From Acidimicrobiales bacterium (GTDB lineage Bacteria; Actinomycetota; Acidimicrobiia; Acidimicrobiales; VFJN01): a DNA stretch of 64,000 nt. Under the pieces are notes generated by a model, which was given only the letters and a program-made list of their open reading frames with translations, made no database searches and was not told where the DNA came from. Positions within the stretch are counted from its first letter, which is position 1, and every line of letters begins with the position of its first letter. Both the position numbers and the translations under genes were made by a program. The DNA lies in assembly GCA_035316325.1 (NCBI GenBank), contig DATHJB010000011.1:1-64000 (forward strand). Reading direction: 5' to 3'. Shown here piece after piece: positions 1 to 64,000 of this stretch.

Positions 1-1
1 C

Positions 2-922
2 ACCGAGATCGCCCAGGTCCGTGACGCGGCTGTCGCCGTGAAGCGGGGCGACATGCGGTGGGGCGGAGGCTTCGGCTTCGATGCCGCCCTCGTCGAGACG
101 CGGCGGGCCCGCGACCTGCTCGACGCCCGCTGCCCGGCGGACCTGCGGCGCGACCTGTTCGTCGCCGTGGGCTGGCTGGCGGCCAACACCGGGTTCATGG
201 CCTTCGACCTGGAGCGCTTCCGCGACGCGTCGCGGCTGTGGACGGTCGCGTCGGCCTGCGCCAACGAGGCCGAGGACTGGAGCCTCCAGGCCCGCGTGCT
301 GGGCTCGATGGCTCGGCAGGCCACCTGGCTGTCGCACCCGGACGACGCCATCGACCTGATCGACCGCGCCCTGGAGGTCGGGCGGAACCACCTGGTGCCC
401 ACCGAGCTGGCGATGCTGTGGGCGCTGCGGGCGCGGGCCGTCGCCAAGACCGGCGACGACGCCGCCACCGCGCAGGCCATCGCGAAGGCCGACCAGTGGT
501 TCGCCGCCCGGCAACTCGACGACGTGGTCGACCGGCCCTGGATCTCGCACTACTCCCACGCCCACCACTGGGGCGACACGGGGATGGCCTGGGCCGACAT
601 CGCGATCGCCAGCGGCGGTGACAACACCCGCGCCGTGATGGAAGCCGGTGGCCGCCACCAGGCCGCCGCCGACGGCCACGGGCTCGACGCGGCCCGGTCG
701 CAGGCGCTGTCGCTGATCGCCCTGTCCGACCTCGACACCCGGGTCGGCGACCTCGACCGCGCCGTGCGCTCCGGCAACCTCGCGCTCGACGCGGCCGAGC
801 GGGTCAACTCGCACCGGGTCCGCTCGGGCCTGGTGGCCCTGGGGAGCGCGGCCGAGCCACACGTCGCCCGCGGCGACGTGGCCGACCTCCACGACCGGAT
901 CACCTCCGACCTCGTCGCCTGA
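2..922 (+). CDS. Partial TPR-type protein, probably the C-terminal part of a transcriptional regulator
   Basis: The reading frame is open from the window edge, so the true start lies upstream; the first internal ATG is at 38. The visible ~300 residues are almost entirely alpha-helical, with repeated Ala/Leu-rich helix pairs (for example around LARQATWLSHPDDAIDLI-type segments), as in tetratricopeptide arrays. Actinobacterial XRE/LuxR-type regulators often end in such arrays, but no DNA-binding domain is visible here, so the regulator assignment is inference. It ends 21 bases before the convergent cupredoxin gene. Confidence 0.6.
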   Translation, partial: TEIAQVRDAAVAVKRGDMRWGGGFGFDAALVETRRARDLLDARCPADLRRDLFVAVGWLAANTGFMAFDLERFRDASRLWTVASACANEAEDWSLQARVLGSMARQATWLSHPDDAIDLIDRALEVGRNHLVPTELAMLWALRARAVAKTGDDAATAQAIAKADQWFAARQLDDVVDRPWISHYSHAHHWGDTGMAWADIAIASGGDNTRAVMEAGGRHQAAADGHGLDAARSQALSLIALSDLDTRVGDLDRAVRSGNLALDAAERVNSHRVRSGLVALGSAAEPHVARGDVADLHDRITSDLVA

Positions 923-943
923 CGTTCCTAGTCGGAGAATTGG

Positions 944-1366
944 CTACTCGGCGGTGAGCGTGGCCTCCATCGACGCGTGGATGTTGCAGTGGAAGGCGTA
1001 CGCGCCCGGCTCGGCCGGCACGTCGACCGTGGCGGTGCCACCGTCGTCGATGTCGACGTCGAAGTCGCCGTCGTCGGCGGTGAACGTGTGCGGGGCGCCC
1101 GACGAGTTCTCGAGCTCGATCGCGCCGCCCGCCGGTGCCGCGACGTCCGAGTACGAGATCGAGCTGATCTCGTAGGTCACGTCGCCGCCACCACCGCCGC
1201 CGCCACCACCACCGTCGCTGGCGGTCGTCTCGGTGCTGCCGTTGCCGTCGTCGGCCGCGTCGTCATCGTCGTCGCCACCACAGGCGGCGAGCGACACGCC
1301 GACCGCCAGGACCAGGCCGAGACCGGCCAGGCGACGGCCGAACGAGTGGGCCATTGCGTGCTTCAT
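944..1366 (-). CDS. Cupredoxin-domain lipoprotein (plastocyanin/azurin-like)
   Basis: A 140-residue exported copper protein. The N-terminus has Arg11-Arg12, a hydrophobic stretch and a lipobox LAAC with the lipidated Cys at position 29. It is followed by an Asp-rich and then poly-Gly linker (about residues 32-62). The C-terminal domain has the type-1 copper ligands in order: His93 (PHTF), Cys127, His130 and Met133 in HCNIHASM. It therefore probably acts as a membrane-tethered single-electron carrier outside the cell. No redox partner gene is adjacent, so the donor and acceptor are unknown. The poly-Gly run explains the G-rich/C-rich tract near 1190-1210. Confidence 0.85.
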   Translation of the reverse strand: MKHAMAHSFGRRLAGLGLVLAVGVSLAACGGDDDDDAADDGNGSTETTASDGGGGGGGGGGDVTYEISSISYSDVAAPAGGAIELENSSGAPHTFTADDGDFDVDIDDGGTATVDVPAEPGAYAFHCNIHASMEATLTAE

Positions 1367-1484
1367 GCTGTCATCCCCTCTCGGCCCGGCATCGTAGTGA
1401 GTCGCCCAGGTAGCACGGGGAGTTCGCTGCGTCGTCGTCTGACGGTCGGCTGACGTTCACCGGCCGGCGAGATGATCGACAGCC

Positions 1485-2519
1485 GTGGTCGCGCCCCGGG
1501 ACAACGTCGAACGGATCCCGGCGCCGGCCACCGATGTGCTCGACCGCCGCTACGTCCGGACGGGCACCCCGGTCATCCTCACCGGCCTGTTCGACGACGC
1601 CCCCGTCGCCCGGCTGGCGGATCCCCTGGTGGCGCGGCGGGAGCTGGGCGACCTGCGGCTGCCGGTGCGCGCCAACCCGGTGGTCGAGCTGCTGGAGGGG
1701 CGCACGCCGCCGGTGCGGGAGCTGCGCTTCGCCGACTTCCACGACCAGCTCGCGACCGGGGAGGCAGCCGGGGAGTCCTGCATCGAGCACGACACGCCGG
1801 AGGAGATCGCCGCCTACATCCCGCCGCCACCGTACGTCTCGCTGGGCGAGCCCGACGACGGATGGGTGTCGCACATGTTCCTCTCGGGGCCTGGCAGTGC
1901 CACCCACCTGCACTTCGACGTCGACAAGCGCAACGTGCTCACCTACCAGGTGTTCGGGCGCAAGCGCTTCGTGATCGTCGACGCCCGGGAGACCCGCAAG
2001 CTGGCGCCGGGATCGCCGCCCGACGTCTGCTACGCCAGCGCCCTCTACCTCGAGCACTTCAGCCCCGACGACCTCGCCGCGTTCCTGGAGTACGCGAACG
2101 CCTGGGACTGCGTGCTGGAGCCGGGCGAGACCCTGCTGACCCCGGCCACCGCCTGGCACTACGTCGAGTACCTCGACGTGGCCCTGTCGGTGACCGTCCG
2201 GCTGGCCCGGAACCGCTACCTCCGGTTCCTCGCCGAGACCGCGCCCGCCCCCAGCGTGGAGCTGCAGGCGTTCGCCTCGCTGTTCCGCGACGACGCCCGG
2301 GTCGGTCCCGCCGAGGCCGAGGCGTTCGCCGAGTTCGCGGTCGCGGCGAACCGGCACCACCTGAGCCGTCGGCGGCGGGCGGCGAAGCTCGACCGGCTCT
2401 GCGCCGAGCTGTGCGCCCGCCTGGGCCTCCCGATCGCGGGCGATGCCTACCACCTCGACGACATCGCCCGCCGCGACGCCATGCGCGCGGTGAATTCTCG
2501 ACAGAAGTGGTTGCCCTAG
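1485..2519 (+). CDS. Cupin-like/JmjC-domain Fe(II)/2-oxoglutarate-type oxygenase
   Basis: 344 residues from a GTG start. The double-stranded beta-helix core is recognisable: HLHFDVD carries the His143-x-Asp145 metal pair, Lys160 lies in the next strand (QVFGRKRF), and the distal metal ligand is His225 in PATAWHYVEYLD, followed by a typical strand SVTVRL. This matches the cupin_8/JmjC group of protein or small-molecule hydroxylases. The C-terminal ~90 residues are helical, with an Arg-rich segment (SRRRRAAK). The substrate cannot be told from sequence; ribosomal-protein hydroxylases of this architecture are one possibility. The gene stands alone between convergent and divergent neighbours. Confidence 0.8.
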   Translation: MVAPRDNVERIPAPATDVLDRRYVRTGTPVILTGLFDDAPVARLADPLVARRELGDLRLPVRANPVVELLEGRTPPVRELRFADFHDQLATGEAAGESCIEHDTPEEIAAYIPPPPYVSLGEPDDGWVSHMFLSGPGSATHLHFDVDKRNVLTYQVFGRKRFVIVDARETRKLAPGSPPDVCYASALYLEHFSPDDLAAFLEYANAWDCVLEPGETLLTPATAWHYVEYLDVALSVTVRLARNRYLRFLAETAPAPSVELQAFASLFRDDARVGPAEAEAFAEFAVAANRHHLSRRRRAAKLDRLCAELCARLGLPIAGDAYHLDDIARRDAMRAVNSRQKWLP

Positions 2520-2553
2520 CGCCACCTCCGTCGAGATTTCGGTGGGTCGGGGT

Positions 2554-3444
2554 TCAGACGGCGAAGGCGGCGGCGGTCGCGAGGATGTCGGCGGCGAGGG
2601 CGGGGTCGCCGGTGACGGTGACGTCGAGGTCGGCGGCGTCGAGGCGGCCGGTCGACAGGCGGCAGAAGGCGACGGCGTCGGCCACCAGGCGGACGTCGGG
2701 CTCTCCCGGGCTGCCGGCCAGGGCCAGGGGTTGGGACCAGGCGCCGCCGCCGGAACCGGTCAGCACGATGCGGGCCGTGCCGGCGTGCGGGCCCAGGGTC
2801 GCCAGGCGCAGCGGCAGCGTCCGCACGCAGAGGTCGGTCATCAGCGCGAGTCGCCCGGAGTCGGGCGCCTGCAACGGCTCCCCCGCGGCGGCGCGCACGT
2901 CGTCGGCGTGCGTCCACACCTCCAGGCTGCGGGCCACCAGCAGCGAGCCCCAGCGGAAGTCGACGCCGTGGAACGACACCGGGGCGCCGAGGTCGGGCGG
3001 CGCCGCGGCCAGGGTGTCGAGCACGACCCGCGTCGTCGCCCGCCACTCGTGCAGCGTCGCCGCCGGGTCGCGCTCCTGCTGGGCGGCGACGACCTCGAGG
3101 CTCATCGTGATGTGGTCGGCATCGGCCCGGTCGGGCTCGTCACCCCGACCCAGGCGGGCGGCCAGCAGCCGCTCCACCGCCAGCAGGTGCCCCACCAGCC
3201 CCTGCACCGTCCAGCCGTAGCGGTCGACCACCGCGGCCCACGCCGTGGCGTCGAGCCGGCCCAGCAGCTCGTCCAGCTCGCCGATCGTCCGGCGGTACGC
3301 CTCGACCGGCGACAGCGGCACAGTGTGCGCCGGCCGCCCGGCGGGCCGCGACGCCAGCGCCGCCTCCAGCACCCGGCCCCGCAGCTGCGGCGGGGCGGGC
3401 TCGGTCTCGACCGACACCAGCGCCTCGGTCACGAAGCCGGTCAT
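2554..3444 (-). CDS. Maleylpyruvate isomerase/DinB-type mycothiol-dependent family protein paired with a sigma factor
   Basis: 296 residues; the ATG at 3444 was chosen because the frame upstream runs antisense-free into the sigma gene without a plausible start. After ~45 N-terminal residues comes a DinB-like four-helix fold with the pattern GWTVQGLVGHLLAVERLL and, later, SLEVWTHADDVRAA, which supply the His/Glu/His metal site of the mycothiol-dependent maleylpyruvate isomerase N-domain. The C-terminal part is the SCP2-like domain of that family. It follows the ECF sigma gene by about 30 bases on the same strand, where an anti-sigma gene would be expected, so a regulatory role is possible but unproven. 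Confidence 0.75.
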   Translation of the reverse strand: MTGFVTEALVSVETEPAPPQLRGRVLEAALASRPAGRPAHTVPLSPVEAYRRTIGELDELLGRLDATAWAAVVDRYGWTVQGLVGHLLAVERLLAARLGRGDEPDRADADHITMSLEVVAAQQERDPAATLHEWRATTRVVLDTLAAAPPDLGAPVSFHGVDFRWGSLLVARSLEVWTHADDVRAAAGEPLQAPDSGRLALMTDLCVRTLPLRLATLGPHAGTARIVLTGSGGGAWSQPLALAGSPGEPDVRLVADAVAFCRLSTGRLDAADLDVTVTGDPALAADILATAAAFAV

Positions 3445-3476
3445 CTCGCCGGCGCCGTCGGCATGCGGGTCGCCGG

Positions 3477-4049
3477 CTACTGCCACTCGACCGCCCCCTC
3501 CGCCGCCAGCAGGTCGCCGAGCTTGGCGAGCGCCTGGCGCAGGCGGGACTTGGCCGTCCCCTCGGGGATGCCCAGCAGCGTCGCCACCGACCGGTAGCTG
3601 TGCCCGCCGAAGTAGGCGAGCCGCAGCGCCTCCCGCTGCGGGGGCGGCAGGCGGCCCACCGCCCGGCGCACCCGGACAGCCAGGTCGTCGTCCTCCACCG
3701 ACTCCGGCCGCTCCCACGCCGCCGGCTCCAGGCGGATCGCATCGCCGCCCTCGGCCTCCTCGCGGGCGCGGCGGCGGGCGTCGCTGCGCACCACGTCGAC
3801 GGCCCGGCCGTGGGTCAGCATCCCCAGGTAGGTGCGCAGCGAACCGCGCTCGGGGTCGAAGCCCTCGGGCGCGGTCCACAGGCGCACGAACACGTCCTGG
3901 GCGATGTCCTCGGCCGACGAACGGCTGCCGGTCACCCGGTGCGCCAGCCCGAACACCAACGACGAGTAGAGGTCGTAGGCCTCGGCGAGCGCATCCTCGT
4001 CACCGGCGACGAGCCGCCGCGCCAGGTCCCTGTCCGCGCTGGAGGCCAC
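3477..4049 (-). CDS. ECF-type RNA polymerase sigma factor
   Basis: 190 residues with both sigma domains. Region 2 includes SSAEDIAQDVFVRLW and the promoter-melting segment GSLRTYLGMLTHGRAVDVVRSDARRR (long motif, residues ~70-95). Region 4 includes LPPPQREALRLAYFGG and the helix-turn-helix RSVATLLGIPEGTAKSRLRQ. No C-terminal extension and no transmembrane helix. It lies 40 bases downstream of the conservon on the same strand and directly upstream of the mycothiol-type partner gene. SigK-like relatives are commonly paired with a regulator, here perhaps the DinB-fold protein. Confidence 0.9.
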   Translation of the reverse strand: MASSADRDLARRLVAGDEDALAEAYDLYSSLVFGLAHRVTGSRSSAEDIAQDVFVRLWTAPEGFDPERGSLRTYLGMLTHGRAVDVVRSDARRRAREEAEGGDAIRLEPAAWERPESVEDDDLAVRVRRAVGRLPPPQREALRLAYFGGHSYRSVATLLGIPEGTAKSRLRQALAKLGDLLAAEGAVEWQ

Positions 4050-4089
4050 GACGCCGAAGTTAGCCGTGCCCGTGCGCCTCTGCCGCGGG

Positions 4090-4677
4090 TCAGACCCCGG
4101 ACACCGCGCGGGCCAGGGCGTGCTCCACCAACGTCACCAGCACGGGGATAACCGAGGCGCTCTGCCGGGCGTCGCACGTCACCAGCGGCACGTCCGGCGC
4201 CAGCGCCAGGGCCTCGCGGAGCACACTGGCGGGCGGCGGCGGCAACCGGTCGAACAGGTTCACCGCCACCACGAACGGCACCTTGCGGTCCTCGAAGAAG
4301 TCGATGGCACCGAAGCCGTCGGCCAGCCGGCGGGTGTCGAGCAGCACCACCGCCCCCACCGCGCCGCGGGCGAGGTCGTCCCACATGAACCAGAAGCGGT
4401 CCTGGCCCGGGGTGCCGAACAGGTAGAGGATCAGCACGTCGTCGATGCTGCGCCGGCCGAAGTCCATGGCGACCGTGGTGGTGGTCTTGTCGGGCACGCG
4501 GGTGATGTCGTCGACCTCGGCGGAGAGGTCGGTGATGGCGGCCTCGGTGGTGAGCGGGTCGATCTCCGACACGGCGCCGACGAACGTGGTCTTGCCCACG
4601 CCGAAGCCGCCGGCGACCACGATCTTCACGGGGATCGGGGTGCTCGGGCCGGTCGTCGTCATCGAGAGGTCCGTCAC
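4090..4677 (-). CDS. cvnD: Conservon GTP-binding protein CvnD
   Basis: 195-residue small GTPase. Walker A GGFGVGKTT is near residue 22; the switch region follows with TTTTVAMDFG, then the G3-like LYLFGTPGQDRF, and a G4-like VNLFD in place of NKxD. These are features of the MglA/Rag-like GTPases of actinobacterial conservons. It overlaps the end of cvnC by four bases (4674-4677), implying translational coupling. In Streptomyces, CvnA-D form a membrane-associated complex resembling a eukaryotic receptor/G-protein unit; the same role is inferred here from the full A-B-C-D order. Confidence 0.9.
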   Translation of the reverse strand: MTDLSMTTTGPSTPIPVKIVVAGGFGVGKTTFVGAVSEIDPLTTEAAITDLSAEVDDITRVPDKTTTTVAMDFGRRSIDDVLILYLFGTPGQDRFWFMWDDLARGAVGAVVLLDTRRLADGFGAIDFFEDRKVPFVVAVNLFDRLPPPPASVLREALALAPDVPLVTCDARQSASVIPVLVTLVEHALARAVSGV

Positions 4678-5054
4678 TTCTGCGCCTTCAGTCCCGCCAG
4701 CAGCCGCTCGAGCACCTCGGCGCTGGGCCGGCCGTCGTCGGTCAGCTGCGGCCGGTGGACCTCGAGCATCCCGCCCGTGTTCAGGTCCGACACCAGCACC
4801 CGGGCCACGCCCAGCGGCACCTTCAGCTGGACGGCCACCTCGGCCAGCGACACGGGCTGCCGGCAGTAGTCGACGATGCGCGACTGCTCGAAGCGCAGCC
4901 GGGGCAGCGCGCCCAGTCCCGCGTCCGTGCTGGTCACCAGGGTCTCCCAGGGCAGGTTCTCGCCCACCGACCGGGTGCGCCCCCGGGTGAGGGCGTACAC
5001 AGGTACCAGTCGAGGGTCGAGGGGTTCGTCCGCACTCACCACCAGATCCGCCAT
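4674..5054 (-). CDS. cvnC: Conservon DUF742 protein CvnC
   Basis: 126 residues from ATG 5054 (GTG 5060 is an alternative with GGAG just upstream). It shows the DUF742 pattern: an early PVYALTRGRTR motif, then RFEQSRIVDYCRQPVSLAEVAVQLKVPLGVARVLVSDL (winged-helix-like, residues ~60-95) and a C-terminal hydrophobic heptad leading to LERLLAGLKAQK. It probably works as an adaptor between the roadblock protein and the GTPase. It sits 29 bases downstream of cvnB and overlaps cvnD. Confidence 0.88.
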   Translation of the reverse strand: MADLVVSADEPLDPRLVPVYALTRGRTRSVGENLPWETLVTSTDAGLGALPRLRFEQSRIVDYCRQPVSLAEVAVQLKVPLGVARVLVSDLNTGGMLEVHRPQLTDDGRPSAEVLERLLAGLKAQK

Positions 5055-5083
5055 TCCCACCGTCTCCGCCGCCGCCACCGTCT

Positions 5084-5506
5084 CTACCAGGGCGGCGTTC
5101 CTTGTAGCTCCGCCCTGAGCGCCGGGGTCAGCACCTGACCGATGCGGGCCACCAGCAGGCTCATCTCGTAGCCGATCAGTCCGATGTCGCAGTTCGGCTC
5201 GCACATCACCGCCAGCGCCGAGCCCTCGCCGACCTTGGTGACGAACAGGAAGCCGCCCTGCATCTCCACGATCACCTGGCTCACCTCGCCGGCACCGAAG
5301 CACTTGGCCGCGCCCGCGGTGAGGCTCGCCAGGCCGGACGTGACCGCGGCGAGCTGGTCGGCCGTGTCGCGGGCGATGCGCTCGGACAGGGCCAGCACCA
5401 ACCCGTCGGTGGTCACGACCACCGCGCTCTGGGCGCCCGGTATGCGGTTGGCGAAGCTGTTGACGAGCCAGTTCAGGTCTCGGTCGTCGTGATTCTCGAC
5501 GGTCAC
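5084..5506 (-). CDS. cvnB: Conservon roadblock/LC7-domain protein CvnB
   Basis: 140 residues from GTG 5506; the start overlaps the stop of the kinase gene in a GTGA quartet (5503-5506), a typical coupled junction. The roadblock/LC7 fold is visible: NWLVNSFANRIPGAQSAVVVTTDGLVLA, then DQLAAVTSGLASLTAGAAKCFGAG and a C-terminal strand-helix with LLVARIGQVLTP (quoted in short pieces; residues ~10-125). Roadblock proteins regulate MglA-like GTPases as activating or scaffolding subunits, which fits cvnD two genes downstream. Confidence 0.9.
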   Translation of the reverse strand: MTVENHDDRDLNWLVNSFANRIPGAQSAVVVTTDGLVLALSERIARDTADQLAAVTSGLASLTAGAAKCFGAGEVSQVIVEMQGGFLFVTKVGEGSALAVMCEPNCDIGLIGYEMSLLVARIGQVLTPALRAELQGTPPW

Positions 5507-7710
5507 TCGTCCTCCTCGGGGGGTCGGAGGTCGACCGGGGAATCGGCGATCGCACGTCCGGCACGTTGGCTGGCCTGGAACTGCGACAGCATCGAGCGGA
5601 CCGCCTCGCGGTCGAGCGCCTCTGCCGGTCGGTTGTCGGCGTTGACGTCCCGGATGTCGCGAGGGTCGGGTCGGTCGGGGTGGCGGCGCAGGGCCGCGGC
5701 GAGGCCGGCGCCGGGGACGCGCCGCACCAGCCCGTCCAGCGGGGTCGCCGGCTCCGGGTCGGGGGCGTCGGTCGACGGCTCGGGCGACGGCGGGTTCTCG
5801 AGCGTTGCCGGAGCCGGGGCCGCGGCCTCGGGCGTCAGCCGGGCGGCAGGCTCGGGTGCGGGTGGGTGCGGGGGCTCCACCACCAGTCCCCGGGCCAGCA
5901 GCGACGTGGCGTCGACCGACGTCGGCCGGGCCGGCTCGGCGAAGGGGCCTCGGGCGAGCAGGGGCGGCGTGGCGGCGTAGGGCTCCGGGGGTGGCGGGGG
6001 CGGAGGAGGCGGAGGTGGGTCGGGCAGCGCCGGCAGCTCCCGTGGAGCGGGCGGCTCGGCGAGCCCCACCGGGTCGAGCACGGGGGGCGGGGCGGCGACC
6101 GGGAACCGCACGTCGTCGGGCGCGGGCGGCGCCGCCCACGCCGGCGAGACGGGCGCGACCGGTGCCACCGGGAACGGGGACGGGGCGACCGGGGCCCGGG
6201 ACGGGGCAGGGGCGGCCGGGGACGGAGCAGCCGGGGACGGAGCAGCCGGGGCCGGAGCGACGGGGGCAGCCCCGAGCGAGGCGACCGCGGCGACCGGCGC
6301 CAGCTCGCCCGCCGAGACGAAGGCCGGCGCGAAGGTCGGCGGCGCCGGGACCTCGGTCGGTGCGCCGAACGGCGACGGCGTCACGGTCTCGACCGGCCGC
6401 TCGGTCACCAGCTGGTGGGGCAACGTCACCAGCGCGGTCAGGCCGCCGCCGGGCGTCGGCGCCACCCGCACGTCGATGTCGTAGCGCCGGGCCAGCCGGC
6501 TGACCACGTGGAACCCGAGCGTCGAGCGCCGCATGTCGACCTCGCGGGGCTCGGACAGCACCCCGTTGGCCTCCGCCAGGTCGGCGTCCGACATGCCGAT
6601 GCCGGTGTCCTCGATGCTGAGCATGAACTGCGACCAGCCGGACGGCGCCAGGTGGCTCCGCACCCGCACGACGGAGCCCGGCGGCGAGAAGGTGGTGGCG
6701 TTCTCGATGAGCTCGGCGAGCAGGTGCGCCAGGTCGGCGACCGCCCGCCCGGCCACCTCGATGTGGTCGTTGACCAGCACGTCGACCCGGCCGTAGTCCT
6801 CCACCTCGGCGGCCGCGGCGCGCACCACCTCGCTGAGGGGCATGGGCCGGCCCCACAGGCGGGGCGGGTCGTCGCCCGACAGCACCAGCAGCGACTCGGC
6901 GTTGCGGCGGATGCGGGTGGCCAGGTGGTCGAGCTGGAACAGCTCCGAGAGCGCCTCGGGCTCCCGCTCGCGCTGCTCCAGCTCGGCGATGAGCGCCAAC
7001 TGGCGGTTGAGCAGCGACTGGTTGCGGCGGGCCAGGTTGACCAGCAGGTCCGACATCGTGCGGCGCTGCAGCGCCTCGGCCTGGGCGGCGGCGACCTCGT
7101 TGGCGCCGAGGTCGGCCAGCAGACCGCTGTTGCGCTGCTGCACCATCTCGGTGTGCTTCCAGAAGATGACCACGCCGACGCACGCCGCCAGCACCGCCAC
7201 GCCGTGGATGATCGCCCACAGCCACGGCCGGTTCTGGGCCGCGTAGTGGTTGTACATCGCCGACGAATCCATGACGCTGCCGATGCCGTGGGACAGCACG
7301 GTGAAGATCACGTTCCAGAGGAACGGCACCCAGTCCTGGTAGAGGGCGATGAGCCCGATCAGGATGAAGAAGTGGAAGTGCGCCTCGATCGTGCCGCCCG
7401 ACATGTGCACGAGCACCGACGAGCAGAACACCAGGCCCGCGGTGGCGAAGAAGGCGGCGAAGCGCCGGTTGTGCGCCAGGCGGGCGAACACCAGGCACGC
7501 CGCCGGGGTCGTGACCTCGAGCGCGGAGTGGCCGACGCCGTAGCCCTGCGCCACGCCGAAGGCGAACAGCGCCGGCACGTGGAGGCCGAGGATCCAGCAC
7601 AGCAGGAGGTGCCGACGGTGGAACGTCTCGGCATCGAGGAGGTTGCCGCGCGGCAAGTAGCCGCGAAGTGTCGCCACCAAGCCTGGACCGCCAGAGTCCC
7701 CATGCCCCAT
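5503..7710 (-). CDS. cvnA: Conservon sensor histidine kinase-like protein CvnA
   Basis: 735 residues. Five or six hydrophobic helices occupy residues ~28-190, including a His-rich stretch VHMSGGTIEAHFHFF. A coiled coil/dimerisation segment follows (~195-290), then an ATPase domain with N-box LIENATTFSPPGS, G1 EDTGIGMSD and a G2-like STLGFHVVSRLARR (~330-450). About 230 residues of Ala/Pro-rich low complexity separate this from a short conserved C-terminal helix (SMLSQFQASQRAGR). No phospho-acceptor H-box is obvious, as is usual for this family. It is the first gene of the conservon; CACGTTCCGTG (7728-7738) lies just upstream as a small palindrome. Confidence 0.88.
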   Translation of the reverse strand: MGHGDSGGPGLVATLRGYLPRGNLLDAETFHRRHLLLCWILGLHVPALFAFGVAQGYGVGHSALEVTTPAACLVFARLAHNRRFAAFFATAGLVFCSSVLVHMSGGTIEAHFHFFILIGLIALYQDWVPFLWNVIFTVLSHGIGSVMDSSAMYNHYAAQNRPWLWAIIHGVAVLAACVGVVIFWKHTEMVQQRNSGLLADLGANEVAAAQAEALQRRTMSDLLVNLARRNQSLLNRQLALIAELEQREREPEALSELFQLDHLATRIRRNAESLLVLSGDDPPRLWGRPMPLSEVVRAAAAEVEDYGRVDVLVNDHIEVAGRAVADLAHLLAELIENATTFSPPGSVVRVRSHLAPSGWSQFMLSIEDTGIGMSDADLAEANGVLSEPREVDMRRSTLGFHVVSRLARRYDIDVRVAPTPGGGLTALVTLPHQLVTERPVETVTPSPFGAPTEVPAPPTFAPAFVSAGELAPVAAVASLGAAPVAPAPAAPSPAAPSPAAPAPSRAPVAPSPFPVAPVAPVSPAWAAPPAPDDVRFPVAAPPPVLDPVGLAEPPAPRELPALPDPPPPPPPPPPPEPYAATPPLLARGPFAEPARPTSVDATSLLARGLVVEPPHPPAPEPAARLTPEAAAPAPATLENPPSPEPSTDAPDPEPATPLDGLVRRVPGAGLAAALRRHPDRPDPRDIRDVNADNRPAEALDREAVRSMLSQFQASQRAGRAIADSPVDLRPPEEDE

Positions 7711-7727
7711 AAGAACCTATGTCATAA

Positions 7728-7738
7728 CACGTTCCGTG
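7728..7738. promoter_or_regulatory. Small palindrome upstream of cvnA
   Basis: CACG-TTC-CGTG is a perfect 4-3-4 inverted repeat 18 bases upstream of the cvnA start, in an AT-richer stretch (7707-7745). It could be an operator or part of the promoter for the conservon. Such short palindromes also occur by chance, so confidence is low. Confidence 0.25.
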
Positions 7739-7817
7739 ATTTTCCTCTACCTCGGATTCCCTGGTCACCCGCCGCGTGACCGCCGACCACCCACAGAGGT
7801 AGTTCACTCGGCGTGGT

Positions 7818-7837
7818 ACCCGATGACTACATCGGGT
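7818..7837. promoter_or_regulatory. 8-4-8 inverted repeat between cvnA and a small membrane-protein ORF
   Basis: ACCCGATG-ACTA-CATCGGGT is a perfect inverted repeat in the 150-base divergent region between cvnA and the small ORF starting at 7862. Its spacing and 25-base distance from that start suit a dimeric repressor operator or an RNA hairpin in the leader. No T-tract follows, so it is not a terminator. Confidence 0.35.
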
Positions 7838-7861
7838 GACCTTGTGGGTACGGTCGGTGTT

Positions 7862-8050
7862 ATGCGTATCCGAAGGGTTGCCCTACTCGCATCCGGAGCC
7901 GCGGCGGCAGTCGTGGGCGGGCTTTGGCTCAAGAAGTCGAGGAGCATGGACTCCCCCACTCTGGGTGCCACCCCCATGTCCAACGGAGTGCGTCCGCAGA
8001 GCCAGTCTTTCGAGCGGAACGACGACCTCGCCGAGACGTCACTCTCCTGA
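7862..8050 (+). CDS. Small hypothetical protein with one membrane segment
   Basis: 62 residues if the ATG at 7862 is used; in-frame ATGs at 7823 and 7736 would lengthen it. The N-terminus MRIRR followed by a hydrophobic Ala/Val/Gly stretch (residues ~6-23) looks like a signal anchor; the rest is polar, Ser/Asn rich. There is no good ribosome binding site, and an ORF on the opposite strand covers the same bases, so the gene is only a candidate. It precedes the SDR gene by 73 bases. Confidence 0.35.
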   Translation: MRIRRVALLASGAAAAVVGGLWLKKSRSMDSPTLGATPMSNGVRPQSQSFERNDDLAETSLS

Positions 8051-8123
8051 CCAGCGTGAAGATCACGAAGGAGTGGTCGGAGCCGAAAGGCCCCGGCCAC
8101 TTCTTCGCGTTTAACGTCCGGGC

Positions 8124-8957
8124 ATGACGAGGGGGACCCTGGAGGGCGCGCGTGCGGTGGTGACCGGCGGCGCGTCGGGCATCGGACGGGCGGTGTGCGA
8201 GCGGTTCGCGGCCGAGGGCGCGCGGGTGGCGATCCTCGACCGCAACGCCGACGGCGCGCAGGAGGTGGCCGCGGCGATCGGCGGCGCAGCCTTCACCGTC
8301 GACGTGCGCGACGCCGCCGCGGTCGACGCTGCCACGGCCGCGGCCGTCGAGGCGCTGGGTGGGCTGTCGATCCTGGTCACCAACGCCGGGCTGAGCAGCC
8401 TGTCCTTGGTGCACGAGACCGACCCCCGGCAGTTCGAGCGCCTGGTGCAGGTGAACCTCCTGGGCACGTTCCACGCCATGCGGGCGGCGCTGCCCCACAT
8501 CATGGCGAACCCGGGGGGCGGCGTGATCGTCAACAACGCGTCGGGCAGCGCCACCCGTCCCACCTACGGCGAGCTGGCGTACTCGTCGGCCAAGGCCGGC
8601 GTCGTGGCGCTGACCCGGGGCGCGGCCCAGGAGTACGGGCCGACGATCCGGGTGAACAGCGTGTCGCCGGGCATCATCCGCACGCCGATGTCGGAGCCGA
8701 TGTTCGCCCTCGACGGTGCGCTCGACCCCGCGTGGGAGGCGACGCCGCTGGGTCGGGCGGGTACGGCCGACGAGGTGGCCGACGTGATCCTGTTCCTGGC
8801 GAGCGACCAGAGCCGCTACGTCACCGGCCAGGACCTGGTGGTCGACGGCGGCATCGGCCTGGCCCAACCGGGGATCACCACCACCCTGCGCAACTTCGTG
8901 GAGATGCTGCGATCGCCCGCGCCCTCGCCGGGGAGCGGTGACATACCGACGACATGA
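8124..8957 (+). CDS. Short-chain dehydrogenase/reductase (SDR family)
   Basis: 277 residues, a classical SDR. The cofactor motif TGGASGIG is at residues 14-21, an acidic Asp39 after strand 2 (AILDRN) suggests NAD(H) preference, NAG is at 87-89, and the catalytic residues are Asn111-region, Ser140, Tyr153 and Lys157 (YSSAK). The family-typical end VTGQDLVVDGGIGL is present. About 30 extra C-terminal residues follow. The substrate is unknown. The stop overlaps the start of the next small gene in ATGA (8954-8957), so the two are probably translated together. Confidence 0.9.
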   Translation: MTRGTLEGARAVVTGGASGIGRAVCERFAAEGARVAILDRNADGAQEVAAAIGGAAFTVDVRDAAAVDAATAAAVEALGGLSILVTNAGLSSLSLVHETDPRQFERLVQVNLLGTFHAMRAALPHIMANPGGGVIVNNASGSATRPTYGELAYSSAKAGVVALTRGAAQEYGPTIRVNSVSPGIIRTPMSEPMFALDGALDPAWEATPLGRAGTADEVADVILFLASDQSRYVTGQDLVVDGGIGLAQPGITTTLRNFVEMLRSPAPSPGSGDIPTT

Positions 8958-9136
8958 AGTACAAGGGCGACAAGGTGAGCACCTACTGCGAGGCGTGCCG
9001 GACCCAACGGCGCATCGTGCGCTGCCGGCGCTGCTTCGGCGAAGGCGGGAGCTGCTACGCGTGCGACCGCTCGGGCTACATGTGCGAGCAGTCCAACGGC
9101 GATCCCAAGCACCGCTGGAAGAAGACCTGGGCCTGA
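8954..9136 (+). CDS. 60-residue Cys-rich zinc-finger-like protein coupled to the SDR gene
   Basis: Three CxxC pairs (Cys12/15, Cys24/27, Cys34/37) plus Cys44 in only 60 residues resemble a compact DnaJ-type or rubredoxin-like zinc module; the chain is otherwise basic (about 14 Lys/Arg), compatible with nucleic-acid or protein binding. The ATG overlaps the SDR stop codon. No family assignment can be made from sequence alone. Confidence 0.65.
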   Translation: MKYKGDKVSTYCEACRTQRRIVRCRRCFGEGGSCYACDRSGYMCEQSNGDPKHRWKKTWA

Positions 9137-9152
9137 GAACGGGCCGGCGGGG

Positions 9153-10172
9153 TCAACTCCCGGGGCGCTCGGGGCGGGATGCCAGCGCCCGCCACAGCGC
9201 GCGGTAGCCGGGGTACTCGAGGCTCGGGGTGACCCAGCCGGCGTCGACCAGCTCGGCGTGGAGCCGGGGCAGGTTGCGCCAGGGGACGCCCATGTCGACG
9301 TGGTGGGCCAGGTGCCAGCCGGTGTTGAGCGGCACCATCCAGAAGCCGGCGAGCCGGCTCTGGCGGACGTGGTGGGTGGTGCGGCGCCGGTCAGTGCTGC
9401 GCTCCATGCCGCCGTGCTCGGCGATCGACCGCAGCCGGTTGATGACCCGCCACGACGTCATCCAGGGCAGCAGCCACAGCACGAGGTACAGCTCGGGTCG
9501 GCCGGCGATCGCGAACAGCGCCAGAACCGCGAGCTGGGCGGCCACGATGCGCAGGGCGAGCGGTCGGGCGAGCGACGAGCGCAGGGCGAGCAGCAGGCCC
9601 TTCAGGTTCTTCCAGCCGGAGATGCCGACGGCGTCGCGGCGCAGCTTGCGGCGCAGGCTGGCCTGCGTGACCGGGTAGCCGTTGTAGAGGTTCAGGTCGG
9701 GCTCGTGGGGCCCGAACTCCTCCTTGTGGTGGGCGAAGTGACTGCGGCGGTAGGCGTCGAACGGCACGAACGCCGGGTACGACAGCAGCCACCGGCCGAC
9801 CAGGTCGTTGGCCCGCTTGTCGGTGAAGAGCAGCTTGTGGGCGGCCTCGTGGCTGATGATGGCGAAGCGGGCGAAGGCCGGGCCCATCAGCACGACCGCC
9901 ACGAGGTAGGCGACGGGGTGGGCGATCCAGGCGGCCACGGCGATGGTGGCGACGGCCTGGCCCCAGGTGAGGACGACGCTGCCGACGTTGCGCCGGTCGT
10001 CGATGCGACGCAGCTCGGCGCGCAGCTCCGGCACCGGCATGCCCCTGGCGTTGAGGCGCTCGGTGGGCAGGACGTCGGGCAGCCGGTCGGCGGAGGGCAC
10101 CATGGTGAGCCCCGGAGCCTCGATCACCGGTTGGTCGATCGTCGCCGCGCCTGTCGCCATGCCCCACACCAT
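9153..10172 (-). CDS. Membrane fatty acid desaturase-like protein
   Basis: 339 residues from ATG 10172 (ATG 10160 and GTG 10187 are alternatives). The histidine boxes of the FA_desaturase superfamily are clear: HEAAHK, then RRSHFAHHKEEFG, then a distal THHVRQ and WHLAHHVD. Hydrophobic pairs precede box 1 and follow box 2. These enzymes use a di-iron site at the cytoplasmic membrane face to desaturate or hydroxylate acyl chains or carotenoid-like lipids; the exact substrate is unknown. The gene diverges from the PaaX-like regulator with almost no space between starts, suggesting shared control. Confidence 0.85.
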   Translation of the reverse strand: MVWGMATGAATIDQPVIEAPGLTMVPSADRLPDVLPTERLNARGMPVPELRAELRRIDDRRNVGSVVLTWGQAVATIAVAAWIAHPVAYLVAVVLMGPAFARFAIISHEAAHKLLFTDKRANDLVGRWLLSYPAFVPFDAYRRSHFAHHKEEFGPHEPDLNLYNGYPVTQASLRRKLRRDAVGISGWKNLKGLLLALRSSLARPLALRIVAAQLAVLALFAIAGRPELYLVLWLLPWMTSWRVINRLRSIAEHGGMERSTDRRRTTHHVRQSRLAGFWMVPLNTGWHLAHHVDMGVPWRNLPRLHAELVDAGWVTPSLEYPGYRALWRALASRPERPGS

Positions 10173-10187
10173 ACAGTTCTGCCACAC

Positions 10188-10976
10188 ATGTTGCTACCGC
10201 GTAATACCCTGACCGCCCGGTCCGTGCTGCTGTCGGTGCTCCTCGGCACCGATCCGCCACGGCTGCCGGTGCAGGTGCTGGTCCGCACCACCGAGCTGTT
10301 CGGCATCGCCGAGGGCACCACCCGCACCGCCCTCTCGCGCATGACCGCGGCCGGCGAGGTCGTGGCCGACGACGGGTCCTACGCCCTGGCCGCCGACCGG
10401 CTGCTGGCCCGGCAGGCCCGCCAGACCGCCAGCCGGGCCGCCCGCACCGCACCGCGCTGGGACGGCGCCTGGGCCCAGGCCGTGGTCGGCGCGCAGGGTC
10501 GTCGCCGGCCGGCCGCCGACCGGGCTGCGCTGCGGTCGGCGCTCACGGCGGCCCGCCTGGCAGAGCTGCGGGAGGGCGTCTGGCTGCGGCCCGACAACCT
10601 GGGCGGGCCGCCCGAGGTGGCCGACTCGGACGCCGACGTGCAGTGGTTCCGCACCTTCCCGGTCGAGGACGCGGTCGAGCTGGCCGGGCGGCTGTGGGAC
10701 CTCGACGCCTGGGCGGCCCAGGCCGACGACCTCCGCCGGCAGATGGCCGGGCTCGTCGCACCGCTGGAGGGCGGCGACCACGGGTCGCTGCGCGACGGCT
10801 TCGTCCTCAGCGCCGCCGTGCTGCGCCACTTCCAGCTCGATCCCCTGCTCCCCGCCGAGCTCCTCTCCGCCGACTGGCCCGGCGACGCCCTCCGCAAGGA
10901 CTACGACCGCTACGACGCCGCCTACCGCCGCATCCTCGGCAAGTGGCTCAGCCCGCGTCGAAGACCAACTGCCTGA
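10188..10976 (+). CDS. PaaX-like transcriptional regulator
   Basis: 262 residues from ATG 10188. The N-terminus LTARSVLLSVLLG and the winged-helix segment TTELFGIAEGTTRTALSRMTAAGEV are typical of the PaaX family. The central region resembles the PaaX middle domain and the end (DYDRYDAAYRRILGKWL) the C-terminal helical domain. PaaX proteins respond to CoA thioesters, so control of the divergent desaturase or of fatty acyl metabolism is plausible. Its last 29 bases overlap the convergent zinc-ribbon gene. Confidence 0.75.
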   Translation: MLLPRNTLTARSVLLSVLLGTDPPRLPVQVLVRTTELFGIAEGTTRTALSRMTAAGEVVADDGSYALAADRLLARQARQTASRAARTAPRWDGAWAQAVVGAQGRRRPAADRAALRSALTAARLAELREGVWLRPDNLGGPPEVADSDADVQWFRTFPVEDAVELAGRLWDLDAWAAQADDLRRQMAGLVAPLEGGDHGSLRDGFVLSAAVLRHFQLDPLLPAELLSADWPGDALRKDYDRYDAAYRRILGKWLSPRRRPTA

Positions 10977-11328
10977 GGGCGAGGCCGAGGGCGGCGCCGC
11001 AGCCGGCGACGACGACCGCGAAGCGGCCGCTGGGCTCGTCGCGGAAGCGGGCGCCGGCGGCCAGCACCAGCGCCGCCACGCCGGCGAAGACGTTCACCAC
11101 GGCGACCACCCCGAAGAACACGGCCAGGGCGCTGAGGGCGTTGCCACGACTGCCACCGCTGCCACCGCGGTCACGGCTAGCGCGGCGGCCACCGTCGTGC
11201 TCGTGGGTGGACGCGGTCGACGGAGCGCTCGCCACCGCCCACGACGCACCGGTGCGACGACCGCACTGACGGCAGAACGCGGCGCCGTCGGGCAGCTCGA
11301 CCCCGCACCTCTGGCACAACACCACCAT
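10948..11328 (-). CDS. Small zinc-ribbon membrane protein
   Basis: 126 residues from ATG 11328. The N-terminal zinc ribbon has Cys pairs CQRCGVELPDGAAFCRQCG (two CxxC knuckles, residues ~5-23), then an Arg/Gly/Ser-rich linker, then two hydrophobic helices (about residues 60-85 and 95-118). It lies 31 bases downstream of the thiamine-binding gene on the same strand. Function unknown; this layout is common in small actinobacterial membrane proteins. Confidence 0.6.
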   Translation of the reverse strand: MVVLCQRCGVELPDGAAFCRQCGRRTGASWAVASAPSTASTHEHDGGRRASRDRGGSGGSRGNALSALAVFFGVVAVVNVFAGVAALVLAAGARFRDEPSGRFAVVVAGCGAALGLALRQLVFDAG

Positions 11329-11359
11329 TCGCCACCCCCAGCAGTGGATCCCCCGAAGA

Positions 11360-11689
11360 CTACGGGCCGGAGGAGCCGACGTCGCTGGGGTCAGGAGTGT
11401 CGGCGAGGTAGCGGTCGACCGTCTCGACCTTGGACGCCAAGGCGCCGTTGACACCGGGACGGATGTCGGCCTTGAGCGTGAGGCCCACGCGCGGCACCCG
11501 GGCGGCCACCACGTCGACCGCCGCCTTCACGACCGCCATCACCTCGTCCCACTCACCCTCGATGGTGGTGAACATGCTGTCGGTCTGGTTGGGGAGGCCG
11601 CTGGCACGCACCACCCGCACCGCCTCGGCGACGTGCTGACCCACCGCCTCTCCGGCACCGATGGGCGTGATCGAGAAGGCGACCAGCAT
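11360..11689 (-). CDS. MTH1187/YqgV-type thiamine-binding protein
   Basis: 109 residues. The pattern [42 protein letters not shown] and [13 protein letters not shown] matches the MTH1187 (DUF77) family, a small ferredoxin-like fold forming tetramers that bind thiamine or its pyrimidine precursor. It probably has a scavenging or sensing role in the cytoplasm. First gene of a two-gene minus-strand unit with the zinc-ribbon protein. Confidence 0.85.
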
Positions 11690-11755
11690 GGGGTCGCACC
11701 GTAGCCCTCATGAAGGGCCTACCTGCCTCTCCGCGCCGCCTCCGGGCGCAGGGGG

Positions 11756-11783
11756 TTGACACGCCGCCGAGATCCTGTATGTT
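11756..11783 (+). promoter_or_regulatory. Sigma70-type promoter of the ArsR/SRPBCC operon
   Basis: A consensus -35 TTGACA (11756-11761) is followed after 16 bases by TATGTT (11778-11783), preceded by TG as an extended -10. It lies about 65 bases upstream of the arsR-type start in a locally AT-rich stretch, one of the most canonical promoters in the window. Confidence 0.65.
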
Positions 11784-11793
11784 TCACACATCG

Positions 11794-11814
11794 GTTAATT
11801 AACAACACAGTTAA
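11794..11814. promoter_or_regulatory. Probable operator for the ArsR-type regulator
   Basis: GTTAATTAAC (11794-11803) is a perfect 10-base palindrome just downstream of the -10 element, and its half-site GTTAA recurs at 11810-11814. ArsR-family repressors bind AT-rich inverted repeats overlapping the start of transcription, so autoregulation by the adjacent gene is the likely reading. Confidence 0.55.
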
Positions 11815-11848
11815 GCACCCCCGGAGCGAAACGATGCGGTGAAACACC

Positions 11849-12250
11849 ATGGCCAACGACCGGCTGAGCGTCATCTTCTCGGCCCTCGCCGACCCCACCC
11901 GACGGGCGATCCTCGCCCGACTCGCCGAGGGCGACGCGACGGTCACCGAGCTTGCCGAACCGTTCGACATCAGCCTGCCGGCGATCTCACGGCACCTGAA
12001 GGTGCTGCACAACGCTGGGCTCATCTCGCGGAGCCGTTCCGCTCAGTGGCGCACCAGCAGCCTGGAGGTCGCACCGCTGAAGGAGGCGACCGACTGGATG
12101 GAGCGCTACCGGCAGTTCTGGGACGTCAACTTCGACCGGCTCGACGCCCACCTGAAGCGCATCCAACAGCAGACCTCAGACGACAACAAGAAGTCCGACA
12201 AGACCGACAAGACCGACAAGACCGACAAACAGGAGAGGACAGACCGATGA
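11849..12250 (+). CDS. ArsR/SmtB-family transcriptional regulator
   Basis: 133 residues. The winged helix-turn-helix is complete: ALADPTRRAILARLAEG, TVTELAEPFDISLPAISRHLKVLHNAGLI (long motif, residues ~30-60) and a basic wing. There are no Cys residues, so it is not a metal sensor; it belongs to the group paired with SRPBCC proteins. The C-terminus ends in a charged tail with four near-identical Asp-Lys-Thr/Ser units encoded by a short tandem repeat (~12190-12230). The stop overlaps the next start (ATGA, 12247-12250). Confidence 0.92.
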   Translation: MANDRLSVIFSALADPTRRAILARLAEGDATVTELAEPFDISLPAISRHLKVLHNAGLISRSRSAQWRTSSLEVAPLKEATDWMERYRQFWDVNFDRLDAHLKRIQQQTSDDNKKSDKTDKTDKTDKQERTDR

Positions 12251-12702
12251 ACGCAGCCACCCCCACCGAGGAACTGGTCATCACCCGCACCTTCGATGCT
12301 CCCCGCGAGCTCGTGTACCAGGCCTTCGTCGACCCGGACCAGATCTCGCAGTGGTTCGGCCCCGTCGGCTGGTCGGTCCCGCGCGACACCGTCGACATCG
12401 ACCCGCGGCCCGGCGGCAAATACAACTTCACGATGGTCAACGACGAGGACCCGGAGCAGGCGTCACCCTCCAAGGCAACCTTCAAGGAGCTCGTCCCCAA
12501 CGAGCTCATCGTCGGCAGCGAGAAGTGGGACATGCCGGGCTACGAGGACCTCGAGATGTTCATGCGCCTCGAGTTCGAGGACGTCGACGGCAAGACGAAG
12601 ATCACCCTGCGCCAGGGGCCTTACACCGCCGAGATGGTGGAGATGGCCCGTGAGGGTTGGGAGAGCTCGTTCACCAAGCTCGACAAGGTGCTGGTGGGCT
12701 GA
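12247..12702 (+). CDS. SRPBCC/AHSA1-domain protein
   Basis: 151 residues with the Aha1-like START fold: EELVITRTFDAPRELVYQAF, QWFGPVGWSVP, PGGKYNFTMV and a C-terminal helix EMAREGWESSFTKLDKVL. Such proteins bind a hydrophobic ligand in a helix-grip cavity and are typically co-transcribed with an ArsR regulator. The two genes are translationally coupled, and a strong hairpin terminator follows. Confidence 0.9.
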   Translation: MNAATPTEELVITRTFDAPRELVYQAFVDPDQISQWFGPVGWSVPRDTVDIDPRPGGKYNFTMVNDEDPEQASPSKATFKELVPNELIVGSEKWDMPGYEDLEMFMRLEFEDVDGKTKITLRQGPYTAEMVEMAREGWESSFTKLDKVLVG

Positions 12703-12712
12703 ACCAACGGCA

Positions 12713-12746
12713 AACGGCGGCACCCTCTTCTCGGGGTGCCGCCGTT
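12713..12746. terminator. Bidirectional hairpin terminator
   Basis: AACGGCGGCACCC (12713-12725) pairs perfectly with GGGTGCCGCCGTT (12734-12746), an uninterrupted 13 bp stem with an 8-base loop. TTTT follows shortly after on the plus strand. It sits between the convergent SRPBCC gene and the 193-residue protein gene. Confidence 0.8.
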
Positions 12747-12763
12747 CGTGGTTTTCTGCCTGG

Positions 12764-13345
12764 TCAGCTGCGCTTGTAGTGCAACGGGGCGCGGCCGCGG
12801 CCCTGGTAGTCGGGCACGGGGCCGAGCTTCTGCACCTGGCCCCCGTCGATCAGCTCGTCGATCGCCTTGCGCACCGTGGCCTGGCTGCCACCAACGCCGT
12901 TGATCACATCGACCAGGAGGAAGGTGCCCTTCTGGTTGAGGATGAACGCTTTGATGTCGTCCACCGGAACGGCTTTGGCGCGTTGACGACCTTCTCCGGC
13001 CGAGGCACGTCCCCGTTGACGGCTGGCGGGAACGTCGAACCCGGCGGCGCGCAGCACGTCGTCGGGCACCTTCAGCTCACGGAAGGCGGTGGGGGGGATG
13101 CCCTGATCGTCGGCCCACGCCTTGGCATGAGCGACGAATCCCTCCCGCAGCGGCTTCTCGTCGATGTTGGCGGCCCGCTCCAGCTTGGCGAGCGCCTTCA
13201 ACTTGTCGATCGGATCCTTGGCATCAAGCACGGCCTTGGTCTTCTTCTGGATCTCGGTCTCGTCGCGCAGCTTGGCGGGATCTTCGAGATAAAGGAGGTA
13301 GAGCCGGACTGCACCCTCGGCTTCACTCTTGGTGGCGGCGGTCAT
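12764..13345 (-). CDS. Conserved hypothetical protein with a C-terminal winged-helix-like region
   Basis: 193 residues, soluble. The N-terminal half is helical and charged (SEAEGAVRLYLLYLEDPAKL; DPIDKLKALAKLERAA). A basic Gly/Arg linker (~residues 107-122) leads to a C-terminal segment VDDIKAFILNQKGTFLLVDVI and GSQATVRKAIDELIDGGQVQKLG that reads like a winged helix for DNA binding. I do not recognise a named family. The upstream 110 bases are AT-richer than average and hold no evident gene. Confidence 0.7.
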   Translation of the reverse strand: MTAATKSEAEGAVRLYLLYLEDPAKLRDETEIQKKTKAVLDAKDPIDKLKALAKLERAANIDEKPLREGFVAHAKAWADDQGIPPTAFRELKVPDDVLRAAGFDVPASRQRGRASAGEGRQRAKAVPVDDIKAFILNQKGTFLLVDVINGVGGSQATVRKAIDELIDGGQVQKLGPVPDYQGRGRAPLHYKRS

Positions 13346-13456
13346 AGGTGGGGGAACCTAGCGCACACCGACATGACATCAAACTCACCTACGCCCAGTT
13401 GCCCCTGCGAAAGCTTCAATTCCAAGACGGTTTATTTGCTCATCCGTTCAAGAAAA

Positions 13457-14590
13457 CTAGGCCCGGGGCACGAAGTCGGACGTGGTGACCACACCGGCGT
13501 CGTTGAACGCCTCCATGAACCAGCGGGTGCCGTGGTTGGAGCAGACGACGTCGCTCTCGAAGCCGCCGGGCGACACGCCTTGCCAGTCGCCGCCCTCGGG
13601 CCGGATGCGGACGCTGGTCGCGTTCACGGTGCTCCACCGCAGCGTGAGCGGGTCGGGGCTGTCCGGGCACCTGCGATCTCCGCCGTAGTCGCCGTCGAAC
13701 CAGAGGATCACCGGCTCGGGCCCGGGATCCGTGCTGGTGGTCGTGGTCGGCGCCGGCGGGGGCGGTGCGGGCCGGGCGGTGGTCGGGGGTGACGTGGTGG
13801 TCGGCGGCTCGGTGGTGGTCGTGGTGGTCGACGTCGTCGTGGTCGTGCTGGTGGTGCTGGTCGACGTCGTGGTGCTGGTCGTGGTCGACGTGGTCGGCGC
13901 CGGGCGCGGGGCGGTGGCGGACGCGGCCTCGGTCGGGTCGCCGCCGTCGCCGGTGAAGATCACGACACCGGCTACCGCGACCAGCACCAGCACCAGGGCG
14001 GCGGCCCCGGCGCCCAACCGCCCACGGGTGCTGCCGAACAGGCCGACGAGCGCCTCGCGAGCGCGGGTCAGGGGCGGCTGCGCGGGCGCGGCGTGGGCCG
14101 CGCCGGCACCGGCGGCTCCGGGCACGACGGTCGAGTACGGCGATTCCTTGTTGGAGCGCCACCAGCCGGGCGACGCCGCTGCCTTCATCGCCACGCCCTG
14201 CGCCTCCAGGGCGGCGACGATGCGGGAGCGGAGCACGGGGCCGATCGGCTCGGCGGGCGCGGTCGGGGCACCGGCGGCGACGTGGCGCTGGGGCTCGTGC
14301 ACGGCCAGCCAGTCGAAGGCGCGGGCCCGGGTGCGGTCGAACAGCCAGGCCCGGAAACCCTCCGGCTGCACGGTGTGCATCTCGAACCAGGCGTCGGCGA
14401 AGGTGTCGCGGGTGATCTCGGCGGCGGCCTCGCGGTCGGCGAGCACCTGCCAGGCGGTGTCGAAGACCAGCGACAGGTAGCGGTCGAACAGCTGCCCGAA
14501 GGCCTGGCCGTCACGCCGTGCGGCGGCGCGCACGAGGGCACCGTCGCCGAGCGGCAGCCCGGGATCCTTCGCTCGCCTGTCCCCCGCCAC
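13457..14590 (-). CDS. Sigma-region-2-like domain fused to a membrane anchor and Thr-rich exported domain
   Basis: 377 residues from GTG 14590 (GTG 14608 also possible). Residues ~15-95 read as sigma70 region 2: FGQLFDRYLSLVFDTAWQVL, AAEITRDTFADAWFEMH, FRAWLFDRTRARAFDWLA. No region 4 helix-turn-helix follows. Instead there are ~90 variable residues, one transmembrane helix (LGAGAAALVLVLVAVAGVVIF, residues ~190-211), a linker of about 50 residues that is almost all Thr/Ser/Pro, and a ~90-residue C-terminal domain with paired Cys that should be extracytoplasmic. It might be a membrane-tethered regulator. The Thr run explains the GTC/GGT repeats at 13735-13905. Confidence 0.65.
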   Translation of the reverse strand: MAGDRRAKDPGLPLGDGALVRAAARRDGQAFGQLFDRYLSLVFDTAWQVLADREAAAEITRDTFADAWFEMHTVQPEGFRAWLFDRTRARAFDWLAVHEPQRHVAAGAPTAPAEPIGPVLRSRIVAALEAQGVAMKAAASPGWWRSNKESPYSTVVPGAAGAGAAHAAPAQPPLTRAREALVGLFGSTRGRLGAGAAALVLVLVAVAGVVIFTGDGGDPTEAASATAPRPAPTTSTTTSTTTSTSTTSTTTTTSTTTTTTEPPTTTSPPTTARPAPPPPAPTTTTSTDPGPEPVILWFDGDYGGDRRCPDSPDPLTLRWSTVNATSVRIRPEGGDWQGVSPGGFESDVVCSNHGTRWFMEAFNDAGVVTTSDFVPRA

Positions 14591-14698
14591 GGCGCTATCA
14601 CAGCACACCTTGCGTGGCGGTGCGTCACCACGCCCCGCGGTCGCGGCGTCGGCGGCGGCCCTGGCTTGATTGTCACAGGGTGCTGCGAGACTGCCCGT

Positions 14699-16366
14699 GT
14701 GAGCGATTGGGCCTTGCCGGAAGACGACGGAGTGCCGGGTGTCGAGCTGAACGACGAGCAGCTCGACGTGCTGCGGCGCCACGGCTCCGAGCGCGATGTG
14801 GCGGCCGGCGACGTGCTGTTCCGTCCGGGTGACAGCTCCTACGACTTCATCGTCGTGCTGTCGGGGAGGGTCGACGTGATCGGCGGGTCGTCCGACGATC
14901 CCGTGGTGGTCGTGTCGCACGGGCCCCGCCGGTTCATCGGCGAGTTCAACATGATCACCGAGCAGCGGGTGTTCCTCACGGCCCGGGTGCGCGAGGCGGG
15001 CCGCATCCTCGCCGTGCCCCGGCCGGAGCTGCGGCGGCTCCTGGCCACCGAGGGCGAGCTGGCCGACGTGATCGTGGGCGCCTTCATCGCCCGCCGCCAC
15101 ATGCTCCGCGCAGGGGAGGGCGTCGGCAGCCTGCGGGTGCTGGGGTCGCAGTTCTCCCCCGAGACGCTCGTACTGCGGGGGTTCCTGGTGCGCAGCGGCA
15201 TCCCGCACGCCTGGGTCGACCTCGACGAGGAGGACGATCCCGAGCAGCTCCTGGCCCGGTGGGGCTGCCGGCTCACCGACGCACCCGTGGTGGTGAGCGC
15301 CACCGCCATCCTGCACCGGCCGACGCCGGGCGAGCTGGCCCAGCACCTGGGGCTCACCTACCGGGAGGTGCCCGGCTCGTCGTTCGACCTGGTGGTGGTC
15401 GGTGCCGGCCCGGCCGGGCTCGCAGCCAGCGTGTACGGCGCCTCCGAGGGACTCAGCACGGTCACGCTGGAGGCCGTGGCGGTGGGCGGCCAGGCGGGCA
15501 CGTCGAGCCGCATCGAGAACTACCTCGGCTTCCCCCAGGGGGTGTCGGGCAACGATCTGGCCGACCGGGCGTCCACCCAGGCCCAGCGGCTCGGCGCCCG
15601 CATCACCAACCCGTGCGAGGTGGTCTCCCTGCGGACCGACGCCGGCTGGCACGTGCTCGAGCTGGCCGACGGCAGCCAGGTGCCCGCCCGGGCGGTGATC
15701 GTCGCCACCGGGGCGCAGTACCGGCGTCCCGACGTCCCGGGCTGGGCGGAGCGCGAGAACAACGGCATCCACTACGCCGCCACGCAGACGGAGGGCCGGC
15801 TGTGGGCGGGGGCGCGGGTCGGGGTGATCGGCGGCGGCAACTCGGCCGGGCAGGCGGCGCTGTTCCTGGCCGGCAAGGGCTGCGAGGTGCACGTGCTGAT
15901 CCGTGGCGACGGGCTGGCGTCGTCGATGAGCCGCTACCTGATCGATCGGATCGACAGCGACCCCCGGATCACGGTGGAACCGCGCACCCAGGTGCGGGAG
16001 CTGCACGGCGACGGCCGGCTCGCCGCGGTCACGGTCGAGCGCACGGCCACGGGGTCGCGGGAGCGGCTCGACCTGGCGGCCGTGTTCTGCTTCATCGGCG
16101 CGGTGCCGGCCACGTCGTGGCTCGACGGCTGCCTGGCCACCGACGACAAGGGCTTCGTGCGCACCGACCGCGACCTCGGGCCCGCCGACCTCGGCCTCGG
16201 CTGGGACGCCCTCGGCCGCGACCCGCTCCCCTACGAGACCAACGTGCCGGGCGTGTTCGCCGCTGGCGACGTGCGCGCCGGGTCGATCAAGAGGGTGGCC
16301 GCGGCCGTCGGCGAGGGCTCCACGGCGGTGCGGTCGGTCCACGAGCACCTGTCGGTGATCCATTGA
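14699..16366 (+). CDS. Cyclic-nucleotide-binding-domain thioredoxin-reductase-like flavoprotein
   Basis: 555 residues from GTG 14699. Residues ~25-125 form a cNMP-binding domain (GDVLFRPGDSSYDFIVVLSGRVDV; RFIGEFNMI). A ~90-residue thioredoxin-like segment follows (LVRSGIPHAWVDLDEEDDP). From ~residue 225 there is a two-domain FAD/NADPH reductase: VVVGAGPAGLAAS, GGQAGTSSRIENYLGFP, VGVIGGGNSAGQAALFLAGKG and the terminal GDVRAGSIKRVAAAVGEG. The site where thioredoxin reductases carry CxxC reads GIHYAATQTEG, so the redox-active disulfide is missing. It is followed after 14 bases by the HD oxygenase gene. Confidence 0.88.
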   Translation: MSDWALPEDDGVPGVELNDEQLDVLRRHGSERDVAAGDVLFRPGDSSYDFIVVLSGRVDVIGGSSDDPVVVVSHGPRRFIGEFNMITEQRVFLTARVREAGRILAVPRPELRRLLATEGELADVIVGAFIARRHMLRAGEGVGSLRVLGSQFSPETLVLRGFLVRSGIPHAWVDLDEEDDPEQLLARWGCRLTDAPVVVSATAILHRPTPGELAQHLGLTYREVPGSSFDLVVVGAGPAGLAASVYGASEGLSTVTLEAVAVGGQAGTSSRIENYLGFPQGVSGNDLADRASTQAQRLGARITNPCEVVSLRTDAGWHVLELADGSQVPARAVIVATGAQYRRPDVPGWAERENNGIHYAATQTEGRLWAGARVGVIGGGNSAGQAALFLAGKGCEVHVLIRGDGLASSMSRYLIDRIDSDPRITVEPRTQVRELHGDGRLAAVTVERTATGSRERLDLAAVFCFIGAVPATSWLDGCLATDDKGFVRTDRDLGPADLGLGWDALGRDPLPYETNVPGVFAAGDVRAGSIKRVAAAVGEGSTAVRSVHEHLSVIH

Positions 16367-16380
16367 GAGCGCGCGGAGCC

Positions 16381-16902
16381 GTGACCACCGTCGACGAGGT
16401 CCTGTCGCTCTACCACCGCTGGGGCGGGGAGCGCTACGACGAGGCGGTCGCCCAGCTCGACCACGCCCTGCAGACGGCCGCGTCGGCAGTGTCGGCGGGC
16501 GCTGCGCACGCGGTCGTCGCGGCGGCCCTGCTGCACGACGTGGGCCACCTGCTGGAGCTGCGGGGCGACGCGGCCTCGCCGCACGAGGAGGTGGGGCCGG
16601 CGTTCCTCTCCGCGCTGTTCCCGGAGGCGGTGACGGCGCCGATCGGGTTGCACGTCGCCGCCAAGCGGTACCTGTGCGCGGTCGAGCCGTCGTACGCGGC
16701 GGGGCTGTCGGCGGGGTCGGTGCGGAGCCTGCGGCGGCAGGGTGGCCCGATGTCGGGCGACGAGGTGACCGCGTTCGAGGCGGTCGCCGGGTGGCGCGAC
16801 GCCGTGGCGCTGCGCCGCTGGGACGACGCCGGCAAGGTCGACGGCGCCGCCGTGCCCGGGCTGTCCGACTACGAGCTGCTGTTGAGGTCACTGGCATGTT
16901 GA
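16381..16902 (+). CDS. HD-domain oxygenase resembling PhnZ
   Basis: 173 residues from GTG 16381. The HD metal residues are His28 (AQLDHALQ), His52-Asp53 (LLHDVGH), His68 (PHEEVG) and His91 (GLHVAAKRYL), and the later RQGGPMSGDEVTAFE and ALRRWDDAGK match PhnZ-type mixed-valent di-iron oxygenases, which cleave the C-P bond of hydroxylated phosphonates. The 2-oxoglutarate hydroxylase partner (PhnY/TmpA) is not adjacent. Its last seven bases overlap the start of the next gene. The physiological substrate is uncertain. Confidence 0.75.
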   Translation: MTTVDEVLSLYHRWGGERYDEAVAQLDHALQTAASAVSAGAAHAVVAAALLHDVGHLLELRGDAASPHEEVGPAFLSALFPEAVTAPIGLHVAAKRYLCAVEPSYAAGLSAGSVRSLRRQGGPMSGDEVTAFEAVAGWRDAVALRRWDDAGKVDGAAVPGLSDYELLLRSLAC

Positions 16903-17693
16903 GGGTCGTCACGCTCAACATCTGGAACCTCAGTGCCGACTGGCGGGCGCGGCGAGGGGCGATCGTCGCCGTGCTGCGGGAGGCGGAGGCCGACGTGGTG
17001 TGCCTGCAGGAGGTGGTCGAGACCGAGCAGGGCAACCAGGCCGAGTGGCTGGCCGCCGAGCTGGGCGGCTGGTCGGTGGCCTACGCCGGCGCGACCGTCG
17101 GCGAGGGCTTCCGGGCCGGCAACGCCGTGCTCAGCCGTCGGCCGGTCGACGCCACGGCCGGTGTCGAGCTGCCCTACGTGGCCGACGACCTGGAGGTGCA
17201 GCGGGTGGTCGTGCACGCCCGCACCGGCGGCGTCGACGTCTTCTCCACCCACCTCGCCTGGCAGCTCCACGACGCCGCGCTGCGGGAGCGCCAGGTGCAG
17301 GAGCTGATGCGGTTCGTGTCGGCCCGGGCCGACCCGGAGGCGGCCCTCGGCCCGGTCGTGGCCGGCGACTTCAACGCCGAGCCCGACTCGACCGTCGTCC
17401 GCTACCTCTGCGGGCTCGCCACGCTCGACGGCGCCAGCACCTACCTGCAGGACGCCTGGCGCCTGGCGGGCGACGGCGGTCCGGGGCTCACCTGGTCGAA
17501 CCGCAACCCCCACGCCGCCCTCGACCAGGAGCCCGACCGCCGCATCGACTACGTCTTCTCCGGCTTCCACGGCCGCTCCGGCGCCGGCCGTCCCGTCGAA
17601 TGCCAGGTCGTGGCCGACGCCCCGGTCGACGGCGTGTGGCCCACCGACCACTTCGGAGTGCTGGCCGTGCTGGCCTCGCCCGTCACCGACTGA
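16896..17693 (+). CDS. Endonuclease/exonuclease/phosphatase (EEP) family hydrolase
   Basis: 265 residues. EEP motifs are in order: VVTLNIWNLSADW (metal Asn), VVCLQEVVE (metal Glu), VDVFSTHLAWQ, VVAGDFNAEPDS (catalytic Asp/Asn), RIDYVFSG and the terminal WPTDHFGVLA (Asp-His pair). Family members act on phosphodiesters of nucleic acids or sphingolipid/phospholipid headgroups. No signal peptide. The overlap with the HD oxygenase gene suggests that the two act in the same pathway, perhaps on phosphorus-containing lipids or headgroups. Confidence 0.85.
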   Translation: MLRVVTLNIWNLSADWRARRGAIVAVLREAEADVVCLQEVVETEQGNQAEWLAAELGGWSVAYAGATVGEGFRAGNAVLSRRPVDATAGVELPYVADDLEVQRVVVHARTGGVDVFSTHLAWQLHDAALRERQVQELMRFVSARADPEAALGPVVAGDFNAEPDSTVVRYLCGLATLDGASTYLQDAWRLAGDGGPGLTWSNRNPHAALDQEPDRRIDYVFSGFHGRSGAGRPVECQVVADAPVDGVWPTDHFGVLAVLASPVTD

Positions 17694-17709
17694 TCTCGGG
17701 CGCCTGGTG

Positions 17710-17745
17710 CGGAGGTGCAGCAGGTCCGCTCCCGCTGCACCTCCG
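17710..17745. terminator. Hairpin terminator between convergent genes
   Basis: CGGAGGTGCAGC (17710-17721) pairs perfectly with GCTGCACCTCCG (17734-17745), a 12 bp stem with a 12-base loop, 17 bases after the EEP stop and 10 before the stop of the convergent phytase-like gene. No T-tract, as is common in high-GC actinobacteria. Confidence 0.7.
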
Positions 17746-17754
17746 GCGGGGATG

Positions 17755-20121
17755 TCAGCGGCGGAAGAGCGACCGCCAGTCGCCCAGGCGGAGGAGGTTC
17801 GTCTCGCCGCTCGACTCGTCGACGCCGTCGTTGTCGGTGACCACGTAGGCCCGGCCGTCGCGGGCGACGGTGAAGCCCTCGGGCTTGTCGCCGATCCAGC
17901 CGTTGCCGTCCCGCAGCGGGGGCAGCAGGTCGAAGCGCGACTTGGCGGCGCGGGTCACCGGCGCCGACAGGTCGACCCGGGTGAGCCACTTGAGCTGCGA
18001 GAAGTCGCCGGTGAGGTTGTCGCGCTCGATGAAGCCGAACGACCCGTCGGGCAGCGTCACGATCTCCGACAGGCCCACCCAGGCGGCCCGGACCGGCACC
18101 GGCTCCAGCTCGTAGGGCACGTGGCTCCACGCTCCGGTCGCCGGGGCGTAGGTCCAGACCCGGGTCGAGCGGGGCTCGCCGGCGTCGGCGCCGGTCGGGT
18201 CGTCGTCGAGCGCCTCGCAGCCGGGCGTCGTGTAGTCCCAGCCCCGCTGCTGGGCGACCTGCAGGACGTAGCCGTCGCCGCGACGGTCCTGCTGGACGGC
18301 CAGGCCCTCGAAGCCGCTGCCCAGGGACCCGCGGTTGGCGGACGCCTGGCGGCAGGCGAGCACCTCGGCGGGCAGGCCCACCTCGGCGAGCACCGTGCCC
18401 GCGGCGTCGACCTGCACCAGGCGGTTGGGCACGCTGTCGCTGGCGTTGCCCTCGCTGGCCAGCCACCTGGTGCCGTCCGGGGCCAGGGCGATGCCCTCGA
18501 AGTCCCAGCCGCCGGTGCCGCCGGTGACCGAGGTCGCCGCGCGGACGGTGGCGGGCGTGCGGCCCACGTCGAGGGTGAAGATGCGGCCGTCGGTGTAGGC
18601 CGAGTCGGAGACGGCGTAGAGGGTCTCGGACCGGCGGGGGTCGGCGGCGAGGCCGGACATGGCGCCCCACGGGATCGGCCGGCCGTCGGGACCGTCGGCC
18701 GACACCACCTGCGGGTACGAGGCGCCGTGCCGGGTGCGCTGGTAGATCGAGATGGAGGTGCGGATGCCGTTCGGCGGGTCGTCGGTCTCGCTGGAGGCGA
18801 CGAACAGGTCGCGGGACGGGATCGCCAGCAGCCCCTCCGGGCCGATCCCGGCGGGCAGCAGCTGGGAGAAGCGGGGCTCGGCGGGCCGACCGCGGCCACG
18901 CCCGTGATCGTCGTGATCGTCGTCGTCGGGCAGCTCGTAGACCGCCACGAAGTTGCCCCGCTCGGAGCCGACGAACAGCAGGTCGTCGCGGCCGAAGCGG
19001 CCGTACTCGACGCCCTCGGGCTCGGTGCCCTTGGCGTCGGAGCGGCTGTCGGGGTAGTGGCCGTGCTGCACGGCGAGCTCGTCGAGGGTGTTGCCGCTGT
19101 CGAACTGCACGCGGCCCCGGGAGTCGAAGATGCTGAAGCCGCGGCTGCCGCCGAACAGGTCGCCCTCGTTGGCGGTGGCCAGCTTCCCGCCGGGGAGCCA
19201 GGCGACGGCGTCGGGCTCGCGGGCGACGTCGTCCAGGGATCCCGACAGGTCGATGACACCGTCGTCCTCGGTGTCGATGCCCTCGAGGTCGACGGTGCCG
19301 GCCGGGAAGTCGTCGGTCACCGTGCCGCGGCGCAGGTCGACGATGGCGATGTGGTTGTTCTCCTGGAGCGTCACGGCGGCCCGGTTCTGGCCGTCGATGT
19401 CGACGAGCTCGGGCTCGGGGTCGTCGGGGGCGTAGGCGGCGAGACCGGTGAGGTCCACGCTGCGGAGGCCCCAGCCGCCCGGGTCGCCCCGGCGCAGGTC
19501 GAGGATCTGCAGCAGGCCGGCCGGTGCCTGGGGCAGGCCGCCCTCCACGCCGTCGACGGTGACGTCCTCGTCACGCTGGTTCTCGATGACGATCGCGGCG
19601 TAGCGCCCGTCGCCGCTCACCTTGATGGAGTCGGGCTGGCCGGCCAGCGGCAGCGTGGCGACGATCGTGCGGCTGGCCAGGTCGAGCACGGCGACGTGCC
19701 CGCTCGGCTCGGTGAACGACGGGCTGGTGTCGACCAGCACCAGGGCGTAGCGGCCGGTGACGGCCACCGACGTGGGGCTGCCGTCCACCGGGACGGTGCC
19801 CTTGGCGCGGGGCCGGGCCGGGTCGGCGATGTCGACCAGGCCGACCTGCCCGACGATGGCGTCGGTGTACACCAGCGTCTTGCCGTCGGGCGTGGCGTCG
19901 ACGATCTCGGCGACGGTCTCCTCGGACGGGTCGGCGTTGTTGCTGAAGACCGGGAAGGTGGCGATGCGCCGGAACTCCTCGTCGCCGCCGTGCGTCGGCC
20001 CCGTCGCCGTCGCTCCGGCGTCCGGCCCGCCGGGCAGCCACACCGCCAGCGTGCCCAGCACCGTCGCGGTCAGCAGCGCCACCCCCGTGCGCGTCCGGCC
20101 GTGCCTCGTCGCCCTCGCCAT
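17755..20121 (-). CDS. Secreted beta-propeller protein with an esterase-like/phytase-like domain
   Basis: 788 residues from ATG 20121, chosen for the GGAGGGC Shine-Dalgarno upstream and because a signal peptide then begins the protein (RHGRTRTGVALLTATVLGTLAVW, cut ~residue 35). The N-terminal half is propeller-like (ATPDGKTLVYTDAIVGQVGLVDI; VAVTGRYALVLVD). The C-terminal half has the esterase-like-activity-of-phytase pattern: GPEGLLAIPSRDLFVASSE, GWDFEGIALAPDGTRWLASEG, DKPEGFTVARDGRAYVVTDND. An acidic His/Asp stretch lies in the middle (DDDDHDDHG). Probably extracellular phosphoester hydrolysis; the enzyme activity is inferred from the family name only. Confidence 0.8.
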   Translation of the reverse strand: MARATRHGRTRTGVALLTATVLGTLAVWLPGGPDAGATATGPTHGGDEEFRRIATFPVFSNNADPSEETVAEIVDATPDGKTLVYTDAIVGQVGLVDIADPARPRAKGTVPVDGSPTSVAVTGRYALVLVDTSPSFTEPSGHVAVLDLASRTIVATLPLAGQPDSIKVSGDGRYAAIVIENQRDEDVTVDGVEGGLPQAPAGLLQILDLRRGDPGGWGLRSVDLTGLAAYAPDDPEPELVDIDGQNRAAVTLQENNHIAIVDLRRGTVTDDFPAGTVDLEGIDTEDDGVIDLSGSLDDVAREPDAVAWLPGGKLATANEGDLFGGSRGFSIFDSRGRVQFDSGNTLDELAVQHGHYPDSRSDAKGTEPEGVEYGRFGRDDLLFVGSERGNFVAVYELPDDDDHDDHGRGRGRPAEPRFSQLLPAGIGPEGLLAIPSRDLFVASSETDDPPNGIRTSISIYQRTRHGASYPQVVSADGPDGRPIPWGAMSGLAADPRRSETLYAVSDSAYTDGRIFTLDVGRTPATVRAATSVTGGTGGWDFEGIALAPDGTRWLASEGNASDSVPNRLVQVDAAGTVLAEVGLPAEVLACRQASANRGSLGSGFEGLAVQQDRRGDGYVLQVAQQRGWDYTTPGCEALDDDPTGADAGEPRSTRVWTYAPATGAWSHVPYELEPVPVRAAWVGLSEIVTLPDGSFGFIERDNLTGDFSQLKWLTRVDLSAPVTRAAKSRFDLLPPLRDGNGWIGDKPEGFTVARDGRAYVVTDNDGVDESSGETNLLRLGDWRSLFRR

Positions 20122-20294
20122 CGTCCTGCCCTCCGTCCGTCGTCCGCCCCGAACTGGGGGGCAGTCAAGCCAGTCGCTCTGAACCACCGGTGACCACCAC
20201 CTGCCCCGGAGGTGAACACTTGGCCGCACTGCCGGTTCATCGCCGTCGCCGCCGCGACCGGACGTGACGTGGACCACCGTGCTACAAGTCCCCT

Positions 20295-21758
20295 GTGGGG
20301 CTATGGCGGGCGAGGGCGGTTCGGTGGATGGTCGCGTCGGCGGGAGGGCTCGTGGCGGGCGCCTGTGCGACGCCGACCGACGCGCTGTCGGAGCAGGCGT
20401 CGACGCCGGAGCGCGAGTTCGTGAACGAGGCCCGGGCCCCGATGGACCTGGCCTGGTCGACCGAGGGCGTGCACTTCGCCACCCGCCCGCAGGCCGTGCT
20501 GGGCCGTGACCTGGTGGTGGCGCTGGCGGTCGACGGGGACGGCCTGGCGCTCGCCGCCTACGACTCGGCCAGCGGCGACGAGCTGTGGCGCCGGCCGTCG
20601 ACGGCGTCGTACGTCACCCTGGGCGTGGCCTTCACGCCGCTCGTCGACGGCGGGACCGTCGTCCACCTGGCGCAGCACCCCGAGGGCCGGGGCGACGTGG
20701 TCGAGGCCGTCGACGCGGTGACCGGCGAGGTGGAGTGGACCAGCCCACCGGCGTCGGAGGGCTTCAGCGACCAGCCCCGGCCCTGCGGCTTCGACGCCCG
20801 GGACGGGATCTGCGTCACCGCCGAGGGCACCGGCGAGCACGCCGGCCAGTGGCAGCTCGACCCCGACACCGGGGGGCTCACCCGCGCCGGACCGCCGATC
20901 GAGACGCTGGCGCGGGTACCCGCCGCCCCTGAGCAGGCACCCATCGACGGCCGCTACCTCGGCGCCGGGCTCTTCGATCTGACCGAGAGCGGCGAGATCG
21001 CCCTCGTCCTCGACGGCGAGGTCGTGTGGCAGCGACCGCCGAGCGAGCTGTTCGGTGGGGCCGACGTCAGCCCGGACAACGGCTGGTTGTTCCGCCCGAC
21101 CCGTGAGGGCCTCATCGTCGGGACGCTCGGCCCCGTGGTCGACTTCCCGCCGGACGGCGACCGGCAGTTCGTGAACGTGCAGACGGCCGGCATCGACGCC
21201 GTCACCGGGGCCACCCGCTGGCTCCAGCCGGGCGACCAGGCCTGCGGACGGCTCGTCAGCCTGCGGCTCGTCGTCGGCGACGGCCCGCCGTGGCTGCTCT
21301 GCGAGTGGGACGCCAGCGCCCACTTCGAGGACGACGTGCCCCAGAGCTACGACGTCGAGAGCGGCGCGATGCGCGGCTTCGACCCGGCGAGCGGCACGGC
21401 GACCTGGACGGTCGATCTCGGTCGGTCCTCGGCCATGTTCGACCCGGCCGGCCACCTGGTCCGCCTCGGCCGGACCACGTTCGCGGTGACCAGGGACGAC
21501 GGGAGCCTGCTCGGGGTCGACGTCGAGACCGGCGAGGCGCTGGCCGTCGACGGCGACGACGTGGGCTGGTGCTTCGCCGCCAACTTCTACGGCTACCAGG
21601 GCTTCGAGCGGGTCGGCGAGGACCTCACCGAGCCCTGCAGCGTGGGCGGTGAGGCGCAACCGACGCCGCTGCGGGCCGACGACGCCATCGGTGCCCTCGC
21701 CGGCGGCGTCTTCGTGTGGATGGACGAGGCCGGCCTCCACGGCGCCACCAACCCCTGA
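20295..21758 (+). CDS. PQQ-repeat beta-propeller lipoprotein
   Basis: 487 residues from GTG 20295. Signal sequence WRARAVRWMVASAGGLVAGAC with Cys24 as the probable lipidation site. The rest contains repeated blades ending in patterns such as YDSASGDELWRRP, VDAVTGEVEWTSP, DAVTGATRWLQPG and FDPASGTATWTVD, typical of the PQQ-like/WD-like enzyme-repeat propeller. No catalytic PQQ ligands can be assigned; it may be a binding or assembly protein (BamB-like fold). It is divergent from the phytase-like gene, with 173 bases between starts and no clear promoter motif. Confidence 0.8.
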   Translation: MGLWRARAVRWMVASAGGLVAGACATPTDALSEQASTPEREFVNEARAPMDLAWSTEGVHFATRPQAVLGRDLVVALAVDGDGLALAAYDSASGDELWRRPSTASYVTLGVAFTPLVDGGTVVHLAQHPEGRGDVVEAVDAVTGEVEWTSPPASEGFSDQPRPCGFDARDGICVTAEGTGEHAGQWQLDPDTGGLTRAGPPIETLARVPAAPEQAPIDGRYLGAGLFDLTESGEIALVLDGEVVWQRPPSELFGGADVSPDNGWLFRPTREGLIVGTLGPVVDFPPDGDRQFVNVQTAGIDAVTGATRWLQPGDQACGRLVSLRLVVGDGPPWLLCEWDASAHFEDDVPQSYDVESGAMRGFDPASGTATWTVDLGRSSAMFDPAGHLVRLGRTTFAVTRDDGSLLGVDVETGEALAVDGDDVGWCFAANFYGYQGFERVGEDLTEPCSVGGEAQPTPLRADDAIGALAGGVFVWMDEAGLHGATNP

Positions 21759-21833
21759 CCCCGAGGGCGTGTCCTGCGGGTCCGGTGTGCCCTCCTGTCC
21801 GGTCGGTAGCCTCCCTGCGTGGAGGAGGCGACG

Positions 21834-22235
21834 ATGCGGCGCCGGGTGGCGACGGCGCCGGTGGGGCGGCTGGGGACGGTCACCGCCGACGGGCGGCCGC
21901 ACCTCGTGCCGTGCTGCTTCGCCGTCGACCTCGACCGGGAGGTCCTCTACAGCGCCGTCGACAGCAAGCCGAAGTCGACCCGCCGGCTGCGGCGGCTGGC
22001 CAACGTCGAGGCCCACCCGGCCACGTCGCTCCTGGTCGACCACTACGCCGCCGACTGGGCACGGCTGTGGTGGGTGCGCCTCGACGGCACCGGCCGCGTC
22101 ATCTACGACGGCGCCGGCGACGAGCCGCGCCGCGCCCTCGCCATGCTGACCGCCAAGTACCCGCAGTACCGCCGCAACCCACCGGCCGGCCCCGTGCTCG
22201 CCGTCGACATCACGGGCTGGCACGCCTGGCCCTGA
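21834..22235 (+). CDS. PPOX-class F420-dependent oxidoreductase-like protein
   Basis: 133 residues. ATG 21834 was chosen because GGAGGAGG ends five bases upstream; the GTG at 21819 would lie on that ribosome binding site. The split-barrel pattern RLGTVTADGRPHLVPCCFAVD, YSAVDSKPKSTRRLRRLANVEAHPATSLLVDHYAADWARLWWVRLDG (residues ~38-84) is that of the TIGR03668-type PPOX family. Members bind F420 or FMN in a homodimer and reduce small substrates. Transcribed alone. Confidence 0.82.
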   Translation: MRRRVATAPVGRLGTVTADGRPHLVPCCFAVDLDREVLYSAVDSKPKSTRRLRRLANVEAHPATSLLVDHYAADWARLWWVRLDGTGRVIYDGAGDEPRRALAMLTAKYPQYRRNPPAGPVLAVDITGWHAWP

Positions 22236-22280
22236 GCCGGGTCGGGCTGGGCGGGGCCGGGTCGGGCCGGGTCGGGCCGC

Positions 22281-22868
22281 TCAGCGTTCGCCGTCGGTGA
22301 TCCACTTCTCGGCCCACACGGGCTCGGTGGTGGCGATGACGTCGAGCGCCTCCTCGGGCGACCGGGCGCGCTGGATGATCGCCCGGTTGGCGGGCTCGAG
22401 GTAGTGCTGGGTCACCATGCGGTCGAGCTGGTCGACCAGGGGATCCCAGAAGCCGTCGACGTCGAGCAGGACCACGGGCTTGCTGTGCAGGCCGAGCTGG
22501 CTCCAGGTGGCGACCTCGGCCAGCTCCTCCAGGGTGCCGAGCCCGCCGGGCAGGGCGACGAAGGCGTCGGCCAGGTCGTACATGAGCTGCTTGCGCTCGT
22601 GCATGGACGGGACCTCGTGCAGCTCGGACAGGCCGTGGTGGGGGACCTCCCGGCTGAACAGGCCGGCGGGGAGGACGCCGGTGACGTGCCCGTCGTGGCC
22701 CAGGCAGGCGTCGGCCACCTCACCCATGAGGCCGACCTGGGCGCCGCCGTAGACGAGCCCGACGCCGCGCTCGGCCAGTAGCCGCCCCAGCGTGCGGGCC
22801 AGGTCGACGGTGCCGTCGTCGTTGCCCGACGACGACCCGCAGAACACGCACAGCCGGCGCAGGTTCAA
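22281..22868 (-). CDS. LOG-family (TIGR00730) nucleotide phosphoribohydrolase-like protein
   Basis: 195 residues. Start codon is TTG at 22868, overlapping the stop of the upstream EF-hand gene in TTGA. Motifs: VCVFCGSSSGNDD-like start, YGGAQVGLMGEVADACL, and the catalytic pair PSMHERKQLMYDLADAFVALPGGLGTLEELAEV containing the family signature PGGxGTxxE (residues ~95-125). LOG proteins release cytokinin-type bases or ribose-5-phosphate from nucleoside monophosphates. In bacteria without cytokinins the role may be nucleotide turnover. Confidence 0.9.
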   Translation of the reverse strand: MNLRRLCVFCGSSSGNDDGTVDLARTLGRLLAERGVGLVYGGAQVGLMGEVADACLGHDGHVTGVLPAGLFSREVPHHGLSELHEVPSMHERKQLMYDLADAFVALPGGLGTLEELAEVATWSQLGLHSKPVVLLDVDGFWDPLVDQLDRMVTQHYLEPANRAIIQRARSPEEALDVIATTEPVWAEKWITDGER

Positions 22869-23146
22869 GGGCTCTGCGCGTCGTCGGCGGGGGCGGCGTC
22901 GGGGCTGGTCGGGCCATCGGCGTCGGGGTTCACGTGCGGCAGGCTCATGTACCTCGCCAGCTCCTCCAGCGACACGAGCCCGTCACCGTCCACGTCCATC
23001 ATCTCGATGGCCTTGGCCGCGGTCTCGTCGGTGAACGTCACGCCGATGGTCCCCATGAGCTCCTTGAACTCCGCCGCGGAGACGAGCCCGTCGCCGTCCC
23101 GGTCGAGCATCGCGAAGCTCGTCGCATACCTCTCGGTGTCAACCAT
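22865..23146 (-). CDS. EF-hand calcium-binding protein
   Basis: 93 residues with two canonical EF-hand loops: DRDGDGLVSAAE (about residues 15-26) and DVDGDGLVSLEE (about 51-62), each flanked by helices, so a paired calmodulin-like lobe. The tail is acidic and Pro-rich. No signal peptide, so it should sense cytosolic calcium or act as a buffer. Its start overlaps the stop of the SET-cupin gene by eight bases and its stop overlaps the LOG start, making a three-gene coupled unit. Confidence 0.92.
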   Translation of the reverse strand: MVDTERYATSFAMLDRDGDGLVSAAEFKELMGTIGVTFTDETAAKAIEMMDVDGDGLVSLEELARYMSLPHVNPDADGPTSPDAAPADDAQSP

Positions 23147-24092
23147 GCGGGGGATCGTAGTGATCGGCCAGGCCGGGCCCGGGCGGCATTGTCGGCGCCC
23201 AGGGGCCGTCGGCCCGCACGGCTTCGCCGTCGCCCGGCCACGGCGGCATCGTCACCCCGACGGCGGCGAGGGGCCCGGCGTCGGACGCCCGGAACTGGAA
23301 CCGGGTCCCGACGGGGATCGTGACGCACATCCCGGGCCCGACGGCGACGACCTCCTCGACGTCGCCGTGGCGGAGCGCCATCTCGCCCCGCCCGTCCACG
23401 AAGTACCAGATCTCGCCCACCGTGCGATGCCGTACCGGCACCGACACCTGCCCGGCGGCGAGCTCGAAGTGCGCCATCCCGCCTCGCCCGACGCCACCCA
23501 GCACCCGCACGTCCGCCCCGTCCGGCGCCACCACGTCCGGCTCCCCGGACAGCTCGCTCACCGTGGGCACCGGCGGGTCGAGGGCCTTCTGGCGGTCCTC
23601 GAGGTAGCGGGAGAACCAGCCGGCGTAGCGGGTGCGGAGGGCGGGGACGCGCCAGTCGTCGCCGGTGACCGTGCCGCGGCAGCTCGGCGTGCCGCACGAG
23701 CAGGTCATGGTGGTGCCGGCCGCGGGAGTGTCGAAGAGGGCGTAGTCGGTGGTGAGCTCCTCGCCGGGCTCGACGTCGCGCATGGCGGCCAGCACGACGT
23801 TGCCGGCGAACCCGACGTTGGGCTCGCAGGAGTGGTTGACGAACAGCATCACCGGCTCGTACTCGTTCTCGGTGAGGGCGACGAGGTGCAGGCCCTCGGC
23901 GATCTGGATCTCCGAGTTCCGGAGCCTCTCGGGCAGCGCGAGCAGCGCGTGGCTGTCGACGAGGTGACCGCCCTTGACCGCCACCACCTCGCCGGCCCGG
24001 ATCGGCGCCACTGCGAACAGGCCCCGTCCGGCGATGCCGCTCGGCTCCCCCTTGCGGGCGTTTGGCGATATCCACGAGCTCACGGTCGGCAT
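23139..24092 (-). CDS. SET-domain protein fused to a C-terminal cupin
   Basis: 317 residues. The N-terminal ~165 residues are a SET domain: IAGRGLFAVAPIRAGEVV, then FVNHSCEPNVGF (the knot-forming NHSC motif), GEELTTDYALFD and a post-SET cluster CSCGTPSCRG. The C-terminal ~110 residues form a cupin: RHRTVGEIWYFVDGRGEMAL (His and Glu ligands), then GMCVTIPVGTRFQFRAS. SET domains transfer methyl groups from S-adenosylmethionine to lysines; a cupin partner is unusual and could sense a metal or small ligand. Upstream TTG 24095 is an alternative start. Gene order SET-EF-hand-LOG. Confidence 0.85.
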   Translation of the reverse strand: MPTVSSWISPNARKGEPSGIAGRGLFAVAPIRAGEVVAVKGGHLVDSHALLALPERLRNSEIQIAEGLHLVALTENEYEPVMLFVNHSCEPNVGFAGNVVLAAMRDVEPGEELTTDYALFDTPAAGTTMTCSCGTPSCRGTVTGDDWRVPALRTRYAGWFSRYLEDRQKALDPPVPTVSELSGEPDVVAPDGADVRVLGGVGRGGMAHFELAAGQVSVPVRHRTVGEIWYFVDGRGEMALRHGDVEEVVAVGPGMCVTIPVGTRFQFRASDAGPLAAVGVTMPPWPGDGEAVRADGPWAPTMPPGPGLADHYDPPHG

Positions 24093-24125
24093 CAAGCTGT
24101 TCCAGGGTGCTGTCGTCGGTTGCGC

Positions 24126-24320
24126 CTAACCGACGTTCGAGAGGAGCTTCGCCAGAAGTCCCCCAATGAGAAGGAGCAGGCCAACGGAACCCAGGATCGC
24201 TAACGCCAGTCGGATCGGAGGGTAAATCCTGGCGTAGTAGGAGGACGACTTCGCCGTCTCACGATGACACAGAATGCCGACAACGCTGATGAGAGCTAAC
24301 CCAAGTCCAGCCGATATCAC
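24126..24320 (-). CDS. Small hypothetical membrane protein next to a tRNA gene
   Basis: 64 residues from GTG 24320, with two hydrophobic helices (about residues 2-18 and 36-58, the second rich in Leu/Gly). Base composition is visibly less GC-rich than the neighbours. It lies immediately 3' of tRNA-Thr and 33 bases upstream of the SET-cupin gene on the same strand. No homology recognised; it may be a remnant of an element inserted at the tRNA 3' end, or a genuine small gene. Confidence 0.45.
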   Translation of the reverse strand: MISAGLGLALISVVGILCHRETAKSSSYYARIYPPIRLALAILGSVGLLLLIGGLLAKLLSNVG

Positions 24321-24357
24321 GATGCCTCGTACCGCGCTCCGGCGGCTGTCCTGCGAG

Positions 24358-24433
24358 TGGAGCCCGAGAGGAGAATCGAACTCCTGACCTGCTCATTACG
24401 AGTGAGCTGCTCTGCCGTCTGAGCTACTCGGGC
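24358..24433 (-). tRNA. tRNA-Thr (anticodon CGT)
   Basis: On the minus strand the acceptor arms GCCCGAG (24433-24427) and CTCGGGC (24368-24362) pair fully. The D-loop, the anticodon stem GCTCA/TGAGC with loop CTCGTAA giving anticodon CGT, and the T-arm with GTTCGATTC are all present, and the 3' CCA is encoded (24360-24358). It reads the ACG threonine codon. Confidence 0.95.
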
Positions 24434-24544
24434 GCGGAGGGCGACAATAGCAGCGGGTAGCCGGGCCCTCGCAGGCGAGATGGGCCACTGGGGTGGCGAG
24501 AACGGGGTGGGGTGGGGGGAGTAGGGTGCCAGGTACGCAGGACA

Positions 24545-24574
24545 GCGCCCCCAGATACGGTCATCTGGGGGCGC
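24545..24574. terminator. Hairpin terminator between the lipoprotein gene and tRNA-Thr
   Basis: GCGCCCCCAGAT (24545-24556) pairs perfectly with ATCTGGGGGCGC (24563-24574), a 12 bp stem with a six-base loop, 16 bases beyond the stop of the minus-strand lipoprotein gene. TTTT follows on the plus strand only. It probably ends the minus-strand transcript coming from the holB/usp region. Confidence 0.7.
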
Positions 24575-24590
24575 ATTACGTTTTCGGGGG

Positions 24591-24989
24591 CTAGCAGGCG
24601 CCGCCGGTGACGTCGACGGAGTCGTCCTCGGCGATGGAGAGGCAGGCGATCTCGTCGTCGACGCGGACCTCGACCTTGCCGTCGTCGTCCTGACCGTCGC
24701 CGTCGGCATCGGTGAGGCCCTGGACGTCGGGCTCGAAGGGCTCCGGTAGGTCGTCGATCGTCTCCTGGATCACCGCGACGTCACGCCGGTGCTCGCCCTC
24801 GCCCAGCTCGTCGACCACCAGCAACGCCCGCAGCACCTCGGTCAGCGACCGGGCGGCGGCGCTGTCGAGGATCTCCGCGGCGCTGTCGTCCGGGTCGTCG
24901 CCATCGTCGTCGCCACAGGCCGACGGACCACCCACCAGCAGGGCCAGCAGCGCGGGCGCCGCCAACCGCACCACCATCCCCCGCCTCAC
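24591..24989 (-). CDS. Small acidic lipoprotein
   Basis: 132 residues from GTG 24989, which overlaps the stop of the stress-protein gene (GTGA); ATG 24977 is an alternative. Signal sequence VRRGMVVRLAAPALLALLVGG ends in a lipobox-like GPSAC. The mature part starts with an Asp-rich stretch (GDDDGDDPDDSA), then a helix around SLTEVLRALLVVDEL, and a C-terminal acidic segment ending in a Cys (GGAC) that could pair with Cys in DEIACLSI. Function unknown. Confidence 0.7.
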   Translation of the reverse strand: MRRGMVVRLAAPALLALLVGGPSACGDDDGDDPDDSAAEILDSAAARSLTEVLRALLVVDELGEGEHRRDVAVIQETIDDLPEPFEPDVQGLTDADGDGQDDDGKVEVRVDDEIACLSIAEDDSVDVTGGAC

Positions 24990-25432
24990 GGCACCACCAG
25001 CACCGGGCGGGTCGACTGTCGGGTCAGCCGTTGCGACACCGACCCGTCGAGCAGCCGCTGCAGGAAGCCCTTGTCGTTGGAGCCGACCACCACCAGGTCG
25101 GCGTTCTCGTCTTCGGCAGCCTTGACGATCGCCTCCACCGTCTCGCCGAACACCACCTCGATGTCGGCGTCGTGCGGCGCCTGCGCGGCCGCCACCGCGG
25201 TGGCGTTCGCCTCTTCCTCGGCGATGGCGGCGTCCATCGCGTCGCCGTCGTCCGGGCCGTAGGGCCAGGTGAAGGCGGCTCCGAAGGGGACGGGAGCCAT
25301 CCACGGAACCGGGGACCGGGCCACGTTGACCGCGGTGATCGACACGTCGTCACCACGGAAGAAGCCGTCCACGAAGCTGGCGGCGCGCCGCGAGGCGGCA
25401 CTCTCGTCGACTGCCACGAGTATGCGTTTCAC
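24986..25432 (-). CDS. Universal stress protein family
   Basis: 148 residues from GTG 25432. UspA fold: KRILVAVDESAASRRAASF at the start, and the nucleotide-binding end VVVGSNDKGFLQRLLDGSVSQRL followed by RPVLVVP, which matches the G-x2-G-x9-G(S) ATP-binding pattern. A Trp/Pro-rich insertion (VPWMAPVPFGAAFTWPYG) lies in the middle. Likely an ATP-binding stress regulator. Coupled to the following lipoprotein gene. Confidence 0.85.
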   Translation of the reverse strand: MKRILVAVDESAASRRAASFVDGFFRGDDVSITAVNVARSPVPWMAPVPFGAAFTWPYGPDDGDAMDAAIAEEEANATAVAAAQAPHDADIEVVFGETVEAIVKAAEDENADLVVVGSNDKGFLQRLLDGSVSQRLTRQSTRPVLVVP

Positions 25433-25470
25433 CCGCGTCGCGTACCCGCTCGCTCCCACAGCAACCAGCG

Positions 25471-26550
25471 TTAGCGCAACGACGGCAGCTGCGCCACCAG
25501 AGACTGCAGGAGCAGGGTTTCGTTGGGGTAGCGGGCCAGCGCCAGGGCGGCGTCGTCGATGCGGGACAGAGCCGCGACGATGCGTTCCGGGTCCCGCCCC
25601 GGGGCGTCCACCACCAGAGCGTCGCGGTAGGTGGCCGCCAGCGTCGCCAGCCCGAAGCGCAGCTCGGCCGACCGGAAGCGCCGCACCTCCCGCTTGTGCC
25701 GGGCCTCCAGGTCCTTCTTGGCACCACCCCGCAGGCCGTAGCGCTCGATCTCCTCGTTCAGCGCCTCGACCTCGACCGCCTGCCGGTCGTGCAGCGGCCC
25801 CAGCGCCTCGTCGATCATCGTCGCCAGCTCGGCGACCACCGTGTACGCCTGGTGACCGGTGCCGTCGAGGCGGGACGGCAGCTCGCACCAGGCCTTGTGC
25901 CGCAGCGACAGGCGGTCGTCGGTGGCCAGCGTGCGGGCCCGCTCCAGGTCGCCGGCCGCCGCCGACGCCGCCGAGGCCGCCACCTCCGGGTCGACACCCT
26001 CGGCCACCAGCCTGGCCACGATCACTTCGGCCGCCAGCGGGTGCAGCACGATCCGGACGCAACGGCTGGCGATCGTCACCAGCTCCGGCTCGACCTCCGT
26101 GGCCAGCAGCACGAACACCGTGGACGGCGACGGCTCCTCGACCACCTTCAGCAGCCCGCCGGCCGCCTCCTCCTCCATCGACTCACAACCGACGCCGACC
26201 ACCACCTTCCGATTGCCCTCGACCGGCGACAGGGTGGCGTGGTGGGCCAGGCTCTCGGCGTCGATCCGTCGGAACGTCATGCCCTCGGGGACGACGACCC
26301 GCAGGTCGGGGTGGTGCTCGGCCAGGGCGAGGCGGACGTGGCGCTCGGCGTCGGCGCCCGTCGACCCGACCGAGAGCAGCCGGGCGGCGAAGGCCCGGGC
26401 CAGCGCCCGCTTGCCCGACCCCGAGGGGCCCAGCAGCAGGTAGGCGTGCACCGGGTGCTCGACCGCGGCCTCCAGCTGGCGGACCGCGTCGTCCTGGCCG
26501 ACCACGTCGCCCCACACGTCCAGGCCTTGCACGCCCTCTACGACCGTCAC
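25471..26550 (-). CDS. holB: DNA polymerase III delta' subunit-like clamp-loader ATPase
   Basis: 359 residues from GTG 26550, with GAGGAG six bases upstream and two bases after the tmk stop. AAA+ motifs: GQDDAVRQLEAAVEHPVHAYLLLGPSGSGKRALARAFAA (Walker A near residue 40; quoted pieces short), then KVVVGVGCESMEEEAAGGLLKVVEEP (Walker B/sensor-like variant) and LLATEVEPELVTIASRC with the SRC arginine-finger motif. The C-terminal collar domain follows. It loads the sliding clamp with tau and delta. The tmk-holB order is the common bacterial arrangement. Confidence 0.9.
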   Translation of the reverse strand: MTVVEGVQGLDVWGDVVGQDDAVRQLEAAVEHPVHAYLLLGPSGSGKRALARAFAARLLSVGSTGADAERHVRLALAEHHPDLRVVVPEGMTFRRIDAESLAHHATLSPVEGNRKVVVGVGCESMEEEAAGGLLKVVEEPSPSTVFVLLATEVEPELVTIASRCVRIVLHPLAAEVIVARLVAEGVDPEVAASAASAAAGDLERARTLATDDRLSLRHKAWCELPSRLDGTGHQAYTVVAELATMIDEALGPLHDRQAVEVEALNEEIERYGLRGGAKKDLEARHKREVRRFRSAELRFGLATLAATYRDALVVDAPGRDPERIVAALSRIDDAALALARYPNETLLLQSLVAQLPSLR

Positions 26551-26552
26551 GG

Positions 26553-27161
26553 TCAACTCCTCAGATCGGGGCAGCGCTCCGCGACCGCGGCCCACACGAG
26601 CTTCTCGACATCGTCGGGCCCCAGCGTGCCATCCACGAGCACCCACGAGTCGGGGTGTTCCCGCGCCAGTTGCCGGAACCCGTCGTGGACGCGGCAGTGG
26701 AAGTCGGCGCCGGCGGCCTCCAACCGGTCCGGGCGACCGGTGAGCCGCGACGCCGCCAGCTCCACGGGCACGTCGAGCAGCACGGTCACGTCGGGCCAGA
26801 GGCCGCCGGTGGCCCACTCGGACAGCCGGCGCACCTCGTCGAGCGGCAGCCCCCGGCCGAAGCCCTGGTAGGCGAGCGACGAGCCGGCGTAGCGGTCGGT
26901 CACCACGTGGCGTCCCGACGCCAGGGCCGGATCCACCACCTCGGCGACGTGCTGGGCCCGGTCGGCGGCCATGAGCAGGGCCTCGGCCCGGTCGTCCAGC
27001 TGGGTGACGGGGTCGAGGAGCACCCCCCGCAGCTGGGCGCCGACCGCGGTGCCACCGGGCTCCCGGGTGAGCACGGCGTCCAACCGGGCCGCCAGCCGGG
27101 ACGACTGCGTCGACTTCCCGCTCGCCTCCCCGCCCTCGAACGCCAGGAACCGCCCTCTCAC
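26553..27161 (-). CDS. tmk: Thymidylate kinase
   Basis: 202 residues from GTG 27161, overlapping the MFS stop (GTGA). P-loop AFEGGEASGKSTQ at residues ~7-18, the DR(Y/E) region TREPGG, VVTDRYAGSSLAYQG and the LID-side SRLTGRPDRLE. It phosphorylates dTMP to dTDP for DNA synthesis. Transcribed as part of a minus-strand run after topA and the MFS gene, directly before holB. Confidence 0.93.
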   Translation of the reverse strand: MRGRFLAFEGGEASGKSTQSSRLAARLDAVLTREPGGTAVGAQLRGVLLDPVTQLDDRAEALLMAADRAQHVAEVVDPALASGRHVVTDRYAGSSLAYQGFGRGLPLDEVRRLSEWATGGLWPDVTVLLDVPVELAASRLTGRPDRLEAAGADFHCRVHDGFRQLAREHPDSWVLVDGTLGPDDVEKLVWAAVAERCPDLRS

Positions 27162-28816
27162 AGGTTGCTCGCCCTCGTGGACTCGGTCTCGGTCGCCTCG
27201 GTCGCCTCGGTCGCCTCGGTCCCCTCGGTCGGCCCCGACGCCTCCGACGCCCCTGGCGCTGCCGGCGGCTCCGAAGCCGAAGCCGAGCCCCCCGAGCTCC
27301 CGGCCGAGGTGGGAGGCGGGACGGTGCCGGCGAGGGCCCCGCGCAGCGCACGGGCCTCCCACAGGGAGCGGGCGGACAGGACGGCGGCGCCCAGCATGAT
27401 GATCCCGGCGAACCACAGGGTCAGCCGCACACCGGGGACGCCGATGTCGATGCCCAGCAGGTGGACCTGCTGGTCGTCGCCGGCGATGCGGTCGGACACG
27501 CCGTCGAACACGTCGACCAGGAACGGCCCGACCGCCATCGACAGCAGCACCGCCAGCCGCACGATGATGTAGGTCCCGGCGAAGACCCGGCCCCGCAGCT
27601 CGTCGTCGACGTTCTCCTGGAGCAGCGTGTAGCCCACCACGTAGGACGACCCGGCGAACACGCCCATGACCGCGACCGACAGCGCGGCGAGCCCCAGCGT
27701 CCACGTCGACACGCCCACCAGCAGGGCGATCCCCGCCCCGAACACGGAGATCACGAACGCGCGCTCGAGGTGGAGCTTCCGCTGCCGGGCCGACACCCCG
27801 ATGATCCCGGCCCCGACTCCCACACCCAGCGCGGCCACGAAGACGCCGTAGCCGCCCTGCCCGGCGTTCAGCACGTCCTTGGCGAACGTCTGCCCCAGCG
27901 GCACCAGCATCCCGCCGCCGATCAGCCCCACCGCCAGGCCCACGTTCACGGCCCGCACCACGGGAGTGATGAAGGCGTAGTGCCACCCCTCCTTGATGTC
28001 GGTGAAGACCGCGCCCAGGTCGATCGTCGCCTCGTCGTGGGGACGCACCCGCACCTGGTCCTTCGGCACCGCCATCCGGGCGATCACCAGCGCCGCGAGC
28101 AGGTAGAACCCCACCTGGACGTAGAAGGCGACGGCTTCCTGGGAGGTCTTGAGGTAGTCGAGGAAGCTGACGTCGCCCAGCCACTCGGCCACCTTCGCCA
28201 GCAGGGCGAACAGGATCGACGCGGCCGGGAACGTCCCGTAGGCGGCCACCAGGCCCAGCGAGTTGGCCGACGCCAGGCGGTCGGCGGGCACCAGGTTGGG
28301 CACCGTGGCGTCCTTGGCCGGCTGGAACATCATCGCCGCCATCTCCAGCACGAAGGAGGCGAACACCAGGCCGAGCACCGAGTCGACCCACGGCAGCGTC
28401 GCCACCACACCCGCCCGCACCAGCATGGTGACGACCATCACCTGCTTGCGGTCGAGCCGGTCGATCAGCGCACCCACCGGCGCCGAGAAGAACAGCCCCG
28501 GCACGATGCGCGCCGCCATGACCAGGCCGATCGACGTGCCCGTCTGCCCCGACGCCAGCCCCAGCCGGCTGGCGAGGGCGAGGATGGCGAAGAACCCGAG
28601 CCAGTCGCCGGTCGACGCCGCCACCTGGGCGCCCCACAGCCGGAAGAAGGCGGGCGACCCGAAGACGCGGGAGCGGAAGTCGGCCTTCTCGTCGACCGGG
28701 GCCGCGCCGGGCGCCCGACTGCTGGACCGCAGCGCCCGCAGCTTCGCGACCAGGGCAGACGGGTCTTCGACCGTGTGCTCCTGGGCGTGCTCCGCCGTGG
28801 GGTCCGGGTTCTCCAT
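27158..28816 (-). CDS. MFS transporter, probable drug or solute efflux
   Basis: 552 residues with twelve hydrophobic helices starting around residue 60 after a charged cytoplasmic N-terminus. MFS motif A-like GALIDRLDRKQVMV follows TM2, and a second-half copy DDELRGRVFAGTYII is typical of the MFS_3/enterobactin exporter-like group. The C-terminal tail is low complexity with Thr-Glu-Ala repeats, which explains the tandem GTCGCCTCG units at ~27190-27220. Substrate unknown. Followed by tmk with a four-base overlap; preceded by an unusual nest of inverted repeats. Confidence 0.85.
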   Translation of the reverse strand: MENPDPTAEHAQEHTVEDPSALVAKLRALRSSSRAPGAAPVDEKADFRSRVFGSPAFFRLWGAQVAASTGDWLGFFAILALASRLGLASGQTGTSIGLVMAARIVPGLFFSAPVGALIDRLDRKQVMVVTMLVRAGVVATLPWVDSVLGLVFASFVLEMAAMMFQPAKDATVPNLVPADRLASANSLGLVAAYGTFPAASILFALLAKVAEWLGDVSFLDYLKTSQEAVAFYVQVGFYLLAALVIARMAVPKDQVRVRPHDEATIDLGAVFTDIKEGWHYAFITPVVRAVNVGLAVGLIGGGMLVPLGQTFAKDVLNAGQGGYGVFVAALGVGVGAGIIGVSARQRKLHLERAFVISVFGAGIALLVGVSTWTLGLAALSVAVMGVFAGSSYVVGYTLLQENVDDELRGRVFAGTYIIVRLAVLLSMAVGPFLVDVFDGVSDRIAGDDQQVHLLGIDIGVPGVRLTLWFAGIIMLGAAVLSARSLWEARALRGALAGTVPPPTSAGSSGGSASASEPPAAPGASEASGPTEGTEATEATEATETESTRASNL

Positions 28817-28890
28817 CAGCTCACGAACCTAGAGGCTTCCCGACCACCCGCGGTGATCCCCGCCGACCTGCACCTACCCCATGACGACCC

Positions 28891-28985
28891 GAGTCATCCG
28901 TGGTCGCCCGACAAGACCTGAGTCGTCTGTGGTCGGTCTCCGACCACAGACGACTCGTCCTCGCCGGACCGACCACAGGAGACTC
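28891..28985. repeat. Nested inverted-repeat cluster between topA and the MFS gene
   Basis: Four copies of a 16-base unit with consensus GAGTCNTCYGTGGTCG lie in 95 bases: 28891-28906 (+), 28920-28935 (+), 28941-28956 (-) and 28970-28985 (-). The central pair forms a perfect 17 bp stem (28920-28936 with 28940-28956) with a three-base loop; the outer pair can pair around it. The cluster fills most of the 173-base gap between the topA stop and the MFS start. It may terminate topA, regulate the MFS/tmk/holB run, or both. Confidence 0.8.
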
Positions 28986-28989
28986 GGGT

Positions 28990-31719
28990 TCAGCCGGACG
29001 ACTTCTTGGCCGCCGACTTCTTGGCGGCCGACTTCTTCGCCACCGTCTTCTTCGCGGCCTTCTTCGTCCCCGCGGCCTTCTTGGCGGCGGTCTTCTTCGC
29101 AGCGGCTTTCTTGGCGGGACGGCGCCGACCGGTGGACGGGCCGGCGTCGCGGCGGGCCTGCAGCAGCTCGGCCGCCCGCTCGTCGGTCAGCTCCTCGACC
29201 TTGTCGCCGTCACGCTCGCGGAGCGACGCGTTGGTCTCGCCGTCGGTCACGTAGGGGCCGTAGCGGCCGCTCTTGATGACCATCGGCTTGTCGCTCACCG
29301 GGTCGTTGCCCAGCTCCCGCAGCGGCGGCGCGGCCGCGGCCCGCCCCCGGCGCTTCGGCTCGGCGAACAGCCGCAGGGCGTCGTCGAGCGAGACCGTGAA
29401 CAGCTCGTCCTCGGAGCCCAGCGACCGGCTGTCGCTGCCCTTGCGCAGGTAGGGCCCGAACCGCCCGTTGAGCGCCTCGATGGGCTCTCCGGTCTCGGGG
29501 TCGCTGCCCACCGCCCGCGGCAGCGTCAGCAGCTGCAGGGCCTCGTCGACCGTGACCGACGTGGGCGTCATCGTCTTGAACAGCGACGCCATCTTCGGCT
29601 TCTGGCCCTCGGGCAGGGTGTCGGCGTCGCCGAGCTGCACGTAGGGGCCGTAGCGCCCGGACTTCACGTACACCGGCAGGCCATCGGGCGCCTGGCCGAT
29701 GGGCGTGTCGCCCTTGGGGGCCGCCAGCAGCTCCAGCGCCTTGTCGATGTTGAGCTCGTCGGGCGCCAGGTCCTCGGGCACCGACGCCGTGTCCTCGCCC
29801 CGCTTGACGTAGGGCCCGTAGCGCCCGTTGCGGACGACGATCTCGTTGCCCTCCGGGTCCTTGCCCAGGGGGATGGCGTTGACCAGGGCCGGGTCGGCGT
29901 TCTCCTTGGCCAGCTCGATCAGCTTGGTGAGGCCCACCGAGGCCGGCTCCTCGCCGAACCAGAAGGCCCGCAGGAACGGCGACCGCTCCCGTGACCCGAC
30001 CGCGATCTGGTCGAGCTCGTCCTCCATCTGGGCGGTGAACGAGTAGGCGACCTCGGCCGAGAAGTGGCCTTCCAGCAGGTTGATCACCGCGAACGCGGTC
30101 CACGACGGCACCAGCGCCTGGCCCTTGCGCCACACGTAGCCGCGGTCCTGGATCGTCTGCATGATCGAGGCGTAGGTCGACGGCCGGCCGATGCCCAGCT
30201 CCTCCAGGCGTCGCACCAGCGAGGCCTCGGTGTAGCGGGCAGGCGGCTGGGTGGTGTGGTCGTTGGGCTCGACACCCGGCTCCGGCAGCACGTCGGCGAC
30301 GGCGACGGTCGGCAGCACGCGCTCCCGGTCGTCGAGGTCGGCCTCGGGGTCGTCGGAGCCCTCCACGTAGACCCGCAGGTAGCCCGGGAACGTGATGGTC
30401 CGGCCCGACGCGCCCCACTCGGTGACGAGGGTGCCGGCGCCGTCGATGCTGTTGGCGAGCGTCTCGACCAGCGTGGTGGCCTGCAGCGGCGTGACCGACA
30501 CCGGCGCCTCGATGCGCACCGACACCGACATGCCCCGGGCGTCGGCCATCTGGGAGGCCAGCGTCCGCTTCCAGATCAGCTCGTAGAGCCGCAGGTCGGC
30601 GCCCCGCAGCTCGCCGTTGAGCTGGTCGGGGGTCCGCCAGCGGTCGCCGGCGGGGCGGACGGCCTCGTGCGCCTCCTGGGCGTTCTTGACCTTCTTGCGA
30701 TACGTCCTCGGGGCGTCGGGGAGGAAGCTCTCCCCGTACAGCTCGCCCACCTGCCGCCGGGCCGCCACGATCGCCTCGTCCGACAGCGTGGTCGAGTCGG
30801 TCCGCATGTAGGTGATGTAGCCCCGCTCGTAGAGCCCCTGGGCGGTGCGCATCACCTCGCGGGCGGTCATCGACAGCTTGCGCCCGCCCTCCTGCTGCAG
30901 CGTGGAGGTGATGAACGGCGGCTTGGGCGACGAGCGGTAGGGCTTCTCGTCGACGGAGGCGACCGTGAACGTGGCCGGCCGGGCCGCGACCACCAGGGCC
31001 TGCGCCGACCCCTCGTCGAGGGCGACGGCGTCGGCGCGCTGGAGGCGGCCTCCGGAGTCGAAGTCCTTGCCGGTGGCGACCCGCGACTGGCCGAGTCGCA
31101 CCAGGTTGGCGGTGAACGACGGGTCGGTCGGGAACTGCGCCTGCACGCTCCAGTAGCCGGCGGCGACGAACGCCATGCGCTCGCGCTCGCGCTCCACCAC
31201 CAGGCGCACCGCCGGGCTCTGCACCCGGCCGGCGGACAGTCCCGTCGACACCTTGCGCCACAGCACCTCGGAGACCGGGTAGCCGAACAGCCGGTCGACG
31301 ATCCGCCGGGCTTCCTGGGCCTCGACCAATCCCTGGTCGATGTCCCGTGACTCCTGGACGGCCTGCTCGATGGCCTGGCGCGTGATCTCGTGGAAGACCA
31401 TGCGCCGCATCGGCACCCGGGGCTTGAGCACCTCGGTGAGGTGCCACGCGATGGCCTCTCCTTCGCGGTCCTCGTCGGTTGCGAGATAGAGCTCGTCGGC
31501 GTCCTTGAGCGCGGCTCGCAACTTCTTGACGACGTCCTTCTTGCCCGGAGGGACGACGTAGCTGGGACGGAAGTCGTCGTCGATGTCGACGGCGAGGCCC
31601 TTGGGGTCGAGGTCGCGGATGGCGCCGATGGACGCCTCGACCACGAAATCGTCGCCGAGGAAGCGCCCGATGGTGCGGGCCTTCGCCGGGGACTCAACGA
31701 TCACTAACGACGTGGGCAT
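28990..31719 (-). CDS. topA: DNA topoisomerase I
   Basis: 909 residues from ATG 31719. Toprim start SLVIVESPAKARTIGRFLG and LATDEDREGEAIAWHL (acidic DxDxxE cluster); catalytic tyrosine in GYITYMRTDSTTLSDEA (residue ~320). C-terminal region has four related repeats around GRYGPYV/GRFGPYL (~residues 630, 680, 755 and 830) instead of zinc fingers, then a Lys/Ala-rich tail of ~40 residues, as in actinobacterial enzymes where it aids DNA binding. It relaxes negative supercoils. A TTGACA-like -35 is visible at 31753-31758 on the minus strand, but the -10 is weak. Confidence 0.97.
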   Translation of the reverse strand: MPTSLVIVESPAKARTIGRFLGDDFVVEASIGAIRDLDPKGLAVDIDDDFRPSYVVPPGKKDVVKKLRAALKDADELYLATDEDREGEAIAWHLTEVLKPRVPMRRMVFHEITRQAIEQAVQESRDIDQGLVEAQEARRIVDRLFGYPVSEVLWRKVSTGLSAGRVQSPAVRLVVERERERMAFVAAGYWSVQAQFPTDPSFTANLVRLGQSRVATGKDFDSGGRLQRADAVALDEGSAQALVVAARPATFTVASVDEKPYRSSPKPPFITSTLQQEGGRKLSMTAREVMRTAQGLYERGYITYMRTDSTTLSDEAIVAARRQVGELYGESFLPDAPRTYRKKVKNAQEAHEAVRPAGDRWRTPDQLNGELRGADLRLYELIWKRTLASQMADARGMSVSVRIEAPVSVTPLQATTLVETLANSIDGAGTLVTEWGASGRTITFPGYLRVYVEGSDDPEADLDDRERVLPTVAVADVLPEPGVEPNDHTTQPPARYTEASLVRRLEELGIGRPSTYASIMQTIQDRGYVWRKGQALVPSWTAFAVINLLEGHFSAEVAYSFTAQMEDELDQIAVGSRERSPFLRAFWFGEEPASVGLTKLIELAKENADPALVNAIPLGKDPEGNEIVVRNGRYGPYVKRGEDTASVPEDLAPDELNIDKALELLAAPKGDTPIGQAPDGLPVYVKSGRYGPYVQLGDADTLPEGQKPKMASLFKTMTPTSVTVDEALQLLTLPRAVGSDPETGEPIEALNGRFGPYLRKGSDSRSLGSEDELFTVSLDDALRLFAEPKRRGRAAAAPPLRELGNDPVSDKPMVIKSGRYGPYVTDGETNASLRERDGDKVEELTDERAAELLQARRDAGPSTGRRRPAKKAAAKKTAAKKAAGTKKAAKKTVAKKSAAKKSAAKKSSG

Positions 31720-31818
31720 CGGCGGAACAGTTGATGGGCATCTGCCGACCGGTGTCAAACACCTAGGCTTGTTTTGTTTCCCAGGAGATCCCCGACCGGG
31801 TCGGAATGGGGGTCGAGT

Positions 31819-31862
31819 GGGGGCTTCCCCGATGCCGCCCGGGGCAGGGTCGCCGTAGCTTG
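31819..31862 (+). promoter_or_regulatory. Shared promoter-like motif, copy 1 (upstream of the first IniB-like gene)
   Basis: GGGGGCTTCCCCGATG (31819-31834) and CGTAGCTTG (31854-31862), 19 bases apart. The same two boxes recur in front of both other IniB-like genes and nowhere else that I saw in the window. The second box ends 45 bases before the GTG start. The arrangement suits a promoter recognised by an alternative sigma factor, or an activator site plus -10. Confidence 0.6.
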
Positions 31863-31907
31863 AAGCCAGTCCCCGGCGGGGGACGACGAGAGTCGTTGGA
31901 GGCCGAC

Positions 31908-32549
31908 GTGGGCAAGCCCTTGCTCGATGTGCTGCGAGATGTGGTGTTGGACCCGGCTGAACAGGCCGCGTTCACGCACGACCCCTCGTCCTACCTGGAG
32001 CAGTACGGCTACGGGGATGTCGCGCCCGACGACCTGTCGGAGGCGTTCGGCCTGGTGGCCGACACCATGCCTCCCGACGTCGCCCAGGCGGTGGCCGCCA
32101 CGGCACCGGCTTCGAGCGTCCCCCCGTCGCCGGTCGACGACCTGGACGACGACGTCGAGGGCGGCGCCTTCGGCGACGTGACCCAGGACTTCGACGCGGT
32201 CGCCGACCCGGTCGACGCCCTGGACGCCGACCTCGACGACGACGGCGACTTCGGCACCGGTGAGGTGTCGGTGCTCGACGTCGACGACGACGCCGCGTTC
32301 GGCGAGGGCTTCGAGACCGAGTCCCTCGGCACCCCCGAGTCGCCCGACGGGCCCGACGGCTTCGGCTCCCCCTCCTTCGAGGAGGCCGACTTCGGGAACG
32401 CCACGTTCACCCCCGAGGCATCCGAAGGCCCCGACGACCTGGGCGACTACGACGACGGCGTCGACGACGTGGACGGCTTCGACGCCGACGACCCCGGCGA
32501 CCTCCCCGACGACCCCGGCGAATTCCTCGACGACATCGGCTCGTTCTGA
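31908..32549 (+). CDS. IniB-like acidic protein, short paralog
   Basis: 213 residues from GTG 31908, preceded by GGAGG. The N-terminal ~55 residues (LLDVLRDVVLDPAEQAAFTHDPSSYLEQYG...DDLSEAF) follow the pattern of an IniB N-terminal domain: a short helix, F-x-x-(D/N)P, a Gly-centred turn, then helices. The rest is extremely acidic (Asp/Glu with Gly, Pro, Phe) and has no Lys or Arg after Arg10. No signal peptide or membrane segment. It lacks the Asn/Asp/Gly repeat region found in the next two paralogs. A perfect hairpin follows. Confidence 0.7.
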   Translation: MGKPLLDVLRDVVLDPAEQAAFTHDPSSYLEQYGYGDVAPDDLSEAFGLVADTMPPDVAQAVAATAPASSVPPSPVDDLDDDVEGGAFGDVTQDFDAVADPVDALDADLDDDGDFGTGEVSVLDVDDDAAFGEGFETESLGTPESPDGPDGFGSPSFEEADFGNATFTPEASEGPDDLGDYDDGVDDVDGFDADDPGDLPDDPGEFLDDIGSF

Positions 32550-32572
32550 TCCCACCGCCAGGTGAGCACCGC

Positions 32573-32595
32573 AGCCCGGGGCCCAGCCCCGGGCT
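32573..32595 (+). terminator. Hairpin after the first IniB-like gene
   Basis: AGCCCGGGGC (32573-32582) and GCCCCGGGCT (32586-32595) form a perfect 10 bp stem with a three-base loop, 23 bases after the stop codon. TGTTGC follows rather than a T-tract. Likely terminator or attenuator, since the next paralog has its own promoter-like motif. The remaining intergenic sequence (32596-32713) contains a CG-alternating stretch and no gene. Confidence 0.65.
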
Positions 32596-32713
32596 GTTGC
32601 GCGCCCGCCGCGCGCGCGACCGCGTACTGACGCCGTAAGGACTACTGTTCCCCCTGGCTAGGCGGGTCCCCCAGGCGGTGTGCACTTCCCCTACGGGGCC
32701 ACTGAAACGTGAC

Positions 32714-32756
32714 GGGGCGATCCCCGATGGCGGCTTCCGGGACCTGTCGTAGCTTG
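32714..32756 (+). promoter_or_regulatory. Shared promoter-like motif, copy 2 (upstream of the second IniB-like gene)
   Basis: GGGGCGATCCCCGATG (32714-32729) and CGTAGCTTG (32748-32756), separated by 18 bases; the first box contains the inverted repeat GGGG-CGAT-CCCC. It ends 50 bases before the ATG at 32807. Identical first box to copy 3 and near-identical to copy 1. Confidence 0.65.
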
Positions 32757-32806
32757 CCCCATAGGTCATCCGACGGGCGGGTGACAGGAACCAGGAGCTG
32801 CGGAAG

Positions 32807-33982
32807 ATGGCTGTCAATATCGATGCATTCAGCGGATGGCTCGGCGGGCTGTTCGGGTCTGAGGACAACGACACGCTGAACGAGTTCAACAACAACCCCG
32901 AGGGCGCGCTGGCCGAGGCCGGCTTCGGCGACGCCACGGCGGTCGACGTGACCCAGGCGATGAACCGCCTGGCCGAGACCAACCAGGGCAACCAGTCGTT
33001 CACCTCGCAGGGTGGCGCGGCCAACTTCGCCGGTAGCGGCGTCGTGAACCTGCCCCCTCCGCCTCCGGCCTACGAGGCCTACGAGGCGTCCGGTGACGGC
33101 GGCGGCCTCACCGGTGCGATCGATTCGATCAACCACTACACCAGCGTCGTCAACGAGACCGACCAGTACTACCAGGACAACGACACCACCACGATCAACG
33201 ACCAGGACACCAACGTCGACAACTCGGTCAACCAGGAGATCACCGCCTTCGGCGATGTGAACCAGGACTTCGACAACGACGTGGTGACCGGCGACGAGAA
33301 CGCCCTCGGCGGCGACGGCTCGCAGGTCAACTCGGGTGACGGTGCGGTCCAGGTGGGCGGCAGCGTGAGCGACTCGACCATCGCCACCGGCGACGTCGAG
33401 GGCTCGGTCACCGGCGACGTCAGCGGCTCGGTCGTTGGCGACGGCAACGAGGCCATCGTGGGCAGCGACGTGGGCGCCGCCAGCTTCGGCGAGGGCGACG
33501 CCATCAACGCCGAGAACGTGGCCCAGGACGGCTCCACGATCATCGACGACACCTTCGGTGACGTGAACGCCAACGTCGGCGACGGCACCCAGACGGTCGT
33601 GGACGACTCGCTCATCAGCGAGTCGGCGGTCGGCGAGGGCAACACGGTCCAGTCGAACGACGTGGCCATCGAGGCCGACGACGGCGCTGCTGTCGCCTTC
33701 GGTGACGGGTCCTCGGCCGAGGGCAGCGAGGTCGAGTCGACCAACATCGGCGGCACCACCCAGATCGCCGACGACGACGCCACCCAGCTCGGCAACACCG
33801 ACAACTCGGTGAACGACAGCTTCGACACAGTCGACAGCTTCAACACCGACGCCTCGGTGAACGACAGCTTCGACACCGAGGACAGCTTCGACACGGTCGA
33901 CAGCTTCGACACGGTGGACAGCTTCAACCAGGACAACGACACGACCACCGAGACGGTCGACGACGACCTGATCGACCTCTAG
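32807..33982 (+). CDS. IniB-like protein with predicted beta-solenoid repeats
   Basis: 391 residues. Residues 1-~58 are the IniB N-terminal domain (FSGWLGGLFG, LNEFNNNPEGALAEAGFGDAT). A Pro-rich hinge (NLPPPPPAYEAYEA) leads to ~260 residues of Asn/Asp/Gly/Ser/Thr/Val-rich sequence with alternating hydrophobics (SDSTIATGDVEGSVTGDV-type rungs) suggesting a right- or left-handed beta-solenoid. The tail repeats DSFDTV-like units and ends DDDLIDL. The whole protein has one Arg (residue 54), no Lys and no Cys. No signal peptide. Mycobacterial IniB precedes the dynamins IniA and IniC, as here. Molecular function unknown. Confidence 0.8.
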   Translation: MAVNIDAFSGWLGGLFGSEDNDTLNEFNNNPEGALAEAGFGDATAVDVTQAMNRLAETNQGNQSFTSQGGAANFAGSGVVNLPPPPPAYEAYEASGDGGGLTGAIDSINHYTSVVNETDQYYQDNDTTTINDQDTNVDNSVNQEITAFGDVNQDFDNDVVTGDENALGGDGSQVNSGDGAVQVGGSVSDSTIATGDVEGSVTGDVSGSVVGDGNEAIVGSDVGAASFGEGDAINAENVAQDGSTIIDDTFGDVNANVGDGTQTVVDDSLISESAVGEGNTVQSNDVAIEADDGAAVAFGDGSSAEGSEVESTNIGGTTQIADDDATQLGNTDNSVNDSFDTVDSFNTDASVNDSFDTEDSFDTVDSFDTVDSFNQDNDTTTETVDDDLIDL

Positions 33983-34008
33983 TCGGTCGCAGAGCACAAC
34001 CCAGTCAG

Positions 34009-34048
34009 GCGAGAGATCAGGCCCCGGTGCTCACCGGGGCCCTCTCGC
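34009..34048 (+). terminator. Bulged hairpin after the second IniB-like gene
   Basis: GGCCCCGGT (34020-34028) pairs with ACCGGGGCC (34033-34041) around a GCTC loop, and the flanks GCGAGAG (34009-34015) and CTCTCGC (34042-34048) extend the stem across a four-base bulge: 16 bp in all. It starts 26 bases after the stop codon. Probable terminator or attenuator. Confidence 0.65.
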
Positions 34049-34103
34049 GTTCCCCGGGAACCCCCGGACCCCCTCGATCCCCCACGGGCACCTCGGTGGC
34101 AAA

Positions 34104-34146
34104 GGGGCGATCCCCGATGCCCGTGACCAGGGCAAGGCGTAGGTTG
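34104..34146 (+). promoter_or_regulatory. Shared promoter-like motif, copy 3 (upstream of the third IniB-like gene)
   Basis: GGGGCGATCCCCGATG (34104-34119) and CGTAGGTTG (34138-34146), again 18 bases apart, ending 55 bases before the ATG at 34202. Sequence between the boxes differs among the copies, which argues that the two boxes are under selection rather than simply left over from duplication. Confidence 0.65.
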
Positions 34147-34201
34147 ACCACCAACGAGGGCTCCCGAGCGGGCGGAGCTCACAGAACAGGAGACCTTTGC
34201 G

Positions 34202-35422
34202 ATGAGCGTGTTCAACTTCCTCTTCAACCTCTTCGACGACGACGAGGAGCTCACGGAGTACGCCAACGACCCCGGCGGCTACACGGAAGAGCACCTCCCC
34301 GAGGGCATGACGAGCGCCGAGTTCCTCGAGGGCGTCCAGGAAGTGTGTGGGGCCCTGCCGCCCGAGCAGGCGGCGGTGCTGCGCACGGCCTACGGGCTGG
34401 ATGCCCCCGAGGGCTACGACGGCCCCGCCTACGACGCTCCTCAGCTGCCGCCGCCCCCTCCGCCGCAGCAGCCGGGCGAGTCCGACGGCGACTACCTCGT
34501 GCGGCAGGTCAACCACTACACCGAGGTCGTCAACGTCACCAACCAGCACTTCGAGGACAACGACACCACCACGATCAACGACCAGGACACCAACATCGAC
34601 AACTCCGTGAACCAGGACATCACGGCGTTCGGTGACGTGAACCAGGACTTCGACAACGACGTGGTGACCGGCGACGAGAACGCCCTCGGCGGCGACGACT
34701 CCCAGGTCAACTCGGGTGACGAGGCCGTCCAGGTGGGCGGCGACGTGTACGACTCGACCATCGCCACCGGCGACGTCGGGGGCTCGGTCACCGGCGACGT
34801 GTACGACTCGGTGGTCGGCGACGACAACGAGGCCATCGTGGGCAGCAACGTGGGCGCGGCGGCCTTCGGCGAGGGCGACGCCATCAACGCCGAGAACGTG
34901 GCCCAGGGCGGCAGCACGATCGTCGACGGCCCCGAGGGCCCCGACGGCCCGATCCTGCGGACGGCGATCGTCGACCCCGGCTACGAGCCCGAGGGCGGCA
35001 CCGTCAACGCCAACGTCGGCGACGGTACCCAGACGGTGGTGAGCGACTCGATCGTCAGCGAGTCCGCGGTCGGCGAGGGCAACACGGTCCAGTCGAACGA
35101 CGTGGCCATCGACGCCGACGACGGCGCCGCTGTCGCCTACGGCGAGGGCTCCTCGGCCGAGGGCAGCTCGGTCGAGTCGTACAACGAGGGCGGCACCACC
35201 CAGATCGCCGACGACGGCGCCGAGCAGCTGGGCAACACCGACAACTCGATCAACGACAGCTTCGACATCGAGGGCAGCGGCAACCTCGACCAGTCGATCA
35301 ACGACAGCTTCGACGTCGAGGACAGCTTCGACACCGTCGACAGCTTCGACACCGTCAACAGCGGCAACCAGGACAACGACACGACCACCACGGTCGAGGA
35401 CGACGACCTGATCGACCTCTGA
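34202..35422 (+). CDS. IniB-like protein with predicted beta-solenoid repeats, third paralog
   Basis: 406 residues, a clear paralog of the preceding gene. N-terminal domain FNFLFNLFDDDEELTEYANDP; Pro-rich hinge QLPPPPPPQQPG; then the same repeat region with long identical stretches (DNDTTTINDQDTN, NALGGD, VQSNDVAIDADDGAAVAYG) and a tail of DSFDxxD units ending EDDDLIDL. A ~22-residue insertion (GPEGPDGPILRTAIVDPGYE) interrupts the solenoid relative to its paralog. It has three Arg, no Lys and one Cys. No export signal. A perfect 13 bp hairpin follows, then the dynamin pair. Confidence 0.8.
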   Translation: MSVFNFLFNLFDDDEELTEYANDPGGYTEEHLPEGMTSAEFLEGVQEVCGALPPEQAAVLRTAYGLDAPEGYDGPAYDAPQLPPPPPPQQPGESDGDYLVRQVNHYTEVVNVTNQHFEDNDTTTINDQDTNIDNSVNQDITAFGDVNQDFDNDVVTGDENALGGDDSQVNSGDEAVQVGGDVYDSTIATGDVGGSVTGDVYDSVVGDDNEAIVGSNVGAAAFGEGDAINAENVAQGGSTIVDGPEGPDGPILRTAIVDPGYEPEGGTVNANVGDGTQTVVSDSIVSESAVGEGNTVQSNDVAIDADDGAAVAYGEGSSAEGSSVESYNEGGTTQIADDGAEQLGNTDNSINDSFDIEGSGNLDQSINDSFDVEDSFDTVDSFDTVNSGNQDNDTTTTVEDDDLIDL

Positions 35423-35441
35423 GACACCTGATCCCCCAGTC

Positions 35442-35474
35442 GAGGCCCGGTCCTTCCCCCCAGGACCGGGCCTC
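35442..35474 (+). terminator. Hairpin between the third IniB-like gene and iniA
   Basis: GAGGCCCGGTCCT (35442-35454) pairs perfectly with AGGACCGGGCCTC (35462-35474), 13 bp with a seven-base C-rich loop, 20 bases after the stop. The dynamin gene starts 134 bases further on, so this could partially terminate and set the ratio of IniB-like protein to GTPase. The rest of the gap shows no further copy of the shared promoter motif, only a related GCGGCGATCCGC palindrome at about 35503-35514. Confidence 0.7.
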
Positions 35475-35607
35475 GCCGCGGAAGGCCGCAAGTTCATGCC
35501 TGCGGCGATCCGCGTTACCTTGGATGGGAACGGTCGACGCAGATTCCGCCACGTCTCCGGGCCGTCCGCACAGCAGGCAGAATCCGTGTCGAAGGGAGCA
35601 GGGAGGC

Positions 35608-37494
35608 ATGGCGGGAGACCCCAACGCTGCCGCGCGATCCGCAGCGGTACAGAAGGCCCTATCCGTGGTCAACCTCGGTGGCCAGGCCGCGTCCGCGTAC
35701 AAGCGACCCGATCTGGCATCCCGGCTGTCCACCACCGCCAAGCGCCTCGTCGACCCCTCGTTCCACGTGTTCGTCGTCGGCGAGTTCAAGCAGGGCAAGT
35801 CGTCGCTGGTGAACGCCCTGCTCAACGCCCCCGTGTGCCCTGTCGACGACGACATCGCCACCTCGGCGCCCACCGCCGTGCGCTACGGCGACGAGGCCTC
35901 GGCGGCGGTGCTGCTCAAGCCGCCGGAGGACGACGACCCGTCCAGCATCGACATCGACGAGCGCAACGAGCCCATCCGCGAGCAGATCCCCATCGAGCAG
36001 GTGGCCCAGTACGTCACCGAGGCCGCCAACCCCTCCAACGAGCGCCGCGTGCAGGCCGTCGAGGTGTCGATCCCCCGCAAGCTGCTGGCCGACGGGCTGG
36101 TCATCGTCGACACCCCGGGCGTCGGCGGGCTCGGCTCGGCCCACAGCGCGGCCACCATCGGCGCCCTGCCCATGGCCGACGCGGTGCTGTTCATATCGGA
36201 CGCCAGCCAGGAGTTCACCGCCCCCGAGCTGGAGTTCCTGCAGACCGCCCGGCGCATGTGCCCCAACGTGATCTGCGTGCTCACGAAGGTCGACTTCTAC
36301 CCGGCGTGGCGCAAGATCCGCGACCTCGACACCGAGCACCTGGCCTCGCGGAAGATCAACGTGCCGCTGATGTGCGTGTCGTCGGCCCTGCGCATCCACG
36401 CCCTGCGCACCAACGACCGCGACCTCAACCAGGAGTCCGGGTTCCCCCAGCTGGTGGGCTACCTCCAGAACGAGATCGCCGCCAACGCCGAGAAGATCAC
36501 CATCAAGGCCGCGGCCAGCGACGTCCTCTCGGTGACCACCCTGCTCACCACGCAGTTCAAGAACGAGCAGCAGGCGCTGGCCAACCCGGAGAACGCCCAG
36601 CAGGTGGTCGGCAACCTCACCGAGCTCCAGGACCGGCTCAACCGCCTGCGGGGCGGCGCCTCCAAGTGGCAGACGGGCCTGTCCGACGGGATCGTCGACC
36701 TGCAGACCGACCTCGACCACGACCTGCGCTCCCGGCTCCGCCAGGTCACCAAGCAGGCCGACGACGCCATCGACGCCAGCGACCCCGCCGAGACCTGGGA
36801 CGACTTCCAGGCCTGGCTCTACCGCCGGGTCGCCGAGGACATCGTCCACACGTACACGTTCCTGCACGGGCGGTCCGACGAGCTGGCGTTCCGGGTGGCG
36901 GAGCACTTCGGCGAGGACAGCGGCGACCTGGCCGTGCAGCTCGACCTGATCAATCCCACCGACATCGTCGCCGCCATCGACGCCAACACCGACATCCAGG
37001 CCCAGAAGATGGGCATGGGCGCCCAGGGCCTGGCCGCCATGCGCGGCAGCTACGGCGGCATGTTGATGTTCGGCATGCTGGGCAACATGGCCGGCCTGGC
37101 GCTGGCCAACCCGGCGACGATCGTGATCGGCCTGTTCATGGGGCGCAAGGCGCTGCGCGACGAGAAGGAGCGCCAGCTCCAGATGCGCCGCAACCAGGCC
37201 AAGCAGGCGCACCGCAAGTACACCGACGAGGTGGGCTTCGTGGTCGGGAAGGACTCCCGCGACACGCTGCGACGCATCCAGCGCCAGCTGCGCGACTACT
37301 TCGCGGCCCGCGCCGAGGAGCTGCACAAGTCGACCCAGGACGCCTTGGCGGCGGCCCAGAAGGCCGTCAAGTCCGACCAGGCCACCCGCCAGCAGCGGCT
37401 GCGGGACGTCAACGCCGAGCTGGAGCGGATCGCCGTGCTACGCAAGAAGGCCATAGAGCTCTCCCCCGACCTGGCCAAGGCGGGTGTCAAGTGA
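35608..37494 (+). CDS. iniA: Dynamin-like GTPase, IniA type
   Basis: 628 residues from ATG 35608 (AGGGAGCAGGGAGG upstream). GTPase domain: P-loop GEFKQGKSS at residues 58-66, switch Thr in DIATSAPTAVRYG, G3 IVDTPGVGGLG (~residue 168) and G4 LTKVD (~229). Long helical stalk regions follow, and a hydrophobic Gly/Met-rich segment (~residues 475-515) that should insert in membranes, then a charged coiled-coil end. Length and order match mycobacterial IniA (640 residues), a membrane-remodelling dynamin induced by cell-wall drugs. GTGA overlap with iniC. Confidence 0.9.
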   Translation: MAGDPNAAARSAAVQKALSVVNLGGQAASAYKRPDLASRLSTTAKRLVDPSFHVFVVGEFKQGKSSLVNALLNAPVCPVDDDIATSAPTAVRYGDEASAAVLLKPPEDDDPSSIDIDERNEPIREQIPIEQVAQYVTEAANPSNERRVQAVEVSIPRKLLADGLVIVDTPGVGGLGSAHSAATIGALPMADAVLFISDASQEFTAPELEFLQTARRMCPNVICVLTKVDFYPAWRKIRDLDTEHLASRKINVPLMCVSSALRIHALRTNDRDLNQESGFPQLVGYLQNEIAANAEKITIKAAASDVLSVTTLLTTQFKNEQQALANPENAQQVVGNLTELQDRLNRLRGGASKWQTGLSDGIVDLQTDLDHDLRSRLRQVTKQADDAIDASDPAETWDDFQAWLYRRVAEDIVHTYTFLHGRSDELAFRVAEHFGEDSGDLAVQLDLINPTDIVAAIDANTDIQAQKMGMGAQGLAAMRGSYGGMLMFGMLGNMAGLALANPATIVIGLFMGRKALRDEKERQLQMRRNQAKQAHRKYTDEVGFVVGKDSRDTLRRIQRQLRDYFAARAEELHKSTQDALAAAQKAVKSDQATRQQRLRDVNAELERIAVLRKKAIELSPDLAKAGVK

Positions 37495-38984
37495 GCGTCA
37501 CGCAGAGCGGCGAGCGCCACATCCCGCTGCTGGAGAGCGTGCGGGTGCTGCTGACCCGCGCCCACGAGTCGTACCGGGGCACGCCGGGTGACGGGCGCAT
37601 CACCGCCGTGCTCGACCGCCTCGACGAACCGCTGCGGGTGGCGATCGCCGGCAAGGTGAAGGCCGGCAAGTCGACCCTCCTGAACGCCCTGGTGGGCGAG
37701 GAGCTGGCCCCCACCGACGCCGGCGAGTGCACCAAGATCGTCACCTGGTACCGCGACGGCATCACCTACCGGGCCACGCTGATCCCCAAGTCGGGCGACG
37801 CCCGCCAGGTGCCCTTCACCCGCGACGGCGGGGCGATCAACGTCGACCTGAACGGCGCCAACGCCGACGACATCGACAAGCTGCAGATCGAGTGGCCGTC
37901 GTCGTCGCTGCGGCAGATGACGCTGATCGACACGCCCGGCATCGCCTCGCTGTCGCAGGACGTGTCGGCCCGCACGCACGCCTTCCTGACCCCCGGCGAG
38001 GACCAGGTCACCCCCGCCGACGCCGTGCTGTACCTGATGCGGCACCTGCACTCGTCCGACATCAACTTCCTCGAGGCCTTCCACGACGAGGAGTTCTCGC
38101 AGGCCACCCCGGTGAACGCGGTGGCCGTGCTGTCGCGGGCCGACGAGGTGGGCGTGGGCCGGATCGACTCGATGGCGTCGGCCCAGCGGATCGCCTCGCG
38201 CTACCGGCTCGACCCCAAGGTGCGGCGGCTGGCGCAGACCGTGGTCCCGGTCGCAGGCCTGCTGGCCCAGTCGGGGGCGACGCTGCGGGAGGCCGAGTAC
38301 AAGGCCATCGACTCCATCGCCGGGGCCTCCCGGACCGACTCCGATCCCCTGTTCCTCTCCGCTGACCGGTTCGTGAAGGCTGAGACGGCGATCCCGCTCA
38401 CGTCGATGGAGCGGGAGCACCTGCTCGACCGCCTGGGGATGTTCGGCGTGCGGCTGGCGGTGGCGCTGATCCGCCAGGGGGCGGCGCCCAACGCCACCAC
38501 GCTGTCGAGCGAGCTGGTGCGGCGCTCGGGGCTGGTGGAGCTGCGCGACGTGCTGCTGTCGCAGTTCGCCGAGCGACGTGACGTGCTGAAGGCCCGCTCG
38601 GCGCTGCTGGCGCTGGAGGGCGTGCTGCACGAGCATCCGCTGATGGGCTCGGACCTGCTGGCGTCGGAGCTCGAGCGGATCACCTCGGGGGCGCACGAGT
38701 TCGCCGAGATCCGCCTGCTGAACGCCCTGCGGGCGGGCGGGGTGAAGGTGAAGGCCCAGGAGGCCGCCGAGATGGAGCGGGTGCTGGGCGCCGAGGGCGG
38801 TGCGCTGCACACCCGGATGGACCTGTCGCCCGAGGCCGACGTCTCCGAGCTGCGCCGGGCCCTGCAGAACGCGATCGGCCGGTGGCAACGCCGGGCCGAG
38901 TCGCCCATGTCGTCCCGCGAGGTCGCCGACGCCGCCCGGGTGCTGATCCGCACCTGCGAGGGCCTGCTCGTCAACCTGGGCTGA
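37491..38984 (+). CDS. iniC: Dynamin-like GTPase, IniC type
   Basis: 497 residues from GTG 37491, coupled to iniA. P-loop GKVKAGKST at residues 54-62, G2 region DAGECTKIVTWY, G3 LIDTPGIASL (~146) and a G4-like LSRADEVG (~210). The remainder is a helical stalk without an evident transmembrane stretch, so it may act as a heteromeric partner of the membrane-inserting IniA-type protein, as paired bacterial dynamins do. Size matches mycobacterial IniC (493 residues). Confidence 0.88.
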   Translation: MSVTQSGERHIPLLESVRVLLTRAHESYRGTPGDGRITAVLDRLDEPLRVAIAGKVKAGKSTLLNALVGEELAPTDAGECTKIVTWYRDGITYRATLIPKSGDARQVPFTRDGGAINVDLNGANADDIDKLQIEWPSSSLRQMTLIDTPGIASLSQDVSARTHAFLTPGEDQVTPADAVLYLMRHLHSSDINFLEAFHDEEFSQATPVNAVAVLSRADEVGVGRIDSMASAQRIASRYRLDPKVRRLAQTVVPVAGLLAQSGATLREAEYKAIDSIAGASRTDSDPLFLSADRFVKAETAIPLTSMEREHLLDRLGMFGVRLAVALIRQGAAPNATTLSSELVRRSGLVELRDVLLSQFAERRDVLKARSALLALEGVLHEHPLMGSDLLASELERITSGAHEFAEIRLLNALRAGGVKVKAQEAAEMERVLGAEGGALHTRMDLSPEADVSELRRALQNAIGRWQRRAESPMSSREVADAARVLIRTCEGLLVNLG

Positions 38985-39006
38985 CCTCCACGAACGCAAT
39001 TTCGGG

Positions 39007-39783
39007 TCAGGTCTTCAGCGTGGCGGTGAGGGGGAGGTGGTCGGAGAGGGCGGCGTAGGGGGTGAGGTCGTCGTCGGTGGTCGACGGGACGGTGACCGAG
39101 GTGACCTGGACGGGAGCCGAGACCCAGAGGTGGTCGATGCGGCGCTTCGGCGGGCGGTCGCGGCGGCCGGACCAGTTGGTGAGGCCGCCCTCGAGATCGT
39201 AGGGATGGGCCGTGACCCAGGCGTCACGCAGGCCCGCGGCGCGCAGGCGGTCGAACAGGGGGTCGTCGGGGCCGGCGTTGAAGTCGCCGCCGATCACCAC
39301 CGGCTGATCGGGTGAGGGAAGGCGTCGCAGCAGCCAGCCGATCTCGGCGGCGCGGTCGAGGTCCGACGTCGGCCCGTGGGGCGTGAGGTGCAGGTTCACC
39401 ACGGTCACGCCCTCGGGGGTGCGGCCGATCTGGATCAGCCGGCGGCGCCAGCTCCAGAACGCCCAGCGCCGGGTGACCGGGTAGGTCCGCACCCGCAGCG
39501 GCGCGGTCAGCCCGAGCACCGCCATGCCCTCCGACCAGGTCCGCACCGGCCAGTGCTTGAGGCCCCAGTGGCGCGACCGGGTGGTCCCGAGCGCCTGGCA
39601 GATGCGCCGGGCCTGGCCGCGCTGCACCTCCTGCAGCAGGAGCACGTCGGTTCCCCGCTCCCGCACCTCGTGCGCGACGAACGAAGCGTCGACGCCCTTG
39701 CTGCCCTGCAGGTTCCAGGAGGTGACGGTGAGTGAGCTCAGACCTTGAGGAGTATGGCGTCGCCCTGGCCGCCACCACCGCAA
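39007..39783 (-). CDS. Endonuclease/exonuclease/phosphatase (EEP) family hydrolase
   Basis: 258 residues if TTG 39783 is used; this would overlap the thiolase stop by 46 bases, and a shorter start near residue 16 is likely, as the fold begins at LTVTSWNLQGSKG. EEP motifs: WNLQG, VLLLQEVQRGQ, TVVNLHLTPHG, VVIGGDFNAGPDD, RRIDHLWVS and the terminal LSDHLPLTATL. Catalyses phosphodiester or phosphomonoester hydrolysis with divalent metal. Placed directly after the thiolase gene on the same strand. Confidence 0.8.
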   Translation of the reverse strand: MRWWRPGRRHTPQGLSSLTVTSWNLQGSKGVDASFVAHEVRERGTDVLLLQEVQRGQARRICQALGTTRSRHWGLKHWPVRTWSEGMAVLGLTAPLRVRTYPVTRRWAFWSWRRRLIQIGRTPEGVTVVNLHLTPHGPTSDLDRAAEIGWLLRRLPSPDQPVVIGGDFNAGPDDPLFDRLRAAGLRDAWVTAHPYDLEGGLTNWSGRRDRPPKRRIDHLWVSAPVQVTSVTVPSTTDDDLTPYAALSDHLPLTATLKT

Positions 39784-40916
39784 AGGGCGGCAGCGCCGAG
39801 GCCACCGCCACGACGGCCCAGCTCCAGCAGCAACGTGAGAGCGACCCGGGTGCCCGACATGCCGACCGGGTGGCCCAGGGCGATGGCCCCGCCGTTGACG
39901 TTGACCACCTCGTCGGTGATGCCCAGGTCGGCCATCGAGGCCACGCCGACAGCGGCGAACGCCTCGTTGAGCTCGAACAGGTCGACGTCGCTCACCGAGC
40001 CACCCGTCGACTCGAGCGCCGCCAGGATCGCCCGCGACGGCTGGGTCAGCAGCGACGGGTCGGGGCCCGCCACCTGGCCGTAGCCCACGACCTCGCCCAG
40101 CGGCGTGCCGCCCAGACGCTCGGCCGCCGCCTTCGAGGCGACGATCACGGCGGCGGCGCCGTCGGAGATCTGCGAGGCGTTGCCGGCGGTGATGTTGCCG
40201 GCCTTGTCGAACGCCGGCCGCAGCGCGCCCAGCGACTCGGCGGTGGTGCCCGGCCGCACGCCCTCGTCGGTGTCGACCACGATCGGGTCGCCCCTGCGCT
40301 GGGGCACCTCCACCGGCACGATCTCGTCGGCGAAGCGGCCCTCCTTGATGGCAGCCGCGGCCCGCTCGTGCGACTTGGCGGCCAGCTCGTCCTGGGGCTC
40401 GCGCGCCAGGCCGGCCGACGCGGCGTACTTCTCGGTGCCGGCACCCATCGCCACCTGGTCGAAGGCGCAGAAGAGGCCGTCGTACATCATCGAGTCGACC
40501 ACCGACTTGTCGCCCAGGCGGTAGCCCTCACGGGCGCCGGGCAGCAGGTAGGGGGCCTGGGTCATCGACTCCATGCCGCCGGCGACCACGATCTCGGCGG
40601 CGCCCGAGTTGATGAGCAGGTCGGCCAGGAAGATGGCGTTGAGGCCCGACAGGCACACCTTGTTGATCGTGGTGGCGGGCACGGTCATCGGGATGCCCGC
40701 GTTGACCGCGGCCTGGCGGGCGGCGATCTGGCCGGAGCCGGCCTGCAGCACCTGGCCCATGAACACGTAGTCGACCTGGTCGGGCTGGACGCCGGCCCGG
40801 CCGAGCGCCGCCTTGACGGCGAACCCGCCGAGGTCGGTCGCCTTGAAGCTGCCGAGGCCTCCCGACAGCTTCCCGATCGGGGTGCGAGCACCGGCGAGAA
40901 TCACTGAACCAGCCAT
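39738..40916 (-). CDS. Acetyl-CoA C-acetyltransferase (thiolase)
   Basis: 392 residues. Catalytic Cys88 in TTINKVCLSGLNAI, the loop GGMESMTQAPYLLPGAR, the catalytic His in NGGAIALGHPVGMSGTR and the proton-shuttling Cys in ALCGGGGQGDAI. Full-length biosynthetic-type thiolase, condensing two acetyl-CoA or cleaving 3-ketoacyl-CoA. In this genome it could feed acetoacetyl-CoA to the crotonyl-CoA route that includes ccrA 5 kb away. Confidence 0.94.
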   Translation of the reverse strand: MAGSVILAGARTPIGKLSGGLGSFKATDLGGFAVKAALGRAGVQPDQVDYVFMGQVLQAGSGQIAARQAAVNAGIPMTVPATTINKVCLSGLNAIFLADLLINSGAAEIVVAGGMESMTQAPYLLPGAREGYRLGDKSVVDSMMYDGLFCAFDQVAMGAGTEKYAASAGLAREPQDELAAKSHERAAAAIKEGRFADEIVPVEVPQRRGDPIVVDTDEGVRPGTTAESLGALRPAFDKAGNITAGNASQISDGAAAVIVASKAAAERLGGTPLGEVVGYGQVAGPDPSLLTQPSRAILAALESTGGSVSDVDLFELNEAFAAVGVASMADLGITDEVVNVNGGAIALGHPVGMSGTRVALTLLLELGRRGGGLGAAALCGGGGQGDAILLKV

Positions 40917-40985
40917 CTTTGGGACCCCCCTGAGGACGGTGGACGCGCCGTGCGGGCGTACCTGGACGAGGCTACTGGCCGTTAC

Positions 40986-43112
40986 TCAATTCCCGGAAAC
41001 TGGCTCCAGAGCGTCCAGCTCGGCTACCGAAGCCAGGATCTCGGGGGCCAGCCAGCGGGCCACCTCGAGGGAGTTGGCCAGGTCGACGTGCACGCCGTCG
41101 GGCCGCAGGCGCGCGTCCTCGGCCGGCGACAGGGCCGCGAAGTGGGCGCCGAAGTCGACCACCGTGGCCGACGGGTGGTCGGCGACGACGCCGGTGATCA
41201 GCTCGTTGAGCCGGTCGATGCGCTCCAGGGCGTCGGGCGGGTCCGGGTGCTCGGGCCGCGGCACCAGGGCCCGGGAGAAGTCAAGCGGCGGCGTGGTGAG
41301 CCACACGACCTTCAGGCCCTTCGCCAGCAGCGCCGACGTCGCCCCCTCGATCTCGGCCTGCAGGTAGCGGTCGTAGACGGGGTCGCCCGGGCCCCGCCAC
41401 TGGTCGTCGCCGGGGATCTTGCGGTCCATCACGTCCCACGACCCGGTGAGCAGCACCCCCACCTCCAGGTCGGGCCGCTCGTCGATCTCCCGGCCCCAGT
41501 CGCGGTCCCACTGGGGGCAGCCGGCAGGCACCGGCTGCGGCGTCCCGAGCTGGCGCCGCTCCCCGCCCCGGCCGATGCCGCAGCCCACCTGGGTGGTGTA
41601 GCCGTCACCGACCAGCATCAGCCGCTTGGTCTGCAGGCCCCACTCGCCCACCCCGGCCGCCACGGTGAGGGCGGCGGAGTCGCCGAAGAACATCACGTCG
41701 ACCGCCTCCTGCGGCACCGCCTCCCGCCGCTCCTCGATCTCCGCCTCGGCCGCGGCCACCGCCTCGGGATCGAAGCCGCCCTCGGCGTCGGCGGGGTCGT
41801 CGGCGTCGGCTCCCGCGTCGTTGCCGGCGAGCTGGTCCGCGGCGGCCTCGAACTGGTCCTGCCGGGGCGAGGCCACGCTGTCGGGGACCAGCAGCGCGGC
41901 GGCCACCACGGCGGCGACGCTCCCGAACGCCAGCACCGGCGCCCAACGCACCCGCGGCCAGCTCCCCTTTCGGATCGGCTGCTCCAGCACCAGGTAGGAC
42001 CCCGCTGCCAGCGCCAGCGTCGGCACCAGGCGCACCGCGAACAGCGCCCAGCCCCCGGGCGCCCAGCCGACCAGGTCGTCGATCCGCTGCGGGGTCAGCA
42101 CCAGGAACAGCGGCCAGTGGAACAGGTAGACGGCGTACGACACCAGGCCCAGCAGCCGCAGCGGCTCGAACGCCAGCGCCGACCGGACGGGACCGGGCAC
42201 GCAGACCGCCAGCACCAGGGCGCCCGATCCGAGCGCGTAGAGCAGCAGGAAGCCGTGCGACAGCGACGTCGAGCTCTGCTCGACGGTCCACCACGCCCAC
42301 GCAGATGCGGCCAGGGCTGCAAGCCCGAGGCCGCCGATCGTTCTTTGAAGGAAAACGGACGCGATGCGGTCGTTTTCCTTCAAAGAAACGACGAGGACGG
42401 CAAGGAGGGCGCCGACCAGGATCTCGCCCATGCGGACAGGGGTGGCGTAGTAGACGGTGTCGGGCGCGTCCCGCCACACGAACGTCAGCGCCGCCGAACC
42501 AGCGAGCAGGGCGACCAGCACCCCGGAGTACACCCGCCGTGACCCCTTCGCCAGCCCGAGGACACCGGCCGTGAGCAGCGGGAACAGCCAGTAGAACTGC
42601 TCCTCGATCGCCAGGCTCCAGATGTGCAGGGCCGGCGACGGCGCCGCGAACAGCTCGCCGTAGGAGCGGTCCTCCCACAGGAAGTGCCAGTTGGCCACCT
42701 GGAGGGCCGACGCCACCACGTCGCCCGGCAGCTCCGGTCCCCACAGGTCGTCGACCAGCACCAGCGACACCAGCAGCGCCCCCAGCGTCACCGCCGAGGC
42801 CGGCAGCAGGCGCCGCATCCGCCGCGACCAGAACGCGGTCAGCCCGATGCGACCCGTCCGGGCCTGCTCGCCCAGCAGCAGCGAGGTGATGAGGAACCCG
42901 CTGAGCGTGAAGAACGTGGAGACGCCCAGGTAGCCGCCCTGGGCCCAGGGGAAGCCGCTGTGGAACAGCAGCACCGCACCCACGGCGAGGCCGCGGATGC
43001 CGTCGAGCGCCGGGTTGTAGTCGAGCCCCACCTTCTGCGACGAGCGCGCGCCGTCCTCGGGCGCGGGATCTTCGAGGGCGCCCGAGGCCTCGTCGGGCAG
43101 GGTCGCCGTCAC
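40986..43112 (-). CDS. Membrane acyltransferase with C-terminal SGNH domain (OafA/YrhL-like)
   Basis: 708 residues from GTG 43112, overlapping the upstream paralog's stop (GTGA). Ten or so transmembrane helices in residues ~40-430: acyltransferase_3 motifs NPALDGIRGLAVGAVLLFHSG, STFFTLSGFLITSLLL, IWSLAIEEQFYWLFPL and YAVYLFHWPLFL. After an acidic linker rich in Asp/Ala (~465-490) there is an SGNH-type domain with FFGDSAALTVAAG, WLTTPPLD and the catalytic DGVH near the end. Such enzymes O-acylate cell-surface polysaccharides or lipids. A perfect AT-rich inverted repeat sits within the coding region. Confidence 0.88.
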   Translation of the reverse strand: MTATLPDEASGALEDPAPEDGARSSQKVGLDYNPALDGIRGLAVGAVLLFHSGFPWAQGGYLGVSTFFTLSGFLITSLLLGEQARTGRIGLTAFWSRRMRRLLPASAVTLGALLVSLVLVDDLWGPELPGDVVASALQVANWHFLWEDRSYGELFAAPSPALHIWSLAIEEQFYWLFPLLTAGVLGLAKGSRRVYSGVLVALLAGSAALTFVWRDAPDTVYYATPVRMGEILVGALLAVLVVSLKENDRIASVFLQRTIGGLGLAALAASAWAWWTVEQSSTSLSHGFLLLYALGSGALVLAVCVPGPVRSALAFEPLRLLGLVSYAVYLFHWPLFLVLTPQRIDDLVGWAPGGWALFAVRLVPTLALAAGSYLVLEQPIRKGSWPRVRWAPVLAFGSVAAVVAAALLVPDSVASPRQDQFEAAADQLAGNDAGADADDPADAEGGFDPEAVAAAEAEIEERREAVPQEAVDVMFFGDSAALTVAAGVGEWGLQTKRLMLVGDGYTTQVGCGIGRGGERRQLGTPQPVPAGCPQWDRDWGREIDERPDLEVGVLLTGSWDVMDRKIPGDDQWRGPGDPVYDRYLQAEIEGATSALLAKGLKVVWLTTPPLDFSRALVPRPEHPDPPDALERIDRLNELITGVVADHPSATVVDFGAHFAALSPAEDARLRPDGVHVDLANSLEVARWLAPEILASVAELDALEPVSGN
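42341..42387. repeat. Perfect 17 bp inverted repeat inside the acyltransferase gene
   Basis: TTCTTTGAAGGAAAACG (42341-42357) and CGTTTTCCTTCAAAGAA (42371-42387) are exact inverted copies around a 13-base spacer. The arms are AT-rich in a gene that is otherwise strongly GC-biased, and they encode polar residues (SLKENDR, VFLQR) between membrane helices. This looks like an inserted palindromic element kept in frame, or an internal hairpin. Confidence 0.8.
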
Positions 43113-45229
43113 GGCGCCTGGGCAGGCTCCGAGTTGGCCGCCGCGACGATCTCCGGTCCGAGCCACTGGCCGATCTGGACCGACCCGTCGAACGTCCAGT
43201 GGACGCCGTCGGGCCGGATCCGAGCCAGCTCGTCGGGCGGCAGTTCGGCGGCGTGCGCGGCAAGGTCGACAGACACCACGCCCTCACGTTCCCCCGCCAG
43301 CTCGCGGATCATGTCGTTGTAGAGCCCCATCCGGGCCGGGTCGAACTCGGGCGGCTGCTCGTCGGGCCGCGGGTCGATCTGCGTCCAGTCGATGGCCGGG
43401 GCGGTGAGCCACACCACGGTGACACCCTCGTCGAGCAGCAGGTCGACCACGTCAGTCATCTCGGAGCGAAGGTAGTCGTCGTAGATCGGCTGGCCGATGT
43501 GCACCCACTCGCCGTCGCTGCCCGGGATCTGCCGGTTGGCGACGTCCCACGGCCCGGTCTGCACCACGGCGTAGTCCATCCGGCCGTAACGATCCCGGTT
43601 GCGGGCGATGTCCCGGTGCAGGCTCTCGCGCCACTCGTCGCAGGCGCCGCCCCGCAACCCGGCCTGGTTGCCGCGGTAGTCGACCTCGCCCTCGTCGCCG
43701 ATGCTGCAGCCGTTCTCGGCCGACCCGCCCCACAGCACCTGCACCGGCTCCGCGCTCTTGCCCCACTCGCTGAGGCCGTTGGCGGTGGTCACCATCGTCG
43801 AGTCGCCCACGACGACGCCGACCCGCGACTCGGGCTCGAGCGTCGACGGGTCGGGGCCCTCGGCCGCGTTGACGAACGACTCGAACGGGTCGGCCGGCGG
43901 CTCCGACACCCGGGGCACCACCACGGCCAACGCCAGCACGCCCACCACCCCGCCGAGCGCCAGCACCTGGGCGTTGAGCCACTTCGGCCGCTGGCCACGG
44001 CGGATCGGCTGCTCGAACCAGCGGTACGACACCGCCGCCAGCGCCAGCACCACCACCAGCCGGATGACCAGCAGCTTCCAGGTGCGGGGCTGCAGGCTGC
44101 CCGGGAAGGGCTCCAGGAGCGAGTCGACGGTGTTCTCGTCGAGGATCTTGAACAGCGGCCAGTGGAACAGGTAGACGCCGTACGACACGACGCCCAGCAG
44201 CCGCAGCGGCTCGAACGACATCACCCGCCGCACCGGGCCGTCGACGTTGGCCGACAGCACCAGCGCCGCCGAGATCACCGAGTAGCCCAGCAGCCCGCCC
44301 CAGCGCAGCGACGGGTGCGTCTGCTCGGCGAACCACCACAGCCACACCTGCACCACCAGACACACCACACCCAGCGCCGCCAACACCGGGACCAGCCGCT
44401 TGTTGCCGACGAACCAGCCCCGGGCCACCAGCGACGCCAGCAGGCCGCCCATCAGGATCTCGCCGCCCCGGATCGGCGTGGCGTAGTAGACGACGGTCGG
44501 GTTGTTGCCGTAGGCCAGCGTGAGCAGCCCGGCGCCGCCGATGAGGGCCAGCAGCACGCCGGTGTAGGCCTTCAGCGACCCCTTGAAGTACACCAGCGCA
44601 CCCGCCGTGATCAGCGGGAACAGCCAGTAGAACTGCTCCTCGATGGCGAGGCTCCAGAAGTGGAGCACCAGCGACTGGTTGTCCTGGAACAGATCGGCGT
44701 AGGCGCGGTCCTCGAAGATGAAGCGCCAGTTGGCCACGTGGAGGCCGGCGGCGAACACGTCGCCGCCCAGCTGTCGCTCCCACTGCTGGTTGGTGAAGAT
44801 CGCCGAGACCGACACCGCGGCGAGCGTCGCCGCCGAGGCCGGCAGCAGGCGCCGCAGCCGGCGGGCGTAGAAGCTGCTGAGGCCGATGCCCCCGGAGCGG
44901 GCGTGCTCGGAGAGCAGCAGCGACGTGATGAGGAAGCCGCTCAGCGTGAAGAACGTGGAGACCGCGAGGAAGCTGCCCTTGAACCAGTCGCCGGCGTAGC
45001 CGTGGTAGAGCAGCACCGAGCTGAGCGCCAGGCCCCGGATGCCGTCGAGCGCGGGGTTGTAGGCGAGGTGGGCGGGCCGCTTCGCCTCCGGCGCGGCGTC
45101 GGGCAAGGGCAGCGGGGGCGCGACGAGGGTCGCGGTGGCGGCGTTGCCGTTGTTGCGGTCGAGCTCTGCGACCTGCTCAGCGGGCCGACGGCCCGACGTT
45201 GACCCAGCCAGGGACGTCCCCTCCCCCAA
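43109..45229 (-). CDS. Membrane acyltransferase with C-terminal SGNH domain, paralog
   Basis: 706 residues if TTG 45229 is the start; no ATG or GTG is available below the divergent ccrA start, and this gives the same length as the downstream paralog. Acyltransferase_3 motifs: NPALDGIRGLALSSVLLYHG, STFFTLSGFLITSLLL, FWSLAIEEQFYWLFPL, YGVYLFHWPLFK. The SGNH part has VVVGDSTMVTTANG, VVWLTAPAIDW and RPDGVHWTF. The two paralogs are translationally coupled and probably modify the same surface polymer at different positions. Start codon uncertain. Confidence 0.85.
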   Translation of the reverse strand: MGEGTSLAGSTSGRRPAEQVAELDRNNGNAATATLVAPPLPLPDAAPEAKRPAHLAYNPALDGIRGLALSSVLLYHGYAGDWFKGSFLAVSTFFTLSGFLITSLLLSEHARSGGIGLSSFYARRLRRLLPASAATLAAVSVSAIFTNQQWERQLGGDVFAAGLHVANWRFIFEDRAYADLFQDNQSLVLHFWSLAIEEQFYWLFPLITAGALVYFKGSLKAYTGVLLALIGGAGLLTLAYGNNPTVVYYATPIRGGEILMGGLLASLVARGWFVGNKRLVPVLAALGVVCLVVQVWLWWFAEQTHPSLRWGGLLGYSVISAALVLSANVDGPVRRVMSFEPLRLLGVVSYGVYLFHWPLFKILDENTVDSLLEPFPGSLQPRTWKLLVIRLVVVLALAAVSYRWFEQPIRRGQRPKWLNAQVLALGGVVGVLALAVVVPRVSEPPADPFESFVNAAEGPDPSTLEPESRVGVVVGDSTMVTTANGLSEWGKSAEPVQVLWGGSAENGCSIGDEGEVDYRGNQAGLRGGACDEWRESLHRDIARNRDRYGRMDYAVVQTGPWDVANRQIPGSDGEWVHIGQPIYDDYLRSEMTDVVDLLLDEGVTVVWLTAPAIDWTQIDPRPDEQPPEFDPARMGLYNDMIRELAGEREGVVSVDLAAHAAELPPDELARIRPDGVHWTFDGSVQIGQWLGPEIVAAANSEPAQAP

Positions 45230-45352
45230 GCGTTTCCAGCGAAGGCTCAGGCTACGACAGCCCCACCGCCGCTTGCACGCTCTCTGTCGCCACCTGGGGC
45301 CACGTTCAGCGAGTCTGCGCTCGGAGGTAACCCAGCGGTAGCTTTCGGCCCC

Positions 45353-46702
45353 ATGGAGCAGATCCTCCAAGCCATCCAGAGCGGAGCGAGCGGCGACGAG
45401 ATCGCCGCGCTGCCCGTCCCCGAGTCGTACCGCGCCGCCCACGTCCTACGCGCCGAGCAGGAGATGTGGGAGGGCGTGGCGTCGGAGGACAAGGACCCCC
45501 GCCGGTCGCTGCACGTGTCCGACGTGCCGACGCCGGAGCTGGCGCCCGACGAGGTCTACCTGGCGGTGATGGCCAGCTCCATCAACTTCAACACGGTGTG
45601 GACGTCGATCTTCGAGCCGCTCCCCACCTTCCTGTTCCTCGACCGGCTCGCCAAGGAGTCGGTGTGGGGCGCCCGCCACAAGCAGGACTACCACGTGGTC
45701 GGCTCCGACGCCGCCGGCGTGGTGGTGCGGGTGGGTTCCGCCGTGCGCAACTGGAAGCCGGGCGACCGGGTGGTCGTGCACTGCAACTTCCTCGACGACC
45801 AGGACCCCTCGGCCCACGACGACTCCATGCTCGCCGCCAACCAGCGCATCTGGGGCTTCGAGTCGAACTTCGGCGGGCTCGCCGACCTGGCCGTGGTGAA
45901 GGCCAACCAGATCATGCCCAAACCGTCGCACCTGACGTGGGAGGAGTCGGCGGTCAGCGGGCTGTGCGCCTCCACCAGCTACCGGATGCTCGTCGGTCGT
46001 CACGCCGCCCGCATGAAGCAGGGCGACAACGTGTTCATCTGGGGCGCGACCGGAGGCATCGGTGCCTACGCCACCCAGCTGGTGCTCAACGGCGGGGGCA
46101 CCCCGGTGGGCGTGGTGTCGTCGGGCGACCGGGCCAAGCTCCTCAACGCCATGGGCTGCGAGGCCGTGATCGACCGGCGGGAGGAGGCGTACCGCTTCTG
46201 GTCCGACGAGAACACGCAGGACGAGGGCGAGTGGCGCCGGCTCGGCAAGAAGGTGCGCTCGCTGGTCGGCGACGACCCCGACATCGTGTTCGAGCACCCC
46301 GGACGGCAGACGATGGGCGCCTCGGTGTTCATCACCAAGCGGGGCGGCACGATCGTCACCTGTGCCGCCACCAGCGGCTACATGATCGAGTACGACAACC
46401 GGCACCTGTGGATGAAGCTGAAGCGCATCGTCTCGTCGCACTTCGCCAACTACCAGGAGGCGTGGGACATGAACCGGTTGATCGACAAGGGTGCGATCCA
46501 GCCGGTGATGTCGCAGGTGTTCCCGCTGACCGAGGTGGGCGCCGCGGCCGTGGCGGTCCACCGCAACGAGGCCGAGGGCAAGCTGGCCGTGCTGTGCCTG
46601 GCCCCGTCGGCCGGCGACGGCATCACCGACCCGGAGAAGCGGGCCCGCATCGGCGAGGACAAGATCACCTTGTTCCAGCGCCACGCCCGCGGCGAGCTGT
46701 AG
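45353..46702 (+). CDS. ccrA: Crotonyl-CoA carboxylase/reductase
   Basis: 449 residues, the usual length. Medium-chain dehydrogenase fold with the family-specific pieces SSINFNTVWTSIFEP, DYHVVGSDAAGVVVRVG, GDRVVVHCNFLDDQDP, NQIMPKPSHLTWEESA, the NADPH site IWGATGGIGAYATQL, VFEHPGRQTMGASVF and the C-terminal SSHFANYQEAWDMNRLI. It reductively carboxylates crotonyl-CoA to ethylmalonyl-CoA, the key step of the ethylmalonyl-CoA pathway or a source of polyketide extender units. Methylmalonyl-CoA epimerase lies 1.6 kb downstream. Confidence 0.96.
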   Translation: MEQILQAIQSGASGDEIAALPVPESYRAAHVLRAEQEMWEGVASEDKDPRRSLHVSDVPTPELAPDEVYLAVMASSINFNTVWTSIFEPLPTFLFLDRLAKESVWGARHKQDYHVVGSDAAGVVVRVGSAVRNWKPGDRVVVHCNFLDDQDPSAHDDSMLAANQRIWGFESNFGGLADLAVVKANQIMPKPSHLTWEESAVSGLCASTSYRMLVGRHAARMKQGDNVFIWGATGGIGAYATQLVLNGGGTPVGVVSSGDRAKLLNAMGCEAVIDRREEAYRFWSDENTQDEGEWRRLGKKVRSLVGDDPDIVFEHPGRQTMGASVFITKRGGTIVTCAATSGYMIEYDNRHLWMKLKRIVSSHFANYQEAWDMNRLIDKGAIQPVMSQVFPLTEVGAAAVAVHRNEAEGKLAVLCLAPSAGDGITDPEKRARIGEDKITLFQRHARGEL

Positions 46703-46740
46703 GGCGTCAGGCGCGATACTGGCCCGTCCGGCGGCGCTGG

Positions 46741-47754
46741 GTGCCGCCAGCTGGGATCACGCAACGGAGCTGGGTCATCACCGATACACCGCACTTCCCG
46801 CCCCCGGAGAACCCTCCGGGACCCCCGCCCTCGTCTTGGCCGACGGAGCCCCCGCCGCCGCCGGGCTGGCCGACCGAGCCGCCGCCCACCCAGGCGATGC
46901 CCGACTACGCCCCGCCGCCCACCCAGGCGATGCCGGGGTTCCCGCCACCGACCGAGGCCATGCCCGGGTTCGGGCCGACGGGACCGCCGCCCCCGCCCGG
47001 GCCTCCCGGTCCCTACGGGCCGCCACCGTCGGGACCGTACGGGCCGGCGCCGTTCCCCGGACCGCCGCCGGGACGGAAGTCGAGCACGACGCTCCTGGTG
47101 GTGGCTCTCCTGGTGATCCTGGCGATCGGCGGCATCGCCTTCGCCGTCAGCCAGGACGGCGACGACGAGGAGGGCACCGGGGGCGTCGCCGCCGGTGAGA
47201 CGCCCGAGACCGAGGTGGGCCTGCCGTCCGACGACGGCGACGTCCCCTCCGGTGACGAGGTCGACCTCCCGGATGTACCCGACGTGCCCGACGAGCCCGA
47301 CGTGCCGCCGGAGACCCAGCCCGAGCCGACGCCGCCGCCCGTCGAGGAGGCCCAGGCCGCCGTCCACGACTGCATCGCCGTCGACACCGCCGGCTACATG
47401 ACCGGCGCCGGCTCCTGCTCGGACGGCGGCACGCCCTACCTGGTCGCCGAGGTGGTCGAGGGCACCGGCACCTGCTCCGACCCCGAGGCGTCGTTCACGC
47501 CCTCCGGCGGCTACCTCCTGTGCCTCGAGGTCAACCTGGTGCTGAACCACTGCTACGTGTTCCCCGAGGGCGCCTCGGGCGGGGTCGACGGCTGGATCAC
47601 CGCCGCCGACGCCTGTGAGGCGCCGGGCTCGGTCCACGTGATCGACATCGTCCCCGGGGTCGACACCGGCGACTACTGCACCGACGACTACGAGTGGAAC
47701 CACTGGTACGGCTTCTACGCGCCCGACATGGTCGCCTGCGTCATGAAGTACTAG
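46741..47754 (+). CDS. Membrane protein with Pro-rich cytoplasmic region and Cys-rich exported domain
   Basis: 337 residues from GTG 46741. About 100 N-terminal residues are Pro/Gly-rich with repeats such as PTQAMP and PTEAMPGF; then one transmembrane helix (LLVVALLVILAIGGIAFAV, ~residues 117-136), an acidic/Pro-rich spacer, and a C-terminal domain of ~135 residues with at least eight Cys, presumably disulfide-bonded outside the cell (VHDCIAVD, GSCSDGG, GTCSDPEAS, YLLCLEVN, LNHCYVF). This resembles LppU-type actinobacterial surface proteins. Role unknown. Confidence 0.7.
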   Translation: MPPAGITQRSWVITDTPHFPPPENPPGPPPSSWPTEPPPPPGWPTEPPPTQAMPDYAPPPTQAMPGFPPPTEAMPGFGPTGPPPPPGPPGPYGPPPSGPYGPAPFPGPPPGRKSSTTLLVVALLVILAIGGIAFAVSQDGDDEEGTGGVAAGETPETEVGLPSDDGDVPSGDEVDLPDVPDVPDEPDVPPETQPEPTPPPVEEAQAAVHDCIAVDTAGYMTGAGSCSDGGTPYLVAEVVEGTGTCSDPEASFTPSGGYLLCLEVNLVLNHCYVFPEGASGGVDGWITAADACEAPGSVHVIDIVPGVDTGDYCTDDYEWNHWYGFYAPDMVACVMKY

Positions 47755-48226
47755 GCGGGCCGAGAGCCGCGACGATCTCGTCGTCGGCGCAGGCCCGGCC
47801 GAAGGCGTCGAGGCGGCGCCGGATGTCGCGGCCCAGCAGCCACACGCCGATGCGGTCGGCCAGCGGGGCCAGCCAGCCGGGGCGGCAGGTGAAGTTGTAG
47901 CGCCAGGTGGCGTCGGTGCCGCCGTCGTCGCGGGGCGTGAAGTGCCAGCCACCTGAGAACGACTTGAAGAACCACGGCCCGGTGACCATCCGCATCCCGA
48001 CGTGCTCGGGCGGCCGGTAGGTCACGTACTCCGACACCATCACCAGCCGGTGGCGGGAGCGGGTCCAGGTGCGGACGCCCTTGCCGGCCTCGGTGGCGCC
48101 GTCGAGCAGCCGCTGCTCGGTCACGAACGGGTCCCAGCGGTAGCGCAGCTCGCCGTAGGTCTGCGAGAGCCGGAAGGTGCGCTCGGGGTCGAGGGCGACG
48201 GTGACGGTCGAATCCACACGGGGCAT
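47741..48226 (-). CDS. SRPBCC (polyketide cyclase/START-like) protein
   Basis: 161 residues. Helix-grip pattern: VDSTVTVALDPERTFRLSQ, YRWDPFVTEQRLLDG, GVRTWTRSRHRLVMVSEYV, FSGGWHFTPRDDGGTDATWRYNF and a C-terminal helix with RDIRRRLDAFGRAC. Such proteins bind lipids or aromatic intermediates. It overlaps the end of the convergent Cys-rich membrane protein gene by 14 bases and diverges from the epimerase gene, 43 bases away. Confidence 0.82.
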   Translation of the reverse strand: MPRVDSTVTVALDPERTFRLSQTYGELRYRWDPFVTEQRLLDGATEAGKGVRTWTRSRHRLVMVSEYVTYRPPEHVGMRMVTGPWFFKSFSGGWHFTPRDDGGTDATWRYNFTCRPGWLAPLADRIGVWLLGRDIRRRLDAFGRACADDEIVAALGPPSTS

Positions 48227-48269
48227 GTCGGAATCCTTCCTCAGAACTACCCAGCGGTAGGTTCACTGT

Positions 48270-48671
48270 GTGCTGTTGACCGAGATCGATCACGTCGCCA
48301 TCGCCGTCAACGACCTGGACGCGGCCATCGCGTACTACGAGTCGACCTTCGGTGCGGAGGTCACCCACCGCGAGGTGGTCGAGTCCGACGGCGTCGAGGA
48401 AGCGCTGCTCAAGGTGGCCGAGAGCTACATCCAGCTGCTCACCCCGACCCGCGACGACTCGCCGGTGGCCAGGTACCTGGAGCGGAAGGGCGAGGGCCTG
48501 CACCACGTCGGCTACCGGGTGGACGACTGCGCCGTCGCCCTCGACGCCGTGAAAGCCTCGGGCGGCCGCGTGATCGACGAGGCCCCCCGCCCCGGCAGCC
48601 GAGGCACCACGGTGGCGTTCGTCCACCCCAAGGCCGCCTTCGGCACCCTCATCGAGCTGGTGCAGGAGTAG
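48270..48671 (+). CDS. mce: Methylmalonyl-CoA epimerase
   Basis: 133 residues from GTG 48270. VOC fold with metal ligands His8 (EIDHVAIAV), a Gln (YIQLL), His ~76 (GLHHVGYRV) and Glu near the end (TLIELVQE). Pattern YLERKGEGLHHVGYRVDD is characteristic. It interconverts (R)- and (S)-methylmalonyl-CoA and can act on ethylmalonyl-CoA, linking the ccrA product and the carboxylase product to succinyl-CoA. Confidence 0.93.
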   Translation: MLLTEIDHVAIAVNDLDAAIAYYESTFGAEVTHREVVESDGVEEALLKVAESYIQLLTPTRDDSPVARYLERKGEGLHHVGYRVDDCAVALDAVKASGGRVIDEAPRPGSRGTTVAFVHPKAAFGTLIELVQE

Positions 48672-48706
48672 CCCATACCAACCACCCCGCCGCCGCCCCA
48701 AGCGGT
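48672..48706 (-). repeat. Dispersed intergenic repeat, copy A
   Basis: A 35-base sequence that recurs at 55723-55757 in the opposite orientation with 33 of 35 bases identical. It fills half of the 67-base gap between the convergent epimerase and PQQ-dehydrogenase genes. A second hairpin, CTCGGGCGGC/GCCGCCGAG (48707-48727), follows at once and may be the terminator for both genes. Confidence 0.6.
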
Positions 48707-48738
48707 CTCGGGCGGCGAGCCGCCGAGGCAAGTAGCCC

Positions 48739-50598
48739 TTAAGCGCTCGCCCCGGCCGGATGGAGGTTGGGGCCGGGGATGACCTCCCGGGGGATGCCCG
48801 GGCCGGCCCACGAGAGGCGGGCGACGGCCACGCCCGTGTCCTCGTAGTACTCCATGCGGATGCGGTGGCGGCCGGCGGCGAGGGTGACCTTGCGGGCGTC
48901 GTCACGCACCGCGTGGCTGCTCCAGGCGTCGACCAGCAGCTGGTCGTCGACCCACAGCCGGGCGCCGTCGTCGCTGGTGGTGGTCAGCGTGTACTCGCCG
49001 GCGGTGTCGACGCGCAGCTCGCCGGTCCAGCGGACGCTGAAGGTGTCGGCCTCGAAGTCCTCGAACGGCTCGTGCTCGTAGTCGAGGTACACCCGGGGCT
49101 CCACCCGCGAGTGCGACGTGCCGGTGAGGTCGACGTTGTCGAAGTACTCGGCCCGCAGGCCGCCGGGGTCGCCCGGCAGGGTCCCGGCCGGGCCCGTCGT
49201 GGTGGTGGACGGCGACGGCGGCTCGGTCGACGGCGGCTCCGTGGTCGCCGGCGGCTCCGTCGTGGACGAGGGCGACGTGCCGTCGGTCGTGGTGGTCGTC
49301 GACGCCGTGGGGTCCGGCGACGGCGGGGGCTCCGACGACGGCGTCGGGTCGTCGATGCGGTAGATCTCCCCCGCCCCCATGCCGACCACGTACACGTCGC
49401 CGCCGTTGTCCGTGCCGAACGACACCAGCTGGTCGGCGCCGGCGTCGTCGAACACCAGGCTCTCGGTCACCTTGCCGTCCTCCACCCGCAGCGCCCGCAC
49501 CTTCGACTGGCAGGAGTCGCCGTAGAGGTAGGCGCCGTCGAGGGCCTCGTACGGCCCCCGGTAGACGACGCCGCCCGTCACGGCGCAGGTCCCCTCCTCG
49601 TGAAGGGCGTACTCGTAGACCGGCAGGACCGCCCCGTCGGGGTTGGTGCCACCCTCGTAGCCGTGGGTGCCCTCCACCTCGTTCCAGCCCAGGTTGGCGC
49701 CTTTCCCCGCCGAGCCGTCGCCGCCCGCTGCCGGCAGCAGGTCGACCTCCTCCCAGCCGCCCTGGCCGACGTCGCCGATCCACAGGTCGCCGGTCTCGGC
49801 GTCGAAGCTGAAGCGCCACGGGTTGCGCAGGCCGTACGCCCAGACCTCGGCCTTGCCGCCCTGCCCGTCGGCGAAGGGGTTGTCGGCGGGGATGGCGTAC
49901 CCCTCGTCGCCGGTGGCGCCCTCGGGGTCGAGGCGCATGATCTTGCCGAACAGGCTCAGGGGGTTCTGGGCGTTGCCGTCCGGGTCGCCGCCCCCGCCGC
50001 CGTCGCCCATGGCGTAGTAGAGGTAGCCGTCGGGGCCGAACTCGAGGTCGCCGCCGTTGTGGTTCGGCTCGGTGTCGGCCAGCTCGAAGACGACCTTCCG
50101 CGACGCCGTGTCGAGCGTCGAGCCGTTGTAGGCGTACGACACGACGGTGTGGGTGCCGTCGGGCTCGGCCGTGTAGCTGACGTAGAGGCGGTCGCCGTCG
50201 GGCGAGAAGGCGATGTCGAGGAGGCCCCGCTCGTCCTCGGTGATCACCTGGTCGTCGATGTCGAGGAGCGGCTGCTCGCCCACCGTGTAGGTGCGACTCC
50301 GGCCCTCGCCGGCGACGTCGACGCGGGTGACCGTGCCCTTGAAGCCGGCGACGAACAGCGCGGTGTCGTCCGGGCGGCCGACGATCGAGATGGGCTGGTC
50401 GAACTGCCCGATGCTGGTGAGCTCCAGGTCGATGTCGGCGAGGGGCGCGGCGGCCTGGGTCAGCTCGTCATGACCCTCGTCCTCGGCGCCGCCACAGGCG
50501 ACGACGGGCACCAGGGCGAGGAGGGCGAGCGGGAGCGCGGCGACGTGGCGGATGTCCGAGGGATGTTCGTCGCAGAGCGCGAGAACGCGGCGGTACAC
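48739..50598 (-). CDS. PQQ-dependent sugar dehydrogenase-type lipoprotein with C-terminal PA14-like domain
   Basis: 619 residues from GTG 50598. Lipobox VVAC with Cys at residue 35. A six-bladed glucose/sorbosone dehydrogenase propeller spans ~45-415: QPISIVGRPDDTALFVAG, EDERGLLDIAFSPDGDRLYVSYT, HNGGDLEFGPDGYLYYAMGDGG, YGLRNPWRFSFDAETGDLWIGDVGQ, ending GEIYRIDDP. A Thr/Ser/Pro linker leads to a PA14-like domain (LRAEYFDNVDLTG, VRWTGELRVDTAGEYTLTTTSDDGARLWVDD; ~495-600), which often binds carbohydrate. Probably oxidises sugars at the cell surface. Confidence 0.88.
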   Translation of the reverse strand: MYRRVLALCDEHPSDIRHVAALPLALLALVPVVACGGAEDEGHDELTQAAAPLADIDLELTSIGQFDQPISIVGRPDDTALFVAGFKGTVTRVDVAGEGRSRTYTVGEQPLLDIDDQVITEDERGLLDIAFSPDGDRLYVSYTAEPDGTHTVVSYAYNGSTLDTASRKVVFELADTEPNHNGGDLEFGPDGYLYYAMGDGGGGGDPDGNAQNPLSLFGKIMRLDPEGATGDEGYAIPADNPFADGQGGKAEVWAYGLRNPWRFSFDAETGDLWIGDVGQGGWEEVDLLPAAGGDGSAGKGANLGWNEVEGTHGYEGGTNPDGAVLPVYEYALHEEGTCAVTGGVVYRGPYEALDGAYLYGDSCQSKVRALRVEDGKVTESLVFDDAGADQLVSFGTDNGGDVYVVGMGAGEIYRIDDPTPSSEPPPSPDPTASTTTTTDGTSPSSTTEPPATTEPPSTEPPSPSTTTTGPAGTLPGDPGGLRAEYFDNVDLTGTSHSRVEPRVYLDYEHEPFEDFEADTFSVRWTGELRVDTAGEYTLTTTSDDGARLWVDDQLLVDAWSSHAVRDDARKVTLAAGRHRIRMEYYEDTGVAVARLSWAGPGIPREVIPGPNLHPAGASA

Positions 50599-50646
50599 CG
50601 GAATTGATCGCGGCGTTCACCCCGGGCGCTGCCAGACTGTCCGGCC

Positions 50647-52260
<1,614 letters not shown>

Positions 52261-52287
52261 CGTCGTGACCGCCTAGCCTCCGCCCCG

Positions 52288-53133
52288 ATGGACGTCCACC
52301 TCGTCGACGGCACCTACGAGCTGTTCCGGTACCACTTCGCCCCCAACAACAAGGACCTGAAGCAGGGGGCGACGATCGGGGTGGTCGGCACGCTGCTGCA
52401 GCTCGTCGCCGACGGAGCCACCCACGTCGCCGTGGCCACCGACCACGTGATCGAGTCGTTCCGCAACGACATGTGGCCCGGCTACAAGAGCTCGGCGGGC
52501 ATGCCCCGGGAGCTGCTGTCGCAGTTCACGCCGGTCGAGGAGCTGATGGCGGCGGCGGGCTTCACGGTGTGGCCGCAGGTGACGTTCGAGGCCGACGACG
52601 GCATGGCCGCCGGCGCGGTGATGGCCGCCGCCGACCCCCGAGTCGAGCAGGTGATCATCTGCACCCCCGACAAGGACCTGGGCCAGTGCGTGGGCGGCAA
52701 GGTGGTGCAGCTCGACCGGCGCAAGGGCGTGGTGTTCGACGCCGCCGGGGTGGAGGAACGCCTGGGCGTGCCGCCGGCATCGATCCCCGACCTGCTGGGC
52801 CTGGTGGGCGACACGGCCGACGGCTTCCCGGGCCTGCCCGGCTGGGGCGCCAAGTCGGCCGCCGCGGTGCTGCGCCGCTGGGGCCACCTGGAGGACATCC
52901 CCGCCGACCCGCTGACGTGGGACGCCGGGGTGCGGGCGGCGTCGAAGCTGAACGCCACCCTGCGGGAGCAGTTCGACCTGGCGCTGCTGTTCCGCCGGAT
53001 CGCCACCGTCGAGGTGGACGCCCCGGTGAGCGACTCGGTCGACGAGCTGCTGTGGACCGGCCCCACCGACCCCGCCGCCCTCGCCGCGGTGTCGCCGACC
53101 CTGGCGGCCCGGGCGGAGCGCCTGGCGCCGTAG
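52288..53133 (+). CDS. 5'-3' exonuclease / flap-endonuclease-like protein
   Basis: 281 residues, the size of a stand-alone polymerase I N-terminal nuclease. Start MDVHLVDGTYELFRYHFA with the first metal Asp, VAVATDHVIESFRNDMWPGYKSS, EADDGMAAGAVMAA (metal EAD cluster), VIICTPDKDLGQCV and the helix-hairpin-helix region LGLVGDTADGFPGLPGWGAKSAAAVLRRWG. It removes RNA primers or flaps in replication and repair. It follows the ABC-F gene by 27 bases. Confidence 0.9.
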   Translation: MDVHLVDGTYELFRYHFAPNNKDLKQGATIGVVGTLLQLVADGATHVAVATDHVIESFRNDMWPGYKSSAGMPRELLSQFTPVEELMAAAGFTVWPQVTFEADDGMAAGAVMAAADPRVEQVIICTPDKDLGQCVGGKVVQLDRRKGVVFDAAGVEERLGVPPASIPDLLGLVGDTADGFPGLPGWGAKSAAAVLRRWGHLEDIPADPLTWDAGVRAASKLNATLREQFDLALLFRRIATVEVDAPVSDSVDELLWTGPTDPAALAAVSPTLAARAERLAP

Positions 53134-53140
53134 GCGTGTC

Positions 53141-53461
53141 CTAGGCGAGCAGGATGAACGCGGCGAGGATCGCCACCGCCAGCACGACGGCGGCGGCGAG
53201 CGGACCGCGGTGGTCGGCGACCTCCACCTCACCGGTGTCGATCTGCGTCGCCACCCGGTAGTAGCGGGCGGTGCCGTACGCCAGGCCGACCACGCCCACC
53301 ACCACGAGGACCAGACCGGCCGCCACCGGGTAGCGGCTCCCGTCGTCGGTGACGAAGCGGGCGATGCCGACGCCCAGCGCCATCACGCCGGCGCTCGTGC
53401 GCAACCAGGCCAGGAACGTCCGCTCGTTGGCCAGGTGGTCACGCACCGTGCTGTCGGCCAT
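53141..53461 (-). CDS. DUF202 membrane protein
   Basis: 106 residues. The DUF202 signature is clear: DHLANERTFLAWLRTSAGVMALGVGIARF, with three hydrophobic helices (residues ~22-37, 46-66 and 86-105). Role unknown for the family. It lies between the convergent exonuclease and the SigJ gene on the same strand as the latter. Confidence 0.88.
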   Translation of the reverse strand: MADSTVRDHLANERTFLAWLRTSAGVMALGVGIARFVTDDGSRYPVAAGLVLVVVGVVGLAYGTARYYRVATQIDTGEVEVADHRGPLAAAVVLAVAILAAFILLA

Positions 53462-53480
53462 GCGGGGGAGAGTAACGGGA

Positions 53481-54356
53481 CTAGGCGATGGGCGTGTCGA
53501 CGTCGAGGGCCGCGATCTTCTCCGGGTTGCGGATGGAGTGGACGGCGTGCACCCGGCCCGCCACCACCTCGACCGCCATCACCAGGTCGAGGCCCCCGGC
53601 CAGGCGCACCACCACGCCGGGCTCCCCGTTGATGGTCGTCGCCTCCACCGACAGCAGCGCGTAGCGGCGGGTGATGTTGACCAGGAAGCGGGCCACCCGG
53701 GTGGGGCCGACCACCGGGCGCCGCGCCGCCCGCACGCTCGCGCCGCCGTCGCTGATCAGCTCCACGTCGTCGGACAGCAGCGACACCACCGTGTCGACGT
53801 CGCCGGCCGCCATCGCCATGAGCAGGTCGTGCGCCACCCGCTCGGCGTCGGCCGGCGGATCGCGCCGCACCCGGCCCTCCCGCACCCGCCGCCGGGCCCG
53901 GCTGGCCACCTGCCGGCACGCCCCCGGGCTGCGGTCGACGGCGGCGGCGATCTCGTCGTAGGGCGTGTCGAACACGTCGGCCAGCAGGAACACCACCCGC
54001 TCGACGGGGTCGAGGGCCTCCAGGAGGAGCAGGAACCCGAACGTGAGCGACTCGGCCAGCTCGACGGCCACGGCCGGGTCGGTGTCGGCGTCGGTCCGGA
54101 TCGGGTCGGGGAGCCAGGGACCGACGTAGTCCTCGCGGCGGCGCCGGGCCGATCGCAGCTCGTCGAGCGCCAGCCGCGAGACCACCGTGGTGAGCCAGGC
54201 CGCCGGCCGCTCGACCGTCGCCACGTCGGCGCGCTGCGCCCGCAGCCAGGCCTCCTGCACGATGTCCTCGGCGTCGAGGCGGCAGCCCGTGATCCGGTAC
54301 GCCAGCCCGACCAGCCGCGACCGTTCGGGCCGGAACACCGCCTCCCACGACGTCAT
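53481..54356 (-). CDS. sigJ: SigJ-type (ECF41) sigma factor with SnoaL-like C-terminal domain
   Basis: 291 residues. Region 2: YRITGCRLDAEDIVQEAWLRAQ, WLTTVVSRLALDELRSARRRRE; region 4: ALDPVERVVFLLADVFDTPYDEIAAAVDRSPGACRQVASRARRRV. A SnoaL-like domain fills residues ~175-285 and ends in HSIRNPEKIAAL, matching the NPDKL-type motif by which this group autoregulates without a separate anti-sigma factor. The start overlaps the stop of the oxidoreductase gene in ATGA (54353-54356), the usual ECF41 partner arrangement. Confidence 0.9.
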   Translation of the reverse strand: MTSWEAVFRPERSRLVGLAYRITGCRLDAEDIVQEAWLRAQRADVATVERPAAWLTTVVSRLALDELRSARRRREDYVGPWLPDPIRTDADTDPAVAVELAESLTFGFLLLLEALDPVERVVFLLADVFDTPYDEIAAAVDRSPGACRQVASRARRRVREGRVRRDPPADAERVAHDLLMAMAAGDVDTVVSLLSDDVELISDGGASVRAARRPVVGPTRVARFLVNITRRYALLSVEATTINGEPGVVVRLAGGLDLVMAVEVVAGRVHAVHSIRNPEKIAALDVDTPIA

Positions 54357-55669
54357 GCGGCGGGCTCGCCGACCGAGCGGGACGGGCGGTCCAGCGAGGC
54401 GACCGCGGCCTTGGCGGCCTCCGCTCCGCTGACCAGGGAGGCGTCGGCGAGGTAGCCGGTCGGCCCCACCCAGTCGCCGGCCAGGAACACGCCCTCCACG
54501 CCCGAGTCGGTCACCCGGGGCCGGCCCCGCAGCCCGCCGGCCTCGGGAGCGGGCTGTGCGCTCACGGCCACCATGCGGTGAAGGTACCGGGACTCCACGG
54601 CATCACCGGCGTCGATGCCGGCCAGGCGGGCGTGGTCGGCGAGCACGCCGCGGGCCTCGTCCGGCGTCGGGTCCTCGTCGGGCCGCAGGTACCACATGAG
54701 CTGCGCCGTCGCCGCGCCCGGCGGCGCCAGGCCGGCGGCGGCCGGGGCGTGGCAGCTCAGGTACAGGGGCACGTCGACGCCGAACAGGACCTGGATCGAC
54801 GGTGGCGCCCACAGGCCCAGGTCCAGGCAGGCGATCCGGGCCGCCGGGCCCTGCGGTCCCCAACCGGCGGCGCCGTCGGGCAGCAGGCGCTCGGCCGCGC
54901 CCGGGGAACCGGCGGCGAGGACCACCCGCCGGGCGTGGACCGTGCCGTCGTCGAGCTCGACCCGGACCCGCGTGCCGTCGCCGTCCGGCTCGACCCGGCG
55001 GGCGTGCACCCCGGGGGCAGGGCGCACGCCCCGGTCACAGCCCGCGGCGGCCAGGCCGTCGACGAGGCTGCGCCACCCGCCGTGGAGGTACTCGACCCCG
55101 GCCAGCGCCATCTGCACCTGGGAGATGACGACGTCGGCGCTCAGCACCTCGGGATCGGCTCCGTAGGTGGCGGTCCGGGTCAGCATCATCACCATCTGGC
55201 GGGGCCGGCCCTCCAGGCCGAGGTGGTCGAAGAACTGCGCCGCCGAGCGGTCGGCCCACTCGTCGGGCTGCCAGCGGCGCACGCCGGCCAGGAGCCGGCC
55301 GAGCACCAGCTTCTCGCGGCTCGACAGCATCGGTGTGCGGGCCAGGCTCACCGCGTTGCCCGGGGCGAGGCCCACCCGGTGCCCGACGCGCACCATGGCG
55401 CCCCGCAGCACCGGCGGGGAGCCCTTCACCTGGACACCGAGGTCGTTCAGGACCGTGCGCCCGGGCCCGGTGGTGTAGAGGGCGTGGGCGCCGCGGTTGA
55501 AGCGGTAGCGCCCGACCTCGTCGGTGGCGGCCCGTCCACCGCCCGGCTGACCGTCGATGAGCAGGACCGACCGTCCGGCGTCGGCCGCCGTCGCCGCCGC
55601 GGCCAGCCCGGCCAACCCGGCGCCGATGACTGCCACGTCGACCGTCGTCTCGTCGTTTCGTGCGTCCAT
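54353..55669 (-). CDS. FAD-dependent amine oxidase/phytoene desaturase-like oxidoreductase
   Basis: 438 residues. Rossmann start VDVAVIGAGLAGLAAAATAADAGRSVLLIDGQ with GxGxxG, GGRAATDEVGRYRFNRGAHALY typical of the NAD(P)-binding_8/amino oxidase group, and the FAD-closing motif GVEGVFLAGDWVGPTGYLADASLVSGAEAA. It is coupled to the ECF41 sigma gene; oxidoreductases of this type are frequent ECF41 partners, so the flavoprotein probably makes or senses the signal. The substrate is unknown. Confidence 0.87.
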   Translation of the reverse strand: MDARNDETTVDVAVIGAGLAGLAAAATAADAGRSVLLIDGQPGGGRAATDEVGRYRFNRGAHALYTTGPGRTVLNDLGVQVKGSPPVLRGAMVRVGHRVGLAPGNAVSLARTPMLSSREKLVLGRLLAGVRRWQPDEWADRSAAQFFDHLGLEGRPRQMVMMLTRTATYGADPEVLSADVVISQVQMALAGVEYLHGGWRSLVDGLAAAGCDRGVRPAPGVHARRVEPDGDGTRVRVELDDGTVHARRVVLAAGSPGAAERLLPDGAAGWGPQGPAARIACLDLGLWAPPSIQVLFGVDVPLYLSCHAPAAAGLAPPGAATAQLMWYLRPDEDPTPDEARGVLADHARLAGIDAGDAVESRYLHRMVAVSAQPAPEAGGLRGRPRVTDSGVEGVFLAGDWVGPTGYLADASLVSGAEAAKAAVASLDRPSRSVGEPAA

Positions 55670-55722
55670 ACCAGGATGACGAGAGACCCGGCCAGGATGT
55701 GACAGCGAAGGCGAAGCCCTTC

Positions 55723-55757
55723 ACCGCTTGGGGCGGCGGCGGGGTGGTCGGTACGGG
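55723..55757 (+). repeat. Dispersed intergenic repeat, copy B
   Basis: 33 of 35 bases match the reverse complement of 48672-48706. It is located in the 97-base gap between the flavoprotein start and the end of the next minus-strand gene. The core is GCTTGGGGCGGCGGCGGGG. Only two clear copies were seen, so its genome-wide abundance is unknown. Confidence 0.6.
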
Positions 55758-55766
55758 TTGTGACAG

Positions 55767-56339
55767 CTACTGCTGCTGCCTCGGGATCTCGGCGGGGCAG
55801 TCGTCGAAGCCGGTGAACAGGCAGACGGTGCGGTCGGCGTCGAGCGTCATCGTGCAGGGCGGGGGCGGCGAGAAGCTCCCGAACGGCGGCTCGTCGCAGC
55901 CCACCCAGCCGGCCTGGCCCAGCAGCTCCATCACCACCGGGGGGATGGTGGCGTTGAGCGTGATCTCGACGCCCGGCTCGAAGCGGGCCTCGCAGTGCTT
56001 GTGCAGCCACTCGCCCGAGCGGGGCTCCGGGCCGCAGTCGATGCCGGCCGGCTCGCTCCGCAGGAGGACGTTCGGGTCGGCGCCGTCGATGACGACCGAC
56101 AGCATCGGCCCGGTGCCGGCGGTCGGGTCGGTGGTGGAGGGCGTGGTGACCGTCTCGTCGCCGCGGCCCCCGGGCTCGTCGGCGGCGTCGCCCTCGCCGG
56201 CCATCTGGTCGGAGAACACCATGGCGACGACGACGAAGGCCACGAGGCTCGCGGCGATGCCAGCCACCAACGTCCAGCCGCCGGGCCGGCGACCGTCTCC
56301 GGTCGGCGCTGCCGGCGACATCCCGCCGTCCCCGTCCAC
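55767..56339 (-). CDS. Single-pass membrane protein with small Cys-containing exported domain
   Basis: 190 residues. A short cytoplasmic Gly/Pro-rich start, one transmembrane helix (WTLVAGIAASLVAFVVVAMVF, ~residues 22-42), a Thr/Asp-rich spacer and a C-terminal domain with six Cys (DCGPEP, KHCEARF, VGCDEPP, PPCTMTL, TVCLFTG, DDCPAE), likely three disulfides. No family recognised. The architecture resembles the Cys-rich membrane protein at 46.7-47.8 kb, without clear sequence identity. Confidence 0.65.
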   Translation of the reverse strand: MDGDGGMSPAAPTGDGRRPGGWTLVAGIAASLVAFVVVAMVFSDQMAGEGDAADEPGGRGDETVTTPSTTDPTAGTGPMLSVVIDGADPNVLLRSEPAGIDCGPEPRSGEWLHKHCEARFEPGVEITLNATIPPVVMELLGQAGWVGCDEPPFGSFSPPPPCTMTLDADRTVCLFTGFDDCPAEIPRQQQ

Positions 56340-56411
56340 ACGCCCACTACAGCACAGATCCGCACGCCCCGTCCCCGGCCCCGCGCGTCACGTCAGCGCC
56401 CCGAAGGGCGC

Positions 56412-57746
56412 TCAGCCGTTCTTGGGGAGGTCCTTGAAGGGGGTGCCCTTGTCGAAGCCGGGCTCCTTGGGGAGACCCAGGATCCGCTCGCCGATGATGT
56501 TGCGCTGCACCTGGTCGGTGCCGCCGTAGATCGACGGACCCTGCGCGAACAGGGCCGACTCGGTGACCTGCGCCAGCTGCGGCATGCCGGTGGCGGCGTC
56601 GAGCGCCTTGCGGGACTCCGCGTCGTAGGCGTGCAGGGTGCCGTAGGGGCCGGCGATCTCGAGGCCGAGGTCGCGGGACGTGCGCACGATCTCGCTCATC
56701 GACAGCTTCGAGATGTTGGGCAGGCCCGGGATGTCCTTGCCGGCCGCCATCGCCGCCTTCAGCCGCAGGTTGTTGAAGCGGGCCACCTCGCCCAGCGTGT
56801 GCAGGTACACCAGCCGCTGGCGCAGCGCCGGGTCGTCCGACTTGCCGGCGACCCGTGCCATCTCGATGAGACCCCTGGCGCCCGCGCCGAACATCGTCGC
56901 GGCGTTCGCGCCGGAGCGGCCGCCGGTGCGGACGAAGTCGCCGGCCCGCTTGTCGAGGTCGCCCATGACCGTGCCCGGCATGGCCAGCGACACGGCACCC
57001 GAGCCGCCGCCGGCGCCCAGGCCGGACCGCTCGAACATGAGCGTGGTGTTGGCGACCCGCCAACCGTTGCCCAGCCCGCCGATGATCGTGTCGTCGGCGA
57101 CGCGGGCGTCGGTCAGGAACACCTCGTTGAACATCGCCCGCCCGGTCATCTCCTTGAGCGGCCGCACGTCGACGCCGGGCTGGTTCATCTCGATCACGAA
57201 GTAGGTGATGCCGGCGTGCTTGGGCTGGTCCGGGTCGGTGCGGGCGATGAGCATGCCCACGTCCGCGGCCTGGCCGCCGGAGGTCCACACCTTCTGGCCG
57301 TTGACGATCCACTCCTCGCCGTCCTTGACCGCCCGGGCCTGCAGGCCCGCCAGGTCGGACCCGGCGCCCGGCTCGCTGAACAGCTGGCACCACGCCATCT
57401 TCCCGGTGACGATGTCGCGCAGGTAGCGCTGCTTCTGCTCGTCGTTGCCGTGCACGGTGATGGTCGGGCCGGCCAGGAGCAGGCCGAGGCCGCCGGGGGC
57501 CGGCAGGGCGCCGAAGCCGGCGATGGTCGTCTGCACCCGCACGGCCTCGCTGCGGCTCAGGCCCTTCCCGAACCACTCGACCGGCCAGGCCGGCACACCC
57601 CAGCCCGAGGTGCCGAGGCGTTCCCACCACTCGGCCACGGTGAGCTCGGGGTCCCAGTTCTCGCCGAGCCACTCCTTGAGCTCGACGACGAGCTCGTCGG
57701 CACCGTCGTCGGCGGTCGTGACGTTGGTGGGCGCGGATGCCGTCAT
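56412..57746 (-). CDS. Acyl-CoA dehydrogenase
   Basis: 444 residues from ATG 57746. Typical domains: N-terminal helices with WWERLGTSGWGVPAWP, the middle beta-domain WCQLFSEPGAGSDLAGLQARAV and QKVWTSGGQAADVGMLIART, and the C-terminal helical domain ending in the FAD-binding SIYGGTDQVQRNIIGERILGLP. The catalytic base cannot be placed with certainty. Likely oxidises branched or steroid side-chain acyl-CoAs, as many actinobacterial paralogs do. Confidence 0.92.
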   Translation of the reverse strand: MTASAPTNVTTADDGADELVVELKEWLGENWDPELTVAEWWERLGTSGWGVPAWPVEWFGKGLSRSEAVRVQTTIAGFGALPAPGGLGLLLAGPTITVHGNDEQKQRYLRDIVTGKMAWCQLFSEPGAGSDLAGLQARAVKDGEEWIVNGQKVWTSGGQAADVGMLIARTDPDQPKHAGITYFVIEMNQPGVDVRPLKEMTGRAMFNEVFLTDARVADDTIIGGLGNGWRVANTTLMFERSGLGAGGGSGAVSLAMPGTVMGDLDKRAGDFVRTGGRSGANAATMFGAGARGLIEMARVAGKSDDPALRQRLVYLHTLGEVARFNNLRLKAAMAAGKDIPGLPNISKLSMSEIVRTSRDLGLEIAGPYGTLHAYDAESRKALDAATGMPQLAQVTESALFAQGPSIYGGTDQVQRNIIGERILGLPKEPGFDKGTPFKDLPKNG

Positions 57747-57811
57747 GTCCCCCAGCGGAGCACTTCTTGACCCACCGGTCAAGTTCCGTTTCGACGGCAG
57801 TTTCGAGGTCC

Positions 57812-58897
57812 TCAGGGCCGACGGAAGATCTGCGCCAGCTCGGCGGGGGCGACGACCTCGAGCTGCTCGTAGGTGCAGTCGGTGGGGAGCTTGTCGTCGC
57901 GCCAGCGGAGCATGCGGCCGCCGTGACGGAACCGGCCCGACTGCAGGTTCTCGTAGCGCACCTCGATCACCCGCTCGGGGCGCAGGGGCTCCCAGTTGAG
58001 GTCCTTCTTGTTGTTCCAGCGGCTGGGTGTGCCCGGCATCAGGCGGGTGCCGTCGTGCGCCCCGGCCTCGGCCCACGACCGCCACGGGTGGCCCTCCAGG
58101 GCGTTGTCCCGCAGCGGCGCCAGCTCGTCGACCAGCTCGGCCCGGCGGGCGATGGTGAAGCTGCTGGCGACGCCGACGTGGTTCAGCTCGCCCCGGTCGT
58201 CGTAGAGGCCCAGCAGCATCGACCCGACGCCCTTGCCGTCCTTGTGCCAGCGGAACCCGGCGACGACGCAGTCGGCGGTGCGCTGGTGCTTCACCTTGAA
58301 CATGGCCCGCTGGTCGTCGAGGTAGGCCCCGTCGGCCGCCTTGGCCATCACCCCGTCGAACCCGGCGCCCTCGAAGCGGCGGAACCAGTCCTCGGCGGTG
58401 TCGGGGTCGTCGGTGACGGGCGTGAGGTAGACCCGCTGGCGAGCCGCGCCCCCGAGGACTCCCTCCAGCAGGCGGCGGCGCTCGGTGAAGGGCTGCTCGC
58501 GGAGGTCCTTGTCGCCCAGGGCCAGCAGGTCGAAGGCGACGAAGCTGGCGGGCGTCGTCTCGGCCAGCATGTCGACGCGGGAGGCCGCCGGGTGGATGCG
58601 CTGCTGCAGGGCCTCGAAGTCGAGGCTGCCGTCACCGCTCTCGGCCAGGACCACCACCTCGCCGTCGATCACGCACCGGTTGGGGAGGGCGGCCTTGAGC
58701 GCCACCACCATCTCGGGGAAGTAGCGGGTGAGCGGCCGGTCGTTGCGGCTGCCCAGCTCGATCTCGTCGCCGTCGCGGAACACGACGCAGCGGAACCCGT
58801 CCCACTTCGGCTCGTACACCAGCCCCTCCACCCGGGGCACCTCGTACACCGCCTTCGCCAACATCGGCCGCACCGGCGGCATCACGGGAAGCTCCAT
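57812..58897 (-). CDS. ligC: ATP-dependent DNA ligase (LigC-like)
   Basis: 361 residues from ATG 58897, close to mycobacterial LigC (about 358). Nucleotidyl-transferase motif I EPKWDGFRC with catalytic Lys31, motif III region FVAFDLLALG, motif IV FDGVMAKAADG and motif V AMFKVKHQRTADCVVAGFRW. An OB-fold C-terminus ends RVIEVRYENLQSGRFRHGGRMLRWRDDK. No polymerase or nuclease domain is fused. It functions in short-gap or end-joining style repair; the NAD-dependent ligase would be elsewhere. Confidence 0.92.
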   Translation of the reverse strand: MELPVMPPVRPMLAKAVYEVPRVEGLVYEPKWDGFRCVVFRDGDEIELGSRNDRPLTRYFPEMVVALKAALPNRCVIDGEVVVLAESGDGSLDFEALQQRIHPAASRVDMLAETTPASFVAFDLLALGDKDLREQPFTERRRLLEGVLGGAARQRVYLTPVTDDPDTAEDWFRRFEGAGFDGVMAKAADGAYLDDQRAMFKVKHQRTADCVVAGFRWHKDGKGVGSMLLGLYDDRGELNHVGVASSFTIARRAELVDELAPLRDNALEGHPWRSWAEAGAHDGTRLMPGTPSRWNNKKDLNWEPLRPERVIEVRYENLQSGRFRHGGRMLRWRDDKLPTDCTYEQLEVVAPAELAQIFRRP

Positions 58898-58975
58898 CGC
58901 GCCCGAGACTACGACCGGCACCCTCGTCCCACAATCGACCCACTCTCCACCCACATGCGCGGTAGCGTCGTGGGC

Positions 58976-59236
58976 ATGAAGGCAACGGTCGACAAGGCAG
59001 GTCGAGTCGTCATCCCGAAGTCCATCCGTGAACGCAACCGGCTCGTACCGGGAACCGAGGTCGAGATCCTCGATTTCGGCGACCACATCGAGCTGATCCT
59101 CCCCGACGACCGCCCGGAAGCGGTGCTCATCGAGAAGGAGGGAGGCCTTGTCATAGCCGAACAGGCAGGGCGCCGCGAGACAATGGACGAGACTCTCGAT
59201 CTGCTGGATGAGCTACGTGAATCGCGGCTCGGGTAA
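58976..59236 (+). CDS. AbrB/MazE-type antitoxin
   Basis: 86 residues. The swapped-hairpin DNA-binding N-terminus MKATVDKAGRVVIPKSIRERNRLVPGTEVEIL is a textbook SpoVT/AbrB fold; the rest (IEKEGGLVIAEQAGRRETMDETLDLLDELRES) is the toxin-neutralising tail. The gene overlaps the PIN-toxin start by 29 bases. It probably represses its own operon. It is divergent from ligC with a 78-base gap. Confidence 0.9.
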   Translation: MKATVDKAGRVVIPKSIRERNRLVPGTEVEILDFGDHIELILPDDRPEAVLIEKEGGLVIAEQAGRRETMDETLDLLDELRESRLG

Positions 59237-59645
59237 CGGGCCGACAGCGCTCGTCGACACGAGCATCGCCTTTCCCACCCTCAGGCAGCAGCACGACAAT
59301 CACGAACTGGCCCTCGCGGCAGTCATCGAGCATCAGGCCGGCATCGCGGCGCACAGCCTCTTCGAGACGTACGCCATCCTGACCCGCCACCCGGAGCTGC
59401 GTGTCTCACCGTCGAGCGCGCTGGCACTGATCGACAGAAGGTTCAAGCACCGAGCGGTGCTGTCGAGCGCCGCGACGAACCGCGCGCTGAAGGCCATCGC
59501 GGCCGGAGACATCCGTGGCGGGGCGACCTACGACGCCCTCATCGGTGCGACGGCCGCCGAAGCGGGGCTCCCGCTCCTCACCTTCGACCGGCGGGCGCAG
59601 CGCACCTACGAAGCCGTCGGCGTCGAGGTCCGCTACCTCGCCTGA
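59208..59645 (+). CDS. PIN-domain ribonuclease toxin (VapC-like)
   Basis: 145 residues. PIN acidic residues: Asp17 (ALVDTSIAF), Glu53 (SLFETYAIL), an Asp near residue 107 (TYDALIGA) and Asp in the terminal LLTFDRRAQRTY. These form the Mg-dependent RNA-cleaving site. The start lies within the antitoxin gene, so the two are made in coupled fashion. MazE/AbrB antitoxins with PIN toxins are one of the common VapBC classes. Confidence 0.9.
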   Translation: MSYVNRGSGNGPTALVDTSIAFPTLRQQHDNHELALAAVIEHQAGIAAHSLFETYAILTRHPELRVSPSSALALIDRRFKHRAVLSSAATNRALKAIAAGDIRGGATYDALIGATAAEAGLPLLTFDRRAQRTYEAVGVEVRYLA

Positions 59646-59648
59646 GGG

Positions 59649-60998
59649 TCAGGGCAGGCGGGACTGCTGGGCGCTGGCGTAGGTGCTGGTGGGGCGGAGG
59701 GCGAGGCGTTCGGAGACGAGGGCGCGGGCCAGGGAGGTCTGGCCGGAGCGGACGGCGGCCTCGAGGAGGGTGCGGTGCAGGACGTCGCGCTGGGCGTGGG
59801 AGCCGCCGAACCGGTGCAGGCGCCGGCGGATCGGTGACAGCTCGGCGACCACGTCGTCCCAGCGCTCCTGGCCGAAGGCGACCACGGCCCGGCATGCGGG
59901 CAGCCCGATCTCGGCGGTCATCGCCAGGTTCGTGCCCGCGTCGGGCCCGCCGGCCGCCGAGCCCTCGGCGACGTAGCGGGTCAGCGCCTCGACCACCCGC
60001 TCGGCGTCGGTGATCCGGCCGGCACCGACGAACGCCAGCACCGCGTGCAGGTCGTTGAAGGCGTACCACGGCTCCGCCGACGCTGCCGCCGACGCCCAGG
60101 CCTCCGCCAGCGGACCGAAGCGGCCGCCGGTGTCGAGGCCGTCGAGGTGGAGGCGCCACAGCAGGGCGCTGGCGTCCACCATCTCCAGCGCCACACCCTC
60201 CGACGCCGCGTTGTGGATCTGCCGGTCGTAGACGGCCAGCACCGCGGCGAGGTCGCCCACCTCCAGCCGGAACAGGGCCAGGTGCCACCAGTTGTGGACG
60301 GCGAAGAGGTTGCCGCTGCCCCAGTCGGCCTCCCGGGACGTGAGGAACTCGATGCCCGTGTCGACCAGACCCCGCATCTCGTAGGTGTGGGTGACGGCGT
60401 GGAGGGCCCAGAGGTCGTCGCGGTTCACCGCCAGGGCCGCCTGCCCGGCCTCCTCCGCCGCCTCGTAGTGACCGGACTCCTCCAGCCCGAACGCCAGCAT
60501 CCCCCGCACGAGCGCGGTGTGCGGGTGCGCGGGGTCGAGGGCCGACAGGCTGCGGCCCGGACGGTCGCGCAGGTTGGCGGCGTCGCCCCGGAAGAAGTCG
60601 AGCTGGTGGCCCAGCATCAGGGCCAGGAGGTCGGCGGGCCAGCGCACGAGCAGGTCGTCGAGCACCTCGGCGGCCCCGCCCCAACTCCCGGAGGCCCAGG
60701 CGCCGACGGCGTCGTGGTGCGCCCGCTCCCGCTCGCCCATGGGCGTGGCGGCCATCGCCTGCCAGGACGCCCGAGCGACCGAAGCGTCGGGGCGCTGCGT
60801 GGACGACAGGTGGAGGTAGGCGACCAGCGCGTGGCTCATCGCCACATCCGCGTGCCGCTCGGCCAGGGTCGACGCGCACGCGAGAACCTCGGGGTCGAAG
60901 CGCAGGAGCCGGTCGACGGCCCGGTCGTAGAGGGCCACCGCCGCCGCGTCGGCGACGACGGGGTTGCCGTGCTGGTCGACGGCCGCAGCGCTCGCCAT
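59649..60998 (-). CDS. TPR-repeat protein similar to TTC38
   Basis: 449 residues from ATG 60998. Entirely alpha-helical with tandem helix pairs; the stretch HPHTALVRGMLAFGLEESGHYEAAEEAGQAALAVNRDDLWALHAVTHTYEMRG (residues ~160-215) and NWWHLALFRLEVGD are characteristic of the tetratricopeptide-repeat protein 38 family found in bacteria and animals. Cytoplasmic; role not known. Divergent from the carboxylase operon, 80 bases between starts. Confidence 0.82.
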   Translation of the reverse strand: MASAAAVDQHGNPVVADAAAVALYDRAVDRLLRFDPEVLACASTLAERHADVAMSHALVAYLHLSSTQRPDASVARASWQAMAATPMGERERAHHDAVGAWASGSWGGAAEVLDDLLVRWPADLLALMLGHQLDFFRGDAANLRDRPGRSLSALDPAHPHTALVRGMLAFGLEESGHYEAAEEAGQAALAVNRDDLWALHAVTHTYEMRGLVDTGIEFLTSREADWGSGNLFAVHNWWHLALFRLEVGDLAAVLAVYDRQIHNAASEGVALEMVDASALLWRLHLDGLDTGGRFGPLAEAWASAAASAEPWYAFNDLHAVLAFVGAGRITDAERVVEALTRYVAEGSAAGGPDAGTNLAMTAEIGLPACRAVVAFGQERWDDVVAELSPIRRRLHRFGGSHAQRDVLHRTLLEAAVRSGQTSLARALVSERLALRPTSTYASAQQSRLP

Positions 60999-61078
60999 GG
61001 CCGAATGTTCGCACACCGACTGAACGATTCGTCGCCCACGGTTCGGAGCAGGCGACGCCGCACAAGTACCGTGGCGAC

Positions 61079-62632
61079 ATGGCCGAACACGCGATGAGCG
61101 AGCGGCTCGCCGATCTGGCGCGGCGCAAGGAAGAGGCGTTCGCGCCCGGCTCCGAAGCGGCACGCCAACGCCAGCACGACCGGGGGAAGATGCTGGCCCG
61201 CGAGCGCATCGAGCTGCTGCTCGACCCCGGCAGCTTCCACGAGCTCGACGTGCTGGCCCGCCGGCCCAGCGAATCGGGCTTCGACGACCGGCCCTACACG
61301 GACGGCGTGATCACCGGCTGGGGCACGGTCGAGGGTCGCAAGATCTTCGTGTTCGCCCAGGACTTCACGGTCTTCGGCGGCGCCCTCGGCGAGGTGTTCG
61401 CCGACAAGATCCACAAGCTGATGGACCTGGCGCTCAAGGTGGGCGCCCCGGTCGTCGGCCTGAACGACGGCGCCGGCGCCCGCATCCAGGAGGGCGTGGT
61501 CAGCCTCGACAGCTACGGCGGCATCTTCTACCGCAACGTGCAGTCGTCGGGCGTCGTCCCCCAGATCAGCGTGATCATGGGCCCGTGCGCCGGCGGAGCG
61601 GTCTACTCCCCCGCCATGACCGACTTCGTGTTCATGGTCGAGGACACCTCGTACATGTTCATCACCGGCCCCGACGTGGTGAAGACCGTGACCGGCGAGG
61701 AGGTCACCCAGCAGGAGCTGGGCGGCGCCCTCGCCCACGCCTCCCGCTCCGGCGTGTGCCACTTCACCAGCCCGGACGACAAGGCCTGCATCGACGACGT
61801 CCGCTACCTGCTGAGCTTCCTGCCCTCCAACAACCTGGAGGAGCCCCCGCAGGTCACCCCGGCCGACGACCCCGAGCGCCTCTGCCCCGAGCTGCGCGAC
61901 CTCATCCCGCCCACGTCGAACCAGCCCTACGACATGCACCGGGTGATCGACGCGGTGGTCGACGAGGGCGAGTTCTTCGAGTACGCGGCCCGCTGGGCGC
62001 CCAACATCCTCTGCGGCTACGCCCGCCTCGACGGCCAGCCCGTCGGCATCATCGGCAACCAGCCCATGCACCTGGCCGGCGTGCTCGACATCGAGTCGTC
62101 CGAGAAGGCGGCCCGCTTCGTCCGCACGTGCGACGCCTTCAACATCCCGCTGGTCACGTTCGTCGACGTGCCCGGGTTCCTCCCCGGCGTCGACCAGGAG
62201 CACGGCGGCATCATCCGCCACGGCGCCAAGCTGCTCTACGCCTACTGCGAGTCGTCCGTGCCCCGCATCCAGGTCGTCACCCGCAAGGCCTACGGGGGCG
62301 CCTACGTGGTGATGAACGCCAAGTCGATCGGCGCCGACCTCGCCTTCGCCTGGCCCTCGGCCGAGCTGGCGGTGATGGGCCCCCAGGCCGCCGTCGAGAT
62401 CGCCTACCGCAAGGAGATCACGGCGTCGACCGACCCGGTGGCCCGCAAGGCCGAGCTGGTGGAGGAGTACACCGAGCGCTTCGCCAACCCCTACCAGGCC
62501 GCCGAGCGGGGCTACATCGACGACGTGATCGACCCCGCGGAGACCCGCACCAAGCTGATCGCCAGCCTGGAGCTGCTGCGCTCCAAGCGCGAGGAGCTCC
62601 CGCAACGCAAGCACGGCAACGTCCCCCTCTGA
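61079..62632 (+). CDS. pccB: Acyl-CoA carboxylase beta subunit (propionyl-CoA carboxylase type)
   Basis: 517 residues. Carboxyltransferase motifs: ARERIELLLDPGSFHELD, GALGEVFADKIHKLMDLAL, GLNDGAGARIQEGVVSLDSYGGIF, oxyanion loop IMGPCAGGAVYSPAMTDFVFM and, in the C-terminal half, DVPGFLPGVDQEHGGIIRHGAKLLYAY and YGGAYVVMNAKSIGADLAFAW. It transfers carboxyl from biotin to propionyl- or acetyl-CoA, with the biotinylated alpha subunit encoded elsewhere. Followed by an epsilon-subunit gene. Confidence 0.95.
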   Translation: MAEHAMSERLADLARRKEEAFAPGSEAARQRQHDRGKMLARERIELLLDPGSFHELDVLARRPSESGFDDRPYTDGVITGWGTVEGRKIFVFAQDFTVFGGALGEVFADKIHKLMDLALKVGAPVVGLNDGAGARIQEGVVSLDSYGGIFYRNVQSSGVVPQISVIMGPCAGGAVYSPAMTDFVFMVEDTSYMFITGPDVVKTVTGEEVTQQELGGALAHASRSGVCHFTSPDDKACIDDVRYLLSFLPSNNLEEPPQVTPADDPERLCPELRDLIPPTSNQPYDMHRVIDAVVDEGEFFEYAARWAPNILCGYARLDGQPVGIIGNQPMHLAGVLDIESSEKAARFVRTCDAFNIPLVTFVDVPGFLPGVDQEHGGIIRHGAKLLYAYCESSVPRIQVVTRKAYGGAYVVMNAKSIGADLAFAWPSAELAVMGPQAAVEIAYRKEITASTDPVARKAELVEEYTERFANPYQAAERGYIDDVIDPAETRTKLIASLELLRSKREELPQRKHGNVPL

Positions 62633-62637
62633 TCGAC

Positions 62638-62835
62638 GTGCCGGACGACGACGACGTCACCGTCGACAAGGGCGGCGATCCGAGCGACGAGGAGCTGGCG
62701 GCCATCGTCGCCGCCATCGAGGTGGCCTGGCCACGGGCCGCGGCCGCCGCGCCACCCACCGCTCCGCCGCGGTGGCGGTTCTCCGGTCGGTGGTGGTCGA
62801 AGCCGGTGCCGTTGCGCCGCTCGCGCCCCTGGTAA
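62638..62835 (+). CDS. Acyl-CoA carboxylase epsilon subunit
   Basis: 65 residues from GTG 62638. The signature helix DPSDEELAAIVAAIEVAW is followed by a linker and a terminal Trp/Arg-rich stretch WRFSGRWWSKP, as in actinobacterial epsilon subunits that bind the beta hexamer and enhance activity. It starts five bases after the beta-subunit stop. Confidence 0.85.
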   Translation: MPDDDDVTVDKGGDPSDEELAAIVAAIEVAWPRAAAAAPPTAPPRWRFSGRWWSKPVPLRRSRPW

Positions 62836-62907
62836 TCGCACCACCACAGGGGTTCCCCAAGCGAGGCACTGCACGTAGCCTTGTCACCACTGGCAGAATT
62901 GAGGTCG

Positions 62908-63639
62908 GTGGGCGACTTACGGGCACAAGAGTTAGCGGCAGCAGCCGCGCACACCCCTCGCCCCGCCCGTCCCCAAGCGGTCGGACGCCCGGCGTCACGG
63001 GCCAAGCGCAGTGAGCGCAAGGGGATCGACGGCCGGGTCGCCCGCTCGCTGCGGACGATCGACCACATCATCGACGCCCTCCTCGACCTGCTGGAGCAGG
63101 ACGGCGACCTGCGCCCCACCGTCGTCCAGGTGGCCGACCGGGCCGGCGTCTCCCGTCGGGCCGTCTACCTGCACTTCGACAGCCTGGAGGCCCTGTTCGC
63201 CACCGCCGCGGCGCGACGGGCGACCGAGGTGTGCAGCACCTGGCAGACGCCCGACACCGACACCTCGCTGGCCGAGCGGATCGAGTGGTTCACCGACCAC
63301 TGGGCGGTGCTGTCGGAGGCGCTGCGGCCCCTGCGTCAGGCCGGTGCCCTGTACGAACCGTTCTCGCCGCAGGTGCAGGAGACCTTCGACCAGGCCCGCC
63401 AGTGGGCCCGCAGCGCCGTCGAGATGGTGTTCATGCCCGAGCTGTCGGCCCGCTGCTCCCACGACCGCGCCCCGCTGACAGCCGCATTGCACCACGCCAC
63501 ATCGTGGAGCGGTTGGGACGACCTGCACCGCCAGGGCGTCGACGCCGACCAGGCCAGCGCCGCGATGCGACTGCTCCTCACCGCGTTGCTCACCCCGCCG
63601 GATCGGATGGCACACTTCTGCCAACACGAACCTGAGTAG
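62908..63639 (+). CDS. TetR/AcrR-family transcriptional regulator
   Basis: 243 residues from GTG 62908 (TTG 62881 is the longer alternative). After a basic, disordered N-terminus (RPASRAKRSERKG), the HTH reads RTIDHIIDALLDLLEQDG and PTVVQVADRAGVSRRAVYLHFDSLEALF (residues ~55-105), a standard TetR DNA-binding domain. The C-terminal ligand domain is helical with LLLTALLTPPDRM at the end. Ligand unknown; its position suggests control of the neighbouring carboxylase or of the metallophosphoesterase gene downstream. Confidence 0.88.
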   Translation: MGDLRAQELAAAAAHTPRPARPQAVGRPASRAKRSERKGIDGRVARSLRTIDHIIDALLDLLEQDGDLRPTVVQVADRAGVSRRAVYLHFDSLEALFATAAARRATEVCSTWQTPDTDTSLAERIEWFTDHWAVLSEALRPLRQAGALYEPFSPQVQETFDQARQWARSAVEMVFMPELSARCSHDRAPLTAALHHATSWSGWDDLHRQGVDADQASAAMRLLLTALLTPPDRMAHFCQHEPE

Positions 63640-63654
63640 GGCGGCGGAGGCTCC

Positions 63655-64000
63655 ATGGACCTGACGACGGTCGCCGACGACGAGGTGGTCTTCCACGACG
63701 GGCTCGAGGTGCGGCGCTACCCGGGACTGGAGCCCGACACCGCCTACGAGCTCGAAGGGCGACAGGTGCGGACGCTGCCCCGGCCCGGCGGCGAGCTCCT
63801 GACCTCGTTCTGCACCGCCAACGACGTGCACTTCGGCGAGCTGGAGTGCGGCCACCTCGACGGCTTCGACGAGGGCCCGATCTACATGTCGGAGCCCGAC
63901 GCCGAGCCCTACCCCACGCTGATGAACCGCTGCGCCGTCGCCGAGATGACCGAGGTCGACCCGGCCGCGGTGGTGGTCAAGGGCGACCTGACCGCCTTCG
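63655..64000 (+). CDS. Calcineurin-like metallophosphoesterase, partial (continues beyond the window)
   Basis: 115 residues from ATG 63655 with GGCGGCGGAGG upstream, cut by the window end. After a ~35-residue N-terminal barrel-like part (VVFHDGLEVRRYPGLEPDTAYEL) the first metal motif TANDVHFGELECG appears, replacing the usual D-x-H with N-D-V-H-F-G of the Icc/CpdA-like group. Likely hydrolyses phosphodiesters such as cyclic nucleotides. It starts 15 bases after the TetR stop. Confidence 0.8.
   Translation, partial: MDLTTVADDEVVFHDGLEVRRYPGLEPDTAYELEGRQVRTLPRPGGELLTSFCTANDVHFGELECGHLDGFDEGPIYMSEPDAEPYPTLMNRCAVAEMTEVDPAAVVVKGDLTAF

Follow-up and report, generated by a model that had tools for sequence, protein, structure and literature searches.

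Gene Content and Conservation of the Locus

Within the window, by which we mean the whole 64,000-nt stretch of Acidimicrobiales DNA that was analyzed, three consecutive iniB-like genes are followed by iniA and iniC (Table 1). The five genes were found at the positions and with the lengths reported in a first-pass annotation, which had also described an expanded iniBAC-like locus with two dynamins in the IniA/IniC order. This order was borne out by both proteins. Residues 26-617 of IniA match the solved M. smegmatis IniA (6j72), and IniC is 38.8-39.6% identical (E 5e-102 to 1e-118) to the protein encoded after IniA in loci of the mycobacterial type. Both exceed the curated Dynamin_N cut-off of 27 bits, with scores of 90.3 for IniA and 46 for IniC. 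The G1, G3, and G4 motifs of IniA (GEFKQGKSS, DTPG, and TKxD) are invariant across 11 relatives, and the GTPase motifs of IniC are intact (GKVKAGKST and DTPG). The reading frames of iniA and iniC share 4 bp, and iniC is 83.6% identical to its counterpart in the closest surveyed relative, G263. The housekeeping genes topA and thiolase are neighbors of the locus within the window.

Table 1. Genes, promoter elements, and hairpins of the iniBAC-type locus.
Feature	Position	Strand	Evidence
Promoter element before iniB1: GGGGGCTTCCCCGATG ... TAGCTT	31819..31861	+	Strict pattern match
iniB1, 213 aa, GTG start; IniB-type head and short acidic tail (iniB*-like)	31908..32549	+	IniB_NTERM E=1.7e-6
Hairpin after iniB1, 12-bp stem, no T run	32571..32597	+	Region fold z=-3.56
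Promoter element before iniB2: GGGGCGATCCCCGATG ... TAGCTT, CCCCTA box upstream	32714..32755	+	Strict pattern match
iniB2, 391 aa; four-helix head and long polyanionic repeat body	32807..33982	+	IniB_NTERM E=1.2e-7
Hairpin after iniB2	34009..34048	+	Region fold z=-2.54
Promoter element before iniB3: GGGGCGATCCCCGATG ... TAGGTT	34104..34145	+	Strict pattern match
iniB3, 406 aa; head differs, body nearly identical to that of iniB2	34202..35422	+	IniB_NTERM E=0.0059
Hairpin between iniB3 and iniA, 14-bp stem	35441..35475	+	Region fold z=-4.88
GATCCGCGTTACCTT, possible separate iniA promoter (-10 TACCTT)	35507..35521	+	Weak
iniA, 628-aa dynamin-like GTPase	35608..37494	+	6j72 E=1.7e-118; Dynamin_N E=1.9e-25
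iniC, 497-aa dynamin-like GTPase	37491..38984	+	Dynamin_N E=7.6e-12

The dynamin pairs of relatives also adjoin IniB-type genes, in 42 of the 48 loci having at least 3 kb of upstream sequence, and the iniBAC gene set and order recur in many lineages. Our survey shows the system to be spread over actinobacteria as a conserved five-part module consisting of a dnaK-like Hsp70 gene, one to three copies of iniB, iniA, iniC, and iniR. Two- or three-gene IniB sets are likewise present in Pseudonocardia, and mycobacteria carry iniB* plus iniB (PMC5760070). The assignment of the locus to the iniBAC type has good support; the locus is a distant relative of the mycobacterial iniBAC operon.

Architecture of the IniB-Like Proteins

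The NCBIfam profile IniB_NTERM (NF038175) matched the N-terminal domains of all three iniB products, as the first-pass annotation had proposed, though with bit scores (27.9, 31.5, and 16.5 for iniB1, iniB2, and iniB3) that all fall below the curated 40-bit cut-off; the three proteins are IniB-like but not members of the curated family. They were the only matches in the genome up to E=0.1. The IniB of G263, which scores 50.9 bits, lies above the cut-off, and the iniB1 orthologue of that genome is 39.7% identical to iniB1. A purpose-built IniB profile also matched all three proteins at E<=1e-19, which is a consistency check only, since they were among its seeds. We found nothing useful in the literature on IniB-type proteins outside mycobacteria.

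IniB is composed of a small helical head and a long polyanionic tail nearly devoid of Lys and Arg, these residues numbering 0 of 151, 0 of 329, and 2 of 344 in the tails of iniB1, iniB2, and iniB3, respectively. The iniB1 tail contains 50 Asp/Glu residues, and for iniB2 the count is 80 acidic residues and one basic residue. At the nucleotide level iniB3 and iniB2 are 79-93% identical in their bodies and 44-64% in their N-terminal parts. The locus had been described as carrying a triplicated IniB-like protein; this is only partly correct, because iniB1 lacks the repeat body common to iniB2 and iniB3, so that three IniB-like genes are indeed present but as a single short acidic type and a pair of long ones.

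AF2 modeled the head of iniB2 with pLDDT values of about 78-92. With regard to a repeat fold of the IniB body, two AF2 runs made with shallow alignments gave mean pLDDT values of 48.5 and 52, and a PDB fold search returned no significant match. The polyanionic tails are predicted to be disordered. The beta-solenoid that the GDGN-type repeats had brought to mind gained no support from the two AF2 runs or the fold search. A LigA/SonA-like head was also considered and set aside, as the PDB profile search gave weak matches (E=0.27 and 0.49), Pfam LigA matched one relative at E=0.26, and SonA was non-significant by fold search. The head is the conserved part of IniB, and the tail stays poor in Lys/Arg and of low complexity while its sequence drifts, which points to a role of the tail that may be physical rather than sequence-specific.

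A Probable Promoter Element Precedes Each iniB Gene

Upstream of the iniB genes we identified a promoter element, new in this analysis, with the pattern GGGG-N4-CCCCGAT followed by TAnnnT 24-25 nt after CCCC, where 18-28 nt were allowed. The strict element has exactly three matches in the 6.37-Mb genome, one ahead of each iniB gene, and the reversed control pattern had none in 16 genomes. Of the 40 relaxed matches in related loci, 27 are placed no more than 150 nt ahead of an IniB head, while at least 8 others precede IniB-type genes that the profile had missed; the element is predictive in that it pointed to these genes. Its distribution is partial, the relaxed form occurring in 21 of 83 upstream regions of relatives' IniB genes and the strict form preceding only part of these genes. 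Upstream of the element sit direct CCCC(T/G)A boxes, which are strand-biased and far more numerous than expected (138 observed vs. 11.3+-3.2). Mycobacterial upstream regions have the boxes and lack the full element. Judged from its pattern and placement, the element very probably functions as a working promoter/operator of IniB-type genes.

GATCCGCGTTA is also present ahead of iniA in G263 and L092, a weak observation made by eye. Counting iniA as a fourth box-controlled gene was considered; GCGGCGATCCGC there is spaced differently from its -10, and we left it uncounted.

The hairpins of the locus lack T runs. Strong hairpins are found at the iniB-iniA position in two relatives as well (L093 and L094); across the survey, many loci lack such hairpins, their stems being shorter than 9 bp in 32 of 52. 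By sequence, each iniB gene here looks like its own transcription unit, because each has its own copy of the element and a strong hairpin behind it.

IniR and the dnaK-Like Genes

A full-length iniR orthologue is encoded in the genome at C127, unlinked to the locus (631 bits, with the next match at 36 bits). In relatives, 34 of the 37 loci covered in full have iniR close to iniA. The DNA-recognition helix of IniR is nearly invariant and is kept in the unlinked copy, while the other LuxR-type proteins of the genome differ. The IniR of M. tuberculosis binds ahead of iniBAC and has that operon as its only target (PMC5760070). No description of an IniR DNA site was found in the literature searched. 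The MalT-like activator IniR is likely the binder of the element, for which the conserved sequence offers a concrete, mutable candidate operator. The dnaK-like genes are also located away from the locus; we examined eight strong paralogues as possible hidden parts of the system, and none adjoins an IniB head.

Discussion

By homology, the locus would be an envelope-stress or membrane-repair machine, and this reading gains support from the conserved promoter element and the presence of an IniR orthologue in the genome. Taken as a whole, an iniBAC-type membrane-remodeling module that probably serves under envelope stress is the explanation we favor. The locus might instead be an anti-phage or other defense dynamin system, as the PADLOC LeoA/LeoBC models match IniA and IniC (E 1.5e-22 and 1e-12). 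However, these are superfamily-level matches, far weaker than that of IniA to its M. smegmatis counterpart, no PADLOC defense model matched IniB, the locus has the gene content and order of iniBAC, and the neighbors in the window are housekeeping genes, all of which makes a defense function very improbable.

The element could also be recognized by a LuxR-type regulator other than IniR or by a dedicated sigma factor. This would fit the unlinked position of iniR, the putative nature of the IniR-to-box assignment, and the similarity of the element to a palindrome published for PimM-type PAS-LuxR regulators (CTVGGGAWWTCCCBAG). We nevertheless regard it as unlikely given that IniR recurs next to iniBAC with a recognition helix unlike those of the other LuxR-type proteins here, and that direct boxes combined with a palindrome at -35 fit a MalT-type regulator (PMC7567727). 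As for IniB, it may be a vesicle cargo or filling, or a wall-associated structural protein, that the dynamins merely release and that takes no part in bending. The low-complexity, repetitive, and variable tails are in keeping with this, as are the old annotation of mycobacterial IniB and its likening to glycine-rich wall proteins (PMC6715688). However, no evident signal peptide was seen by eye in the three translations, what stays conserved is the small helical head, and the low Lys/Arg content of the tail is maintained despite sequence drift, so that such a role appears rather improbable.

Returning to the membrane-remodeling module, we propose that envelope stress would activate the element and that IniB would be made in excess over IniA and IniC because the hairpins would limit read-through, a step that we hold to be about evenly balanced. 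A high IniB transcript level has been suggested for M. tuberculosis (PMC5760070). IniA and IniC would then, with reasonable plausibility, cut or reshape the cytoplasmic membrane, leading to vesicle release or repair. IniA performs membrane fission in vitro (PMC6715688), and normal vesicle release needs IniA/IniC (PMC11077946). More tentatively, the IniB heads might attach to the dynamins or to the membrane, and their crowded, mutually repelling acidic tails might help to bend the membrane or to space dynamin assemblies; this brush role is suggested by composition alone and is doubtful. Bolder still is the conjunction in which GGGG-N4-CCCCGAT and the CCCC(T/G)A boxes would constitute a general actinobacterial IniR operator with a very small regulon, made up almost only of IniB-type genes, and IniB would act as a polyanionic brush that crowds the membrane and uses its diversified heads to load dynamins onto it. 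We consider this conjunction decidedly unlikely to hold in full; if true, iniBAC would be a two-part bend-and-cut machine.

Comparison with Known Systems

The iniBAC operon of mycobacteria is drug-induced and, in tuberculosis, a long-established reporter for drugs that act on the cell wall. The locus described here shares with it the gene order, full-length IniA, IniC, IniB-type heads, a short plus a long IniB gene, and the presence of an IniR orthologue in the genome. It differs in having two long IniB genes rather than one, tails that are acidic and rich in Asp/Asn/Gly/Ser/Thr whereas mycobacterial IniB is Gly/Ala-rich and not strongly acidic, a promoter element and a hairpin for each iniB gene, an unlinked iniR, and heads below the curated family cut-off. 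In M. smegmatis, a dnaK-like gene is reported to lie near iniR (PMC5760070).

Leo-type bacterial dynamins belong to the same superfamily and are also encoded as tandem GTPase genes, but they lack IniB-type genes and are much less similar to the proteins of this locus (LeoA, 1.5e-22) than IniA is (1.7e-118). With regard to regulation, MalT of Actinoplanes and PimM are likewise LuxR-type HTH regulators with short palindromic sites, PimM being a PAS-LuxR protein that lacks the STAND ATPase part. The Actinoplanes MalT palindrome overlaps the -35 region (PMC7567727), although its sequence, TCATCC-5-GGATGA, is unlike the element here. Pseudonocardia modules (e.g., L111, L143, and L153) also consist of a short acidic and two long repeat-body IniB genes followed by iniA and iniC, and in L111 the bodies of the long IniB genes are near-identical, as they are here. 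In contrast to the present locus, the Pseudonocardia modules are flanked by iniR and a dnaK-like gene, and most of them lack the strong hairpin before iniA.

Gene content of the locus

All five genes of the expanded iniBAC-like locus claimed in the first-pass annotation are present on the plus strand. The solved M. smegmatis IniA aligned along almost the full length of the window IniA, and the iniC product is a dynamin with about 39% identity to the product of the gene 3′ of iniA in mycobacterial-type loci; IniA from one such locus scored 1014 bits against M. smegmatis IniA. The IniB similarity proposed for the three N-terminal domains was recovered with NCBIfam IniB_NTERM, though each match is below the curated cut-off and the genes are therefore called IniB-like; the rest of the genome gave no further match up to E = 0.1. 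Two tandem membrane acyltransferase genes lie near the dynamin locus. Acyltransferases of this type are often tied to cell-surface modification.

Features of the window locus, its genome and comparison sequences
Feature	Position	Strand	Observation
iniB1	31908-32549	+	IniB_NTERM, E=1.7e-6 (below cut-off)
iniB2	32807-33982	+	IniB_NTERM, E=1.2e-7 (below cut-off)
iniB3	34202-35422	+	IniB_NTERM, E=0.0059 (below cut-off)
iniA	35608-37494	+	like solved M. smegmatis IniA, E=1.7e-118
iniC	37491-38984	+	Dynamin_N, E=7.6e-12
Acyltransferase genes	40986-45442	-	Acyl_transf_3; one with SGNH domain
Third Dynamin_N match, window's genome (G000)	C118:36262-36363		weak
dnaK-like paralogues, G000	C239, C147, C112, C181, C179, C103, C124, C67		loci L187-L194
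Long iniB genes, Pseudonocardia thermophila	L111:6165-6965, 8056-8853		near-identical save C-terminus
Strict element matches, G263 (closest surveyed relative)	C5:10095 (L201), C16:1170 (L210), C163:25149 (L214)
Element copy, genome G174	L204:1501 (C139:14898)		ahead of gene with Asp-rich DTDGDGL repeats
IniC-like plasmid gene	NZ_KF439868.1:95274-96626		about 32% identity

IniB proteins

The set had been described as triplicated; there are three copies, but of two types, iniB1 being short and acidic and iniB2 and iniB3 long. Nucleotide identity between iniB2 and iniB3 is 44-64% in the N-terminal parts and 79-93% in the body, a pattern that a recent duplication or a gene conversion would leave. 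Pseudonocardia loci carry the same one short and two long genes, so the window's set is not unique; in L111, where the long bodies are also near-identical, the short acidic gene sits between them. Concerted evolution of iniB genes seems recurrent. For residues 1-61, AlphaFold predicted a four-helix head (pLDDT about 78-92); beyond it, two runs gave no confident fold. The iniB1, iniB2 and iniB3 tails contain 0, 0 and 2 Lys/Arg and 50, 70 and 76 Asp/Glu in 151, 329 and 344 residues. Across 77 IniB tails, median Lys+Arg is 1.5%, versus 12.3% for IniA, and a charge-hydropathy plot places 75 on the disordered side.

Conservation of gene order

The survey covered 296 genomes sampled from the class, together with 80 named loci from GTDB genomes. 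IniB-type genes do adjoin the dynamin pairs of relatives: iniB lies 5′ of iniA in 42 of the 48 named loci with enough upstream sequence (one copy in 26, two in 11, three in 5), and iniC follows iniA in 73/75, an arrangement beyond chance. Among 37 fully covered loci, an IniR-like STAND/LuxR regulator is nearby in 34 and a dnaK-like Hsp70 gene in 32. The five-part set (dnaK-like, iniB, iniA, iniC, iniR) was seen in Pseudonocardia, Actinoplanes, Nitriliruptorales, Acidimicrobiia and, in different order, Arthrobacter. The window locus lacks iniR and dnaK-like neighbors. Its genome's IniR orthologue lies on another contig (C127) amid unrelated genes. Eight strong paralogues of the dnaK-like Hsp70 found with iniBAC in other lineages lie elsewhere in this genome; none adjoins an IniB-type gene. 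IniC-like GTPase genes also occur on Rhodococcus and Prescottella plasmids in the plasmid collection.

Promoter element and candidate regulator

GGGG-N4-CCCCGAT precedes each iniB, with TAnnnT 24-25 nt past CCCC. The strict element occurs three times in the entire 6.37-Mb genome, each before one of iniB1-3, and a reversed control pattern gave no occurrence across 16 genomes. A relaxed pattern found 40 elements in related loci, 27 of them within 150 nt 5′ of an IniB head versus about 0.25 expected from coverage alone, these sequences being related and the counts not independent; of the remaining 13, 8 or more stand before iniB*-type genes (resembling the short mycobacterial iniB*) or IniB genes overlooked by the profile. 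The strict search pointed to IniB-type genes in two genomes (G265, G197) and less surely in two more (G040, G004); some other matches have no IniB-type gene downstream. The three further matches in G263 may be extra targets or chance; judged by eye, the genes after them seem to encode a membrane protein of DedA type, an ATPase of MoxR type and a GTPase resembling translation factors. The copy at L204 has dnaK-like and iniB*-type genes nearby.

Direct repeats, [AT][TC]CCCC[TG]A, sit farther 5′ (138 versus 11.3 ± 3.2 in dinucleotide shuffles, again from non-independent sequences), with strong strand bias and a peak spacing of 32-34 bp. The regions 5′ of mycobacterial-type genes (13, a few of which belong to other families), also related sequences, hold 15 CCCCTA[AG]T boxes versus 0.1 expected, but not the full element.

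The best candidate binder is IniR, the recurrent neighbor. The surveyed IniR-type proteins have a C-terminal LuxR-type HTH, and their recognition helix (S-P/A-K-T-V-E-H-H-V-A) is nearly invariant. The unlinked copy in the window's genome retains this helix; other LuxR-type proteins there are unlike it. Mycobacterial IniR is MalT-like and in M. tuberculosis controls iniBAC as its sole operon, binding directly upstream (PMC5760070). In Actinoplanes, the palindrome to which MalT binds overlaps -35 (PMC7567727).

Proposed mechanism

Envelope stress would activate IniR, which would switch on the box-driven iniB promoters. Strong hairpins lie 3′ of iniB1, iniB2 and iniB3 (z = -3.6, -2.5, -4.9), and 20/52 loci have a stem of at least 9 bp between iniB and iniA. 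By attenuation, such hairpins might pass only part of transcription on to iniA-iniC, which may have their own promoter in addition. Partial read-through would leave IniB in excess, and RNA-seq of M. tuberculosis suggests such an excess there (PMC5760070). IniA has membrane-cutting activity in vitro (PMC6715688), and normal vesicle release needs IniA/IniC (PMC11077946). IniB heads may dock on the dynamins or membrane, where crowded, mutually repelling acidic tails could bend the membrane or space assemblies.

Comparison with known systems

The window locus is a divergent iniBAC-type system. The iniR neighborhood and iniB* 5′ of iniB were already known in mycobacteria, as was the dnaK-like gene in the M. 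smegmatis iniBAC neighborhood (PMC5760070). Two things are new here. One is the two-type polyanionic IniB set, followed through the actinobacteria; the other, and the more important, is the promoter element, a candidate IniR site that can be tested directly.
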